45,095 nucleotides of DNA from Bacteroidales bacterium (GTDB lineage Bacteria > Bacteroidota > Bacteroidia > Bacteroidales > UBA932). The DNA lies in assembly GCA_017617655.1 (NCBI GenBank), contig JAFZVU010000088.1, forward strand, positions 1 through 45,095. The letters run 5' to 3'. The position numbers and the translations under genes were made by a program. This document shows, piece after piece, positions 1 to 45,095 of the stretch. The notes under the pieces are model-generated. The model worked only from the letters and a program-made list of their open reading frames with translations. It had not been told where the DNA came from and did no database searches. Position 1 is the first letter of the stretch; each line of letters opens with the position of its first letter.

Positions 1-1
1 C

Positions 2-337
2 TGGCCTCGACTTGATGATGATTATCATGAAATCGGAATCCAGGCATTTTCAGCCACGCTCGAAGATGACACTGGAATAAAGTTTTATATTAAGACGGAG
101 ATGAGTTACAATATTCTTGCAGCCGCTTCGCGCAATGATGACTTATGTCAGCAAATAAAGGGATTGCTATGCAGGAACTTCATGGAGTCTATTTATTCAT
201 TCTTCAAAAGAGGAGAAGTATTGATATCAAATGTCGATGACATAGAGGCATTATTGAATGACTATATGCCGAGGATTATTGAAAAAGGAATAGGCCATCA
301 CATTGCATTATATGAACCAAAAAGTGGAAACTGGTAG
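2..337 (+). CDS. 5'-truncated hypothetical protein (C-terminal 111 residues)
   Basis: The reading frame is open from the left edge of the window to the TAG at 335-337, so the gene begins outside the window; the ATG at 101 is internal and should not be taken as its start. The visible part is acidic with mixed hydrophobic stretches, has no motif that I recognise and no obvious membrane segment. It is more AT-rich than the genes that follow, which may mark it as an accessory or regulatory phage gene with a different history. It is followed after 21 bases by a glycosyltransferase-like gene on the same strand. Function unknown. Confidence 0.55.
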   Translation, partial: WPRLDDDYHEIGIQAFSATLEDDTGIKFYIKTEMSYNILAAASRNDDLCQQIKGLLCRNFMESIYSFFKRGEVLISNVDDIEALLNDYMPRIIEKGIGHHIALYEPKSGNW

Positions 338-358
338 AAAATTACTAATAAATGAACT

Positions 359-1255
359 ATGACAACAACGAAGATACCAACGGCGGCGAAGGCTCCATCA
401 GCCAAGCCGCAACCCAGACAGGAAACAAAGATTCAGGAAGTTCATCGTGGCATTGCTTTATTGCCGAAGAATAAACCCATCCTTGTGGTAATCCCCTACT
501 GCTCCCAGGGAGCGCAGGGCCGTGAAATCGAGTACGCCGTCGCAGGATGGCGCAAGCACTTCAAAGAGAACTTTCTTATCGTCCTTGCTGGAGAGGATCA
601 TCCGGTAACCAAGACCGGCGATGACATCTGCTGCATTGAATCTCCGAGAGTGCCCGGCAAGGAAGGCCAGTACCGCCAGCATTTGGATTATGTAAGCTGC
701 TTCCGCAAGGTGCGTCAGGCATTTCCCGACCAAGATGGCTTCATTTTCGTCGCTGACGACTGCTATGCCGTTAATGATTTTGACCTTGCCGACGTGCAGA
801 CGCTCAAGATTAGCGGCGAGAGCCTTCTGAACTTTGACCTCAATAGCGACAACCCCTGGCGCAGGGATGTGGCGAAGACACGCGAGCTGCTGCTCAGGGA
901 AGGCTATCCTACCCGCAACTATACGACCCATCTGCCTCAGTGGTTTGAATGGCGCAAGCTCGAGGAACTGTGGAGGCGATATGACATGGACAATGAGTCC
1001 TATGTCTTCGAGACGCTGTACTACAACATCTACTGCGGCGACCGCAAGCCCTTCTGGAAACTCAACTTTGCGACCGACCATTTCAAGTGCGTTGTGAACC
1101 GCAGCGACATCGACACCATTGCTCCCGGCAACAACGTGACCGGTCTTGAATTGCTCAAGAGGGCTACCGAGGGATGGAAGCTATGGATCCAGAACACCGT
1201 CGATGGCTGGTCACCTCTGCTCGACCAATTCTTGGCTCAATATTACGGGATATGA
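359..1255 (+). CDS. Glycosyltransferase-like protein, phage accessory cassette
   Basis: 298 residues. After a Lys/Pro/Ala-rich N-terminal tail of about 30 residues, the segment KPILVVIPYCSQG looks like the first beta strand of a GT-A nucleotide-sugar fold. The stretch GFIFVADDCYAV near residue 130 has the acidic pair expected of a metal-binding DxD-like site at the end of a strand. I see no membrane helix. Its stop overlaps the start of the next gene (ATGA at 1252-1255), and a second glycosyltransferase and a PRTase-HAD fusion follow, which supports a sugar-transfer role. Substrate and acceptor (phage protein, DNA, or host glycan) cannot be read from the sequence. Family assignment is by pattern only. 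Confidence 0.55.
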   Translation: MTTTKIPTAAKAPSAKPQPRQETKIQEVHRGIALLPKNKPILVVIPYCSQGAQGREIEYAVAGWRKHFKENFLIVLAGEDHPVTKTGDDICCIESPRVPGKEGQYRQHLDYVSCFRKVRQAFPDQDGFIFVADDCYAVNDFDLADVQTLKISGESLLNFDLNSDNPWRRDVAKTRELLLREGYPTRNYTTHLPQWFEWRKLEELWRRYDMDNESYVFETLYYNIYCGDRKPFWKLNFATDHFKCVVNRSDIDTIAPGNNVTGLELLKRATEGWKLWIQNTVDGWSPLLDQFLAQYYGI

Positions 1256-1500
1256 CAACTGAAGAAATCATCGCCGCTTTTGATGCGATAAAGAAATCGG
1301 AACCTAAAAGGTTCTACAACGCTTTGGGATATTCTGAACCAGGACAACCTGTCGAAGAGGGAAAGATAGACTACATGCACCCCTTCTTTGATGGAAGTTA
1401 TGAAGTGGGTCTTGTTATAGGTGCGAGATATGCCCTTGACCATTTTGTCAAGCAGCCGCACTTCGGGAAATTGCTCAGTCGTATTTTTCATAAAAGATGA
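1252..1500 (+). CDS. Small hypothetical protein (82 aa)
   Basis: The ATG at 1252 overlaps the preceding stop codon (ATGA) and the gene ends in another ATGA overlap with the next glycosyltransferase, so I prefer this start over an in-frame ATG at 1174 inside the upstream gene. The product is a short soluble protein with a helical N-terminus (MTTEEIIAAFDAIKKSE) and a C-terminal basic end. No family recognised. Its position between two glycosyltransferase-like genes with translational coupling on both sides suggests that it belongs to the same cassette. Confidence 0.6.
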   Translation: MTTEEIIAAFDAIKKSEPKRFYNALGYSEPGQPVEEGKIDYMHPFFDGSYEVGLVIGARYALDHFVKQPHFGKLLSRIFHKR

Positions 1501-2183
1501 CCAAGACAATCGCCATAGTCCACTATAACACTCCGGAGCTGACGACGGCGCTGGTGAAGTCCATTCGCAAGCATACGGCCGGCTGCAGAATTGTCATTTT
1601 TGACAATTCGACGCTCCGGCCTTTCCCCGCGATGGACGGCGTTGAGGTAATCGACAACACCATGGGCCAGATCATCAACTTCGGCGCATTGCTGGAGAAA
1701 TACCCTGACCGCGTGAAGACCTGCAACAACCACGCATCGTCGAAGCACATCGCCTCAGTGGACTGGCTCTTCGACTATCTGCCGGAGGGCTTTCTGCTGA
1801 TGGATTCTGATGTGCTGGTCAAGGAGGACATCTCGCCTCTCTTCAACGAGCGCATGGCATGGGTGGGAGCCGTGGAATATACCCCGCAATACTGGTTTCA
1901 GGCGAAGCGCTGCTATCCATTCCTCCTCTGGATAAACGTGCCCTTGTGCGCAGCTCACGGCATCCGCTTCTGGCATGAGGGCATGTCCTATAAGCTGAGC
2001 CATCAAGGGCCGCCGTACTATGATACCGGAGGATCTTTCTATGAGGACGTGATGGCTGCTGGCTTGAGAACGAAGGAGGTCAACATCGGCAGATACATCG
2101 AGCACTTCGGCGCAGGATCTTATTCGGACAACAAGAGCTTTGAGGACTGGCTGAATAAGCACAAAGATTTATGGAGGGACTGA
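1497..2183 (+). CDS. Family 2-like (GT-A) glycosyltransferase
   Basis: 228 residues. The N-terminus TIAIVHYNTPELTTALVKSI matches the first strand and helix of family 2 glycosyltransferases, and LLMDSDVLVKEDIS near residue 100 provides the DxD (DSD) motif that binds nucleotide-sugar and metal. There is no membrane segment, so the enzyme is probably cytosolic. It starts in an ATGA overlap with the gene before it and is followed by the PRTase-HAD gene after one base. The natural reading is a phage-encoded enzyme that adds a sugar to a phage structural protein, to DNA or to a host surface glycan; none of these can be chosen from sequence alone. Confidence 0.7.
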   Translation: MTKTIAIVHYNTPELTTALVKSIRKHTAGCRIVIFDNSTLRPFPAMDGVEVIDNTMGQIINFGALLEKYPDRVKTCNNHASSKHIASVDWLFDYLPEGFLLMDSDVLVKEDISPLFNERMAWVGAVEYTPQYWFQAKRCYPFLLWINVPLCAAHGIRFWHEGMSYKLSHQGPPYYDTGGSFYEDVMAAGLRTKEVNIGRYIEHFGAGSYSDNKSFEDWLNKHKDLWRD

Positions 2184-2184
2184 T

Positions 2185-3036
2185 ATGATTTACATCAACT
2201 ACGAAACCCTATGCAAGGACATCCGCAACAACCTGTGGAAGATTCCGCATGATGTCTGCGGAGTGGTGGGTGTGCCGCGCAGCGGGATGCTTGCCGCCTC
2301 TATTATCGCAGAATACCTCAACGTGGGTCTTGCCTCGCTGGATGCGATGATTACTGACCCTGATGCGCTGCGCCGTCATGGCGGGCGCAGGCTGCGCCAG
2401 AACGACGGCAACAAACTGCTGATAGTGGACGATACCTGCTACTGGGGCAACGCCAAGAAAGTCTGCGAGGATTACTACTTCAACACCTACCCCATCTTTG
2501 AGAAATATGAGATCACCTATCTGGTGGTATATCTTGAAGGTCCGTGCACCAAGGCAAAGCCGGACATCTGGCTGCGGGATATCAGGGAGGAGGCTGCCAC
2601 CGGCCCATTCGGATGGGCCATATATGAGTGGAATCTTTTTGCCCATGGCCGCCTTACTGCCCGCACTCTTTTCGACCTCGACGGAGTCATCTGCCAGGAG
2701 CCGCCGGACGAAAGGGATGTTGACAAGTATGTTGAATATATCAAGCACCCCGTGCCGCTCTTCGTGCCTACCGTCAACAATATCAACATCTGCACATATC
2801 GCCTGAATAAATACCATGACGAGACGTGGAAGTTCCTTGACAGTCTCGGTTATAATGGGGCCAACATAGTGATGGCAAGCGACCGTGTCTTGCCAGCATG
2901 GGAGTTCAAGGCCGGCATCTACAGGGATCCGCACTGGATGCTCTTTGTAGAGTCGTCGGATTGGCAGGCCCGCAGGATCCACGAAGCAACCGGCAAGCCA
3001 GTAATAAGCATTGAAACCAACAAAGTGTATGGATAA
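2185..3036 (+). CDS. Phosphoribosyltransferase-HAD hydrolase fusion
   Basis: 283 residues with two recognisable halves. Residues 1-150 resemble a type I phosphoribosyltransferase: VGVPRSGMLAA is the pyrophosphate-loop region and LLIVDDTCYWG (about residues 77-87) is the PRPP-binding motif with two adjacent acids. The second half begins with ARTLFDLDGVIC near residue 160, the DxD nucleophile motif I of HAD phosphatases, and ends with FVESSDWQARRI, which fits motif IV. A pair of domains that makes and then dephosphorylates a phosphoribosyl product would be logical, but that is inference. A GGAGGG tract at 2173-2178 lies 6 bases before the ATG, an unusually good Shine-Dalgarno for this window. 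The stop overlaps the next start by one base. Confidence 0.7.
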   Translation: MIYINYETLCKDIRNNLWKIPHDVCGVVGVPRSGMLAASIIAEYLNVGLASLDAMITDPDALRRHGGRRLRQNDGNKLLIVDDTCYWGNAKKVCEDYYFNTYPIFEKYEITYLVVYLEGPCTKAKPDIWLRDIREEAATGPFGWAIYEWNLFAHGRLTARTLFDLDGVICQEPPDERDVDKYVEYIKHPVPLFVPTVNNINICTYRLNKYHDETWKFLDSLGYNGANIVMASDRVLPAWEFKAGIYRDPHWMLFVESSDWQARRIHEATGKPVISIETNKVYG

Positions 3037-3413
3037 TGAAACACCTTGAAGCTCACCTCCAGCAGACCTGTGTCATGTGGTTTAACATGCAGCATCATAA
3101 GTATTATGGGCTGCTGTACTCATCGCTCAATGGGCTGCACACTACAGCCACCCAGGCCCGGACGGCCAAGGCTGAGGGTATGATTGCCGGAGTGGCCGAC
3201 CTCACTCTCAGCGTGGCCCGTCATGGCTACCATGGTTTGTTCATTGAGCTGAAGAATGGCAGCAGAGGCCGGCAGTCAGAGTCTCAAAAGGTGTGGCAAA
3301 AGAAGGTGGAAGAACAGGGCTACCGCTATGTCATAGTGCGTGACTTTGCCACATTCAAACGGGCCATAGAAAGCTACCTCAACGATAGTGTTGAACAAAG
3401 AAAACTAATATAA
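3036..3413 (+). CDS. VRR-NUC domain nuclease
   Basis: 125 residues, the usual size of stand-alone phage VRR-NUC proteins. The PD-(D/E)xK catalytic pattern is visible: D55 in GVADLTL, then E71 and K73 in LFIELKN, with Q84 in the following helix. These small nucleases are common in phage genomes near replication or packaging genes and are thought to act on branched DNA. The start overlaps the upstream stop by one base (TAATG), and an HNH nuclease follows three bases after its stop. Assignment rests on the motif spacing and is fairly secure; the precise substrate is not known. Confidence 0.8.
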   Translation: MKHLEAHLQQTCVMWFNMQHHKYYGLLYSSLNGLHTTATQARTAKAEGMIAGVADLTLSVARHGYHGLFIELKNGSRGRQSESQKVWQKKVEEQGYRYVIVRDFATFKRAIESYLNDSVEQRKLI

Positions 3414-3416
3414 CAG

Positions 3417-3854
3417 ATGCCAACAAGACCTAAGAAACAACACACATACCCGAAGACTGAGGCATCGGGATTTACGGCTCCGGACTATCACAGCAGGCCG
3501 GAATACCATACAGCACGCTGGACGTGGAGGCGCAAGGCTTTTCTTGAGCAGCCCGAACATGTCTTCTGCGTGAGGTGCAAGAAGCAAGGCATCTACAAGC
3601 TGGCAAAGGTCGTTGACCACATTATACCTGCCGAGATCTGTGGCGACTTCTGGGATGAGTCGAACTGGCAGGCGCTGTGCAAAAGATGCAATGCCGTAAA
3701 GGCTGCGGAAGACAAGGTGCTCATCCAGCAGCACCGCAAGGGGGTAGGGGGGTCGAATCTCTACGGCCGACCTTCCCAAGACCCCGCCCCCAGCTTCGAG
3801 AACACACATGCAAGTTTTCAACTTTTTGAAAAGGAGGGCAGTCATGGGCAGTAG
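3417..3854 (+). CDS. HNH endonuclease, terminase-associated
   Basis: 145 residues. A zinc ribbon is formed by C51, C54, C88 and C91, and the HNH residues are seen as D67-H68 (VVDHIIPAE), N83 and N92 (CKRCNAVK). HNH proteins directly upstream of the terminase genes are typical of HK97-type phages, where they help the terminase to cut DNA at the packaging site. The gene overlaps the small terminase gene by 11 bases. The last 40 residues, after the HNH core, are Gly/Pro/Ser-rich and probably disordered. Confidence 0.88.
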   Translation: MPTRPKKQHTYPKTEASGFTAPDYHSRPEYHTARWTWRRKAFLEQPEHVFCVRCKKQGIYKLAKVVDHIIPAEICGDFWDESNWQALCKRCNAVKAAEDKVLIQQHRKGVGGSNLYGRPSQDPAPSFENTHASFQLFEKEGSHGQ

Positions 3855-4356
3855 AGGACCGGCGAAACAGCCGCAGCAGCTGATGAAGTTGAAGGGCACG
3901 GACCAGCCGTGCAGAGCACGCTCTGAGGTGATCGTCGGAGAGAAGATCACGTCCATTGAGCAAGTCGACGCGCTGTGCGACTATTCCTACCTATCTCCTC
4001 GCGGCCAGCGCATTTTTCTGCAGCGCTGCGTCTTCCTCATCGGACTCCATGTTCTGGAGGCTTCGTATCTTGATGCGCTCATGCTCTATGCGCAGAACTA
4101 TGACATGGCGTTGAGGTGTGTCAGGAACATCACGAAGGAGGCGTGGTTTAAGCCAATTCACAACGAAGCGGGAGTGGTGGTAGGATATGCGGAAAATCCG
4201 TACATCAAGCGCTTCGATAATCTATGTAAAACCATTAACAGCATTGGCACGCAGTTCGGATTCACACCAGCCTCAAGGGCACGGCTGCATGTCGAGGATG
4301 AGAACAGCAAGAAGAAAGACATTATGGACATCTCTACGGATGTCATTGAGATATGA
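3844..4356 (+). CDS. Terminase small subunit, P27 family
   Basis: 170 residues from the ATG at 3844. The opening MGSRGPAKQP is the hallmark N-terminus of P27-type small terminases and decides the start; an in-frame ATG at 3808 inside the HNH gene would add 12 residues with no family match. The protein recognises phage DNA and loads it onto the large subunit. A central helical part (LIGLHVLEASYLDALMLYAQNYDMA) fits the oligomerising region, and the C-terminus is charged (NSKKKDIMD). It overlaps the HNH gene upstream and the large terminase downstream by 4 bases (ATGA). Confidence 0.85.
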   Translation: MGSRGPAKQPQQLMKLKGTDQPCRARSEVIVGEKITSIEQVDALCDYSYLSPRGQRIFLQRCVFLIGLHVLEASYLDALMLYAQNYDMALRCVRNITKEAWFKPIHNEAGVVVGYAENPYIKRFDNLCKTINSIGTQFGFTPASRARLHVEDENSKKKDIMDISTDVIEI

Positions 4357-6044
4357 GACTCGACTATAGACAACGGATAGCGGAATACATCGGTGCGGTG
4401 CAGTCGGGACGGAGGGTTGCCGGTCACTATGAGATTGCGGCGGTTGAGAGGCATCTGCGAGACTTGCAGCGCCAGCGCACCGATGCCTTTCCCTACTGGT
4501 TCGATGAGGCAGAAGGCATCAGACGTTGTAATTTTTACGCCAAGCTACATCACTGCAAAGGCGAGTTTTCTGGCCGACCCATAATTCTCGAAGGGTGGGA
4601 GGCTTTCATTATCGCCGTGATCTTCGGATGGAAGCGCTGCGGCAACAACTACAGGCGTTTTCTCCGTGCTGACGTTGAGGTGGCCCGCAAGAACGGAAAG
4701 ACCACCTTGGCTACCGGACTGGGCATCGAGATGATGTCCCAGATAGAAAACGAGCCTGGCGCAGAGGTCTATGCTGCCGCCGTGGATCGCAACCAGGCGA
4801 AGCTCTGCTGGGACGGAGCTAAGCAGATTATCCTGAATACGCCCTCCCTCTCGGAAATTTTCAAGACATACCAGTTCAGTATCGTTGACATGAGGATGGC
4901 CAGCAGCTTCAAGCCGCTGTCTAAAGACACCCAGAACAAGGACGGCCTCAACCCTTCCTGCGGCATCTGCGATGAGAGGCACGCATGGAAGACCAACGAC
5001 ATCTATGAGCTGCTGCGCACGGGTATGGGTTCCCGCCGTCAGCCGCTGCTCTTCTCCATCACTACCGCCGGCCTTGACCGCAGCCTCCCCTATTTTGAGG
5101 ATCTTATTCGCATGAAGGGTATCCTCGACGGTTTCATCGTCGATGAGCAGCAGTTCGTCATGATCTTCGAGCTTGACAAGGATGACGACTGGAAGGATGA
5201 GCGCAACTGGTTCAAGGCTAACCCCAATCTGGGGGTATCTCTCAGCCTCGACTATCTGCGCAGCGAGTTCGCTGACGCTGCCAGCAAGGGAGGCGCCAGG
5301 GAGGTGCATTTCAAGACCAAGAATCTCAACATGTGGGTGGATGCTCCGGAGGTGTGGATTAGCGAGGACAAGGTCAAGGCCTGCGACTACGGAACGGATC
5401 CGGAGTCTCTGAAGGGGTGCGAGTGCTACGGCGGCTTGGACTTCGCCAGTCACGTCGACATCATCGCCTTTGAGCTGTACTTCCCCACCCTGCCCCACCG
5501 CCCGGTGCGCAGCTTCTACTGGATACCGGAGGCGAAGGTCGAGCAGCCTTCCGATATCGTGGACTACAGGGCATGGAAGCAGCAGGGATGGATCAAGACT
5601 ACCAAGGGCGAGGTTATCGACATAGACTACCTTGTGGCCGACATCCTCGACATCTGTCGTCAGTATGACGTCAGGAACATTGCCTTCGATCCATACAAGG
5701 CCTATCACGGTCTGATACAGGGACTGCAGCAAGGCGGACTGGACGACGTGCTTTCCGAGTTCAGCCAGGGTATCCGCAACATGAGTGAGCCTACGAAGGA
5801 GCTGGAGAGGCTGGTGACTGCCGGAGAGATAGACCTTATGGGCAACCCTATCCTGCAGTGGATGTTCCGCAACTGTACCCCATACTATGACGCCAACGAC
5901 AATATCAAACTCTTCAAGGGTCGCGCCCGCAACAAGATCGACGGCGTCATAGCGCTTATCAACGCCATCGGCGGCTATATGGCCGATAAGGTCAACAATA
6001 AAACCATTTATGAGACGCACAGCCTGCGCATATTGCCATCATGA
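4353..6044 (+). CDS. Terminase large subunit (ATPase and nuclease)
   Basis: 563 residues, the normal length for HK97-type large terminases. The ATPase domain carries a Walker A variant ARKNGKT at residues 111-117 and a Walker B-type acidic pair at D207-E208 (GICDERHAW); the coupling motif is likely ITTAG near 237. The RNase H-like nuclease domain shows D363 (YGGLDFA), D446 (IAFDPYKA) and D530 (KIDGVIAL) as candidate metal ligands. It drives DNA into the prohead and cuts the concatemer. It is translationally coupled to the small subunit upstream and to a 69-residue protein downstream by ATGA overlaps. Confidence 0.95.
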   Translation: MRLDYRQRIAEYIGAVQSGRRVAGHYEIAAVERHLRDLQRQRTDAFPYWFDEAEGIRRCNFYAKLHHCKGEFSGRPIILEGWEAFIIAVIFGWKRCGNNYRRFLRADVEVARKNGKTTLATGLGIEMMSQIENEPGAEVYAAAVDRNQAKLCWDGAKQIILNTPSLSEIFKTYQFSIVDMRMASSFKPLSKDTQNKDGLNPSCGICDERHAWKTNDIYELLRTGMGSRRQPLLFSITTAGLDRSLPYFEDLIRMKGILDGFIVDEQQFVMIFELDKDDDWKDERNWFKANPNLGVSLSLDYLRSEFADAASKGGAREVHFKTKNLNMWVDAPEVWISEDKVKACDYGTDPESLKGCECYGGLDFASHVDIIAFELYFPTLPHRPVRSFYWIPEAKVEQPSDIVDYRAWKQQGWIKTTKGEVIDIDYLVADILDICRQYDVRNIAFDPYKAYHGLIQGLQQGGLDDVLSEFSQGIRNMSEPTKELERLVTAGEIDLMGNPILQWMFRNCTPYYDANDNIKLFKGRARNKIDGVIALINAIGGYMADKVNNKTIYETHSLRILPS

Positions 6045-6250
6045 AAGAGAAGGTTGAAGCAACGGAACTTGTAACGATGAGAGGTTTTACCGAAGCCTTC
6101 TGGAGGCTCTACTCTCAGGGAGGGCAGACGCAGGAGGATGTCTACCTCACCCTTGACGGGATATACTTTGCAAGGTTCAGAGAACACCGCTTCAAGTCCT
6201 TCGACGCCTTCCGTAAACGGCGGAATCGCAGCATAAAAAAGAAAAAATAG
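6041..6250 (+). CDS. Small basic hypothetical protein (69 aa)
   Basis: It begins in an ATGA overlap with the large terminase gene and ends at TAG 6248-6250. The product is a short soluble protein with a very basic tail (RKRRNRSIKKKK), which could bind nucleic acid. No family recognised. Position between terminase and portal and tight coupling make expression with the packaging genes likely. Confidence 0.6.
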   Translation: MKEKVEATELVTMRGFTEAFWRLYSQGGQTQEDVYLTLDGIYFARFREHRFKSFDAFRKRRNRSIKKKK

Positions 6251-6330
6251 CCCAGAATCTGCAGAAATGGACAAATGTCCACTGATATCGTATGGGCGTC
6301 TTCCAAATTTGAGCAAAGACGCACGTCGAT
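6251..6330 (+). promoter_or_regulatory. Intergenic region with two inverted repeats before the portal gene
   Basis: This 80-base gap is the longest non-coding stretch in the head module. It holds a perfect inverted repeat TGGACA-AA-TGTCCA at 6268-6281 and a 7-base stem GCGTCTT/AAGACGC at 6296-6302 and 6316-6322 with a 13-base loop. There is no T-run after either, so a simple terminator is unlikely; an operator, RNA processing site or translation control element for the portal gene is possible. Function not established. Confidence 0.4.
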
Positions 6331-7539
6331 ATGGGATTCCTGGATATTTTTAAGCGTAAAGCAGAACCTCAGAAAAGGTCTATCTATTACGGCACTCCGG
6401 ACGCTTATGAGAGCATGCAGAAGCCTCTGCTTGACTTCGGATTGACCGTGAGTAATGATGCCGCCCTCAAGATGACGGCTTATTATGCTGGTGTGCGCCT
6501 CATCGCCGAGAATATCGCAGCCCTACCCAAGCGCATCTACCGCCACGTCGGCTCGGGCGACTTGAAGCCCGTGGATAATCCGCAGGCTCGCGCCATAAGC
6601 GCAAGGCCCAATGCCTATACCAACACCTTCGACTTCTGGTTCACCATGGTTGCCTGGCTGCTGAACCGTGGCAACGCTTACGCGCTGATGGCTTACGATC
6701 CGGACTACGGCATCGAACTGCATCAGATTCACCCCGACAGCGTCCAAGTGGTGATGGTCAACGGCCACAAGTGGTACGATGTGCGCCTCCCCTCTACTGA
6801 CAGCCGGGCCAGCCGCCTCAATGGCCAGTGGCCCAACTATGAGATGCTGCACTTTATGCAGTTCAGCATGGACGGTGTCAACGGTCTGAATCCCGTCGTC
6901 TATAATGCCATAGCCCTGAACAAGGGAGCTGCCATCGAGCGCTTCATTGCGGATTACTATCGCAAAGGCGGCGACAAGAGGGCTGTGCTTGAGACGGACA
7001 ACACTCTCGGCGAGAAGGCATACGATCAGTTCATGGAGCGTTATCGCAAGACTGGCCAGGGTGGCACTCCCCTCCTGGAGTACGGCATCAAGTTTAAACA
7101 GGTCAACGTGGATCCGGTGACTGCCGCCCTCATTGAGAGCGAGACATTCAGCATCGACGACATTGCAAGGATGCTGAACATACCGCCGCACATGCTGGCC
7201 GAGATGTCACGTTCTACCTTCAGCAACATCGAGCACCAGACAATCCAGTTCGTGCAGTACACACTGCGGCCCCTTGTCAAGCGCATCGAGGTCGAGATGG
7301 AAAGCAAGCTCTTCGCGTCTACATACAGCGTCAAGTTCGTCCTTGACGGCCTGCTCCGTGGCGACACTGCCGCCCGCACGGCATTCTATCACGGAGCCAT
7401 CCTTGACGGATGGATGAACCGCAACGAGGTGCGCCGCATGGAAGGCATGTCTGCGGCCCCCGGCCTTGACGATTACCTATACCCCACCAACGAGAATACT
7501 GTCGGCATGGAACCACCTCCTCCCGACCAGAAAAAATAA
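6331..7539 (+). CDS. Portal protein, HK97 family
   Basis: 402 residues, normal for HK97-type portals. The N-terminal segment with SNDAALKMTAYYAGVRLIAENIAALP and, further on, WLLNRGNAYAL is characteristic of this family. FSIDDIARMLNIPPHMLAEMSRSTFSN near residue 275 matches the conserved C-terminal core. The portal forms the twelve-fold ring through which DNA enters the head and to which the tail attaches. The ATG at 6331 follows an 80-base gap with inverted repeats. The C-terminus is short and proline-rich (MEPPPPDQKK). The protease gene starts 10 bases after the stop. Confidence 0.95.
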   Translation: MGFLDIFKRKAEPQKRSIYYGTPDAYESMQKPLLDFGLTVSNDAALKMTAYYAGVRLIAENIAALPKRIYRHVGSGDLKPVDNPQARAISARPNAYTNTFDFWFTMVAWLLNRGNAYALMAYDPDYGIELHQIHPDSVQVVMVNGHKWYDVRLPSTDSRASRLNGQWPNYEMLHFMQFSMDGVNGLNPVVYNAIALNKGAAIERFIADYYRKGGDKRAVLETDNTLGEKAYDQFMERYRKTGQGGTPLLEYGIKFKQVNVDPVTAALIESETFSIDDIARMLNIPPHMLAEMSRSTFSNIEHQTIQFVQYTLRPLVKRIEVEMESKLFASTYSVKFVLDGLLRGDTAARTAFYHGAILDGWMNRNEVRRMEGMSAAPGLDDYLYPTNENTVGMEPPPPDQKK

Positions 7540-7549
7540 CACACATACT

Positions 7550-8206
7550 ATGGAAGAATTGTTCATAAGGGTGTCGCAAGCCGGCACCAAGAGCGGCGAA
7601 AGGAAGATGACCTTCGTGGCATCGGATGCCACCCGCGACAGCTACGGCACAGTGCTGATGCCTGACGGATGGATGCTCGATCGTTTCTCAAAGAATCCGG
7701 TCATCGGCTACCAGCATAAGGTGCAGTGGAGCGGCAGTCCGGACGACATCATCGGTAAGGGCCGCGCCTATATCGAAGACAACCGCCTGATGGTTGAGGT
7801 CGAGTTCGAGCCGGCCGAGCTTAATCCCATGGCCGAGAAAGTATGGAAGAAGCTTGAGTTCGGAACCCTTAACGCAGTAAGCGTCGGCTTCATCCCGAAG
7901 GAAGGCCGCTGGGGTGTCGGCGAAGAGGCCCCCGGCAAGGCCAACGAGACCTACTACTACACTCGCATGGAGCTGCTCGAGGTTTCCGTCGTGGCTATTC
8001 CCGCCAATCCTAATGCGTTGAAAAACGACATGGAGCCTGAGAACGACCGCCTTGCTGCTCTCCGCAAAGAGGCTCTTGCAAACATCGAGAAGACCGTAGA
8101 GAAAGCTCTCGAACCCGTAAAAGAAGAGGTAGCCAACCAGGTTGCCTTGAAGAACCGCAAGGCCATCGCCATTGCCGAGACGGAAGCCCTCCTCCTCCAG
8201 AATTAA
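7550..8206 (+). CDS. Prohead maturation protease, HK97 (U35/S78) family
   Basis: 218 residues from the ATG at 7550; an upstream in-frame ATG at 7466 lies inside the portal gene and precedes no family sequence. The catalytic pair is visible as H56 in VIGYQHKVQW and S111 in AVSVGFIP, followed by the ELLEVSVVAIPANPNA segment typical of the family. It cleaves the N-terminal delta domain of the capsid protein and itself during head maturation. The last 50 residues are helical and charged and may act as the internal scaffold-interacting region. It lies between portal and capsid genes, as in HK97. Confidence 0.93.
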   Translation: MEELFIRVSQAGTKSGERKMTFVASDATRDSYGTVLMPDGWMLDRFSKNPVIGYQHKVQWSGSPDDIIGKGRAYIEDNRLMVEVEFEPAELNPMAEKVWKKLEFGTLNAVSVGFIPKEGRWGVGEEAPGKANETYYYTRMELLEVSVVAIPANPNALKNDMEPENDRLAALRKEALANIEKTVEKALEPVKEEVANQVALKNRKAIAIAETEALLLQN

Positions 8207-8234
8207 TCCATTCTAACCAATTCATATCATCACA

Positions 8235-9413
8235 ATGAGAGAGATCAGACTTATTCTTGAAGACCTGCAGGCCAACCTCCGCGCCATGCAGGCTTGTGAT
8301 CCTTCAGACGCTCAGACCCTGGAAGGCCTCATGGCCAAAGACAAGGCTCTGAAGCAGGAACTTGAAGCAGCCCGCGCTGCCGAAGAAGCCGAGAGGCTGC
8401 TTGTAGCGCGTACAGTACAGCATGAGGCTCAGCACGGCAACGAGTTCAGCCTTGTAAGATTCATCGCCGGTGTCCTCGCAGGACGCATGGAAGGTTTCGA
8501 GGCCGAGATGGCAGCAGCCGGAGCCGACGAATATCGTCACCTCGGCATCAGCCAGAAAGGTTATGTCATCCCTTCTGCCCTCCTCATGCGCAGCGCACAG
8601 GGTCAGAATGCCGGCACTGCCGGCGAAGGTGGCAACCTGAAAATCACCACCCAGAGGTACATCGAAGACGTAAAGGAGAAGCTCGTCGTATCAGGCATGG
8701 GAGCATCAGTGCTCACCGGACTGGTAGGCTCAGTTGACCTTCCGTCTGTAGGCAACATCAACGTGAGCTTCCTCGATGAAGCCGTCCAGACATCTACCAA
8801 GGTTGCTGACGTTGCCAAAGTAACCCTGTCACCCCGTGGCATCCGTGCCAACATGGTAACCACCCGTGACCTCATGAAGCAGACCTCTATCGACGTGGAG
8901 CGCATCCTCATGGATCGCCTCAGCGACGCCGAGGCAGCGTGCATCGACAAGGCCGCTCTCGCAGCCATCGTGGCAGCAGCAACTTCTGCTGGTTCAACCC
9001 TCAATTGGGCCAACATCGTGGCCATGGAAACCGCCCTCAATGCCGTCAACGCAAACCGTGGCAGCATGGGTTATGTCCTCCCTTCAGCATCATGGGGTCT
9101 GGCGAAGACCACACTCAAGAGCAGCGGCGTAAGCGGCTACATCCTCGATGCCGATAAGAACATTAACGGCTACAAGGCCGACTTCGCCAACCAGCTGGCA
9201 TCGGGCGTCGTTGCCATCTTCGGTAACTTCCGTGACCTGTACATAGGCCGCTGGGGAGGTATCGACCTCCTTGTGGATCCCTACAGCCTCGGCGACACCG
9301 GCGAAGTGAAGATCCAGCTCTACAGCTATGCCGACGCGAAGGTTGCCTTCGCAAAGTCATTCAGCAAGCTCGCCACTGCCGGCAGCGGCTCTGGCGATGG
9401 CTCAGGAGTGTAG
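8235..9413 (+). CDS. Major capsid protein, HK97 fold
   Basis: 392 residues. Residues 1-60 are a charged helical delta (scaffold) domain, followed by the HK97-type core (EKLVVSGMGASVLTGLVGSVDLPSV, later YVLPSASWGLAKTTLKSSGVSGYIL and WGGIDLLVDPYSL). It forms the icosahedral shell after cleavage by the protease upstream. The end is odd: a flexible tail AGSGSGDGSGV runs into a UAG stop whose flanks (GGAGTGTAGCGT, 9405-9416) are identical to those of the tail-tube gene, and the reading frame after the UAG continues in frame into the connector gene at 9420. Whether readthrough occurs is unknown. Confidence 0.93.
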   Translation: MREIRLILEDLQANLRAMQACDPSDAQTLEGLMAKDKALKQELEAARAAEEAERLLVARTVQHEAQHGNEFSLVRFIAGVLAGRMEGFEAEMAAAGADEYRHLGISQKGYVIPSALLMRSAQGQNAGTAGEGGNLKITTQRYIEDVKEKLVVSGMGASVLTGLVGSVDLPSVGNINVSFLDEAVQTSTKVADVAKVTLSPRGIRANMVTTRDLMKQTSIDVERILMDRLSDAEAACIDKAALAAIVAAATSAGSTLNWANIVAMETALNAVNANRGSMGYVLPSASWGLAKTTLKSSGVSGYILDADKNINGYKADFANQLASGVVAIFGNFRDLYIGRWGGIDLLVDPYSLGDTGEVKIQLYSYADAKVAFAKSFSKLATAGSGSGDGSGV

Positions 9414-9419
9414 CGTAAC

Positions 9420-9944
9420 ATGATGGACGAGACCATATTGACAGACAGTGGCGCGGTGACACGCCTTATGGGCGATTTCAAGAACCATCTGCGCTTGACG
9501 ACAGACGACGCTGACGCCGACCTGCGGTCCAAGCTAATGTCCGCCCTCTCTTCGGTGGGCAACGATGTAAACCGCATCCTTGCGGCAAGCACGGTGACGG
9601 CCACGGCCGTAGTTGACAGCCTCGGCGGCAAGATACGCCTTACGCTCCGTGGCCCGGTCCGTGAGGTGTCGTCCGTGTCTGTCAATGGTGTCGCCCTTGT
9701 GCCCGGAGAAGGATATGTCGTAAGCGGCAACCGCCTGACGATAAACGGCGACTATAGCGACGCCTTCGTGGAGATTGTCTACAAGGCTGGCTATGCAGAC
9801 ACGTCGATGCCGTCGGATATGTGGGAGGCAGTGTGCCTGCGGGGCGCAGGATCCTATGCCAACCCTCTCGACACCGTGCAGGAAAGGATGCGGGCTTCCG
9901 ACATCCTCATCAGGCCTTATCGTTACAAGGAGTGGCAGTCATGA
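9420..9944 (+). CDS. Head-tail connector protein (gp6/Gp8-like)
   Basis: 174 residues. The order L-x-x-D-D-A-D-A-D-L near residue 35, the central beta segment VREVSSVSVNGVALVPGEGYVVSGNRLTI, and the helical end fit the phage connector family that forms a ring beneath the portal. Two adjacent ATG codons (9420 and 9423) are possible starts; a GGAG at 9405-9408 lies upstream of both. It is in the same frame as the capsid gene, six bases after its UAG. It ends in an ATGA overlap with the next connector. Confidence 0.8.
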   Translation: MMDETILTDSGAVTRLMGDFKNHLRLTTDDADADLRSKLMSALSSVGNDVNRILAASTVTATAVVDSLGGKIRLTLRGPVREVSSVSVNGVALVPGEGYVVSGNRLTINGDYSDAFVEIVYKAGYADTSMPSDMWEAVCLRGAGSYANPLDTVQERMRASDILIRPYRYKEWQS

Positions 9945-10279
9945 CGTCCAATGCCGACATAGGTGCTATGGACACCCTCGTGACGCTGCAGTCATGTACC
10001 ATCACCCGCAACGACCAGGGGGCGAAGGATAAGACCTACGCCGATTTCCGGAAGGTGTGGGCGAAGATTGACCACAGCGTGGATGAGCAGGTGGCCTATC
10101 GTAACCTTGAGGCAGGCCATGTCATATATCTGACCATCTACAAGGTCAAGGAGCTGGACACCCGCTGGCGCGTGATCATTGACGGCGATGCGTGGCAGAT
10201 CTCGGCGATAGACGACATGGACCGTCTTTCGCCGGTCTACCGCCTGACGCTTGAAGCAATCAACAAGTCAAAGCGATGA
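9941..10279 (+). CDS. Head closure / head-tail joining protein
   Basis: 112 residues from the ATG in the ATGA overlap at 9941. It has the small beta-barrel pattern of SPP1 gp16-like joining proteins: DTLVTLQSCTITRNDQGAKDKTY at the start and the characteristic ending DTRWRVIIDGDAWQISAID. It stops the DNA channel after packaging and joins head to tail. It overlaps the next gene by four bases. An alternative start at 9821 lies deep inside the connector gene and is rejected. Confidence 0.82.
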   Translation: MTSNADIGAMDTLVTLQSCTITRNDQGAKDKTYADFRKVWAKIDHSVDEQVAYRNLEAGHVIYLTIYKVKELDTRWRVIIDGDAWQISAIDDMDRLSPVYRLTLEAINKSKR

Positions 10280-10785
10280 GCGTGAACCTGCAGATAGAAG
10301 GCATGTCGGACTTCCTCCGCTGGACCGAGCGAGCACCCGATGATATGGTGAAGCTTGCCAAGGTAGCGATGCGCGAAGGCGCGAAGAGGGTGGTGATATC
10401 CATGCGCCCTCAGATCAACGAGCGCTGGAAGAGGCTGCTGAAATATAAGGTTTCCGGCGGCCGCAACGACAAGGACCTTGCCTGCGACATCGGCCTCTTC
10501 AACGGCCGGCAGCGTCAGGGACATCAGCCCGCATCCGGAGATGTTGACGACTGGTTCAAGGCATACTGGATGAACTATGGCACGCTGGCCCGCCGCGATC
10601 CGAATCATGTGTTTATGAATCCGGTGCAGCCTGCCTCGAGGGCAAGGTCGCAGCGCCGCCGCAACAGAGTCGGCCAGCCTCATCAGAACTTCCTTGAAAA
10701 AGCCATGCTGGGCTATGAAGACGTGTTCTTCAACGCCTTCTCGCAGAAGATAGCAGACAACATTGAAGATTGCTATGAACGATAA
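10276..10785 (+). CDS. HK97 gp10-like neck/tail-attachment protein
   Basis: 169 residues. The N-terminus (MSVNLQIEGMSDFLRWTERAPDDMVKLAKVAMREGAKRV) fits the start of the HK97 gp10 family, and WMNYGTLARRDPNHVFMNP resembles its conserved Y-G-T segment. The middle is rich in Arg and Gln. Position between joining protein and tail terminator agrees with a role in head-tail assembly. The gene overlaps both neighbours by a few bases. Confidence 0.72.
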   Translation: MSVNLQIEGMSDFLRWTERAPDDMVKLAKVAMREGAKRVVISMRPQINERWKRLLKYKVSGGRNDKDLACDIGLFNGRQRQGHQPASGDVDDWFKAYWMNYGTLARRDPNHVFMNPVQPASRARSQRRRNRVGQPHQNFLEKAMLGYEDVFFNAFSQKIADNIEDCYER

Positions 10786-11182
10786 GGAAAGCATAGGAAA
10801 AGCATTTGAGGCGGCGGTGGGCGACATCGCTCCCTGCTACCTCGCGGAAGCCGAGACGGACACCTATCCGTACATTGTCTATTACCAGTACGTTGAGGTG
10901 ATAAGCAGCAAGGACGGCCCTGAAGCTCTGCAGTCAAACCTTTCGGCCACGATAGTGTCCGATACTTTTGACGACGCCGAAGATATCGCAGGGGCCGTGT
11001 CAGCAGCGATGATGACGGCCGAGAGCATGCAGCCTTATCGCGTCATACCGATGACCTTCGACCGCGACTGCGCCGGCAACGTCTGGGAGTTCACCATGAC
11101 ATGGGTCATACGGCAGCTCTCGATACCCGATACGCCTGTAACACCCGAAGAAACAACTAACACAAATCAACACTCATCATGA
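10775..11182 (+). CDS. Tail terminator/completion-like protein (DUF3168 type)
   Basis: 135 residues from the ATG at 10775, inside the end of the gp10-like gene; an upstream TTG at 10763 is less likely. The pattern YPYIVYYQYVEVISSKDG near residue 30, then LQSNLSATIVSDTFDDAEDIAGAV and a final beta strand, fits small tail-completion proteins that cap the tail tube. The last 20 residues are Pro/Thr-rich and likely disordered. It ends in an ATGA overlap with the tail-tube gene, its expected neighbour. Confidence 0.68.
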   Translation: MNDKESIGKAFEAAVGDIAPCYLAEAETDTYPYIVYYQYVEVISSKDGPEALQSNLSATIVSDTFDDAEDIAGAVSAAMMTAESMQPYRVIPMTFDRDCAGNVWEFTMTWVIRQLSIPDTPVTPEETTNTNQHSS

Positions 11183-11604
11183 TTGAAGGATACAACATCG
11201 CACTGCAGATCAACGGCAAGACCGTTGTGGGCAGAACTCAGGACGACCTCGCCATAGCCGCCCGCCTCGTCGAGAGCCTTACCAAGGACAACCAGGGAGA
11301 GACCGACGTGGTTGTAGCGGGCCATGACGTGACCTTCTCAGCTCAGGGCCTTGTCGCCGTGGGCAACTCCGATGCCTCGAAGCTCGACCGCGACGACATC
11401 ATCGAGCAGTCCCTGAAAAAAGGACCTGCCGCTATCATCCCCCTCACATACCTGTTGGCTGGCGGCGACACTTATAGTGGCAATGCCATCATGACCCAGT
11501 ATACTGAGGGTAGCAACGCTTCCGACATTGCAACTTGGCAGATCAATTTCCGCATCACCGGCAGTTTCTCAAAGACCCCGGCCGGCAGCGGCAGCGGAGT
11601 GTAG
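11179..11604 (+). CDS. Major tail tube protein
   Basis: 141 residues, alternating beta strands with no helices of note beyond AARLVESLTKDN, in the manner of TP901-1 type tail-tube proteins (MIEGYNIALQINGKTVVGRTQDD at the start; WQINFRITGSFSKTP at the end). It forms the tube through which DNA leaves. Position just before the tail chaperone and tape measure is diagnostic. The tail end is PAGSGSGV, followed by UAG within the same 12-base context as the capsid gene, and the following gene is in the same frame three bases later. GGAG at 11596-11599 lies 8 bases before that next ATG and can serve as its ribosome site. Confidence 0.8.
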   Translation: MIEGYNIALQINGKTVVGRTQDDLAIAARLVESLTKDNQGETDVVVAGHDVTFSAQGLVAVGNSDASKLDRDDIIEQSLKKGPAAIIPLTYLLAGGDTYSGNAIMTQYTEGSNASDIATWQINFRITGSFSKTPAGSGSGV

Positions 11605-11607
11605 CGT

Positions 11608-11922
11608 ATGGCAAGGCAGACAATAATGGTCGGTGACGTCGAGATGTGCGTCGCCTGCAACATGAACGCTCTTATGGACTTTCTCCAGGAGCGCGGCACA
11701 GACGACTTCTCGGCGCTTGCCGATGTATCGAAACTCAAACCCTCCGACATGCTGCCTTTGATGGCGGCATGCCTCCGCGAGGGCGAGCGCCTTGAAGGGC
11801 GCGAATGCACCATTACTGCGAAGGATCTGGGAGCCATAGCAGACTTCGGCCTGCTCAACTCCTTCATGGAGATCTTTGGCAAGACAATGGTTCCAGCCGT
11901 ATCTGGCGGAGAAAAAAAATAG
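11608..11922 (+). CDS. Tail assembly chaperone, short form (gpG-like)
   Basis: 104 residues, ending in GGEKK-stop. It is mostly helical and acidic, begins three bases after the tail-tube UAG, and occupies the position of lambda gpG. Its last codons, GAA AAA AAA TAG, contain the slippery heptamer A-AAA-AAA at 11913-11919, from which a -1 shift continues into an overlapping frame. Such chaperones coat the tape measure during tail assembly and are made in short and long forms in a fixed ratio. Confidence 0.8.
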   Translation: MARQTIMVGDVEMCVACNMNALMDFLQERGTDDFSALADVSKLKPSDMLPLMAACLREGERLEGRECTITAKDLGAIADFGLLNSFMEIFGKTMVPAVSGGEKK

Positions 11923-12320
11923 CCTCCGGAGATGAAGTCCCCACTCTCCGGATTGGTGACATAAGGGGCAGGGCACTCGGCCTGCTGCACATCGGTCCCC
12001 GCGACTTCGGCCTGCTGACGGTGGGCGAGTTCGTGGAGGCCTGGAAAGCCTACCAGGACGAGAAGAAAGCCGACAGGATGCACATGGGGGAGCTGGCACG
12101 CGGACTCGCGGCCCGCATCCTCAACCCCTTCTGCAAGGGAGCCATCCGCGATGTCGTGCGTTTCTGGCCGATGCCCTGGGACGATGAGAGAAAGGCGGGA
12201 GATGATGCTGAGATGCGCCGCATCATCGAGATGCCGCCGGAACAGCAGCAGCTTAAGGCGCGACAATTTCTTGAAAGAATAAGATACAATGGCAAAGGTC
12301 AGCCCGAATCTCAAGACTAA
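11608..12320 (+). CDS. Tail assembly chaperone, -1 frameshift long form (gpGT-like)
   Basis: Reading 11608 to 11919 in the first frame and then slipping back one base gives a fused product of about 237 residues that continues with IASGDEVPTLRIGD and ends at 12320. The second part (RIGDIRGRALGLLHIGPRDFGLLTVGEFVEAWKAYQDEKK) has no good start codon of its own near its beginning, which supports a fusion rather than a separate gene. Its end overlaps the tape measure start at 12289, as the lambda T segment does before gene H. The slip site is read directly; the efficiency is unknown. Confidence 0.75.
11913..11919 (+). other. -1 ribosomal frameshift slippery site A-AAA-AAA
   Basis: An eight-A run at 11912-11919 sits immediately before the zero-frame UAG at 11920-11922. 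In the zero frame the codons are GAA AAA AAA TAG; after a -1 slip both tRNAs re-pair perfectly and the frame reads on as ATA GCC TCC. The stop directly after the slippery codons may itself promote pausing. A GC-rich downstream region (CCTCCGGAG) could form weak structure. Confidence 0.75.
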
Positions 12321-13989
12321 AGTCACAGCCGACACCTCCGGTTTCACGAAGGGAATGGCGCAGGCGAAGAAGGAAACTGCCGCCTTCGAGAACTTTGTCA
12401 ACGATGCCACATCAAAGATGGCGTCCGCCTTTGGCGTAAACACCGCCCAGATTGAGAAGTTGCAGAATGCTGTCGGCGGTCTCGGGCGCAAGCTTTCCGA
12501 GATGGGAGGCAAGGGCGCTGAAGCACTTGGCAATATCGTAGCGTCAGCGGGCAAGGCTGCAGTGGCTATCGGAGCCATAGGCATAGGCGCTGCCGTCTCT
12601 GCCTTCAAGCTTCTCAATCAGGAAGCTGAGACTTTCAAGAACACGATCCAGGGAGCCAACATAGCGCTCCAGACTCAAGCTTATCTCAATACCTACCGCC
12701 AGGCGATGCACGATGCCAACGAAGAGATTGGGCAGTCGATAGCGGAGTCTGAGGCTCAGGTAGAGCGGTGGTGGGGCAGATTCACGACAAATCTTGCATC
12801 AACGGCCGCCGTGGCCGTGGCAACGCCCGGCAAATGGTATGATACCTTCCTTCCCACCGGTATTATCAGGGCCGCAAAGCAGGTATCCGAACAGGTGGGC
12901 ACAGCGACACAGAAGGCAGAAGATGCCAGCGACATCGCCGGAGTAATCTACAGCCTTACGCGAAGGCAGTCTGATGCGTCACGCGACTGGGCAGATGCCG
13001 AAGCGAGGATTACCGAACTGCGCAGGATAGCGGCAGATGATGATTATGACATTCTCACAAGGACACGGGCACTTGCTGAGGCTAAGGATCTCATCACAAA
13101 GAAACAAGCCGAGCAGTATGATATCCAGCTCATGATATCCAACCTTACGGACCTCATGAGCGAACAGGCAAGCGACAGCATTGAAGATGCAGAAGCTGCC
13201 AACGCCGCCTATGTGTCTGCCGTCCAGAATCTGGCGGCCATGGATTCCGAGCTGAAAGCACTGAACAAGCAGCAAGCTTCGTTGACCAAGCAGGCGCAGA
13301 AAGAAGCGGACGCTCGCAAAGAGTCGGCAGCAGCCGTCCAGAAAGGTGTGTCTCGCTTGCAGCAATATGCCACCAACCAGATAGAGATGTACGTCAGCGA
13401 AGAAAGCGTCACTGCCATACATGATTATCTCGAAGGAGCTTTGGCACATGCGCCCATACAAGTCCCCGTAGGCATCGACATCACTCCGGCGAAGCAGAAT
13501 ATGCTTGACCTAACCGAAACGCTGCAGACTACATTTGTGGAGGCTGTAGAGGGTATTGCAGAGGCGCTCGGCAACTTGATAGGAAATCTCACCAGCGGCC
13601 AGGGAGGAGTGGCCGAATTTGGTCAGGATCTGCTGACAATGTTTGGCACGTTTGCCCAGAAGTTCGGAAAGGTGCTTGTAGCCTTCGGTGTTGCAGTTGA
13701 AGCAGCCAAGGAATCGGCGGCATCCTTCAACGGCATCGCAGCCATCATAGCGGGCGGTGCGCTTATCGCCGCTGGCGCAGCAGTCAAGGCCGTTGCTTCC
13801 AATATGGCAACAGCAATGGGAGCTGCGGCATCCTCCGGCAGCTACATAGCTTCATCAGCTTCCTATGGATCATCCGCCCTTACCAACGACACCCTCAAGG
13901 TTGAGGTTACCGGAACGCTTACGGCCAACGGGTCGCAGCTTGTCGCCGTCTTGAATAATGAGAACACACGCAAGAAATATACGACATAA
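12289..13989 (+). CDS. Tail tape measure protein (short)
   Basis: 566 residues, short for a tape measure. The N-terminus VSPNLKTKVTADTSGFTKGMAQAKKETAAFENFVNDATSKM is the typical opening of this family, followed by long helical stretches with Ala/Gln/Lys/Glu bias. Hydrophobic helices occur near residues 83-105 (GNIVASAGKAAVAIGAIGIG) and 455-515 (AAIIAGGALIAAGAAVKAV), which may insert in the host membrane. In long-tailed phages tape length sets tail length, so a short tail is expected. The start overlaps the chaperone long form by 32 bases, and its stop overlaps the next ATG by one base. Confidence 0.85.
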   Translation: MAKVSPNLKTKVTADTSGFTKGMAQAKKETAAFENFVNDATSKMASAFGVNTAQIEKLQNAVGGLGRKLSEMGGKGAEALGNIVASAGKAAVAIGAIGIGAAVSAFKLLNQEAETFKNTIQGANIALQTQAYLNTYRQAMHDANEEIGQSIAESEAQVERWWGRFTTNLASTAAVAVATPGKWYDTFLPTGIIRAAKQVSEQVGTATQKAEDASDIAGVIYSLTRRQSDASRDWADAEARITELRRIAADDDYDILTRTRALAEAKDLITKKQAEQYDIQLMISNLTDLMSEQASDSIEDAEAANAAYVSAVQNLAAMDSELKALNKQQASLTKQAQKEADARKESAAAVQKGVSRLQQYATNQIEMYVSEESVTAIHDYLEGALAHAPIQVPVGIDITPAKQNMLDLTETLQTTFVEAVEGIAEALGNLIGNLTSGQGGVAEFGQDLLTMFGTFAQKFGKVLVAFGVAVEAAKESAASFNGIAAIIAGGALIAAGAAVKAVASNMATAMGAAASSGSYIASSASYGSSALTNDTLKVEVTGTLTANGSQLVAVLNNENTRKKYTT

Positions 13990-16900
13990 TGGCCTATGCA
14001 GTTCATTTCCGCTTTCAGTGGCGCAGTCAGAACGACAACGTCTTCCGCATAGACATCCTGGAGGATGGCTATAGCGGCAGCATCGTACAACGTCCGCTGG
14101 GTGGCGCACCGCAGCTGCGCCGGAACAAGAACGGCAACATCTGCGGATCGTCGCTGGAGTTTCTGGCGCAGGCGCAGATTAACGATGAGTTTGTAATGCT
14201 CTACACTTCCGATGCGCAGGCCTTCCGTGTAGATCTATATAACGGCAGCACCTTGATATGGCAGGGCTTCATCACGCCCGAGCTGTATAGCGAGCCTGAC
14301 ATCGCACCGCCTTACAACGTGAAGGTGACTGCTACCGATAACCTCGGTGAGACGAAGTTGTCGGACTATTCCGCCCAGGGCAGAGTGTCTGTGTCCTCCC
14401 TGCTGGAGTCTATTCTTGACGTGACGGGTCTTGACTTCCCCATCCACTGGCTGTCTACCATGCGTCCCTCGGATCCCGCGGCCATAGACGCAGAGGATAT
14501 GCCGGACTCTGTCACCGTGAATTTCGACCATCTGGCTGGCAAGACAAATTATGACATACTGGAGCGGTTGCTGCAGCTCTTCCATGCAGTCATAGTGCAG
14601 CAGGACTGCGCATGGCTTATCGTAAGGGAAACCGACATCGAGGTCCTTCGCTCTGGAGCTACCATCACGGCCCCGGACGGTGCGACCTTCAGCATCGCCG
14701 ATTTCGGCAGCGTGAGGACTAATGACTGGTGGCCGGTGGGCTACCTTTCGCGGACGGTTATGCCGGCCAAGCGGTCGAAGATTATCGCTGCTCCCAACAA
14801 CTGGATAGTAAACCTTCTGCCCGACACCGCAACATCGTCTACCAACGCCAACCATGTGGAGCCGACGGATGGAAGCACGCCATACTATGAGCTTAATCCG
14901 GTAAACTCCAGCCAGGAGATCCGGACGTGCCAGGTGGTTTTCCAAAGCCCCTTCTCAGGCTTCGTGCCCTTCAAAGACCTTGTCCTGTCACTCGACGTGC
15001 AGACATGGGGCCTGATTGTTAATCCCGTATCGCCTCCGCACACCCCGAAGTGGGGCGCGAAATGCGCCGAGGTCAATGTTAAAATACTCGGAACTGATGG
15101 AACAAATGTCGTCGAAAAATACATCGACAATCAGGGCGGGTTCCATGACAGCGCAGTCTCTGCGCTCGACGTGGATGCCATATATCGGGAGGTGGCCGAA
15201 ACCTTCTATATCAACCTTCCTCTCTATACCAAGATGGTTGAGGTGGGCTACACGAAGATATACCAGATAACGGTCACCATCACTACTTATCCCGATGACG
15301 GCGGCTACAGCCGCATGAACATCTCCAACTGGTATCTTAACGTCGATGAGCAGAACGCCGGCTACCAGGTTACTTGCGAGCTTAACAATGCCGCTCGCGG
15401 CAAGGATGACAACGTGGATCTCCCGGTGGCAGACAATGACAATAAGGAAATCGAGGGTCTCTTTGTCACCAACGGCCTCAAACTCTCCTCTGCCGTCACT
15501 GCCCATGCTGACGAAAGTATCGAAGAGTGGCAGTCCGACAGCATCCCCTCCATGGCGCTGCTGGAGCTGCTGGCCCGCGACTACTGCCTGAGCATAGCAG
15601 TTCCCCGCCTCCGCATGGAGGGGCGCATGAACGTGCCGGCCGGGGAGGCTATGCCGCTGCTCTTCCGTGGCGGTGGCCTTATATACTGGCCCGAGACATG
15701 GGACTGGAACCTAAAGGAAGATGCCGTCGACATCTCCATGCTTTCTCTGCCTGCCGCAGCCATAACCGTAACGTCGATTGCCCGCACTGCGGAAGGCAGT
15801 GGCGGCAGCATCGGCGGCTACGCTTCCGGCAGCGGGACTGGCGGTGGTGTTAACTTCTTCGAGGAGGACGGCAACGGCGGTGTCAAGCTCAAGGATGAAT
15901 ACAACGGCCTCTGGGCTGCGGGCTTCATGTCGGCCGGAGGTATCAACTCCGGTGGCGGCGGTGGCGGCGGTGTTGATATGGGCCGTGTTTGGCAAGATCT
16001 GACAAACAACAGCCAGTTTGACTACACGAATTACTCTTCCACGACCAAGATAGACATAGGCCACATTCCTATGCTTGACATTTGGAAGGATTTGTCTGGG
16101 GATAGCTCACTTGCATCCTACAACGCCAATACGAAGATTGCCGAGTCGCATATCCCGGACATCTCGACTTCAAAGATCAGCAACCTCGGATCGTGGTCCG
16201 GCAGCGCGAATATCACCACTCTCGGGACTATCACGACCGGCACATGGAATGGTTCTACCATAGACGTTGCCCACGGCGGTACTGGACGCACCAGCTTTCC
16301 GGATGCCTATGCCGTCCTCGTGGAGTCCAGCTCCGGCGGCATCGGCAATGTCACGAACAACAATACTTCTACAAGGAAATACCTGTCGCAAGTCAACGGC
16401 GGCGTCCCCTCTTGGGAATCCATCTCGGTATCGACTCCCGTGGCCACGTCCAGCACCGTCGGCGGCTTCAAGACCGGCTTTTCATCTGCCAACAGAAACT
16501 ACGCTGTCCAGATAAATGACAGCGACCAGGCTTATGTCAATGTGCCATGGAGTAATACCGACACGACCTACAAGCTGAAGATTAACGGCACGACCTATGG
16601 GGACTACACTTTCGGCACTAACCTTGGCACGGTGTATTCTCCGACATCCACCGGCACGCAGGGATACCTCCTTGTGGCCGACAGCAACGGATACCCCGAC
16701 TGGACCAACAAACTTACTCTGACGGGTTCGATTGACAATAATGTCGCTCTCCAGGTAGGTACGTCAAGTGCAAACCGTAACATGCGCATTTACGGCGAAA
16801 TCCGCTTCAATGGCGACACCGCCAAGCTGAACTACACCACTGCTGGCGGCATCGCCGTAAATACCGATTTCAAGGTGGGTACAGCATCAGCGCCGAAGGA

Positions 16901-17357
16901 TGCCACAGTATATGGCAAACTCTCCGTAGCAGGTAACGGCGAGGTCGACGGCAACCTCTATATCGGCGGCACGACGGCTTACATCAACTATGTTTCCGGC
17001 AACTCCGGACTGCATACCAACGTCGGATTCTATTCCGACTCCTTCATCAGCGCCGGAGGCGTCTCTTCGTCTTCGGACGAGCGCATGAAGACGAACCTGC
17101 AGCCTCTCGCCATCACCGTCGACCAGATCGCCGGCGCTCCCGCCGTGGAGTTCGACTGGATGCTGCCGCACGCCGGCCATGGCGCAGGGTCCATCGCCCA
17201 ATACTGGGAGCGCTTCCTGCCGTATAACGTCCGGGAGTGCGGCGGCTTCAAGACCATGGAATATGGCAACATCGCGCTGATATCGGCAATCATGCTCGCC
17301 CGCAGGGTCAAGGAGCTTGAGGAAGAGATAGAAACACTCAGGAGGGCCGCAGCATGA
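13989..17357 (+). CDS. Large tail-tip/fibre protein with C-terminal S74 self-cleaving chaperone
   Basis: 1122 residues in three parts. Residues 1-600 are a beta-rich baseplate or tail-tip domain with no firm family match (FRIDILEDGYSGSIVQRPLGG at the start). A Gly/Ser hinge follows (about residues 605-660, including a run of seven glycines). Then comes a fibre shaft with repeated W-x-D-L and TKI-x-x-x-HIP units, the phage-fibre motif VAHGGTGRTSFPDAYAVL, and beta repeats. The end is a peptidase S74 intramolecular chaperone: SSSDERMKTNL with the likely nucleophile Ser1029, then EFDWMLP, GSIAQYWERFLP and a closing helix. S74 domains trimerise the shaft and cut themselves off. The next gene overlaps by four bases. 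Confidence 0.82.
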   Translation: MAYAVHFRFQWRSQNDNVFRIDILEDGYSGSIVQRPLGGAPQLRRNKNGNICGSSLEFLAQAQINDEFVMLYTSDAQAFRVDLYNGSTLIWQGFITPELYSEPDIAPPYNVKVTATDNLGETKLSDYSAQGRVSVSSLLESILDVTGLDFPIHWLSTMRPSDPAAIDAEDMPDSVTVNFDHLAGKTNYDILERLLQLFHAVIVQQDCAWLIVRETDIEVLRSGATITAPDGATFSIADFGSVRTNDWWPVGYLSRTVMPAKRSKIIAAPNNWIVNLLPDTATSSTNANHVEPTDGSTPYYELNPVNSSQEIRTCQVVFQSPFSGFVPFKDLVLSLDVQTWGLIVNPVSPPHTPKWGAKCAEVNVKILGTDGTNVVEKYIDNQGGFHDSAVSALDVDAIYREVAETFYINLPLYTKMVEVGYTKIYQITVTITTYPDDGGYSRMNISNWYLNVDEQNAGYQVTCELNNAARGKDDNVDLPVADNDNKEIEGLFVTNGLKLSSAVTAHADESIEEWQSDSIPSMALLELLARDYCLSIAVPRLRMEGRMNVPAGEAMPLLFRGGGLIYWPETWDWNLKEDAVDISMLSLPAAAITVTSIARTAEGSGGSIGGYASGSGTGGGVNFFEEDGNGGVKLKDEYNGLWAAGFMSAGGINSGGGGGGGVDMGRVWQDLTNNSQFDYTNYSSTTKIDIGHIPMLDIWKDLSGDSSLASYNANTKIAESHIPDISTSKISNLGSWSGSANITTLGTITTGTWNGSTIDVAHGGTGRTSFPDAYAVLVESSSGGIGNVTNNNTSTRKYLSQVNGGVPSWESISVSTPVATSSTVGGFKTGFSSANRNYAVQINDSDQAYVNVPWSNTDTTYKLKINGTTYGDYTFGTNLGTVYSPTSTGTQGYLLVADSNGYPDWTNKLTLTGSIDNNVALQVGTSSANRNMRIYGEIRFNGDTAKLNYTTAGGIAVNTDFKVGTASAPKDATVYGKLSVAGNGEVDGNLYIGGTTAYINYVSGNSGLHTNVGFYSDSFISAGGVSSSSDERMKTNLQPLAITVDQIAGAPAVEFDWMLPHAGHGAGSIAQYWERFLPYNVRECGGFKTMEYGNIALISAIMLARRVKELEEEIETLRRAAA

Positions 17358-18538
17358 GTCATACCAACGGAATAATCAAGGCGCCTGTCAACATCGCTGC
17401 CGACATCGGGTATGTGCTCGGAACCAACAGCGGCGACATCGGCTACAACATAACCAACGGCGCAATGAACATCTGGCCGAAGTACAAGCCTTTCCGCAAT
17501 GCCTCGAAGGGCTGGGACACCACCACCAGCGCCGGGCACTCCGCAAGGAAGACCGCCCTGGCTGCGGTGAACTACGGCTTCACTGACCCCAATATCGCGG
17601 GTCTGCCTTCCACAAGGATTTTCGACCCGTCAAACGCCAACTCGCTGCAGAAGTTCTACATCAACAGCGCCAACGATCCCTCCGGCAAGCCGCTGAACGG
17701 CTGGCAGTATTACCGGCCGACCAGCACGCCTTTCCGCGTCCTTGACTTCGACGGCTACCGCCATGGCGCAGGCCACCCCGTGGCTATTGCTCCCGGCAAC
17801 GCCGGGACGGTGAGCCGCCAGTATCAGAACACCACATTCTCCTTCGCGCTGGCGCCCCTGGTGCATGACAGTACCCAGGTATTTACAGGCGACGACGGCC
17901 AGCTCACCCTCGCCGACTTTCCGGACCTCGTCGGCAAATATTTCGGCGCCGTGCTGCAGAAGAACAACGACCCCAGCGTGAGGATCTTCGCCACGGGGAC
18001 GCAGCTGAGTGCGAACACCCAAAGCGTGTCGGTGACATTCACGCCGTACAACTTCCCGTCCGGACTGCTGGGCGACTTCACGGCATACTTCTTCTTCTCG
18101 GACACGCAGATCCCCCAGGGCACGTCGAGTGAGAGCGCCCTTGTCTATCCCATCCCCGGGGTGTGGGTGCGCACCGTCACCATCGTGGCGTCGCTCTACA
18201 CCGCAACCATCTCGGCCACCAAGGTCGGCAACTCCGTCCGTGCCGAATATACCATCAGCAATGCCGGAACGTCGGCGCACACCTTCGCCACAAACGAGAT
18301 GCGCTGCCGCTATGCTTCCGTCACCAGCTGGAATGCCGTCGAGGATGCGGCCGAGAGCGCCCAGAACAAGGACCTCGGCAGCATCACCGTGGCTGCCGGC
18401 GCTACTGCCACCGGCGTCGTCAACTTCACAAACATAGACTCCACCCTTGCGGCGAGCTGCCGTATCTGGGGCAAGTTCGGCAACAATGACGAGATAGCGC
18501 CCTTCGCCGTTTCACCTCTCACTCCTAACCCCGCCTAA
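17354..18538 (+). CDS. Phage structural protein, probable tail/baseplate component
   Basis: 394 residues, beginning in an ATGA overlap with the S74 fibre gene. The sequence is Gly/Ser/Thr/Asn-rich and strongly beta-patterned; the C-terminal part (TVTIVASLYTATISATKVGNSVRAEYTISNAGTSAHTF) resembles an Ig-like or carbohydrate-binding sandwich. No catalytic motif and no signal peptide. Its location among tail-tip and fibre genes suggests a structural role at the tail end; the exact family is not recognised. Confidence 0.6.
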   Translation: MSHTNGIIKAPVNIAADIGYVLGTNSGDIGYNITNGAMNIWPKYKPFRNASKGWDTTTSAGHSARKTALAAVNYGFTDPNIAGLPSTRIFDPSNANSLQKFYINSANDPSGKPLNGWQYYRPTSTPFRVLDFDGYRHGAGHPVAIAPGNAGTVSRQYQNTTFSFALAPLVHDSTQVFTGDDGQLTLADFPDLVGKYFGAVLQKNNDPSVRIFATGTQLSANTQSVSVTFTPYNFPSGLLGDFTAYFFFSDTQIPQGTSSESALVYPIPGVWVRTVTIVASLYTATISATKVGNSVRAEYTISNAGTSAHTFATNEMRCRYASVTSWNAVEDAAESAQNKDLGSITVAAGATATGVVNFTNIDSTLAASCRIWGKFGNNDEIAPFAVSPLTPNPA

Positions 18539-18553
18539 CAAACAACAATAATT

Positions 18554-18988
18554 ATGAAAATAACACTTGATCAAGCCACAGCCCTCGGCAATGCCGGGAT
18601 CCGCAAACTGAACTACGCCAAGCTCAACCCCGTGGACGCCATCAGCGCCTACCGCCTGCGCCGCGACATCGTGCACATGCTGGACGACTACTCCAAGGCG
18701 CACAGGGACATCGTGGAGCAGGTCTGGGAAGACAAGGAGCTGCTGGCCAGGGTTGACAACTACGAGATGACTCATGACGGCATGACGCCGGAGGATTACA
18801 AGGCGGCGATGGCTGCCAACATGCCGAAGGTGTATGCCATGATGCTGGAGGTGGGCAAGGAGGAGCGCGAGGTCGCCGTCAAGCCCGTCGCCTTCGCCTC
18901 ATGGATGCAGCTGCTGCAGGACAACCCCTGGCTCGCCGGCTTCGAGGAGCTGCTGGCTGACTTTATCGACGATTCATCTGAAAAATAA
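18554..18988 (+). CDS. Small helical phage protein of the fibre region (144 aa)
   Basis: 144 residues, charged and mainly helical (ISAYRLRRDIVHMLDDYSKAHRDIVEQVWEDKELLARVDNYE), with no signal peptide or membrane helix. It starts 15 bases after the preceding stop in an A-rich leader and ends 6 bases before the heptad-repeat fibre gene. No family recognised. Possible roles are a fibre-assembly chaperone or a minor tail component, inferred only from location between structural genes and helix content. Confidence 0.6.
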   Translation: MKITLDQATALGNAGIRKLNYAKLNPVDAISAYRLRRDIVHMLDDYSKAHRDIVEQVWEDKELLARVDNYEMTHDGMTPEDYKAAMAANMPKVYAMMLEVGKEEREVAVKPVAFASWMQLLQDNPWLAGFEELLADFIDDSSEK

Positions 18989-18994
18989 CATACC

Positions 18995-20026
18995 ATGCCT
19001 GTAATTATCAAGCCCATCCGCAGGGGCACTACCGTAACGCTGCGGGCGACACTGACGGACAACGGCGTCAGGATCAGCTGGGACACCCTCGACAACATCG
19101 AGGCGTATATCTATTCCGAGGAGCAGCACGTCATCTCAGGGCGCTGCACAAGCGTTGTCGACGGCGAGGATGATACCGTCCTTGTCTGCACCTACGCGGC
19201 CAACCTGCCGCAGTATCTCGGCAATCAGCGTCTGGTTATCATCTGCGACTACCAGGGCCAGCGCAGCACCTATGACAAGCGGGCCTTCAAGTTCGTGGCC
19301 ACTACCGAAGAGACTCTCGTGGACGGCACTACCATCGCCGCCGACACCACCGACGTGCATATCGACGTCGCGGATGTCGACAGCAGCGTCCTCACCGGAG
19401 CGATCCAGGCAGCGCTTGATGCTGCGGGGCTGGCGACCGAGGCTGCCGCCGCAGTTCAGGAGCTTTCCGACGCTGACCATGCCCGTGCCGAGGAAGACCA
19501 TACAAGAGCCGGGAACGATCATACTCAAGCAACGCAGGATCACACGCAAGCTGGGCAGGACCACACGCAGGCTGGGCAGGACCACACCCGGGCCGTCGAT
19601 GATCACAATACTGCCGGAGAAGACCATACCCGCGCGGAGAACGACCACAGTCAGGCCGGAGAAGACCATACACGCGCGGAGAACGACCATACTCAGGCAG
19701 GTCAGGATCATACGCAAGCAAGTAACGACCATACTCAAGCCGGGCAGGACCACACTCAGGCAAGCGGAGATCATGACACTGCGGTAGAAGACCACCGTCA
19801 AGCCGGACTGGACCACACTCAGGCAAGCGGAGATCATGACACTGCGGTAGAAGACCACCGTCAAGCTGGACTGGACCATGAAACCGTACTCGCCCTCACG
19901 ACCGGTCTTATCGCCATCATCATGGAGGACGGTCTGTTGAAGTTCGTGCAGAACGCCGAGAGTGGGACAATGGAGTCCGGTAATATCACCAGCAATGGCT
20001 ATGTGGAATTGAATTTTGTCGTATAA
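18995..20026 (+). CDS. Fibre protein with N-terminal baseplate-type domain and 19 heptad repeats
   Basis: 343 residues. Residues 1-150 form a beta domain (VIIKPIRRGTTVTLRATLTDNGVRI at the start) like the attachment domain of baseplate or upper-fibre proteins. A short Ala-rich helix (AIQAALDAAGLATEAAAAVQEL) leads into 19 consecutive heptads of the form DH-x-x-A-x-x (most often DHTQAGQ or DHTRAEN) at residues 161-293, then a short C-terminal tip of about 50 residues. The strict 7-residue spacing with Ala at position 5 suggests a trimeric coiled or layered shaft. A 63-base tandem duplication inside the repeats suggests recent length change. It lies directly before two other fibre genes. Confidence 0.75.
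   Translation: MPVIIKPIRRGTTVTLRATLTDNGVRISWDTLDNIEAYIYSEEQHVISGRCTSVVDGEDDTVLVCTYAANLPQYLGNQRLVIICDYQGQRSTYDKRAFKFVATTEETLVDGTTIAADTTDVHIDVADVDSSVLTGAIQAALDAAGLATEAAAAVQELSDADHARAEEDHTRAGNDHTQATQDHTQAGQDHTQAGQDHTRAVDDHNTAGEDHTRAENDHSQAGEDHTRAENDHTQAGQDHTQASNDHTQAGQDHTQASGDHDTAVEDHRQAGLDHTQASGDHDTAVEDHRQAGLDHETVLALTTGLIAIIMEDGLLKFVQNAESGTMESGNITSNGYVELNFVV
19475..19873 (+). repeat. 21-base coding repeats, 19 copies (DHxxAxx heptads)
   Basis: Nineteen in-frame 21-base units each begin with GA(C/T)CA(C/T) for Asp-His. Most units are diverged, but the three-unit blocks at 19748-19810 and 19811-19873 are identical except for one silent base (GCC against GCT), a 63-base tandem duplication. The pattern shows that the shaft grows or shrinks in whole heptads. 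Confidence 0.9.
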
Positions 20027-20044
20027 TCAAATACCATACATATC

Positions 20045-21682
20045 ATGACATTAGCAAAAATCACAATCGGTCCAGTGCCTCATTCAAAGGGCACCTGGTA
20101 TCCTAATGTAGCCGAAGATCCGGGCTATATGAAGGAGGCGGAAGTGTTCCATAACGGCTCAACCTACCGGAGCACTATTGACAACAACCACACGGAGCCG
20201 TCTTTCACCTACAACTCCGCAACCGGCGAATATACCGTATCTGCAGGTTGGGAGCTTGTAGCTGTCGGGACAAACGCCGTAGACCTTCTTAACGGTACTC
20301 TTGTGCCGAAGTACTCGACCAACCTCGACTCATGGGCAGGTAAGCCTCAGAGCGTTTCAGAGGTACAGACGCAGCCCGTGATCACCACCGGAGGTGACGT
20401 ATCTATCGACAGTAGCATTAACGCCATTTTGCAGAGCCTTGTGGCAAAGACTGACTTCGCCGCAACTGCTCTGCTGTCTACGGGATTCAACCTTCTGCGT
20501 AATGCAGTGGCTGTAGGCGATGGATGGTTCTTCCCTGTCCCCGCGCTGCCTTTTGGAGCAATCAACTCGGCGGCACAGCCTAACGGTATCCTGTTCACGG
20601 ATAGCAATAATGACAACCTCAAACCTACTGTGCGTTTCAAGGCCCTGTCAGCCGGTGTGCCTACTTCTGTTAGCGACGGCTCGGCGTGTGCCTACACCGA
20701 CGCTGGCGGATATCGTTTCTATACGACAGACCAGGCCGGCTATATCATTGTCAGTGGTATCAACAGGGCTTCGGTCTGCGCGCATATCGGATGGAGCGGT
20801 CGCTATGACGAATACATCTCTATCTCGGCCGCTTCGGATGCCGGGGCATCTATCGCGCTGGCTGCGGCCATACATTCAATGCATAGCTATGACGAGATGC
20901 TTGTTGTCGCTGGCCAGGGTGACCGCATCGACCGCATCAGTGCGACACAAGTGCGCCTGACGGCGTACAACGATAAGGTGAAGCCCACCTGGACCAACAC
21001 TCCGGACGATGCCGAGAATCCCACGTCATATACACACACTGCCACTATTTCAGGCATGCTGAGCAATGGTGTGGCTGTCTTCCAGAACGACAACATCGAA
21101 CTCAGTGTAGACGGCACTACCATCAGCTATACCGATGCCAATGCGACCGCAAGCACTGACTGGGTGAAATACCAGAAGTCTGCCGCCGCAACATCCAACT
21201 ACAACCTCGCTACGGCCTTCGCCGTGGAGGACTGGGGCTGCATCATCCTTCAGGGTGCATCAGGAGAGGCCTTCGTGGAGATCTCCTACGCTCAGGGCAT
21301 ACCGGACAATGTCCGTGCCCTTGTCAGCGGCGTGCTGGACGGCAAGCTCGAAGTGATAGCGCAGGCTCTCGCCGAGCTTTACGCTCGTTATGCAGCACTC
21401 AAAGCCAAGCTGACAGAGAGGGGTTCTGACTTTGACCTGAAGGCCCGCACGGTTGACACCGAAGACGAGCTGGTGTGCGGAGTACCCCGAGTCCTTTACA
21501 GCTCAATCGCCGGTGCGCCGTCTGCAGCCGTCATGCCCGACAACTGGGATGAAGATAAGTATGGTGCATGGACCGGCGTGCCTCGCGACCGCCGCCAGGA
21601 ATACGTCGACGGGGCCGGCAAGTGGTATAAGCCTACCTACAGGCTGACCAATTCTACTGAAGACTGGATAGCAATAAACTAA
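20045..21682 (+). CDS. Probable tail fibre / receptor-binding protein with carbohydrate-binding-like N-terminus
   Basis: 545 residues. Residues 10-75 (GTWYPNVAEDPGYMKEAEVFHNG, then YRSTIDNNHTEPSF and WELVAVG) have the spacing of aromatic and Gly residues seen in small chitin-binding-type modules that occur repeatedly in phage fibres. The centre is beta-rich with many Thr, Ser and Asp. A helix (LEVIAQALAELYARYAALKAKL, near residue 440) may be a trimerising coil. It is placed between the heptad fibre and the DGR target, so it is likely part of the same adhesion apparatus. No enzyme motif seen. Confidence 0.6.
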   Translation: MTLAKITIGPVPHSKGTWYPNVAEDPGYMKEAEVFHNGSTYRSTIDNNHTEPSFTYNSATGEYTVSAGWELVAVGTNAVDLLNGTLVPKYSTNLDSWAGKPQSVSEVQTQPVITTGGDVSIDSSINAILQSLVAKTDFAATALLSTGFNLLRNAVAVGDGWFFPVPALPFGAINSAAQPNGILFTDSNNDNLKPTVRFKALSAGVPTSVSDGSACAYTDAGGYRFYTTDQAGYIIVSGINRASVCAHIGWSGRYDEYISISAASDAGASIALAAAIHSMHSYDEMLVVAGQGDRIDRISATQVRLTAYNDKVKPTWTNTPDDAENPTSYTHTATISGMLSNGVAVFQNDNIELSVDGTTISYTDANATASTDWVKYQKSAAATSNYNLATAFAVEDWGCIILQGASGEAFVEISYAQGIPDNVRALVSGVLDGKLEVIAQALAELYARYAALKAKLTERGSDFDLKARTVDTEDELVCGVPRVLYSSIAGAPSAAVMPDNWDEDKYGAWTGVPRDRRQEYVDGAGKWYKPTYRLTNSTEDWIAIN

Positions 21683-21694
21683 TTCTTGAGAGAT

Positions 21695-23014
21695 ATGATA
21701 AAGCAATATCAAAGTCCGGAAGAGCTTGCGGCAGCGGGCCTTCCTTCAATCGAGAGCCGTATAGCGCAGGTGCTCTCCAACCGTACCATCGTCAGCGATG
21801 GTGTCAACGTCATCAAGGATATACCTCAGCTGGGGGATGCCATATACAAGGATACGGCGGGCAGGGTCTACATCATCGACAAAGACTCCCTGCGTGTGGC
21901 TGCGCTGCCATCAGGGTGGACATACCTCGGCCCCTTCCTGTATATGTATGACGATGAGACGATGGCCATCTTCAAGGGTGACTATACATCTCTGCCAACA
22001 GCCAAGTATGCCGATGTCGTGCAGTTTTCTATCACGGCCATCACCGCGACGACAATTAAGTTCTGGCTAAAAATGGCCGGGGCCTATGACACTTTCGTCG
22101 GCATCGAGGTGTCTCTTACCTCTGCCGAGATCAACGCTACCAGTGCAGGCGAGATAGATGCGGCCCTCAATGCTGCCGGCAATTCCGGAAATGTGGGCTA
22201 CAGCAACCATAAATATTGGGCATACCTCGCCGATGCTGCCGGCAACAAGGTGGACAGTGGTGGTACTCAGATCATCGTGCAGTGTGACCAGTGGCTCGAC
22301 CATCGTCAGTACCAATGTTCGGACAGCACGCACGCCCTCGTAGGTTGCACTATGACACTATCCGTATGGGGCGACATGCCGGCAAGCAACGTCTACTTCA
22401 AGCGCAATGGGCGCAACACTCAGGCGAAAGGCGTCATGAATATCGATAGCGGCGCTACATACTGGTCTACCAATGGTCGCACGCCAGACGCCGACGTGGC
22501 CGTGCACGGCGAGGCAGGGCAGACGGATCCCATGACGAAGGCCGCATACCAGTCGTCCCCGTATGCCGCCGCTATCCGCGCCTACTATCCTACATACGAG
22601 GCATACATAGAGGGCGAGTTCGGCCTCATGTGGCCCGAGCCAGCCTATGGCGCTTTTGCGCTGCCCGACGGCAAGGCTCTGACGGAGAAATATGGCCCGA
22701 TGATGGCTACCGTCAAGGACGGGACTACCAAAGCTAAGTTTCCTGCTCTGAACTGGGCATACAACCTTGGTAACAACAACCATCTGTGGGACGTAAGGGA
22801 GGGAGCGCTCATGCTTTCCGATGCCAATCGCGCTGCCATCAATGCTACCCAGAGCGCTAACGGCAAAGTAACAATCGCTTTATCCAACCGATGGTTTGCC
22901 GAGAGGTGCAGCGCGAGCTACGCCTGGATTTTCTACGGCACGACCCGCACGCTGTACAGCACCAACGTCCGCACCACGTTTCAGGTGGGGGCGGTCACGC
23001 TTTTGAAAAAATAA
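21695..23014 (+). CDS. DGR target: variable receptor-binding protein with C-type-lectin-like end
   Basis: 439 residues from the ATG at 21695; a TTG at 21686 would add three residues. The C-terminal 45 residues are encoded by the variable repeat: ALSNRWFAER, a diversified stretch, then FQVGAVTLLKK. The framework residues (RWFAER, AW, GT, FQVGAV) are unchanged from the template, while 12 codons that are AAY or TAC in the template read Cys, Ser, Ser, Tyr, Ile, Tyr, Thr, Tyr, Ser, Thr, Arg and Thr here. This layout, with a variable C-terminus on a fixed scaffold, is that of C-type-lectin-fold DGR targets such as BPP-1 Mtd. The protein is the expected fibre tip. It is followed by a hairpin and the Avd-like gene. 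Confidence 0.9.
   Translation: MIKQYQSPEELAAAGLPSIESRIAQVLSNRTIVSDGVNVIKDIPQLGDAIYKDTAGRVYIIDKDSLRVAALPSGWTYLGPFLYMYDDETMAIFKGDYTSLPTAKYADVVQFSITAITATTIKFWLKMAGAYDTFVGIEVSLTSAEINATSAGEIDAALNAAGNSGNVGYSNHKYWAYLADAAGNKVDSGGTQIIVQCDQWLDHRQYQCSDSTHALVGCTMTLSVWGDMPASNVYFKRNGRNTQAKGVMNIDSGATYWSTNGRTPDADVAVHGEAGQTDPMTKAAYQSSPYAAAIRAYYPTYEAYIEGEFGLMWPEPAYGAFALPDGKALTEKYGPMMATVKDGTTKAKFPALNWAYNLGNNNHLWDVREGALMLSDANRAAINATQSANGKVTIALSNRWFAERCSASYAWIFYGTTRTLYSTNVRTTFQVGAVTLLKK
22876..22999 (+). repeat. DGR variable repeat (VR)
   Basis: This segment aligns without gaps to the template repeat at an offset of 680 bases, with 111 of 124 positions identical. The 13 differences are at 22908, 22911, 22917, 22919, 22929, 22934, 22944, 22955, 22959, 22962, 22970, 22971 and 22974. 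In all 13 the template has A; the VR has G five times, T four times and C four times. The GC-rich end CAGGTGGGGGCGGTCACG, identical in both, is the likely initiation-of-mutagenic-homing element. Differences resume directly after it. Confidence 0.95.
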
Positions 23015-23028
23015 TAAATCTTATCGGT

Positions 23029-23057
23029 CTGCGACCGTTTCGTAAGAGCGGTCGCGG
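23029..23057 (+). promoter_or_regulatory. Hairpin/cruciform downstream of VR, probable DGR target-recognition element
   Basis: A perfect 7-base stem GCGACCG (23031-23037) / CGGTCGC (23049-23055) encloses an 11-base loop that can be tightened by three weaker pairs; outer pairs may extend the stem by two. It lies 14 bases after the stop codon of the target gene and about 30 bases after the VR end. In BPP-1-type DGRs a hairpin at this place stimulates homing. No T-run follows, so it is not a convincing terminator. Confidence 0.65.
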
Positions 23058-23070
23058 CCATTGATATACT

Positions 23071-23508
23071 ATGGAAACGCGAAGCAACAAGGCCAAGAAA
23101 GATAAAGGGAGCATTCTTGTGGATGTGACCAATCTACTTGCCATTCTGTATCCGGCGATACAGAAGATGCCGAAGATCGAGCGCATAGAGGGCGCTCCCA
23201 GGGAGATGAAGACTGCCTGCTACGGCATCATCCGCCATTACAGTGTTGCCAAGGAGAATCCGGAAGTACGGATGTGGCATATACGCTCCATGTTCGGGGA
23301 TTACGGGGTATTGCTCACGGCCTTCAGTCTTTGCGTACAATATGGGCTGTTTACGGACTCTGTGAAGCTCGCAGTGGCCGTACAGCTGGAAAGAATAGAA
23401 GAAGGCATACGCAAGTGGCGCAACGCCACGCGGTCACCTAAGAGTGAGGAGCAGTTGCAGGTCGCCGACGGCCCGTCGGAAGAGGCTGCTGTCAGTATTA
23501 TTAGGTAA
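23071..23508 (+). CDS. avd: Avd-like accessory variability determinant
   Basis: 145 residues, basic and all-helical with four predicted helices (SILVDVTNLLAILYPAIQKM; REMKTACYGIIRHYSVAK; VRMWHIRSMFGDYGVLLTAFSLCVQY; FTDSVKLAVAVQLERIEEGIRKWRN). This is the size and layout of Avd proteins, four-helix bundles that form a pentamer, bind the reverse transcriptase and the TR RNA, and are needed for adenine mutagenesis. Position between target gene and TR is exactly that of BPP-1 avd. The last 25 residues look disordered. Identification rests on context plus fold pattern. Confidence 0.85.
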   Translation: METRSNKAKKDKGSILVDVTNLLAILYPAIQKMPKIERIEGAPREMKTACYGIIRHYSVAKENPEVRMWHIRSMFGDYGVLLTAFSLCVQYGLFTDSVKLAVAVQLERIEEGIRKWRNATRSPKSEEQLQVADGPSEEAAVSIIR

Positions 23509-23555
23509 AAGGGAGTACGACTATCATTCATAGTATTGTCATCATGTACTCTAAC

Positions 23556-23679
23556 CGCTTTATCCAACCGATGGTTTGCCGAGAGGTACAACGCGAACAA
23601 CGCCTGGAATTTCAACGGCACGAACCGCACGCTGAACAACAACAACGTCAACAACACGTTTCAGGTGGGGGCGGTCACG
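23556..23679 (+). repeat. DGR template repeat (TR)
   Basis: This 124-base non-coding template lies between avd and the reverse transcriptase. Read in the frame of the VR it would encode many Asn codons (AAC/AAT, plus one TAC) at precisely the positions diversified in the target, as expected for templates where adenine mutation at codon positions 1 and 2 gives maximum diversity. By my count it has 36 adenines, of which 13 differ in the present VR. It ends in the same GC-rich tract as the VR. Only about 20 bases separate it from the RT start. Confidence 0.95.
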
Positions 23680-23699
23680 AATTTACCATAAAGACACTT

Positions 23700-25004
23700 A
23701 TGACTGACGAACAGGTTTTCTCAATAATGCTGCGCACGATGTATGAGGCCCGCCGCAACAAGCGCTACGGCCGCGACTGCTCGGACTTTGAAAGAGACTG
23801 GGTGGCCCTGCTCATACAGATGATGCGCCGGCTCCAGGAGAGGACCTTCCGCGTTGACCACAACTATGCCTTCCTCACTTCCATTCCGCGCTGGCGCGAG
23901 ATTTTCGCCACAAGTTTTGAGGGTCGCATTGCTGACCATCTGCTGTGCGATACGCTTGCTCCATATATCGAGCAGGAATTGCACTGCAGGACTTTCAATA
24001 ACCGGAAGGGTATGGGTAATCAGGCGGCTATTAATCGCGTCATACAGGACATCTGTGAAGTTTCTGAGGGCTGTACCCAGCCATGTCGTGTGATGAAGTG
24101 GGACCTCAAGGGCTTCTTTCCTAATGCCCGGTGTGACGAGATCGAGCGACGCTTCGTTGAGGTAATCGACCGCCATGTCGATGATATAGCGCGCCGCTTT
24201 GACGACGAGATGCCCAACTTCCTCAAATGGCTCACCATGATATGCGTCCACTGCCGGCCGGCAGAGCATTGCAAACTTCGGACCCCGAAGTATCTCTGGG
24301 ACCGACACATCAGTCCGGAGAAGTCTCTTTTCACGAAACCCGCCGGCATCGGCACACCCATCGGCAGACTTACGTCGCAGATGGGGATGGGTCTTTACCT
24401 TAACGCAACCGTGCGCTGGCTCAACGATGAGTGCGGCATCCGCTCGACTCTCTTTATGGATGACTGCGTGATGGTCGTGTCAGAGTTCCAGCATGAGTAC
24501 GCGCTTGCCCTCATGTCGGAGCTTCGCCAGCGTCTTGCAGCCATAGGCATAAGGCTCAACGAGCGCAAGTTCTATGACCAGCCCTACCAACACGGCCTGG
24601 AGTTCCTCGGCGTGCATATCAAGCCGTGGAGGGTTCATCTGAATAACAACACCTACATCCGCGCGCTGGCGAGGATCAGGGAGTTCAATGCCCTGTCCGA
24701 CAAGCTGAAGTATATCGACTCTTTCATATCGAGCATCAACAGTTATACCGGCCAGCTGAAAGCCTGCACGGATCATAAGCGCATCATGCGACTTTATGAG
24801 ATGATTTCCCCGGAGTGGTGGGATTACTGCTGGTGGGATGAAGGCCGCTGTTGCGTCAATGCCTTGCCGCCATACGGTATCAAGGTAAGGTTGAATCGAA
24901 AATATCATTTGAAACTAAAATTGAATAACCATGACACAAGAAGAAATCAGACAGGAGTTGGAAATCCTGTACCCGCAGATCACAGACTTGCGCGAACAGC
25001 TTAA
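23700..25004 (+). CDS. DGR reverse transcriptase
   Basis: 434 residues from the ATG at 23700; the frame is open further upstream through the TR, but that part has no RT homology. RT motifs in order: RKGMGNQAAINR near residue 103; motif A KWDLKGFF with catalytic D135; the DGR-type motif PIGRLTSQ (residues 220-227) in place of the retroviral QG segment; motif FMDD with D254-D255, where Phe252 replaces the usual Tyr; and the thumb-side EFLGVHIKPWR. The enzyme copies the TR RNA with errors at adenines and feeds the cDNA into the VR. Its 3' end overlaps the next small gene by 74 bases. Confidence 0.93.
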   Translation: MTDEQVFSIMLRTMYEARRNKRYGRDCSDFERDWVALLIQMMRRLQERTFRVDHNYAFLTSIPRWREIFATSFEGRIADHLLCDTLAPYIEQELHCRTFNNRKGMGNQAAINRVIQDICEVSEGCTQPCRVMKWDLKGFFPNARCDEIERRFVEVIDRHVDDIARRFDDEMPNFLKWLTMICVHCRPAEHCKLRTPKYLWDRHISPEKSLFTKPAGIGTPIGRLTSQMGMGLYLNATVRWLNDECGIRSTLFMDDCVMVVSEFQHEYALALMSELRQRLAAIGIRLNERKFYDQPYQHGLEFLGVHIKPWRVHLNNNTYIRALARIREFNALSDKLKYIDSFISSINSYTGQLKACTDHKRIMRLYEMISPEWWDYCWWDEGRCCVNALPPYGIKVRLNRKYHLKLKLNNHDTRRNQTGVGNPVPADHRLARTA

Positions 25005-25173
25005 GAGCAAAGACTACATCGGCGTCAAGATTGCTATGGGCGTAGCCCGCAAGACCGATTACACTGAAGAAATCGCCCAGACGGAAGTGTGGCGTGCCGA
25101 ACTTAACCAGAAGATGGCCCGCCGTGACGAGCTGCTGGCGATGCTTGATGAGGAAGAAGTGCAACCCGAATAA
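24931..25173 (+). CDS. Small charged coiled-coil protein (80 aa)
   Basis: The ATG at 24931 lies inside the end of the RT gene. The product is acidic and helical with heptad character (TQEEIRQELEILYPQITDLREQLKS and VWRAELNQKMARRDELLAMLDEEE), no membrane segment and no recognised family. It precedes the lysis genes by 10 bases. The 74-base overlap with the RT is long for this phage, so either the RT tail or this start may be wrongly placed. The length and codon pattern still favour a real gene. Confidence 0.6.
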   Translation: MTQEEIRQELEILYPQITDLREQLKSKDYIGVKIAMGVARKTDYTEEIAQTEVWRAELNQKMARRDELLAMLDEEEVQPE

Positions 25174-25183
25174 AATTACTGCT

Positions 25184-25375
25184 ATGAATAACGATCTGAA
25201 AAACATCCTTAAACTTTGCGGCATGGCTGCCTATGTTATAGCAGTCATCGGCGGCATCGGATATACCGCCATGCAGCATCATTACCTGATAGCAGCCGCC
25301 ATCATCGTGCTTGCTGTAATGGCATGGCCCACTTTCCGCAAGCTCTGGCCCGAGAAGGAGGTGGCCGAGAAATGA
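25184..25375 (+). CDS. Small two-helix membrane protein, possible holin or antiholin
   Basis: 63 residues from the ATG at 25184. Two hydrophobic segments (ILKLCGMAAYVIAVIGGIGYTAM and YLIAAAIIVLAVMAWPTF) are separated by a short turn, and the end is charged (RKLWPEKEVAEK). Size, topology and placement before a larger membrane protein and the endolysin fit a holin or holin partner that opens or times the inner-membrane lesion. It ends in an ATGA overlap with the next gene. Homology cannot be judged. Confidence 0.6.
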   Translation: MNNDLKNILKLCGMAAYVIAVIGGIGYTAMQHHYLIAAAIIVLAVMAWPTFRKLWPEKEVAEK

Positions 25376-25839
25376 GCGAGATACTTATCAGCGCAGCCCC
25401 CTTGGTGAAGATTGCAGTCTTCGTCATGCTACTCGTGCTACTGGCGATGATAATCGACCTGGGAGCCGGACTTTACAAGGCAAAGCAGCGCGGCGAACTG
25501 AGGACGAGCGAGGCCTTACGCCGGACGCTGTCAAAGTTCATTAGCTACGAGGGTGGTATCGCTATTGCTATCATGGTAGACATACTCATCAGCTTCGCCC
25601 GCTTCTATGAACTTATCGGCATTAAGCTGCTCGTCGCAGTGCCGGTAGTTACCATCCTTGTCGGCATCTTCCTGCTTATCGTGGAGTTCATGTCGGTCCG
25701 CGAGAAGGCAGACCGTAAGACAAAGAAGCAGCAGGATCTGGTTATCGAAATGCTGGGTAAAGTCCTCACGAAAGAGGAGGTGACACAGATAATCAAGACA
25801 ATCACGGAAAAACAAGCAGCCCTCGATACAGATGAGTAA
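25372..25839 (+). CDS. Probable phage holin (three membrane segments)
   Basis: 155 residues from the ATG in the ATGA overlap at 25372. Hydrophobic segments lie at about residues 7-30 (APLVKIAVFVMLLVLLAMII), 62-78 and 84-106 (LLVAVPVVTILVGIFLLIV), followed by a charged helical cytoplasmic tail (KADRKTKKQQDLVIEMLGKV). The pattern resembles phage holins of the Bacteroides/Clostridium type. It sits between a two-helix membrane protein and the endolysin, with an 8-base overlap to the latter, which argues strongly for a lysis role. Confidence 0.72.
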   Translation: MSEILISAAPLVKIAVFVMLLVLLAMIIDLGAGLYKAKQRGELRTSEALRRTLSKFISYEGGIAIAIMVDILISFARFYELIGIKLLVAVPVVTILVGIFLLIVEFMSVREKADRKTKKQQDLVIEMLGKVLTKEEVTQIIKTITEKQAALDTDE

Positions 25840-26194
25840 GTATTTCAAGGACGCCGAGTTCCGGCGCTGCACGCCCTCCTGCTCCATCGACCAGATGGAC
25901 CCGGGCTTTATGAACAAGCTCGATGAAGTCAGAGAGATTGCTGGCATTCCGATAGTGCTAACGAGTGCTTGGCGAAGCATCATTTGGGAAAAAATGCACG
26001 GAAGGTCTGGCGATGGTGATCACCCGCAGGGTAGAGGAGTTGATGTCAAGTGTAACACGTCGCAGAACCGATACAAGATTGTCCGCGCGGCCCTCATAGT
26101 CGGCTTCCGCCGAATCGGTATAGGCAAGACCTTCATCCATTTGGGGGATGCCACTAATCTTCCACAAGACGTAATCTGGGACTATTATGAATAA
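25832..26194 (+). CDS. Endolysin, peptidase M15 family
   Basis: 120 residues, a minimal single-domain M15_3-type D-Ala-D-Ala-like peptidase. The zinc site is visible: His and Asp in GDHPQGRGVDVKC (about residues 64-73) and His in TFIHLGD (about residue 103); SAWRSIIWEK matches the family's conserved S-x-x-R segment. It has no signal peptide, so it depends on the holin for release into the periplasm, where it cuts peptidoglycan cross-bridges. It overlaps holin and spanin genes on either side. Confidence 0.88.
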   Translation: MSKYFKDAEFRRCTPSCSIDQMDPGFMNKLDEVREIAGIPIVLTSAWRSIIWEKMHGRSGDGDHPQGRGVDVKCNTSQNRYKIVRAALIVGFRRIGIGKTFIHLGDATNLPQDVIWDYYE

Positions 26195-26744
26195 TATCGA
26201 CCAAGACAACGGCGACAAGCTGGTGGCCTGGCCGCTGCTGGTGCTGCTGACGCTCATAGTGTCGGTGCTGGTCTGCGCCTGCAGCCCTCGGGTGGTCGAG
26301 AAGATTCAGGTGGAATACCGCGACACGACCATCATCAAGGAAACGGTGCGCGACTCCCTCGTCCACGTCCCGATCCCACTGGAAGACTGGCAGGTCGTCG
26401 TCGACGTCACCGAATCCTCGCACCTCGAGACATCCGTCGCAAAAAGCGATGCCTTCGTGGGACTGGACGGCCGGCTGCATCACAGCCTGAGCAACAAGCG
26501 CGACAGCCTTGCTGCCGTCGTCCCCATCCACTACCATGACACCTATACCGCCACAAGCTCACAGACGACGCACGCGCTCATCAAAGAGGTCAAGGTAGAG
26601 AAACCCCTTACCTGGTGGCAAAGGCTCCGTCTGCGGGCCTTCCCGTGGCTGCTGGGGGGTGTTGTTGCCCTGCTCGGCTGGACATTCAGAAAACCTTTAT
26701 TAAAACTAATACGAAAAGGAACAGAGACGTTATCAACCTGCTGA
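26187..26744 (+). CDS. Candidate one-piece spanin (lipoprotein with C-terminal membrane helix)
   Basis: 185 residues. The N-terminus has a hydrophobic signal (AWPLLVLLTLIVSVLVCAC) with a lipobox-like VCA-C at Cys32, which would anchor the protein in the outer membrane. Residues 33-150 are a periplasmic-type beta/charged stretch with no enzyme motif. Residues 151-167 (AFPWLLGGVVALLGWTF) form a membrane helix followed by a basic tail, which would sit in the inner membrane. This two-ended layout directly after the endolysin is that of unimolecular spanins such as T1 gp11, which fuse the two membranes at lysis. It starts 8 bases inside the endolysin gene. Confidence 0.6.
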   Translation: MNNIDQDNGDKLVAWPLLVLLTLIVSVLVCACSPRVVEKIQVEYRDTTIIKETVRDSLVHVPIPLEDWQVVVDVTESSHLETSVAKSDAFVGLDGRLHHSLSNKRDSLAAVVPIHYHDTYTATSSQTTHALIKEVKVEKPLTWWQRLRLRAFPWLLGGVVALLGWTFRKPLLKLIRKGTETLSTC

Positions 26745-26851
26745 AGCTGGCCTTTACAACAAGAAGTTCATCGAGTTTGCCATCAACTATCTCAAGGATC
26801 CGGACAACCCTTACGGCGACCATAAGATCTGGGGGTATCTTTCCGGCAAGT
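26710..26851 (+). pseudogene. Orphan 3' coding fragment without a start codon
   Basis: A frame open from 26710 (a stop precedes it at 26707-26709) to TAA at 26849-26851 encodes 46 residues that look like genuine protein: LYNKKFIEFAINYLKDP followed by NPYGDHKIWGYLSGK. It has no ATG, GTG or TTG near its beginning and lies in the +1 frame relative to the spanin gene that it overlaps. It could be the 3' piece of a host gene broken by phage integration, the tail of a phage gene disrupted by frameshift, or a frameshifted extension of the spanin. I do not recognise the parent protein. Confidence 0.45.
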
Positions 26852-26927
26852 AAACACTTATGGATTTGCATAAGTGGCGCACAATCACTACATTTGTGCA
26901 TCATTGCTCTGCAATGGTATAAGGGAT

Positions 26928-26963
26928 GGGGATGCGGTGCTCAAGCTGCATCCCCAGTTTTTT
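26928..26963 (+). terminator. Rho-independent terminator at the right end of the phage
   Basis: An 8-base perfect stem GGGGATGC (26928-26935) / GCATCCCC (26948-26955) with a 12-base loop is followed by AGTTTTTT. It lies about 75 bases after the last coding fragment and is the natural end of the phage late transcript. Confidence 0.85.
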
Positions 26964-27140
26964 GCAGTTGTTGACGTATTGTTGACGGAAATTTGCGCAG
27001 GTCCAATTCCGGACTGTCAATAAGAGGCTGAGTCATAAATAGAAAAAGGGCGCTTCGTGGCGTCCTCTTTCTATTTTAACCTAAAACTTAACCTATGAAA
27101 AACTGTTTGTCTAAGGATTAAGCAATAGGCGTGCCAAAGT
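26964..27140. other. Phage-host boundary region, no gene
   Basis: This stretch lies between the phage terminator and the end of the host isomerase gene. It holds two near-adjacent GTTGACG copies (26969-26988), which could be integrase arm sites or chance; a short inverted repeat GTCC/GGAC (27001-27014); a long hairpin (separate entry); and ATG at 27095 opening an 8-codon frame MKNCLSKD that ends at TAA 27119-27121. An attachment site should lie in or near this region if this is a prophage, but it cannot be proved without the other end. Confidence 0.4.
27038..27075. terminator. Long imperfect hairpin, probable bidirectional terminator
   Basis: Left arm 27038-27053 (AATAGAAAAAGGGCGC) pairs with right arm 27059-27075 (GGCGTCCTCTTTCTATT), about 14 pairs with small mismatches and a 5-base loop. 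A/T-rich flanks on both sides allow it to act on either strand; it lies 66 bases past the stop of the minus-strand isomerase gene. Confidence 0.65.
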
Positions 27141-27800
27141 TTATTCTTTAACTTCTTTTACTGAAATTATTTTTACGGGTTCCTCAGGAAGGTTGCGATT
27201 GTTGGTCTTGACTGAAGCGATTTTGTCGATCACGTCGAGGCCGGAGATGGTTTCGCCGAAGATGGTGTATTCGCCGTCGAGGTGCTTGCAGCCCTCTTCG
27301 CTCTGCACGAGGTAGAACTGTGAGCCTGAAGAGGCTTTCTCGGGATTGACGTTGTCGCCTCTGCGGGCTGCGGCCAGAGCGCCTTTCTTGTGGGTCTTGC
27401 CGGGAACGATCTCAGCGGGGATGGTGTAGTTCGGACCGCCGGTGCCGTACTGGGCTTCCTTGCCTTCCTGCTTGGTGAACGGGTCGCCGCACTGGATCAT
27501 GAAGTTTTTGATCACACGGTGGAAAAGCATGCCGTCATAGTAGCCGCTGCGGGCGAGCTTCACGAAATTATCGCGGTGCAGGGGAGTTTCTTTATAAAGC
27601 TTTACTACGATGTCGCCCTTTGTGGTGGAAATCTTGAAGACGGGCTCTTCTGCGATCTCTTCGGGTTCAGCAACTTCACCCTGGGAGAATGAAGGCTGGT
27701 CTGTATTGATATCTTTCGGTTGGGTCTTGTTGCCGTTCTTGCAACCTGTGAATAAAAATGCCATGGTAACGATAAGTGATAATGTCAGTATCCGTTTCAT
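27141..27800 (-). CDS. Cyclophilin-type peptidyl-prolyl isomerase lipoprotein
   Basis: 219 residues. A lipoprotein signal (MKRILTLSLIVTMAFLFTGC, Cys20) is followed by a Lys/Gln linker and the cyclophilin domain from about residue 53: ISTTKGDIVVKLYKETPLHRDNFVKLARSGYYDGMLFHRVIKNFMIQCGDP contains the catalytic Arg in FHRV, and later GSQFYLV and HLDGEYTIFGE are family signatures. It speeds proline isomerisation of proteins in the periplasm. A minus-strand -7 box (TAAATTTG) lies at 27821-27828, so it is a single-gene unit divergent from the flippase. First host gene after the phage. Confidence 0.93.
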   Translation of the reverse strand: MKRILTLSLIVTMAFLFTGCKNGNKTQPKDINTDQPSFSQGEVAEPEEIAEEPVFKISTTKGDIVVKLYKETPLHRDNFVKLARSGYYDGMLFHRVIKNFMIQCGDPFTKQEGKEAQYGTGGPNYTIPAEIVPGKTHKKGALAAARRGDNVNPEKASSGSQFYLVQSEEGCKHLDGEYTIFGETISGLDVIDKIASVKTNNRNLPEEPVKIISVKEVKE

Positions 27801-27820
27801 AATGTTGATTATTTACAGGG

Positions 27821-27828
27821 CAAATTTA
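27821..27828 (-). promoter_or_regulatory. Bacteroidetes -7 promoter box for the isomerase gene
   Basis: On the minus strand the bases read TAAATTTG, a perfect TAnnTTTG, 21 bases before the start codon at 27800. It would give a 5' leader of roughly 15 bases. Confidence 0.6.
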
Positions 27829-27839
27829 GCCATTTTTCG

Positions 27840-27847
27840 TATTTTTG
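27840..27847 (+). promoter_or_regulatory. Bacteroidetes -7 promoter box for the flippase-dut-murF operon
   Basis: TATTTTTG matches TAnnTTTG and lies 20 bases before the flippase ATG at 27868. It is back to back with the isomerase promoter, so the two transcripts diverge within 67 bases. A clear -33 TTTG is not seen. Confidence 0.55.
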
Positions 27848-27867
27848 TGTGAAATGAAAGACCCGAG

Positions 27868-29346
27868 ATGGCAAATCCGTTGAAACAACTGGCAGGCGAG
27901 ACCGCCATATATGGTCTGAGCACCATTCTGGCCCGTGTCGTCAACTTCATGCTGGTTCCTCTCTACACGGCGATCCTGAGCCGCTCGGACTATGGTGTCG
28001 TCACAGAGTTCCTGTCTTACATAGCCATCCTGCAGGTGGTCCTCGCGCTGGGCCTGGAGACGGGCTGTTTCCGCTACGCCACAATCAAGGAGATAAACAA
28101 CTCTTCCAAGGTCTTCTCCACCGCCTTCTCCATAGTCTTCATCCTCTGCGCGGTGTTCTACATCTGCGTCTCCGCATTCTCGGGCGGCATCTCGACTGCC
28201 CTGGGTTATGCTGAGAACGGAAGGGTCATCAAATATGTGGGGCTGATACTATGGATAGACACCATTACGGCCATAATCTTCGCGCGCCTGCGCTATGAGC
28301 ACAAGGCCCTCAAGTTCGCCATAATCAAGACTCTGAAGATATTCACCGAACTCGGCGTGAACCTGCTGCTGTACCTCCGCTTCCCGAAGTTCGCCGCTGC
28401 CCATCCGGACAGCTGGATGCTGCGCTTCGTAAGCGCCACGCCCGATTACACCTACGCAATCTTTGCCATCCTCATAAGCTGCCTTGTGTGCCTCATCCTG
28501 CTCCTGCCGGAGATACTGAGGCTCCGCTTCAAGCCCGACAAGGAGCTGGCCAAGTCGCTGCTGATCTATTCGCTGCCGCTGATGATCGCCGGCCTGCCCG
28601 GAGTGCTCAACGACTTCATGGACCGTATCCTGATGCGCTTCCTCAACGCCGACCCGGCCATCTGGAGGGCTGACCTCGGAGTCTACCAGGCCGGAGTGAA
28701 GATAGCCGTGATAATGTCGCTCTTCGTGCAGATGTTCCGCTACGCCGCGGAGCCGTTCTTCTTCCAGAGAGAGAAAGACAAGGATAACAAGGCCCTCTAC
28801 GCAAAGGTGATGAGCTACTTCGTAGCCTTCTGCATGTTCGGCTTCCTGGTGGTGACTTTATACCTCGACGAGATCGGCCTCATCCTCGGAAAGAACTTCC
28901 GCGAAGGCCTCTCCATAACCCCCATAATGCTGATGGCCTACGTGCTGCTGGGAATGCAGTTCAACATCAGCATGTGGTACAAACTGAGCGGCAAGACGGG
29001 CTATGCCGTGTGGATTACGCTGGCCGGACTGGTAGTGACGCTGGCCATAAACTTCATCTTCATGCCCCGCTTCAGCTATTACGCCGCAGCGTGGGGCCAT
29101 GTCGCAAGCTACGTGGTTATGATGGCCATCTCTCTGTGGCTGGGGAACAAATACTACCCCATCCCTTACAACTGGGTGCAGATCGCCCTCTGCATCCTGC
29201 TCGGCCTGGGCATCTACATCGGCTCGCTGTTCGTGCCGCAGCTGAGCCTCTGGCCGAAGCTGGGCGTCCAGACCCTGCTGCTGCTCTGCTATATGGTGCC
29301 GGTAGCCCTGAGCGTATTCTTCTACCGCCGCAAACAAACTGCCTGA
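27868..29346 (+). CDS. Polysaccharide flippase (Wzx/MATE-like, MOP superfamily)
   Basis: 492 residues with about 12-14 hydrophobic segments across the whole length and no signal peptide. The start [32 protein letters not shown], with SRSDYGVV following, is typical of Polysacc_synt flippases that move lipid-linked sugars across the inner membrane. The end is a basic tail (YRRKQTA). It heads a probable operon with dut (13-base gap) and murF (3-base gap), so lipid-linked precursor export is tied to nucleotide hygiene and cell-wall synthesis by transcription. The actual lipid substrate is unknown; O-antigen, capsule and peptidoglycan precursors are all possible. Confidence 0.88.
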
Positions 29347-29359
29347 AACAATCATATAT

Positions 29360-29794
29360 ATGAAAGTCAAAATAGTCAACAAATCTGAATACCCCTCTCC
29401 TGCCTACGCTACTCCCTATTCGGCCGGAGTGGACCTCAAAGCCAACATAAAAGAGAGCGTGACTCTCGGCTCGCTGGAGCGCACAATGATCCCGACGGGA
29501 CTGTTCATCCAGCTGCCGGAAGGTTACGAAGCGCAGGTGCGCCCGAGAAGCGGCCTGGCTGCGAAGCACGGCATTACCGTCACCAACAGCCCCGGCACCA
29601 TAGACGCCGACTACCGCGGCGAGGTGTGCGTACTGCTGGTAAACCTTTCGAAGGAACCCTTCACCATTGAGCCCGGAGAGAGGATCGCCCAGATGGTGAT
29701 TGCCCGCCACGAACATGTGGAATGGGAAGAAGTGGATCAGCTCGACGAGAGCTTGCGCGGAGCCGGCGGATTCGGTTCGACAGGCAAGAAATAG
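29360..29794 (+). CDS. dut: dUTP diphosphatase
   Basis: 144 residues, the normal length of trimeric dUTPases. All five motifs are visible: AGVDL (22-26), [10 protein letters not shown] (62-71), [10 protein letters not shown] (79-88) with the catalytic Asp and the uracil-pocket Tyr, ERIAQMV (107-113), and the C-terminal P-loop-like [10 protein letters not shown] (133-142). It hydrolyses dUTP to dUMP and pyrophosphate, keeping uracil out of DNA and supplying thymidylate synthesis. It lies between a flippase and murF in one operon. Confidence 0.97.
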
Positions 29795-29797
29795 GCT

Positions 29798-31096
29798 ATG
29801 AAAGATTTGTATGACATATATCTGGAGTGCGGGGCCAAGGTCTGCACGGACACCCGCCGCATAGTTCCCGGCTCGGTATTCTTCGCTCTTAAGGGCGACA
29901 ATTTCGACGGCAACGACTTCGCCGCTGCAGCCATAGAGCAGGGCGCAGCATACGCAGTGGTTGAAAGGCTGCCCGAAGGAGCAGACGAGCACTTCGTCAA
30001 AGTGCCGGACACCCTCCAGGCCCTGCAGCAGCTGGCCCGCATCCACTGCATGCATTTCGAAATACCTGTGGTGGGCATCACCGGCACCAACGGAAAGACA
30101 ACTACCAAAGAGCTGGTCAACGCTGTCCTCGGCGCCAGATACCGCACCCTCTGCACCAAAGGCAATCTCAACAACCACATCGGAGTGCCGCTCACCCTGC
30201 TGGGGCTGAACGCTGAGCATGAGATCGCCATAGTCGAGATGGGAGCCAGCCATCCGGGAGAGATTGCATCTTCGGTGTCGATGGCACTGCCCACCTGCGG
30301 CCTGATAACCAACGTGGGGCGCGCCCATCTGGAAGGCTTCGGCTCGTTCGAGGGAGTGAAGAGGACCAAGGGAGAGCTCTATGACTTCCTCAACGCCACT
30401 TCCGGGACCATATTCTACAACGCCGACAGCGCCGACATCTGCGGCATGGCGGAGGCCCGCGCAAAGCTCACCAAAATACCCTACGGTGTGAAATACCAGG
30501 GCATCAGCATCCTTACCGCCAATGTGCAGGAGCCGTTCCTGCGCATCGAACTGCCCGGCGGCCGGATTGTCCGCACCCATCTGGTCGGAGCTTACAACGC
30601 CGACAATGTACTGGCTGCACTGTGCGTCGCAAGGCACTTCAAGGTGGACGAAGACGCTGCGATCGCTGCGATAGAGGCCTATGTTCCTTCGAACAACCGC
30701 TCGCAGATGCTGAACACCGCTGACAACACGCTTATTGTCGATGCATACAACGCCAACCACACCAGCATGCTCACGTCGCTCGACAACTTCGCGGCGACCG
30801 GCTTCAAGGAGAAAGTCCTGATACTTGGCGACATGTATGAGCTCGGCGACTTCTCGCTGCAAGCCCATGCCGACGTGCTCCGCAAGGCCTGCGCCATCAC
30901 AGATGAGCTGTTCCTCGTGGGCAGGGGTGAATTCAGGGCCGCAGCAGAGCAGGTCCCCGAAGCTGCCGGTGCAAAATTCTTCAGGACAGCCGAAGAGCTC
31001 CGCGACTATCTGGGGGAACATCCGCTCAAAGGCAAGACCATCCTGCTGAAAGGCTCCAACAGCAACAGGCTGTTTATTCTGCCCGATATTCTTTGA
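29798..31096 (+). CDS. murF: UDP-MurNAc-tripeptide:D-Ala-D-Ala ligase MurF
   Basis: 432 residues. The Mur-ligase P-loop TGTNGKTT is at residues 95-102; CTDTRRIVPGSVFFALKG at the N-terminus is the UDP-binding segment of MurF; EMGASHPGEI and TNVGRAHLEGFGS are central-domain signatures; and DAYNANHTSM is the MurF-specific stretch near residue 310. It adds D-Ala-D-Ala to the tripeptide precursor in the cytosol. It starts 3 bases after dut. Its stop codon lies within the promoter region of the next gene. Confidence 0.97.
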   Translation: MKDLYDIYLECGAKVCTDTRRIVPGSVFFALKGDNFDGNDFAAAAIEQGAAYAVVERLPEGADEHFVKVPDTLQALQQLARIHCMHFEIPVVGITGTNGKTTTKELVNAVLGARYRTLCTKGNLNNHIGVPLTLLGLNAEHEIAIVEMGASHPGEIASSVSMALPTCGLITNVGRAHLEGFGSFEGVKRTKGELYDFLNATSGTIFYNADSADICGMAEARAKLTKIPYGVKYQGISILTANVQEPFLRIELPGGRIVRTHLVGAYNADNVLAALCVARHFKVDEDAAIAAIEAYVPSNNRSQMLNTADNTLIVDAYNANHTSMLTSLDNFAATGFKEKVLILGDMYELGDFSLQAHADVLRKACAITDELFLVGRGEFRAAAEQVPEAAGAKFFRTAEELRDYLGEHPLKGKTILLKGSNSNRLFILPDIL

Positions 31097-31120
31097 TTGC
31101 ACAAATTTCTTATAAATTTG
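31092..31120 (+). promoter_or_regulatory. Bacteroidetes-type promoter overlapping the murF stop
   Basis: A -33-like TTTG at 31092-31095 (inside the last codons of murF) and a perfect -7 box TAAATTTG at 31113-31120 are 17 bases apart. The -7 box is also one arm of an inverted repeat, ACAAATTT-cttat-AAATTTGT. Transcription would start within a few bases of the glycosyltransferase ATG at 31130, leaving almost no leader. Confidence 0.6.
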
Positions 31121-31129
31121 TAAGAGAAT

Positions 31130-32140
31130 ATGGATACGGCGATAGTCATACTCAACTGGAACGGACTGCATTTCATGAAGCGGTTCCTGCCCGTGCTGAA
31201 AGCCGACACTCCGAAGGAGAATTTCTTCATCGTGGTGGCGGACAACGGCTCTACGGACGGTTCGGTGGATTGGCTGAAGGCTGAGCATCCCGACGTGCAG
31301 CTGATCGAGTTCGACAAGAACTACGGCTTCACAGAGGGTTACAACCGCGCTTTCAGGGAGATTGAGGCTGATTACTACATCCTGCTCAATTCCGATGTGG
31401 AAGTGACCCCGGGCTGGGCCGAGACTCTGATAAACTTCATGGAGGACAATCCGGACGCCGGCATCTGCCAGCCGAAGATCCTCTCCGAGGCCAACCGCGA
31501 CACTTTCGAGTACGCCGGCGCCGCGGGAGGTTTCATCGACCACTTCGGCTACCCGTTCTGCCGCGGCCGCATCCTGAGCAACATCGAGAAGGACCACGGC
31601 CAGTATGACGAAGAGGAGGAGATTTTCTGGGCGGCCGGAGCCTGCATGGTGGTGCGCGCCTCGCTCTACCACCATCTCGGAGGCCTCGATGACCTGTTCT
31701 TCGCCCACATGGAGGAGATTGATTTCTGCTGGCGCGCCAAGCTGCTGGGCTTCCAGGTATGGGCAGTCCCGCAGGCCAAGATCTACCATGTCGGCGGCGG
31801 AACCCTCCCCAACAACTCTCCGCGCAAGCTGTATTACAACTACCGCAACAACCTGCTGATGCTCTACAAGAACCTGCCGGGCAACGTCCGCTGGAGGATT
31901 ATCACCATACGCAAGTTCATGGATTTCCTGTCGGCTATGGTTTACCTCGTCACTTTCAAATGGAGCTGGTGCAAGGCTGTCTTCAAGGCCCACCGCGACT
32001 ACCGCAAGCTCAAGAAAGTAGAAGACCACTCCGTCTTCTCTGAGGAATTCAACGACATCGGCCACCTGCGCGGCAGCATCCTGCACAAATTCTTCCTGAG
32101 CGGCAAGAAACTCACTTTCGACCAGCTGCGTTTCAAGTGA
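31130..32140 (+). CDS. Family 2 glycosyltransferase (rhamnosyltransferase-like)
   Basis: 336 residues. The start TAIVILNWNGLHFMKRFLPVL and the sequence VVADNGSTDGSVDWL are the standard opening of the family; LLNSDVEVTPGW near residue 88 supplies the DxD-like site (SDV), and MEEIDFCWRAKLLGF (about residue 195) is the ED-type catalytic segment typical of WsaF/rhamnosyl-like enzymes. The C-terminal 90 residues are basic and may bind the membrane. It probably has its own promoter just upstream and is followed by an overlapping metallopeptidase gene. It likely builds a surface glycan. Confidence 0.88.
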   Translation: MDTAIVILNWNGLHFMKRFLPVLKADTPKENFFIVVADNGSTDGSVDWLKAEHPDVQLIEFDKNYGFTEGYNRAFREIEADYYILLNSDVEVTPGWAETLINFMEDNPDAGICQPKILSEANRDTFEYAGAAGGFIDHFGYPFCRGRILSNIEKDHGQYDEEEEIFWAAGACMVVRASLYHHLGGLDDLFFAHMEEIDFCWRAKLLGFQVWAVPQAKIYHVGGGTLPNNSPRKLYYNYRNNLLMLYKNLPGNVRWRIITIRKFMDFLSAMVYLVTFKWSWCKAVFKAHRDYRKLKKVEDHSVFSEEFNDIGHLRGSILHKFFLSGKKLTFDQLRFK

Positions 32141-32544
32141 TAATCCGCATTTTTACTCCCCTGCGCCGCATCAGACGGGCAAGGCGCAAAGCTGTTCCTG
32201 ACGAGGCCCTTCGGGCCGAGGCCAAGGCATGGCTGATTCCCAGACTGGCTGAACTGGCCGCCCAGCACGGCTTCACCTACAACAAAGTCTTCATAAAGAA
32301 CAACGTGTCGAACTGGGGCAGTTGCAGCACCAAAGGCAACATAAACCTCAACATGCAGCTCATGCGTCTGCCGGAGGAGCTGCGGGACTACGTGATACTC
32401 CACGAGCTGTGCCATCTGAAACAGCTGAACCACGGCGCGGAATTCCACGCGCTGCTCAACTCTCTCTGCGGCGGCCGCGAGAAGGAACTGCGCAGGCAGC
32501 TGCGGAAATATCACATAGGGGCTAACGGCGCCAGTGCCTCTTGA
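32137..32544 (+). CDS. YgjP/WLM-type (DUF45) zinc metallopeptidase
   Basis: 135 residues from a GTG start that overlaps the previous stop (GTGA). The family signature SNWGSCSTKGNINLNMQLMRLP is followed by the zinc site HELCHLKQLNHGAEFH with His89, Glu90, His93 and His104 or His99. This is a stand-alone short version of the M48-like family, which in E. coli YgjP is about 165 residues. No signal peptide, so cytosolic. The physiological substrate is unknown. Its 3' end overlaps the end of the convergent flippase gene by 23 bases. Confidence 0.85.
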   Translation: MIIRIFTPLRRIRRARRKAVPDEALRAEAKAWLIPRLAELAAQHGFTYNKVFIKNNVSNWGSCSTKGNINLNMQLMRLPEELRDYVILHELCHLKQLNHGAEFHALLNSLCGGREKELRRQLRKYHIGANGASAS

Positions 32545-33964
32545 CGAAGACCCTTGCCTCGCGGTAAATCGCTGAATCGAGAACCTTCAGGGCGAAGACA
32601 TACAGCACTGCGGCGACAACTATCTTGGCGCAGAGCAACAGCAAGGTATTGGAAATGAATTTGGTGGCGAAGAAGGTGGCTATCATCACCAGCACCGCAA
32701 GGCCGGCGTACGGCATCACGTCTTTCAGCAGCATGGGGACGGTGTAGCCGATGAAGCGCCCGCTGATAAGATGCCATGCGGCCAGGATCACGAAGTTGCA
32801 GACGGCTATGGTCAGTGCGATCACGGTGATGCCGTATCTGTACACCACGAAGGCCAGTGCAATCTGGAGGGCGGCCCCTATAACCGTAATCAGCAGGTTA
32901 AGGTCGGAACGCCCGTGGGCAATGTTCATCTGCGAATACATGTTGGACAGGGACAGCGCGATGCAGCCGATGCTGCACAGTTGCATTACGGGAACGCTGG
33001 GCATGAACTCGGGGTTGATGACCTGGATGAGCTGGGGGGCTATGAAGGCCAGGCCGAGCATCGAAGGGCACACCAGACACGAGGTCAGCCTCATGAATTT
33101 GCGGAACACCTTCACGCCGCGCTCCTGATTGTCGACCACCCTTGCCATGGTAGGCTGGGCCACGCTGTTCACAGTGCCGGAAATCATGGTCTGACCCATC
33201 ACCGTCCATTTGTTGCCCTGGGTGTAGAAGCCCACCTCCCTCTCGGTGTAAGCCCTGCCGAGCACAACGGAGAAGATATTGTTCTGCAGCTGGGTGACGA
33301 ACGAAGCGATTACCAGCTTGAAGCTGAAGCCGAACATCTCCCAGACGGGCTTGAAATTGATCCTGAAGCTGGGATGCCAGGGGACCAGTATGATTCTGAG
33401 CACTGAGGCGATCAGGCTCATGAGCACAGTGTTGACCACCAGAGCCCAGTAGCCGAAGCCCTTGATGGCAAGTATAATGGCAACCACGCCGGCTACCAGG
33501 CTGGAACATATCTCGATGGCCGCTTTCTCCCTTACCATAAGGAAGCGGAACAGATAGGCGTTGAACGCCAGCGAGACTCCGTTGAAGAGAAAGGCCAGGA
33601 ACAGCACGCGGGAAATCTTCAGCAGCTCGGGCTGGTCGTAGAAACCGGCGATCAGCGGGGAGCAGAACCACAGCACCACATACATTGCGATGCTGATTAT
33701 GTTGTTGAACCAGAAGACGGCGTTGAAATCGTCGTGGCTGAACTCCTTGCGGTTGGCCAGGGCGGAGGTGAAGCCTCCCTCCTGCAGGGTGGTGGCGATG
33801 CCGGTGAAGATGGCGAGCATGCCCACCAGGCCGTAGTCGCCGGGGGCCAGCTTGCTGAGCAGAACAAGGCCGATCAGCGCGCTGATGACCTGCTTCATGC
33901 CGCTGTTGAAGCCTCCCCAGAAAAGGCCTTTGATGGTTTTTGTCTTGAGTTCCAGCTCTGCCAT
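32522..33964 (-). CDS. WzxC-like lipopolysaccharide/exopolysaccharide flippase
   Basis: 480 residues with 12 or more hydrophobic segments. The N-terminus (MAELELKTKTIKGLFWGGFNSGMKQVISALIGLVLLSKLAPGDYGLVGML) and the central FYTQGNKW are characteristic of the WzxC branch of flippases that export repeat-unit polysaccharides. The C-terminus ends in a basic tail (FVKRHWRR). A minus-strand -7 box directly upstream would give a nearly leaderless message. It is divergent from the glycosyltransferase at 34006 and converges with the metallopeptidase. Confidence 0.9.
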   Translation of the reverse strand: MAELELKTKTIKGLFWGGFNSGMKQVISALIGLVLLSKLAPGDYGLVGMLAIFTGIATTLQEGGFTSALANRKEFSHDDFNAVFWFNNIISIAMYVVLWFCSPLIAGFYDQPELLKISRVLFLAFLFNGVSLAFNAYLFRFLMVREKAAIEICSSLVAGVVAIILAIKGFGYWALVVNTVLMSLIASVLRIILVPWHPSFRINFKPVWEMFGFSFKLVIASFVTQLQNNIFSVVLGRAYTEREVGFYTQGNKWTVMGQTMISGTVNSVAQPTMARVVDNQERGVKVFRKFMRLTSCLVCPSMLGLAFIAPQLIQVINPEFMPSVPVMQLCSIGCIALSLSNMYSQMNIAHGRSDLNLLITVIGAALQIALAFVVYRYGITVIALTIAVCNFVILAAWHLISGRFIGYTVPMLLKDVMPYAGLAVLVMIATFFATKFISNTLLLLCAKIVVAAVLYVFALKVLDSAIYREARVFVKRHWRR

Positions 33965-33969
33965 AAATA

Positions 33970-33977
33970 CAAATTTA
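33970..33977 (-). promoter_or_regulatory. Bacteroidetes -7 promoter box for the WzxC-like gene
   Basis: The minus strand reads TAAATTTG, a perfect TAnnTTTG, only 5 bases before the start codon at 33964, implying a leaderless or near-leaderless transcript. On the plus strand a weaker box TATCTTCG (33990-33997) precedes the divergent glycosyltransferase. Confidence 0.5.
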
Positions 33978-34005
33978 ATAATTTTGAGCTATCTTCGTGA
34001 CACTT

Positions 34006-35238
34006 ATGAAGGTTTTGCTCGTCAACACATCTGAAACTACCGGCGGCGCCGCCATAGCCTGCTCCCGCATAATGAAGGCTCTGCGCGGCGAAGGCGTCGA
34101 CGCTTCCATGATGGTCTGCAATGCCGAGGCCGGCGCTGAAAATGTTATCCCCGCCGGCGGCAGCCTGCGCAAGAAATGGTGCTTCCTCCGCGAGAGGGCG
34201 GCCATCTGGGCAGCCAACGGTTTCAGCAGGGACAAGGTCTTCTACGTCGACATTGCCAACTCCGGCATCGACATAACCGCCACCCGGGAATTCCGCGAAG
34301 CGGACGTCATCCATCTCAACTGGATCAACCAGGGGTTCATCTCGCTGGACGTCCTGAAAAAGATAGTGGCCAGCGGCAAGCCGATAGTCTGGACCATGCA
34401 CGACATGTGGCCCTTCACCGGAATCTGCCATCACGCCAACGACTGCACCAGATACACCTCCGGCTGCCATGACTGCCCTCTGCTGCCGAAGCGCAGCTGC
34501 ACCGACCTGGCAAAAAGGACCTTCGGCCGCAAGCTGGAGATCCTGCGGAACGCCGACATAAGCTTCGTGGGCTGCAGCGAGTGGCTGGCCGGCCTGTGCA
34601 GCAAAAGCCTGATCGCTCAGGGGCACAAGGTGGTATCAATCCCGAACCCCATCGACACTGACGTGTATGCTCCTTCCGACAAGGCTGCCGTCCGCAGCAA
34701 GCTTGGCCTGCCCGCCGACAAGAAACTGGTGCTGTTCTGCTCCGTGAAGACCACCGACGTGCGCAAGGGGATGCAGTATTTCCAGGAAAGCTGCAGGATC
34801 CTGAAAGAGACGGCGGCCTCCGACATAGAGATACTGATCCTCGGCAAGAACGGAGACATCCTCGGCTCGACGCTGCCCCTGCCCTGCCATGCGCTGGGCT
34901 ATGTGTCTGACGGCAGTTCGCTGGCAGACTTCTACAACTCAGCCGACGTGTTCGTGACCCCGTCGCTGCAGGAGAACCTGCCCAACACCATAATGGAAGC
35001 CATGGCCTGCGGAGTGCCCTGCGTGGGATTCGAGATAGGCGGCATCCCCGAGATGATAGACCACAAGTCTAACGGCTATGTGGCTGAGTATAAATCTGCA
35101 GAAGACCTTGCCCGCGGCGTCAGGTGGGTCCTCGAAGAGGCTGACTACGATGCGCTGAGCAAGAACGCACGCTCTAAGGTGCTCGGCAGCTACAGCGAGC
35201 ATGTTGTGGCGCAACGATACATATCTCTTTTCAAATGA
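34006..35238 (+). CDS. Family 4 (GT-B) glycosyltransferase
   Basis: 410 residues from the ATG at 34006; an in-frame GTG at 33997 is less likely. The N-terminal Rossmann start KVLLVNTSETTGGAAIACSRI is followed in the C-terminal half by KKLVLFCSVKTTDVRKGMQYF and by the nucleotide-sugar segment FVTPSLQENLPNTIMEAMACGVPCVGFEIGGIPEMI, including the E-x7-E type motif. A Cys-rich insert (ICHHANDCTRYTSGCHDCPLLPKRSC) near residue 145 resembles WcaC/wcaL-like enzymes and may bind metal. Retaining sugar transfer to a lipid-linked glycan is likely. It overlaps the next glycosyltransferase by four bases. Confidence 0.9.
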   Translation: MKVLLVNTSETTGGAAIACSRIMKALRGEGVDASMMVCNAEAGAENVIPAGGSLRKKWCFLRERAAIWAANGFSRDKVFYVDIANSGIDITATREFREADVIHLNWINQGFISLDVLKKIVASGKPIVWTMHDMWPFTGICHHANDCTRYTSGCHDCPLLPKRSCTDLAKRTFGRKLEILRNADISFVGCSEWLAGLCSKSLIAQGHKVVSIPNPIDTDVYAPSDKAAVRSKLGLPADKKLVLFCSVKTTDVRKGMQYFQESCRILKETAASDIEILILGKNGDILGSTLPLPCHALGYVSDGSSLADFYNSADVFVTPSLQENLPNTIMEAMACGVPCVGFEIGGIPEMIDHKSNGYVAEYKSAEDLARGVRWVLEEADYDALSKNARSKVLGSYSEHVVAQRYISLFK

Positions 35239-35969
35239 AATTCTCCATCATAACTATATGCTACAACGCGGCGGCGACAATAGAGCGCACGCTGGCCAGC
35301 GTCACCGGCCAGAGCTGGGCCGACAGGCAGTATATAATAATCGACGGCGCTTCGAAAGACGCTACGCTTGACATTATCGGACGCTACCGCGACAAAGTGG
35401 ACATACTGGTGAGCGAGCCGGACAAAGGTCTGTACGACGCGATGAACAAGGGACTCAGGCTGGCCGACGGCGACTTTGTGCTGTTCATGAACGCTGGAGA
35501 CCGCTTCCACGAGGATACTACCCTGGAGCAGATCGCAGTCCAGGTGCAGCAGCTCGGCGAGCTTCCGGGAGTGATATACGGCAACACCGCCCTTACGAAC
35601 ATGGCCGGCGAGATATACGGCATGCGCAGGCTGGCTCCGCCGGAGCATCTGACATGGAAGAGTTTCAAGAACGGGATGCTGGTGTGCCACCAGGCTTTCT
35701 ACGCCCGCCGCGACCTTGCGGAGCCCTACGACCTGAAATACCGCTACTCAGCCGACGTGGACTGGTGCATACGTGTAATGAAGAAAGCAGATGTGCTCTA
35801 CAACACCCACCTTATAGTAGCGGATTATCTGGAAGACGGCAGCGGAGTCACCATCGACAACCGCAAAGCCTCGCTGAAGGAGCGCTTCGCCATAATGCGC
35901 AAGCACTACGGCCTAGCCAGCACCCTGTGCCATCACGCCTGGTTCGTTGTACGTCTCCTCTTCAAATAG
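35235..35969 (+). CDS. Family 2 glycosyltransferase (colanic-acid WcaE-like)
   Basis: 244 residues, start in an ATGA overlap. MKFSIITICYNAAATIERTLASV, then QYIIIDGASKDATLDII and DKGLYDAMNKGLRLADGDFVLFMNAGD are strongly typical; NAGD replaces DxD as in WcaE-type proteins. LTWKSFKNGMLVCHQAFYARRDL resembles the acceptor-side segment. It probably adds a sugar to the same repeat unit as the enzyme upstream. Its last 37 bases overlap the end of the convergent YfhO-like gene. Confidence 0.9.
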   Translation: MKFSIITICYNAAATIERTLASVTGQSWADRQYIIIDGASKDATLDIIGRYRDKVDILVSEPDKGLYDAMNKGLRLADGDFVLFMNAGDRFHEDTTLEQIAVQVQQLGELPGVIYGNTALTNMAGEIYGMRRLAPPEHLTWKSFKNGMLVCHQAFYARRDLAEPYDLKYRYSADVDWCIRVMKKADVLYNTHLIVADYLEDGSGVTIDNRKASLKERFAIMRKHYGLASTLCHHAWFVVRLLFK

Positions 35970-38428
35970 CTCCTGCCCTCAAGACCGATTATCGCGAGAG
36001 CCGCGAGAACCATGATTATGAATGAAATCGTGGCTATGGTTTCCGTTATCTTAAGGGACAGCGGGTCGAACACGAATTCTATCTTGTGATGGCCTGCAGG
36101 CACGGCGAGAGCCCTCAGGACATAGTCCGCACGGCCTACCTTTACTTCATTGCCGTCGATGAAGGCCTGCCATGTAGGATAATACACCTCCGAGAACACT
36201 GCGGTGCCGGGCGCGTCGCTGTCAGTCTCGTATACCAGGCGGTTCGGCGCGTAATCGGTGAGGACTACTGAGCCTGCAGCCCCGCCGTTACCGACTGCAT
36301 CGGCGAACGATTTGTCGACTATGGCCACTTCAGCCGGATTGATGCCGTGGAGGGCGTCCAGTTCAGCATTGGCTCCGTCCACCGTCACAACCTTGTCCAC
36401 GAACCAGCCGTTGCCCAAGGCGTTGGGGTTCTCCAGCGGGAAGGCACTGCCGTCCGACAGGGGGAATATTATGTAGCGGGTGTTGAGCATGTCGATCACG
36501 GGCAGCTTCTCCACCGGGATAACGGCCAGGTCGCCACCTGTCCTGCCGGCCTCTTCGTAGAGGTCGAGGATTTCCGGAGTGATATGCTCCTCAATCACCT
36601 CCTGATAGCGGCGGAGCTTCACGGCGCTGTAACCGCCGATGCTCTTGTGCCAGTATGAAGTGGTGTTGTCGTTGAATACATTTACCGACAGATTTAGGAC
36701 GCGGTAGTCCGGATCGTCGTCCATGAGGATAACTTCGTCGGCTGTCGATTTCTCCGCAACCTTGTGGAGGGCCTTGGGGGTGATGAAGCTGCTGTCATTG
36801 ACATAGCGTTTGTCGACGCTCCACATGTCCACGAGACACAGCACTGCGCAGAGAGCCACGGTCAGGTTGGCTTTGAGCTTGCCGGCCTTGAAGAGAAGCA
36901 GGATGACTACTCCAATTGCAATTATTGCGAAGCTGCGCCATGCGTCGGCAGTGAAAATAGCTACGCGCACATCTTCCAGCATGCCGGTGAACAGCAGCCG
37001 AGACTGCTCGTCGAGAGAGCTGATGGCCGACAGTTCAGAAGAAGAGACGTAACTCGGGAAGAAGAGCCTCGGCATCACGGCGAATAGCAGAGCCAGGCCG
37101 CCGGTGAGGCCCGCACTGGCCCAGAAGGCGCCTTTGCGTTTCTTCAGAATGGCCGGATCGTCTATTATCTGTTTAAGCGCCAGCACGGCCAGGAAAGGAA
37201 TCGTGAATTCGGCGATGACAAGGATAGAAGCTACCGTGCGGAACTTGCTGTAGAGCGGCATGTGGTCGATGAACAGATTGGTGAACCACATGAAGTTGTG
37301 GCCCCAGCTCAGCAGGATCGACAGCACCGTCGCAACCACGAGGGCCCACTTCACCGGCCCCTTCACTATGAAGATGCCGAGGATGAAGAGGAACATTATG
37401 AAGGCTCCTGCGTAGACGGGGCCGGAAGTGCCGGGCTGCTCTCCCCAGTAGCTGCCGAACTGGGCGACGTACTGCCGGTTGTTGGCAGGCACCTTCCTGA
37501 TGGCAGACTTGTGGCTGCTCAGAGGGATGTTGGAAGCACCGCCCTTCACGTCCGGGATCAGCAGGGAGAAGGTCTCTCCGATGCCATAGCTCCACTGGGT
37601 GATGTAGTCCCTCTCCAGGCCGTCAGAAGTCTGGTTCTCGGCGTCAGCCTTCACCAGCTCGCTGCCGTTGCGCATGCTCTCCTTGCTGTATTCGTAGGTG
37701 TGATAGAGGTTAGAGATGTTTACCCCGATGGCAATTATTGCAGCTATGAACAGCACTCCGGTGGCCTTCAGGAACTTCGGAACCTCTTTGGCCTTCACGG
37801 CCAGCACGGCCTGAGCAATGGCCAGCAGCAGAATGACAATCAGGAAGTAGTATGTCATCTGGAGATGGTTGCCGCATATCTGCAAGGCGCCGAAGAAGGC
37901 TGTCAGCAGGCCTCCGGCGAGGTATTTACCCTTATATGTGAGCAAGACTCCGGCTATGGTCGGAGGGATGTATGCTAGCACCATCACCTTCCAGATGTGG
38001 CCTGCCCCTATTATCACCAGGAAATATGACGAGAACGCCCATGCCACGGCGCCCAGGGCCGACAGGAGCACCGGGATGCCGAGCACCCGCAGCATTATGT
38101 AGAAGCCCAGCAGCAGCACGAAGAGATACCACACGTAGGTCGGAAGGAAGAGGTGGTAGACCTTGCCCAGGAACTTCAGGGGCATCTGGGACTGGTAGCT
38201 CGGGGCCATCTGGTAGTTGGGCATGCCGCTGAATATGGAATTGGTCCAGCGGGAATTGACGCCGGTGGCGTCTCTGTAATCCACTACATCCTGGTTGGCG
38301 CCAATCATTCCCACGTGGTCGTCGCCGGCCAGCACGCGGCCCTGGAGGACTGCAGGTGAGAAATAGACGAATGAAATGATGACGAAGGCAACTATGGCCA
38401 GCACGTCGGGGAGTATCTTTTTCAGCAT
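35933..38428 (-). CDS. YfhO-like large membrane protein
   Basis: 831 residues. The N-terminal hydrophobic helix with VYFSPAVLQGRVLAGDDHVGM is the standard opening of this family, and about 12 membrane segments follow, giving a GT-C-type layout; the acidic DDH at the first outer loop fits the catalytic site of GT-C enzymes. Residues 560-770 form a large extracytoplasmic domain, and a final hydrophobic helix (ETIATISFIIMVLAALAII) precedes a basic tail. Gram-positive YfhO glycosylates teichoic acids; the Bacteroidetes role is not established. The LytTR regulator lies directly upstream, 18 bases away on the same strand. Confidence 0.88.
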   Translation of the reverse strand: MLKKILPDVLAIVAFVIISFVYFSPAVLQGRVLAGDDHVGMIGANQDVVDYRDATGVNSRWTNSIFSGMPNYQMAPSYQSQMPLKFLGKVYHLFLPTYVWYLFVLLLGFYIMLRVLGIPVLLSALGAVAWAFSSYFLVIIGAGHIWKVMVLAYIPPTIAGVLLTYKGKYLAGGLLTAFFGALQICGNHLQMTYYFLIVILLLAIAQAVLAVKAKEVPKFLKATGVLFIAAIIAIGVNISNLYHTYEYSKESMRNGSELVKADAENQTSDGLERDYITQWSYGIGETFSLLIPDVKGGASNIPLSSHKSAIRKVPANNRQYVAQFGSYWGEQPGTSGPVYAGAFIMFLFILGIFIVKGPVKWALVVATVLSILLSWGHNFMWFTNLFIDHMPLYSKFRTVASILVIAEFTIPFLAVLALKQIIDDPAILKKRKGAFWASAGLTGGLALLFAVMPRLFFPSYVSSSELSAISSLDEQSRLLFTGMLEDVRVAIFTADAWRSFAIIAIGVVILLLFKAGKLKANLTVALCAVLCLVDMWSVDKRYVNDSSFITPKALHKVAEKSTADEVILMDDDPDYRVLNLSVNVFNDNTTSYWHKSIGGYSAVKLRRYQEVIEEHITPEILDLYEEAGRTGGDLAVIPVEKLPVIDMLNTRYIIFPLSDGSAFPLENPNALGNGWFVDKVVTVDGANAELDALHGINPAEVAIVDKSFADAVGNGGAAGSVVLTDYAPNRLVYETDSDAPGTAVFSEVYYPTWQAFIDGNEVKVGRADYVLRALAVPAGHHKIEFVFDPLSLKITETIATISFIIMVLAALAIIGLEGRSYLKRRRTTNQA

Positions 38429-38446
38429 GGCTGTTTCTTTTTACAA

Positions 38447-39277
38447 TTATAGCCGCTCGCTTACGGCTTCGTAATATTTCTTGCTGACAGGAATCTCGCT
38501 GTGGGCGAGGTTGTCTATCTCGGCATATATATAATTGTCCTTGTCCTTGCGCAGGGCATGGATGTGACGGGGATTGACGAAGTATGAGCGGTGGCAGCGG
38601 ATGAGGCCGTTGGTGGTAAGGCTCTCTTCTATCTTCTTCATGGTGGCGCGCAGCTGGTAGTTCTTCACCTGGTCGCCGTCGAGATAGTGGATGCGGACGT
38701 AATTCTCCTGGGCTTCGATATAGAGGACGGAAGAAGCGGCTATCACGAATTTGAGGGTATGCTTGTCGTCGTAGAAGCGGATGCGGCTGGAGCTGTCGTC
38801 AACAACCGCAAGCTTGGACGCGCGTACATTTTTAAGAAGCTGGGTGAGGGTGATCAGGGCGTAGGGATAGACCAGCACCGTCAGAAGGTATATGAAAGAA
38901 TATAGCAGCGCCTCGAAATATGCCATCGCGCCCTTGGTTATCAAGGACACGTAGAGGGCCGTGAACAAGGCTATCAGCAGGAACTCCCCGGAAATCCAGA
39001 CGAAGTAGTTGCCCTTGTCGTTGCTGAGCCTCTTACGCAACAGGTACAGCAAGGTGCGGGAAAGGACGAGCACCAGGAAGATGATGCACATTATCATTAC
39101 TATATTGAACTGGAAACGGCTGCTGCTGTCCGGGAAAATCGAGGGATAATCGCCAAGTATGCTTTCGTCGATATGGAAAGGGCTGTATATGATGACGAAG
39201 ACCAGGAAAAACAAGGGAATCAGTATGAAATACCACAACTGATTGCTGTATTTACTGAGCAGACTGCTAGATTTCAT
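38447..39277 (-). CDS. LytTR DNA-binding regulator with N-terminal membrane domain
   Basis: 276 residues. Four hydrophobic segments occur in residues 1-150 (WYFILIPLFFLVFVIIY; FNIVMIMCIIFLVLVLS; GEFLLIALFTALYVSLI; SFIYLLTVLVYPYALITL). The C-terminal 100 residues are a LytTR domain: LYIEAQENYVRIHYLDGDQVKNYQLRATMKKIEESL, then IRCHRSYFVNPRHI. There is no receiver domain, so it is a membrane-tied one-component regulator, as is common in Bacteroidetes. It probably shares a transcript with the YfhO-like gene. A palindrome at 39307-39318 is a candidate operator. Confidence 0.9.
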   Translation of the reverse strand: MKSSSLLSKYSNQLWYFILIPLFFLVFVIIYSPFHIDESILGDYPSIFPDSSSRFQFNIVMIMCIIFLVLVLSRTLLYLLRKRLSNDKGNYFVWISGEFLLIALFTALYVSLITKGAMAYFEALLYSFIYLLTVLVYPYALITLTQLLKNVRASKLAVVDDSSSRIRFYDDKHTLKFVIAASSVLYIEAQENYVRIHYLDGDQVKNYQLRATMKKIEESLTTNGLIRCHRSYFVNPRHIHALRKDKDNYIYAEIDNLAHSEIPVSKKYYEAVSERL

Positions 39278-39468
39278 ATCTGTTTTCGATATTGTTAAGC
39301 GGTGTGACGAAATTTCGTTTTTATGATTTTTGTCACAAATATAGTGTTTTTATCCCTAAACGTATTCTTTTGTCAAATATATGGAGTACTCATCACAATT
39401 ATTTTAAATATAGTGTATACCCCGATACCTTTGCCGTCGCAAATTTGAATCGAACTAAACAGAAAGAA
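39278..39468. promoter_or_regulatory. Divergent promoter region with a 12-base palindrome
   Basis: A/T-rich intergenic space between the LytTR gene and the acyl-CoA synthetase gene. It carries the perfect palindrome ACGAAATTTCGT at 39307-39318, nested in GTGAC (39304-39308) and GTCAC (39332-39336). A minus-strand -7 box (TATATTTG) lies at 39336-39343 for the regulator, with a second copy of the same eight bases at 39374-39381. On the plus strand TACCTTTG at 39426-39433 is a good -7 box for the synthetase gene, with TTTT at 39402-39405 about 20 bases upstream. Autoregulation by the LytTR protein is possible but inferred. Confidence 0.55.
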
Positions 39469-41112
39469 ATGGCATATCCTCATTATCTTCAAAGACTCCA
39501 GGATGCGACCCGCAAACACTGGGACAAAGTCGCCCTCAACACCATCGGCGGAGAATCATTCTCATACGGCCAGATGGCGACCCAGATTGAAAAGTTCCAT
39601 CTCGCTTTCGAGGCTCTCGGCTTCAAGAAAGGCGAAAAGATAGCTCTTTACTCCGGAAACGGCGCCCGCTGGGGCATGGTCTACATGGCAGTGAACACAT
39701 ACGAGACTGTAATCGTGCCGCTGCTTGCCGACTTCACTCCGGACAGCGCATCATTCCTCGTGAACCACTCTGAGAGCATCGCCCTCTTCACCAACGAGGC
39801 CAGGTGGAACAAGATGGACATCGCCAAGATGCCCGAGCTGCGCATCGCCATCGACGTCGACAGCTGGGGCTGCCTCTGGGCAAAGGACGAAGAGACCAAA
39901 AAGACATACGAAACCATGGACGCCCTCTTCGAGGCCAAGTGGAAAGGCAGCTACGGTCCTGACAATGTGGTTTTCCCCACCGACAACTGGGACAACCTCT
40001 CGACCATCAGCTACACTTCAGGCTCCACCGGAGACCCCAAGGGAGTAATGCTCACATACCGTAACTTCAGCGCCAACGTCGACTACAGCCAGAGGAACGT
40101 TCCGGCAGGAGACAAGATGGTGTCTATGCTCCCGATGGCCCACATGTACGGCCTCGTGATCGAGTTCATCTATCCCCTCTGCAACGGCACCGGCATCTAC
40201 TGGCTCGGCAAGGCTCCGACCCCGGCAACCCTGATGAAGGCCTTCGCCGACGTGAAGCCCTACCTGCTCATCACCGTTCCGCTGGTCATGGAGAAAATCT
40301 ACAAGAGCAAGGTGAAACCGACTCTCGACAAGCCCCTCGTAAAGGTGCTGACCAAGATCCCGGGCATCAACAACATAATCTACAAGAAAGTCAAGGACGG
40401 TCTGGTGAACGCCTTCGGCGGCAACGTGCTGGAGTTCATCATGGGTGGCGCCGCTCTCAACCCCGAGGTAGAGAAGCTCTTCAAGCGCATCAAGTTCCCT
40501 TATCTGGTCGGTTATGGTATGACGGAGGCCTGCCCTCTGCTCGCATACGAGCACTGGACCAAATATGTGGCAGGTTCCTGCGGTAAGGCTGTCGACTGCG
40601 CCACCGTACGCATCGACTCCGAGGATCCCCAGCACATCGCCGGCGAGATCCAGGCCAAAGGCGAGAATATCTGCATCGGCTACTTTAAGAATCCCGAGGC
40701 ATCGGCCAACGCCTTCACCGAAGACGGCTTCCTTCGCACCGGCGACCTCGGCATCATGGACAAGGACGGAAACATCTTCATCAAAGGCCGCAGCAAGAGC
40801 ATGATCCTCGGCCCCAACGGCCAGAACATCTATCCCGAGGAGCTCGAGGCCATCATCAACAACGAGCCTTTCGTAGCCGAAAGCGTCGTCGTAGACCGCA
40901 GCGGCAAGATTGTCGCTCTCGTATACCTCGACCAGGACAGCATCAAGAAACAAGGTCTCGACGAAGAGGCAATCGCTGACATCCCCGAGAAGATCCGCAA
41001 CGCTGCGAACCGCGTACTGCCGGTATACAGCAAGATTGCCAAGGTGGAGACAGTGTCAGAGCCTTTCGCCAAGACTCCGAAGATGAGCATCAAGAGATTC
41101 CTTTACAAATAA
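39469..41112 (+). CDS. Long-chain fatty acid-CoA ligase (AMP-forming)
   Basis: 547 residues from the ATG at 39469, preferred over upstream in-frame starts because the added 59 residues are non-homologous and lie over the promoter. The AMP-binding motif ISYTSGSTGDPKGVMLTYRN is near residue 180, GYGMTEACPLLAYE near 345, and the hinge segment TGDLGIMDKDGNIFIKGRSKSMI near 425, with the catalytic-type Lys in the C-terminal part (TPKMSIKRFLYK). It activates fatty acids in two steps with ATP and CoA for phospholipid synthesis or degradation. A bidirectional terminator follows. Confidence 0.93.
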   Translation: MAYPHYLQRLQDATRKHWDKVALNTIGGESFSYGQMATQIEKFHLAFEALGFKKGEKIALYSGNGARWGMVYMAVNTYETVIVPLLADFTPDSASFLVNHSESIALFTNEARWNKMDIAKMPELRIAIDVDSWGCLWAKDEETKKTYETMDALFEAKWKGSYGPDNVVFPTDNWDNLSTISYTSGSTGDPKGVMLTYRNFSANVDYSQRNVPAGDKMVSMLPMAHMYGLVIEFIYPLCNGTGIYWLGKAPTPATLMKAFADVKPYLLITVPLVMEKIYKSKVKPTLDKPLVKVLTKIPGINNIIYKKVKDGLVNAFGGNVLEFIMGGAALNPEVEKLFKRIKFPYLVGYGMTEACPLLAYEHWTKYVAGSCGKAVDCATVRIDSEDPQHIAGEIQAKGENICIGYFKNPEASANAFTEDGFLRTGDLGIMDKDGNIFIKGRSKSMILGPNGQNIYPEELEAIINNEPFVAESVVVDRSGKIVALVYLDQDSIKKQGLDEEAIADIPEKIRNAANRVLPVYSKIAKVETVSEPFAKTPKMSIKRFLYK

Positions 41113-41125
41113 ACCTGAACCGCCA

Positions 41126-41167
41126 ATAAAAAACCGGCCTTGCTGCGAAGCCTGGCCGGTATTTTTA
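41126..41167. terminator. Bidirectional terminator between the ligase and rpoN
   Basis: Stem ACCGGCC (41133-41139) / GGCCGGT (41154-41160) with extra inner pairing GCT/AGC, an A-run on the left (41126-41133) and TTTTT on the right (41162-41166). The right end overlaps the rpoN stop codon. It serves both convergent transcripts. Confidence 0.85.
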
Positions 41168-42580
41168 TATCTCCTTGCGGAGGCGGGCTATCGGGATGTT
41201 GAGCTGCTCGCGGTATTTCGCCACAGTCCTTCGGGCGACCTTGTAGCCCTTTTCCGTGAGGACGGTGACGAGTTCCTCGTCGGTCAGAGGCTTCGACTTG
41301 TTCTCGGCCTCGATGCTCTCCGTCAGGATCTTCTTGATCTCCCTGGTTGAAACCTCCTCGCCGCGGTCGGTCATCAGACCTTCTGAGAAGAAATATTTCA
41401 GAGGATATATACCGAAATGGGTCTGGATGTATTTGCAGTTCACCACGCGGGAGATAGTGGAGATGTCAAGTCCGGTGCGCTCGGCTATGTTCTTGAGGAC
41501 CATAGGCTTGAGCTTGGTCTCGTCGCCGTCGATGAAGAAGTCGTACTGGAACTCGATTATGGCGTTCATAGTGTTCTGGAGCGTGCGCTGCCTCTGCTTT
41601 ATGGCTTCGATGAACCATTTGGCGGAATCGAGCTTCTGCTTGACGAAGGTGACGGCTTCCTTGCCTTCCTTGGTAGACTTGGAGGCTGCATCCATGAGGA
41701 TGTCGGCGTAGCGCTTGTTGACCCTCAGCTCGGGGACGTTGAAGCGGGGCATAGACATCACCGGCTTGCCGTCTTTCAGTTCCAGCACGAAATCAGGCAC
41801 CACCTGCTGGGCCTGGTCGTTGTAGGAATCGTCGATCTGGCCGCCCGGACGCGGGTTGAGATGTACTATTTCGTCGATAGCCTTCTTGAGACGGTCCTCG
41901 TCTATCTTCATCTTCGAGAGGATCTTGGTGTAGTGCTTCTTGGTGAACTCTTCGAAGTGGTTCTCGAGGATTTCCTGAGCGTCCTGCTGGGCCTGGTCGT
42001 GGGGCTTGGCCTTGATCTGGAGCAGCAGGCACTCGCGCAGGTCGCGGGCGCCGACTCCGACGGGGTCGAACTCCTGGATTATGCCGAGCAGGTCCTCCAG
42101 CTCGTTGACGTCAGTCTCAATATTGAGGCGGAACGATATGTCGTCTGCAAGGGATTCGAGGTCGCGGCGCAGATAGCCGTCGTCATCGAGCATTCCGATT
42201 ATGAAGGATGCGATCTGGCGGGCCCTCGGGGTGAGGTGGCAGTAGCCCAGCTGGGCTTCGAGGTTCTGATGGAAACTTTCTTTGACAGAGAAGGTATTGT
42301 ACTGGGGCTTGAGGTCCTTGCCCTGGTTGTTCACATAGGTCTTATAGGAAGGAGTCTGGTCGTCGGCGGGATAGTCGCTGAGGGAGACCTTCTTGGGGAG
42401 CTCGTCCTCCTCGGGATTCTCGTCAGCCACTTCGTCGAGCACAGGATTCTCCTCGAGCTCCTTCTGGATTTTCTGCTCCAGCTCCAGCGTGGGAAGCTCC
42501 AGAAGCTTGATGGTCTGTATCTGCAGAGGCGAAAGCTTCTGGACCTGTTTCTGCTGCAAAGACTGTTTGATCATTTCCAT
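41165..42580 (-). CDS. rpoN: RNA polymerase sigma-54 factor
   Basis: 471 residues. Region I is the Gln/Leu-rich activator-response segment (QSLQQKQVQKLSPLQIQTIKLLELPTLELEQKIQ), region II is acidic, and region III contains core-binding repeats and the -12 recognition part (RTGLDISTISRVVNCKYIQTHFGIYPLKYFF). The RpoN box ARRTVAKYRE lies at residues 449-458 and reads the -24 element. It directs polymerase to promoters that need an AAA+ activator; none is visible in this window. It is the last gene of an operon with a SPOR-domain protein and a lipoprotein. Confidence 0.97.
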   Translation of the reverse strand: MEMIKQSLQQKQVQKLSPLQIQTIKLLELPTLELEQKIQKELEENPVLDEVADENPEEDELPKKVSLSDYPADDQTPSYKTYVNNQGKDLKPQYNTFSVKESFHQNLEAQLGYCHLTPRARQIASFIIGMLDDDGYLRRDLESLADDISFRLNIETDVNELEDLLGIIQEFDPVGVGARDLRECLLLQIKAKPHDQAQQDAQEILENHFEEFTKKHYTKILSKMKIDEDRLKKAIDEIVHLNPRPGGQIDDSYNDQAQQVVPDFVLELKDGKPVMSMPRFNVPELRVNKRYADILMDAASKSTKEGKEAVTFVKQKLDSAKWFIEAIKQRQRTLQNTMNAIIEFQYDFFIDGDETKLKPMVLKNIAERTGLDISTISRVVNCKYIQTHFGIYPLKYFFSEGLMTDRGEEVSTREIKKILTESIEAENKSKPLTDEELVTVLTEKGYKVARRTVAKYREQLNIPIARLRKEI

Positions 42581-42585
42581 ATCTG

Positions 42586-43074
42586 TCAGAAGCTTGGATA
42601 GGTGATTCTTTCCCTTACGATGAAACCGGCCGGGAACTGTCCTTTGATTGCATTCAGGAAGCGGGTGGCATCGGCCTTGGTGCGGAAATTACCCACAGTG
42701 ACCTTGAAATAGGGGTTCTCGTACTCACGGTAGACCGCCATCGACGGATAGAGGGCTGAGAACTGCCCTGCGACCTGCTCTGATACGCCTCTGGCGTTAC
42801 GGCTGTTGTCGAAGAAAATCCTCACGCGGTAGCCGTTTATCTGTTTCGACGCGTTGCGGGTCTTGTGGCTCGACATGGCGCTCACCAGAGTGCTGGGCTG
42901 GTCTATAGTTACCGTGCCCTGCCCGGGGCCGCTCTGGCTGATCACCGTAAAGATGTTCTTGCCGTACAGGGTCGAATCCAGCTCCGGTTCTTTGACATAG
43001 ACAGAATCTGTCTGCGCAGCCGCATAGAGCAACGGCAGGCAGGCCAGGACTGCTATTATGATTATCCTTTTCAT
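42586..43074 (-). CDS. SPOR-domain exported protein
   Basis: 162 residues. A Sec signal peptide (MKRIIIIAVLACLPLLYAAAQ) with cleavage probably after AAAQ is followed by a linker and a C-terminal SPOR domain of about 75 residues: INGYRVRIFFDNSRNARGVSEQVAGQFSALYPSM, then NPYFKVTVGNFRTKADATRFLNAIKGQFPAGFIV. SPOR domains bind glycan strands without stem peptides, often at division sites. It overlaps the lipoprotein gene upstream by four bases, and rpoN follows after five bases. Confidence 0.9.
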   Translation of the reverse strand: MKRIIIIAVLACLPLLYAAAQTDSVYVKEPELDSTLYGKNIFTVISQSGPGQGTVTIDQPSTLVSAMSSHKTRNASKQINGYRVRIFFDNSRNARGVSEQVAGQFSALYPSMAVYREYENPYFKVTVGNFRTKADATRFLNAIKGQFPAGFIVRERITYPSF

Positions 43075-43571
43075 TTGTCCATTTTTATAAAGGATTCCAA
43101 AGGAATGTTTTTCTTACTTATCTTGTGGTACTTGCGGCCCTTAGACACTGAAAGGCTGTAGTTGACCACGTATCCTTCCTCGCTAAGCTTCGTGACGGCA
43201 TCCATTCCCTGCGACAACAGTTTCAGCGGGTTGCTGACATGCACCCGCAGAGGGGCCTCCAGTTGCGTCTGCGACTTGGCCGCTATGTCCACTATTACAC
43301 CTTCATCCATCTTCACCTCGGCCACGCTCTCCCCCTCCGGGCTGACCAGGGACGCCTCAAGGTCTTTCAGCGACATTGCGAAGTAAGGGTTGTCCACCGT
43401 CAGGGAGGAATGCACGATGCCCCGCATATCCATGAGGCTGTATCTCAGCGAGTCTATGGCATTGACCTTGAAATCGCTGAATACGATCTTGCTGTAATCA
43501 GCGCAGCTGCACAGAGACACCACGGCGCACGCTGCAATCAAGGCTTTCTTCCAGAAGGTTCTAATCGTCAT
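43071..43571 (-). CDS. LEA14-like lipoprotein
   Basis: 166 residues. Signal peptide with lipobox (KKALIAACAVVSLCSC, Cys23) indicates a lipoprotein. The mature part (LMDMRGIVHSSLTVDNPYFAMSLKDLEASLVSPEG and later DEGVIVDIAAKSQTQLEAPLRVHVSNP) has the paired beta pattern of LEA type 2 (water-stress, WHy-like) domains, where N-P in the first strand is typical. The first gene of the lipoprotein-SPOR-rpoN operon; promoter divergent from miaB. Exact role unknown. Confidence 0.8.
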   Translation of the reverse strand: MTIRTFWKKALIAACAVVSLCSCADYSKIVFSDFKVNAIDSLRYSLMDMRGIVHSSLTVDNPYFAMSLKDLEASLVSPEGESVAEVKMDEGVIVDIAAKSQTQLEAPLRVHVSNPLKLLSQGMDAVTKLSEEGYVVNYSLSVSKGRKYHKISKKNIPLESFIKMDK

Positions 43572-43590
43572 TTCGCTTACATACTTTATG

Positions 43591-43613
43591 CAAAGATAAA
43601 AAAACTATCTTTG
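43591..43613. promoter_or_regulatory. Two back-to-back -7 boxes forming a perfect inverted repeat
   Basis: CAAAGATA (43591-43598) and TATCTTTG (43606-43613) are exact reverse complements separated by seven bases. Each is a perfect TAnnTTTG on its own strand: the left one for the lipoprotein operon (start 43571), the right one for miaB (start 43639). TTTA at 43585-43588 may be the -33 element of the miaB promoter. Confidence 0.7.
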
Positions 43614-43638
43614 CAGTCACAATTATAGCAGGCTCACA

Positions 43639-45009
43639 ATGCAAAATGAATACCAGCCGGTAAGAGCGATCTTCGACCCCTCCAGGCTTCAGGTCTACAT
43701 AGAAACATACGGCTGTCAGATGAATGTCAACGACAGCGAGGTTGTGCTTTCAATCCTCCAGAAGGCCGGATATGCCCTCTGCGACAATATCGAGAAGGCT
43801 TCGCTGGTGCTCATCAACACCTGCGCCATCCGCGACAATGCCGAGCAGAGGATCCTCGGGCGGCTCGAAGTGTTCCGCCTCGAAAAGAAGAAGAATCCCG
43901 CGCTGGTGGTCGGAGTGCTGGGCTGCATGGCAGAGAGGCTCAAGGAGCAGCTGCTCGCCCACCCGGTGGTGGACCTCGTGGCCGGACCCGACGCTTACCG
44001 CGACCTGCCGAGGCTGATCGCCGCCGTCACCGCGGACAGCAAACAGATCAATACCATCCTCTCGCATGAGGAGACGTACGCCGACATCTCTCCCGTCCGC
44101 ATGGACCCCAATGCCGTCAGCGCATATATTTCCATAATGAGAGGCTGCAACAATGTCTGCTCATACTGCGTTGTGCCCTACACCAGGGGTGCCGAGCGCA
44201 GCCGCGACCCGCAGACCATCCTGCACGAGGCCCGCGAGTTGTTCGCCAACGGCTACAAAGAGATCAGCCTGCTGGGGCAGAATGTGGATTCCTACAACTG
44301 GAAGGGAGGGACCGACGGCGAGGGGGCGATGGACTTCGCTGACCTGCTGGAGGCGGTGGCTCTCATCGACCCGTCGCTGAGGGTGCGTTTCTCCACTTCC
44401 CACCCCAAGGACATGAGCGACAAGGTGCTCTACACCATGGCCGCTCATGACAACATCTGCCGCCACATCCATCTGCCGGTGCAGTCCGGCAGCAATGTGA
44501 TGCTCGAGAAGATGAACCGCAAGCACACCCGCGAGTGGTATCTGGAGCGCATCGCCGCCATCCGCCGCATCATCCCCGACTGCTCTGTCACCACCGATGT
44601 CATAGCCGGTTTCTGCGGCGAGACGGAGGCGGACCATCAGGATACTCTGTCGTTGTTCAGGGAGGTGGGCTTCGACGCCGCCTTCATGTTCCAGTATTCA
44701 GAGAGGCCGGGCACCAGGGCTGCGCGTCACTTCCAGGACGACGTGCCGCCGGAGGTGAAGACGGCTCGCCTCAACGAGATTATCGCGCTGCAGAATTCGC
44801 TGTCGCTGGAGAGCAACCGCCGCGACGTCGGCAAGGTGTTCGAGGTGCTTGTCGAGGGGCCGTCGAAGCGTTCCGAGAAAGATCTCGTGGGCCGCACTTC
44901 TCAGAACAAGTCGTGCGTGTTCAGGGCTTCGGGTTTCAAAGCCGGCGATTACGTTAATGTGAAGGTGCTTGACTGTACGAGCGCTACGCTGCTCTGCGAG
45001 CTGGCATAA
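43639..45009 (+). CDS. miaB: tRNA 2-methylthio-N6-isopentenyladenosine synthase MiaB
   Basis: 456 residues. The N-terminal UPF0004 domain holds three Cys ligands (C26 in YGCQMN, C62 in NTCAIR, C96 in LGCMAER) of one iron-sulphur cluster. The radical-SAM motif is C170-x3-C174-x2-C177 (RGCNNVCSYCVVPYTRG), the tRNA-binding TRAM domain is at the C-terminus (VFEVLVEGPSKRSEKDLVGRTSQNKSCVF), and the NAEQRILGRL segment supports MiaB over MtaB or RimO. It methylthiolates A37 in tRNAs that read codons starting with U. It has its own promoter. Confidence 0.95.
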   Translation: MQNEYQPVRAIFDPSRLQVYIETYGCQMNVNDSEVVLSILQKAGYALCDNIEKASLVLINTCAIRDNAEQRILGRLEVFRLEKKKNPALVVGVLGCMAERLKEQLLAHPVVDLVAGPDAYRDLPRLIAAVTADSKQINTILSHEETYADISPVRMDPNAVSAYISIMRGCNNVCSYCVVPYTRGAERSRDPQTILHEARELFANGYKEISLLGQNVDSYNWKGGTDGEGAMDFADLLEAVALIDPSLRVRFSTSHPKDMSDKVLYTMAAHDNICRHIHLPVQSGSNVMLEKMNRKHTREWYLERIAAIRRIIPDCSVTTDVIAGFCGETEADHQDTLSLFREVGFDAAFMFQYSERPGTRAARHFQDDVPPEVKTARLNEIIALQNSLSLESNRRDVGKVFEVLVEGPSKRSEKDLVGRTSQNKSCVFRASGFKAGDYVNVKVLDCTSATLLCELA

Positions 45010-45095
45010 GGGCGGGCCGGGCGCTGTTTCGGGCGGCCGGGCGACTGCTGCAGGCAGGGCCGGCGGGTGATTCGGGCCGGGCTGGCGGGTGATTC
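45010..45095. repeat. GC-rich tandem repeat at the window end
   Basis: After miaB the sequence becomes very GC-rich and repetitive. GGCGGGTGATTC occurs at 45062-45073 and again at 45084-45095, a 22-base period, and GGGC(C)GG blocks occur throughout. The array runs off the window, so its length is unknown. No gene is seen. Confidence 0.6.

Follow-up and report, generated by a model that had tools for sequence, protein, structure and literature searches.

An HK97-type prophage of a Bacteroidales bacterium with a complete and probably functional diversity-generating retroelement

We report that a 45,095-nucleotide contig of a Bacteroidales bacterium (JAFZVU010000088.1, assembly GCA_017617655.1, analysed over its full length and called the window below) almost certainly carries a complete, probably functional diversity-generating retroelement (DGR) within an HK97-type prophage. 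The system is a well-known kind of machine, found here in a little-described prophage family. The evidence consists of a variable repeat (VR) that departs from its template repeat (TR) at template adenines only, an intact set of accompanying genes, and natural pairs of related contigs that differ almost exclusively in the VR.

Results

The original prediction described a full set of target gene, hairpin, avd, TR and reverse transcriptase (RT), intact and in the order of the Bordetella phage BPP-1 system, and each of these parts was found (Table 1). The parts run target, VR, hairpin, avd, TR and RT, and the target, avd and RT reading frames are all intact. In BPP-1 itself the DGR order is mtd-avd-TR-brt.

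Table 1. Coordinates of the DGR components within the window
Feature	Position	Strand	Basis
DGR target gene, 439 aa, VR at 3′ end	21695..23014	+	open frame, ATG 21695; 34 relatives aligned
Variable repeat (VR)	22876..22999	+	13 differences to TR, every one at a TR adenine
Unchanged VR 3′ end	22975..22999	+	same as TR from 22975 onward
VR-side border CTTTT (TR has AATTT)	23000..23004	+	mostly CTTTT after VR in relatives
Double-bulged hairpin just past target stop: GG, T, CTGCGACCG, T, TTC, loop GTAA, 3′ arm	23026..23059	+	
avd (accessory variability determinant), 145 aa	23071..23508	+	phrog_3206 'Avd protein of DGR', E 3.3e-5
Template repeat (TR)	23556..23679	+	base-by-base match to VR; constant inside near-identical contig pairs of relatives
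TR-side border AATTTA	23680..23685	+	comparison with relatives
Reverse transcriptase (RT), 434 aa, IGRLTSQ and FMDD	23700..25004	+	RVT_1, PHROG RT, translation

A base-by-base comparison of the two repeats reproduced exactly the predicted agreement at 111 of 124 bases, with an adenine in the TR at all 13 mismatches (A to G five times, A to T four times and A to C four times). Because the TR contains 36 adenines, random placement would put all 13 differences on them with a probability of only 1.7e-8, which bears out the claim that the pattern did not arise by ordinary drift. A repeat finder recovered the same pair (D1, 22873-23004 and 23553-23684, 88%), and a search of the source genome, which is 84% complete, returned only these two copies and no third. 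The shared 3′ end of the VR is presumably the initiation of mutagenic homing (IMH) sequence. The 13 differences affect 12 VR codons and alter the amino acid in all 12. It had also been argued from the restriction of the changes to codon positions 1 and 2; the observation stands, and as an argument it is weak, since 34 of the 36 TR adenines occupy those positions (P = 0.40 for all 13 differences given this design), so that the codon-position pattern reflects the design of the template and is not additional evidence. The TR is rich in AAC codons, and its adenines open 22 codons to variation, enough for about 10^20 proteins with no stop codon possible.

Directly beyond the limits of the repeats there is a single non-A difference on the upstream side, T at 22875 facing C on the TR side, and on the downstream side CT at 23000-23001 faces AA. 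Since the border sequence is nearly constant in relatives (mostly CTTTT after the VR, mostly AATTT or ATTTT after the TR), the CT/AA pair reads as a mark of the VR/TR border and not as mutagenesis. In the window the TR sits in a frame that is open into the RT gene; among 19 loci assessed, the frame is open through the TR in only 6. Translation of the TR as an N-terminal extension of the RT, which is thus not conserved, was rejected, and the earlier description of the template as non-coding is reasonable.

The RT matched RVT_1 (9.4e-11) and the PHROG RT family (3.3e-37), and a family profile matched the solved RT 8ub7 at 4.5e-19, entries that we take to be the BPP-1 DGR RT. Its translation carries both IGRLTSQ (the SQ motif) and FMDD, in keeping with the (I/V/L)GxxxSQ of motif 4 and the [Y/F]xDD that define the DGR clade of RTs, where F replaces Y in 14% of DGR enzymes (PMC3521204). 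The window Avd gave no match to Pfam bAvd, which did match 10 of 24 relatives' Avd proteins (best 0.0013); these 24, from 44 loci, were picked by eye because scripted frame choice was wrong at several loci. A PDB search with Avd gave no match of note, hhalign to the Avd of phage F2 gave E 0.0035 at a probability of 9%, and hhalign to the Avd of Dulem virus 37 gave nothing.

The VR lies in frame at the 3′ end of the target gene, whose frame ends at 23014, 15 nt past the VR. The target is probably a tail-tip or receptor-binding protein, a role suggested by its position after the tail genes. The window protein had no Pfam, PHROG or NCBIfam match and no convincing PDB match. With an alignment of targets from 35 of 44 loci (nine being dropped as cut, short or duplicate), hhalign matched its C-terminal 77 columns to the target protein of the Bacteroides phage F2 DGR (E 3.8e-4 at a probability of 36%), and no alignment was found to the Mtd-like protein of Faecalibacterium phage FP_Lagaffe or to the target of Dulem virus 37. 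Because annotated VR regions are systematically of the C-type lectin fold (PMC8144416), the VR domain of the target likely has a lectin fold as well. Among the relatives, L027 and L074 have targets with 86% identity, RTs with 59% and Avds with 42%, and one hairpin stem is common to L027, L074, L068 and L073; target and machinery seem to have been exchanged as separate modules (L027/L029 versus L073/L074).

The window also encodes the small and large terminase subunits, portal, protease, major capsid protein, tape measure and endolysin. Matches to the remaining genomes of the genus set in at about 27,054 (the closest two at query base 655, other long matches at 636-686), so that we read the host element, which is of HK97 type, as a prophage whose left end lies outside the window. 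A tail-region gene at 18995-20026, whose PHROG match is to a tape-measure family, contains 21-bp tandem repeats at 19534-19878 (seven-residue units), probably a fibrous stretch.

Relatives of the DGR were collected by an RT search, which found two genome contigs (from a Prevotellaceae bacterium and a Bacteroidales bacterium of roe deer reticulum) and 18 viral contigs, and by a profile search, which found 53 viral loci; the RT profile drew on 14 loci. Among the 26 phage records matched, no RT exceeds 31.8% identity to that of the window, and the DNA of the window phage had no match in phage records. Scored without a preference for adenine in 21 loci, 324 of 329 VR/TR differences fell at TR adenines; L018 and L019, identical there, are both counted, and the set leaves out L008 (same contig as L003), L006 (no VR), L023 (the window) and L025 (opposite strand). 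A scan of 54 loci with adenine-favouring scoring, from which six duplicates had been dropped (L030, L035, L036, L061, L062 and L064), sought the VR upstream of the TR only and found a pair in 47, with 846 mismatches at A and 12 elsewhere. The seven remaining loci would have their VR off the contig, given that 1-849 nt separate the start of the RT match from the locus end. In 46/46 loci an RT frame begins close to where the TR stops, this being the only place examined and L011, with its interrupted RT, being excluded.

Contig pairs were then compared over ungapped matches, with minima of 1,200 bp in length and 92% in identity. L018 and L020 (8,981 bp) show 0 differences in 8733 positions outside the repeats and 0 in the TR, and 19 changes in the VR, 18 at TR adenines and one elsewhere. 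Likewise, L031 and L032 (6,606 bp) have 0 changes in 6358 positions outside the VR, none in the TR and seven in the VR, all at TR adenines, while L042 and L043 have no TR change, 17 VR changes all at TR adenines, and 14 differences in 3917 positions elsewhere (0.36%). The population comparison proposed with the original prediction, run here on these three near-identical pairs of relatives, therefore returned the expected picture, with 42 of 43 VR changes at TR adenines and 0 changes in the TR. Since such pairs vary almost only in the VR, we conclude that the VR is rewritten in nature in relatives of the window DGR. Two further pairs, 4.0-5.3% apart, differ in the TR too (10/123 and 4/127) and have VR differences off TR adenines (10/30 and 3/25, or 13/55 together), as ordinary divergence would give.

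It had been proposed that the system is probably active or was until recently. For the relatives this holds, given their VR-only divergence; for the window copy, activity is suggested by its intact parts and by the lack of any non-A difference within 124 bp. The DGR could instead be silent now, with the VR a fossil of past homing. In favour of this reading, a search of viral_contigs for a second copy (using the TR/VR pattern with N at variable sites) gave 0 matches, and relative L011 keeps its VR/TR pair and hairpin though its RT frame (3584-4117) stops after 177 aa. The intact RT, avd and target frames, the purely adenine-directed differences and the near relatives that vary almost only in the VR nevertheless make a silent system unlikely.

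Directly after the target stop codon the window can form a hairpin with two single-T bulges, 9 + 3 bp and a GTAA loop. Published phage DGR hairpins have a GC-rich stem of 7-10 bp and a 4-nt GRNA loop (PMC3240598), so that the window hairpin, whose loop is GNRA and not GRNA, falls outside the published form. The feature is not confined to the window: in folds with RNA parameters, the 75 nt after the VR gave z < -2 in 43 of 44 loci (median -4.1), compared with 2 of 44 after the TR, where the 44 flanks are not all independent (L018/L020 are the same phage, as are L031/L032), L042, L066 and L067 had no border anchor, and L054, the only weak VR flank, looks mis-anchored. A strict double-bulged hairpin was present in 23/44 VR flanks, 17/2200 shuffles and 0/44 TR flanks. 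Its form is outer pairs, an unpaired T (23/23), usually 9 bp, a further unpaired base (T in 22, A in 1), 2-4 bp and a four-base loop, which is G..A in 21 of the 23. Under the different rules of a second script, 23 flanks counted as bulged and 13 as unbulged, with 8 fitting neither class; the 2200 shuffles yielded 11 bulged and 170 unbulged. Ten distinct 9-bp stems keep their pairing (4 G-T and 1 non-pair in 90), and on the RT tree the bulged hairpin is found in branches lying well apart. In a literature search that reached few subscription journals, we found no papers joining DGR, hairpin and bulge.

By analogy with BPP-1, the hairpin may act as DNA. It might instead be a transcription terminator or an RNA signal, given that it lies just past the stop codon, where it would also be transcribed, and that many of its loops fit the RNA-stable GNRA form. 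This reading is quite improbable, for the window hairpin has no following T run, the stems hold few G-T pairs (4/90), the hairpin is absent after the TR, and 9 of the 23 strict loops are G-R-Y-A (GACA 4, GGTA 2, GATA 2 and GGCA 1), that is GRNA and not GNRA, GRNA being the loop described for DGR hairpins (PMC3240598).

The RT gene begins 20 nt after the TR end in the window, or 15 nt with the matched stretch extended. Across 46 loci, 44 have a gap of 15-70 nt, the scripted start lying inside the TR in the other two (L033 and L066). TR and brt of BPP-1 are separated by a structured spacer that recruits RT-Avd and serves in priming cDNA synthesis (PMC12875486). A priming or spacer RNA overlapping the RT gene was considered and found to be unsupported. 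With 16 sequences, synonymous conservation looked raised at RT codons 1-20 and 41-80; with 46 sequences the signal persisted at codons 41-65, which rank 5th of 375 windows, and was lost at codons 1-25, which rank 139th. When RNAalifold was applied to the TR end together with the RT start, a double change was seen in 1 of 18 pairs, and sliding windows over the RT gave no conserved RNA structure. Synonymous conservation was highest at RT codons 391-420 (window 24870-24960), about 1.55 times expectation; this A-rich stretch runs into the next frame (24931), and we take the conservation as overlap.

Discussion

The window DGR is best explained by mutagenic homing; ordinary mutation of a duplicated gene end would account for two clearly related stretches, and is exceedingly improbable given 13/13 differences on A (p 1.7e-8), the same pattern in 47/54 loci with adenine-favouring scoring and in 324/329 differences with unbiased scoring, and near-identical contig pairs that contradict it, the VR changing at TR adenines with the TR constant. 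In the homing model, the RT together with Avd would copy the TR transcript into cDNA, misincorporating opposite template adenines, and this cDNA would replace the VR at the end of the target gene, the cDNA steps being those known from BPP-1. The VR, and not the TR, would be marked as recipient by its unchanged 3′ end, the CTTTT border and the downstream hairpin. The outcome would be a hypervariable C-terminus on a probable tail-tip protein, with a presumed function in receptor binding.

The window system shares with BPP-1 its part order, adenine-specific differences, a VR at the 3′ end of a tail gene and a hairpin after the VR. The BPP-1 TR is flanked by avd and brt (PMC12875486). The two systems differ in the hairpin, which in BPP-1 has an 8-bp stem and a GAAA loop (PMC3240598), compared with about 14 bp, two bulges and GTAA in the window, and in the structured spacer between TR and brt (PMC12875486), where the window has a gap of 15-20 nt. 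Nor was the window target alignable to the annotated Mtd-like protein of FP_Lagaffe. The Bacteroides uniformis phages F2, F4 and Bacuni_F1 (PMC8143477) have the same target-avd-TR-RT order, a VR at the gene end, a similarly short TR-RT gap (in L078 the TR ends at 4949 and the RT starts at 4983) and a target C-terminus that aligns weakly with that of the window. Their RTs, however, are only 29-32% identical to the window RT, their hairpin has the published form (8 bp, unbulged, GAAA loop) whereas that of the window is bulged, and two targets are reported for them (PMC8143477), compared with one found in the window genome (84% complete). Hankyphage of Bacteroides is likewise a Bacteroidales prophage with a DGR whose VRs vary at adenines and whose TRs are constant (PMC6199706); it is a Mu-like transposable phage with a target in the 2,225-residue class bearing a C-type lectin domain (PMC6199706), whereas the window prophage is HK97-type with a target of 439 aa. 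A second type of DGR is present in L086-L088, three genomes from the same genus as the window; it also has VR, hairpin, TR and RT with A-only or nearly A-only differences. There the RT is 27-28% identical to the window RT, VR and TR are about 1.2 kb apart, and the hairpin, nearly identical among the three, carries a 2x1 internal loop close to its GTAA loop and differs from that of the window.

We tentatively put forward a two-part proposal, which is possible but doubtful. The lineage may mark its recipient with a distinct, longer hairpin, in which two single-T bulges are conserved at a spacing of about 9 bp and the loop is GNNA, and this hairpin would be read by the lineage's own RT-Avd or by a host nuclease; and, with a TR-RT gap of 15-70 nt, a spacer RNA of the BPP-1 type would have to be replaced or to lie inside the RT gene.

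These results add an intact DGR family whose RT is no more than 31.8% identical to the 26 phage records matched. Its covarying double-bulged hairpin is a specific variant, open to testing, of the means by which a DGR distinguishes target from template. Because natural contig pairs differ almost only in the VR, mutagenic homing can be followed in metagenomes.
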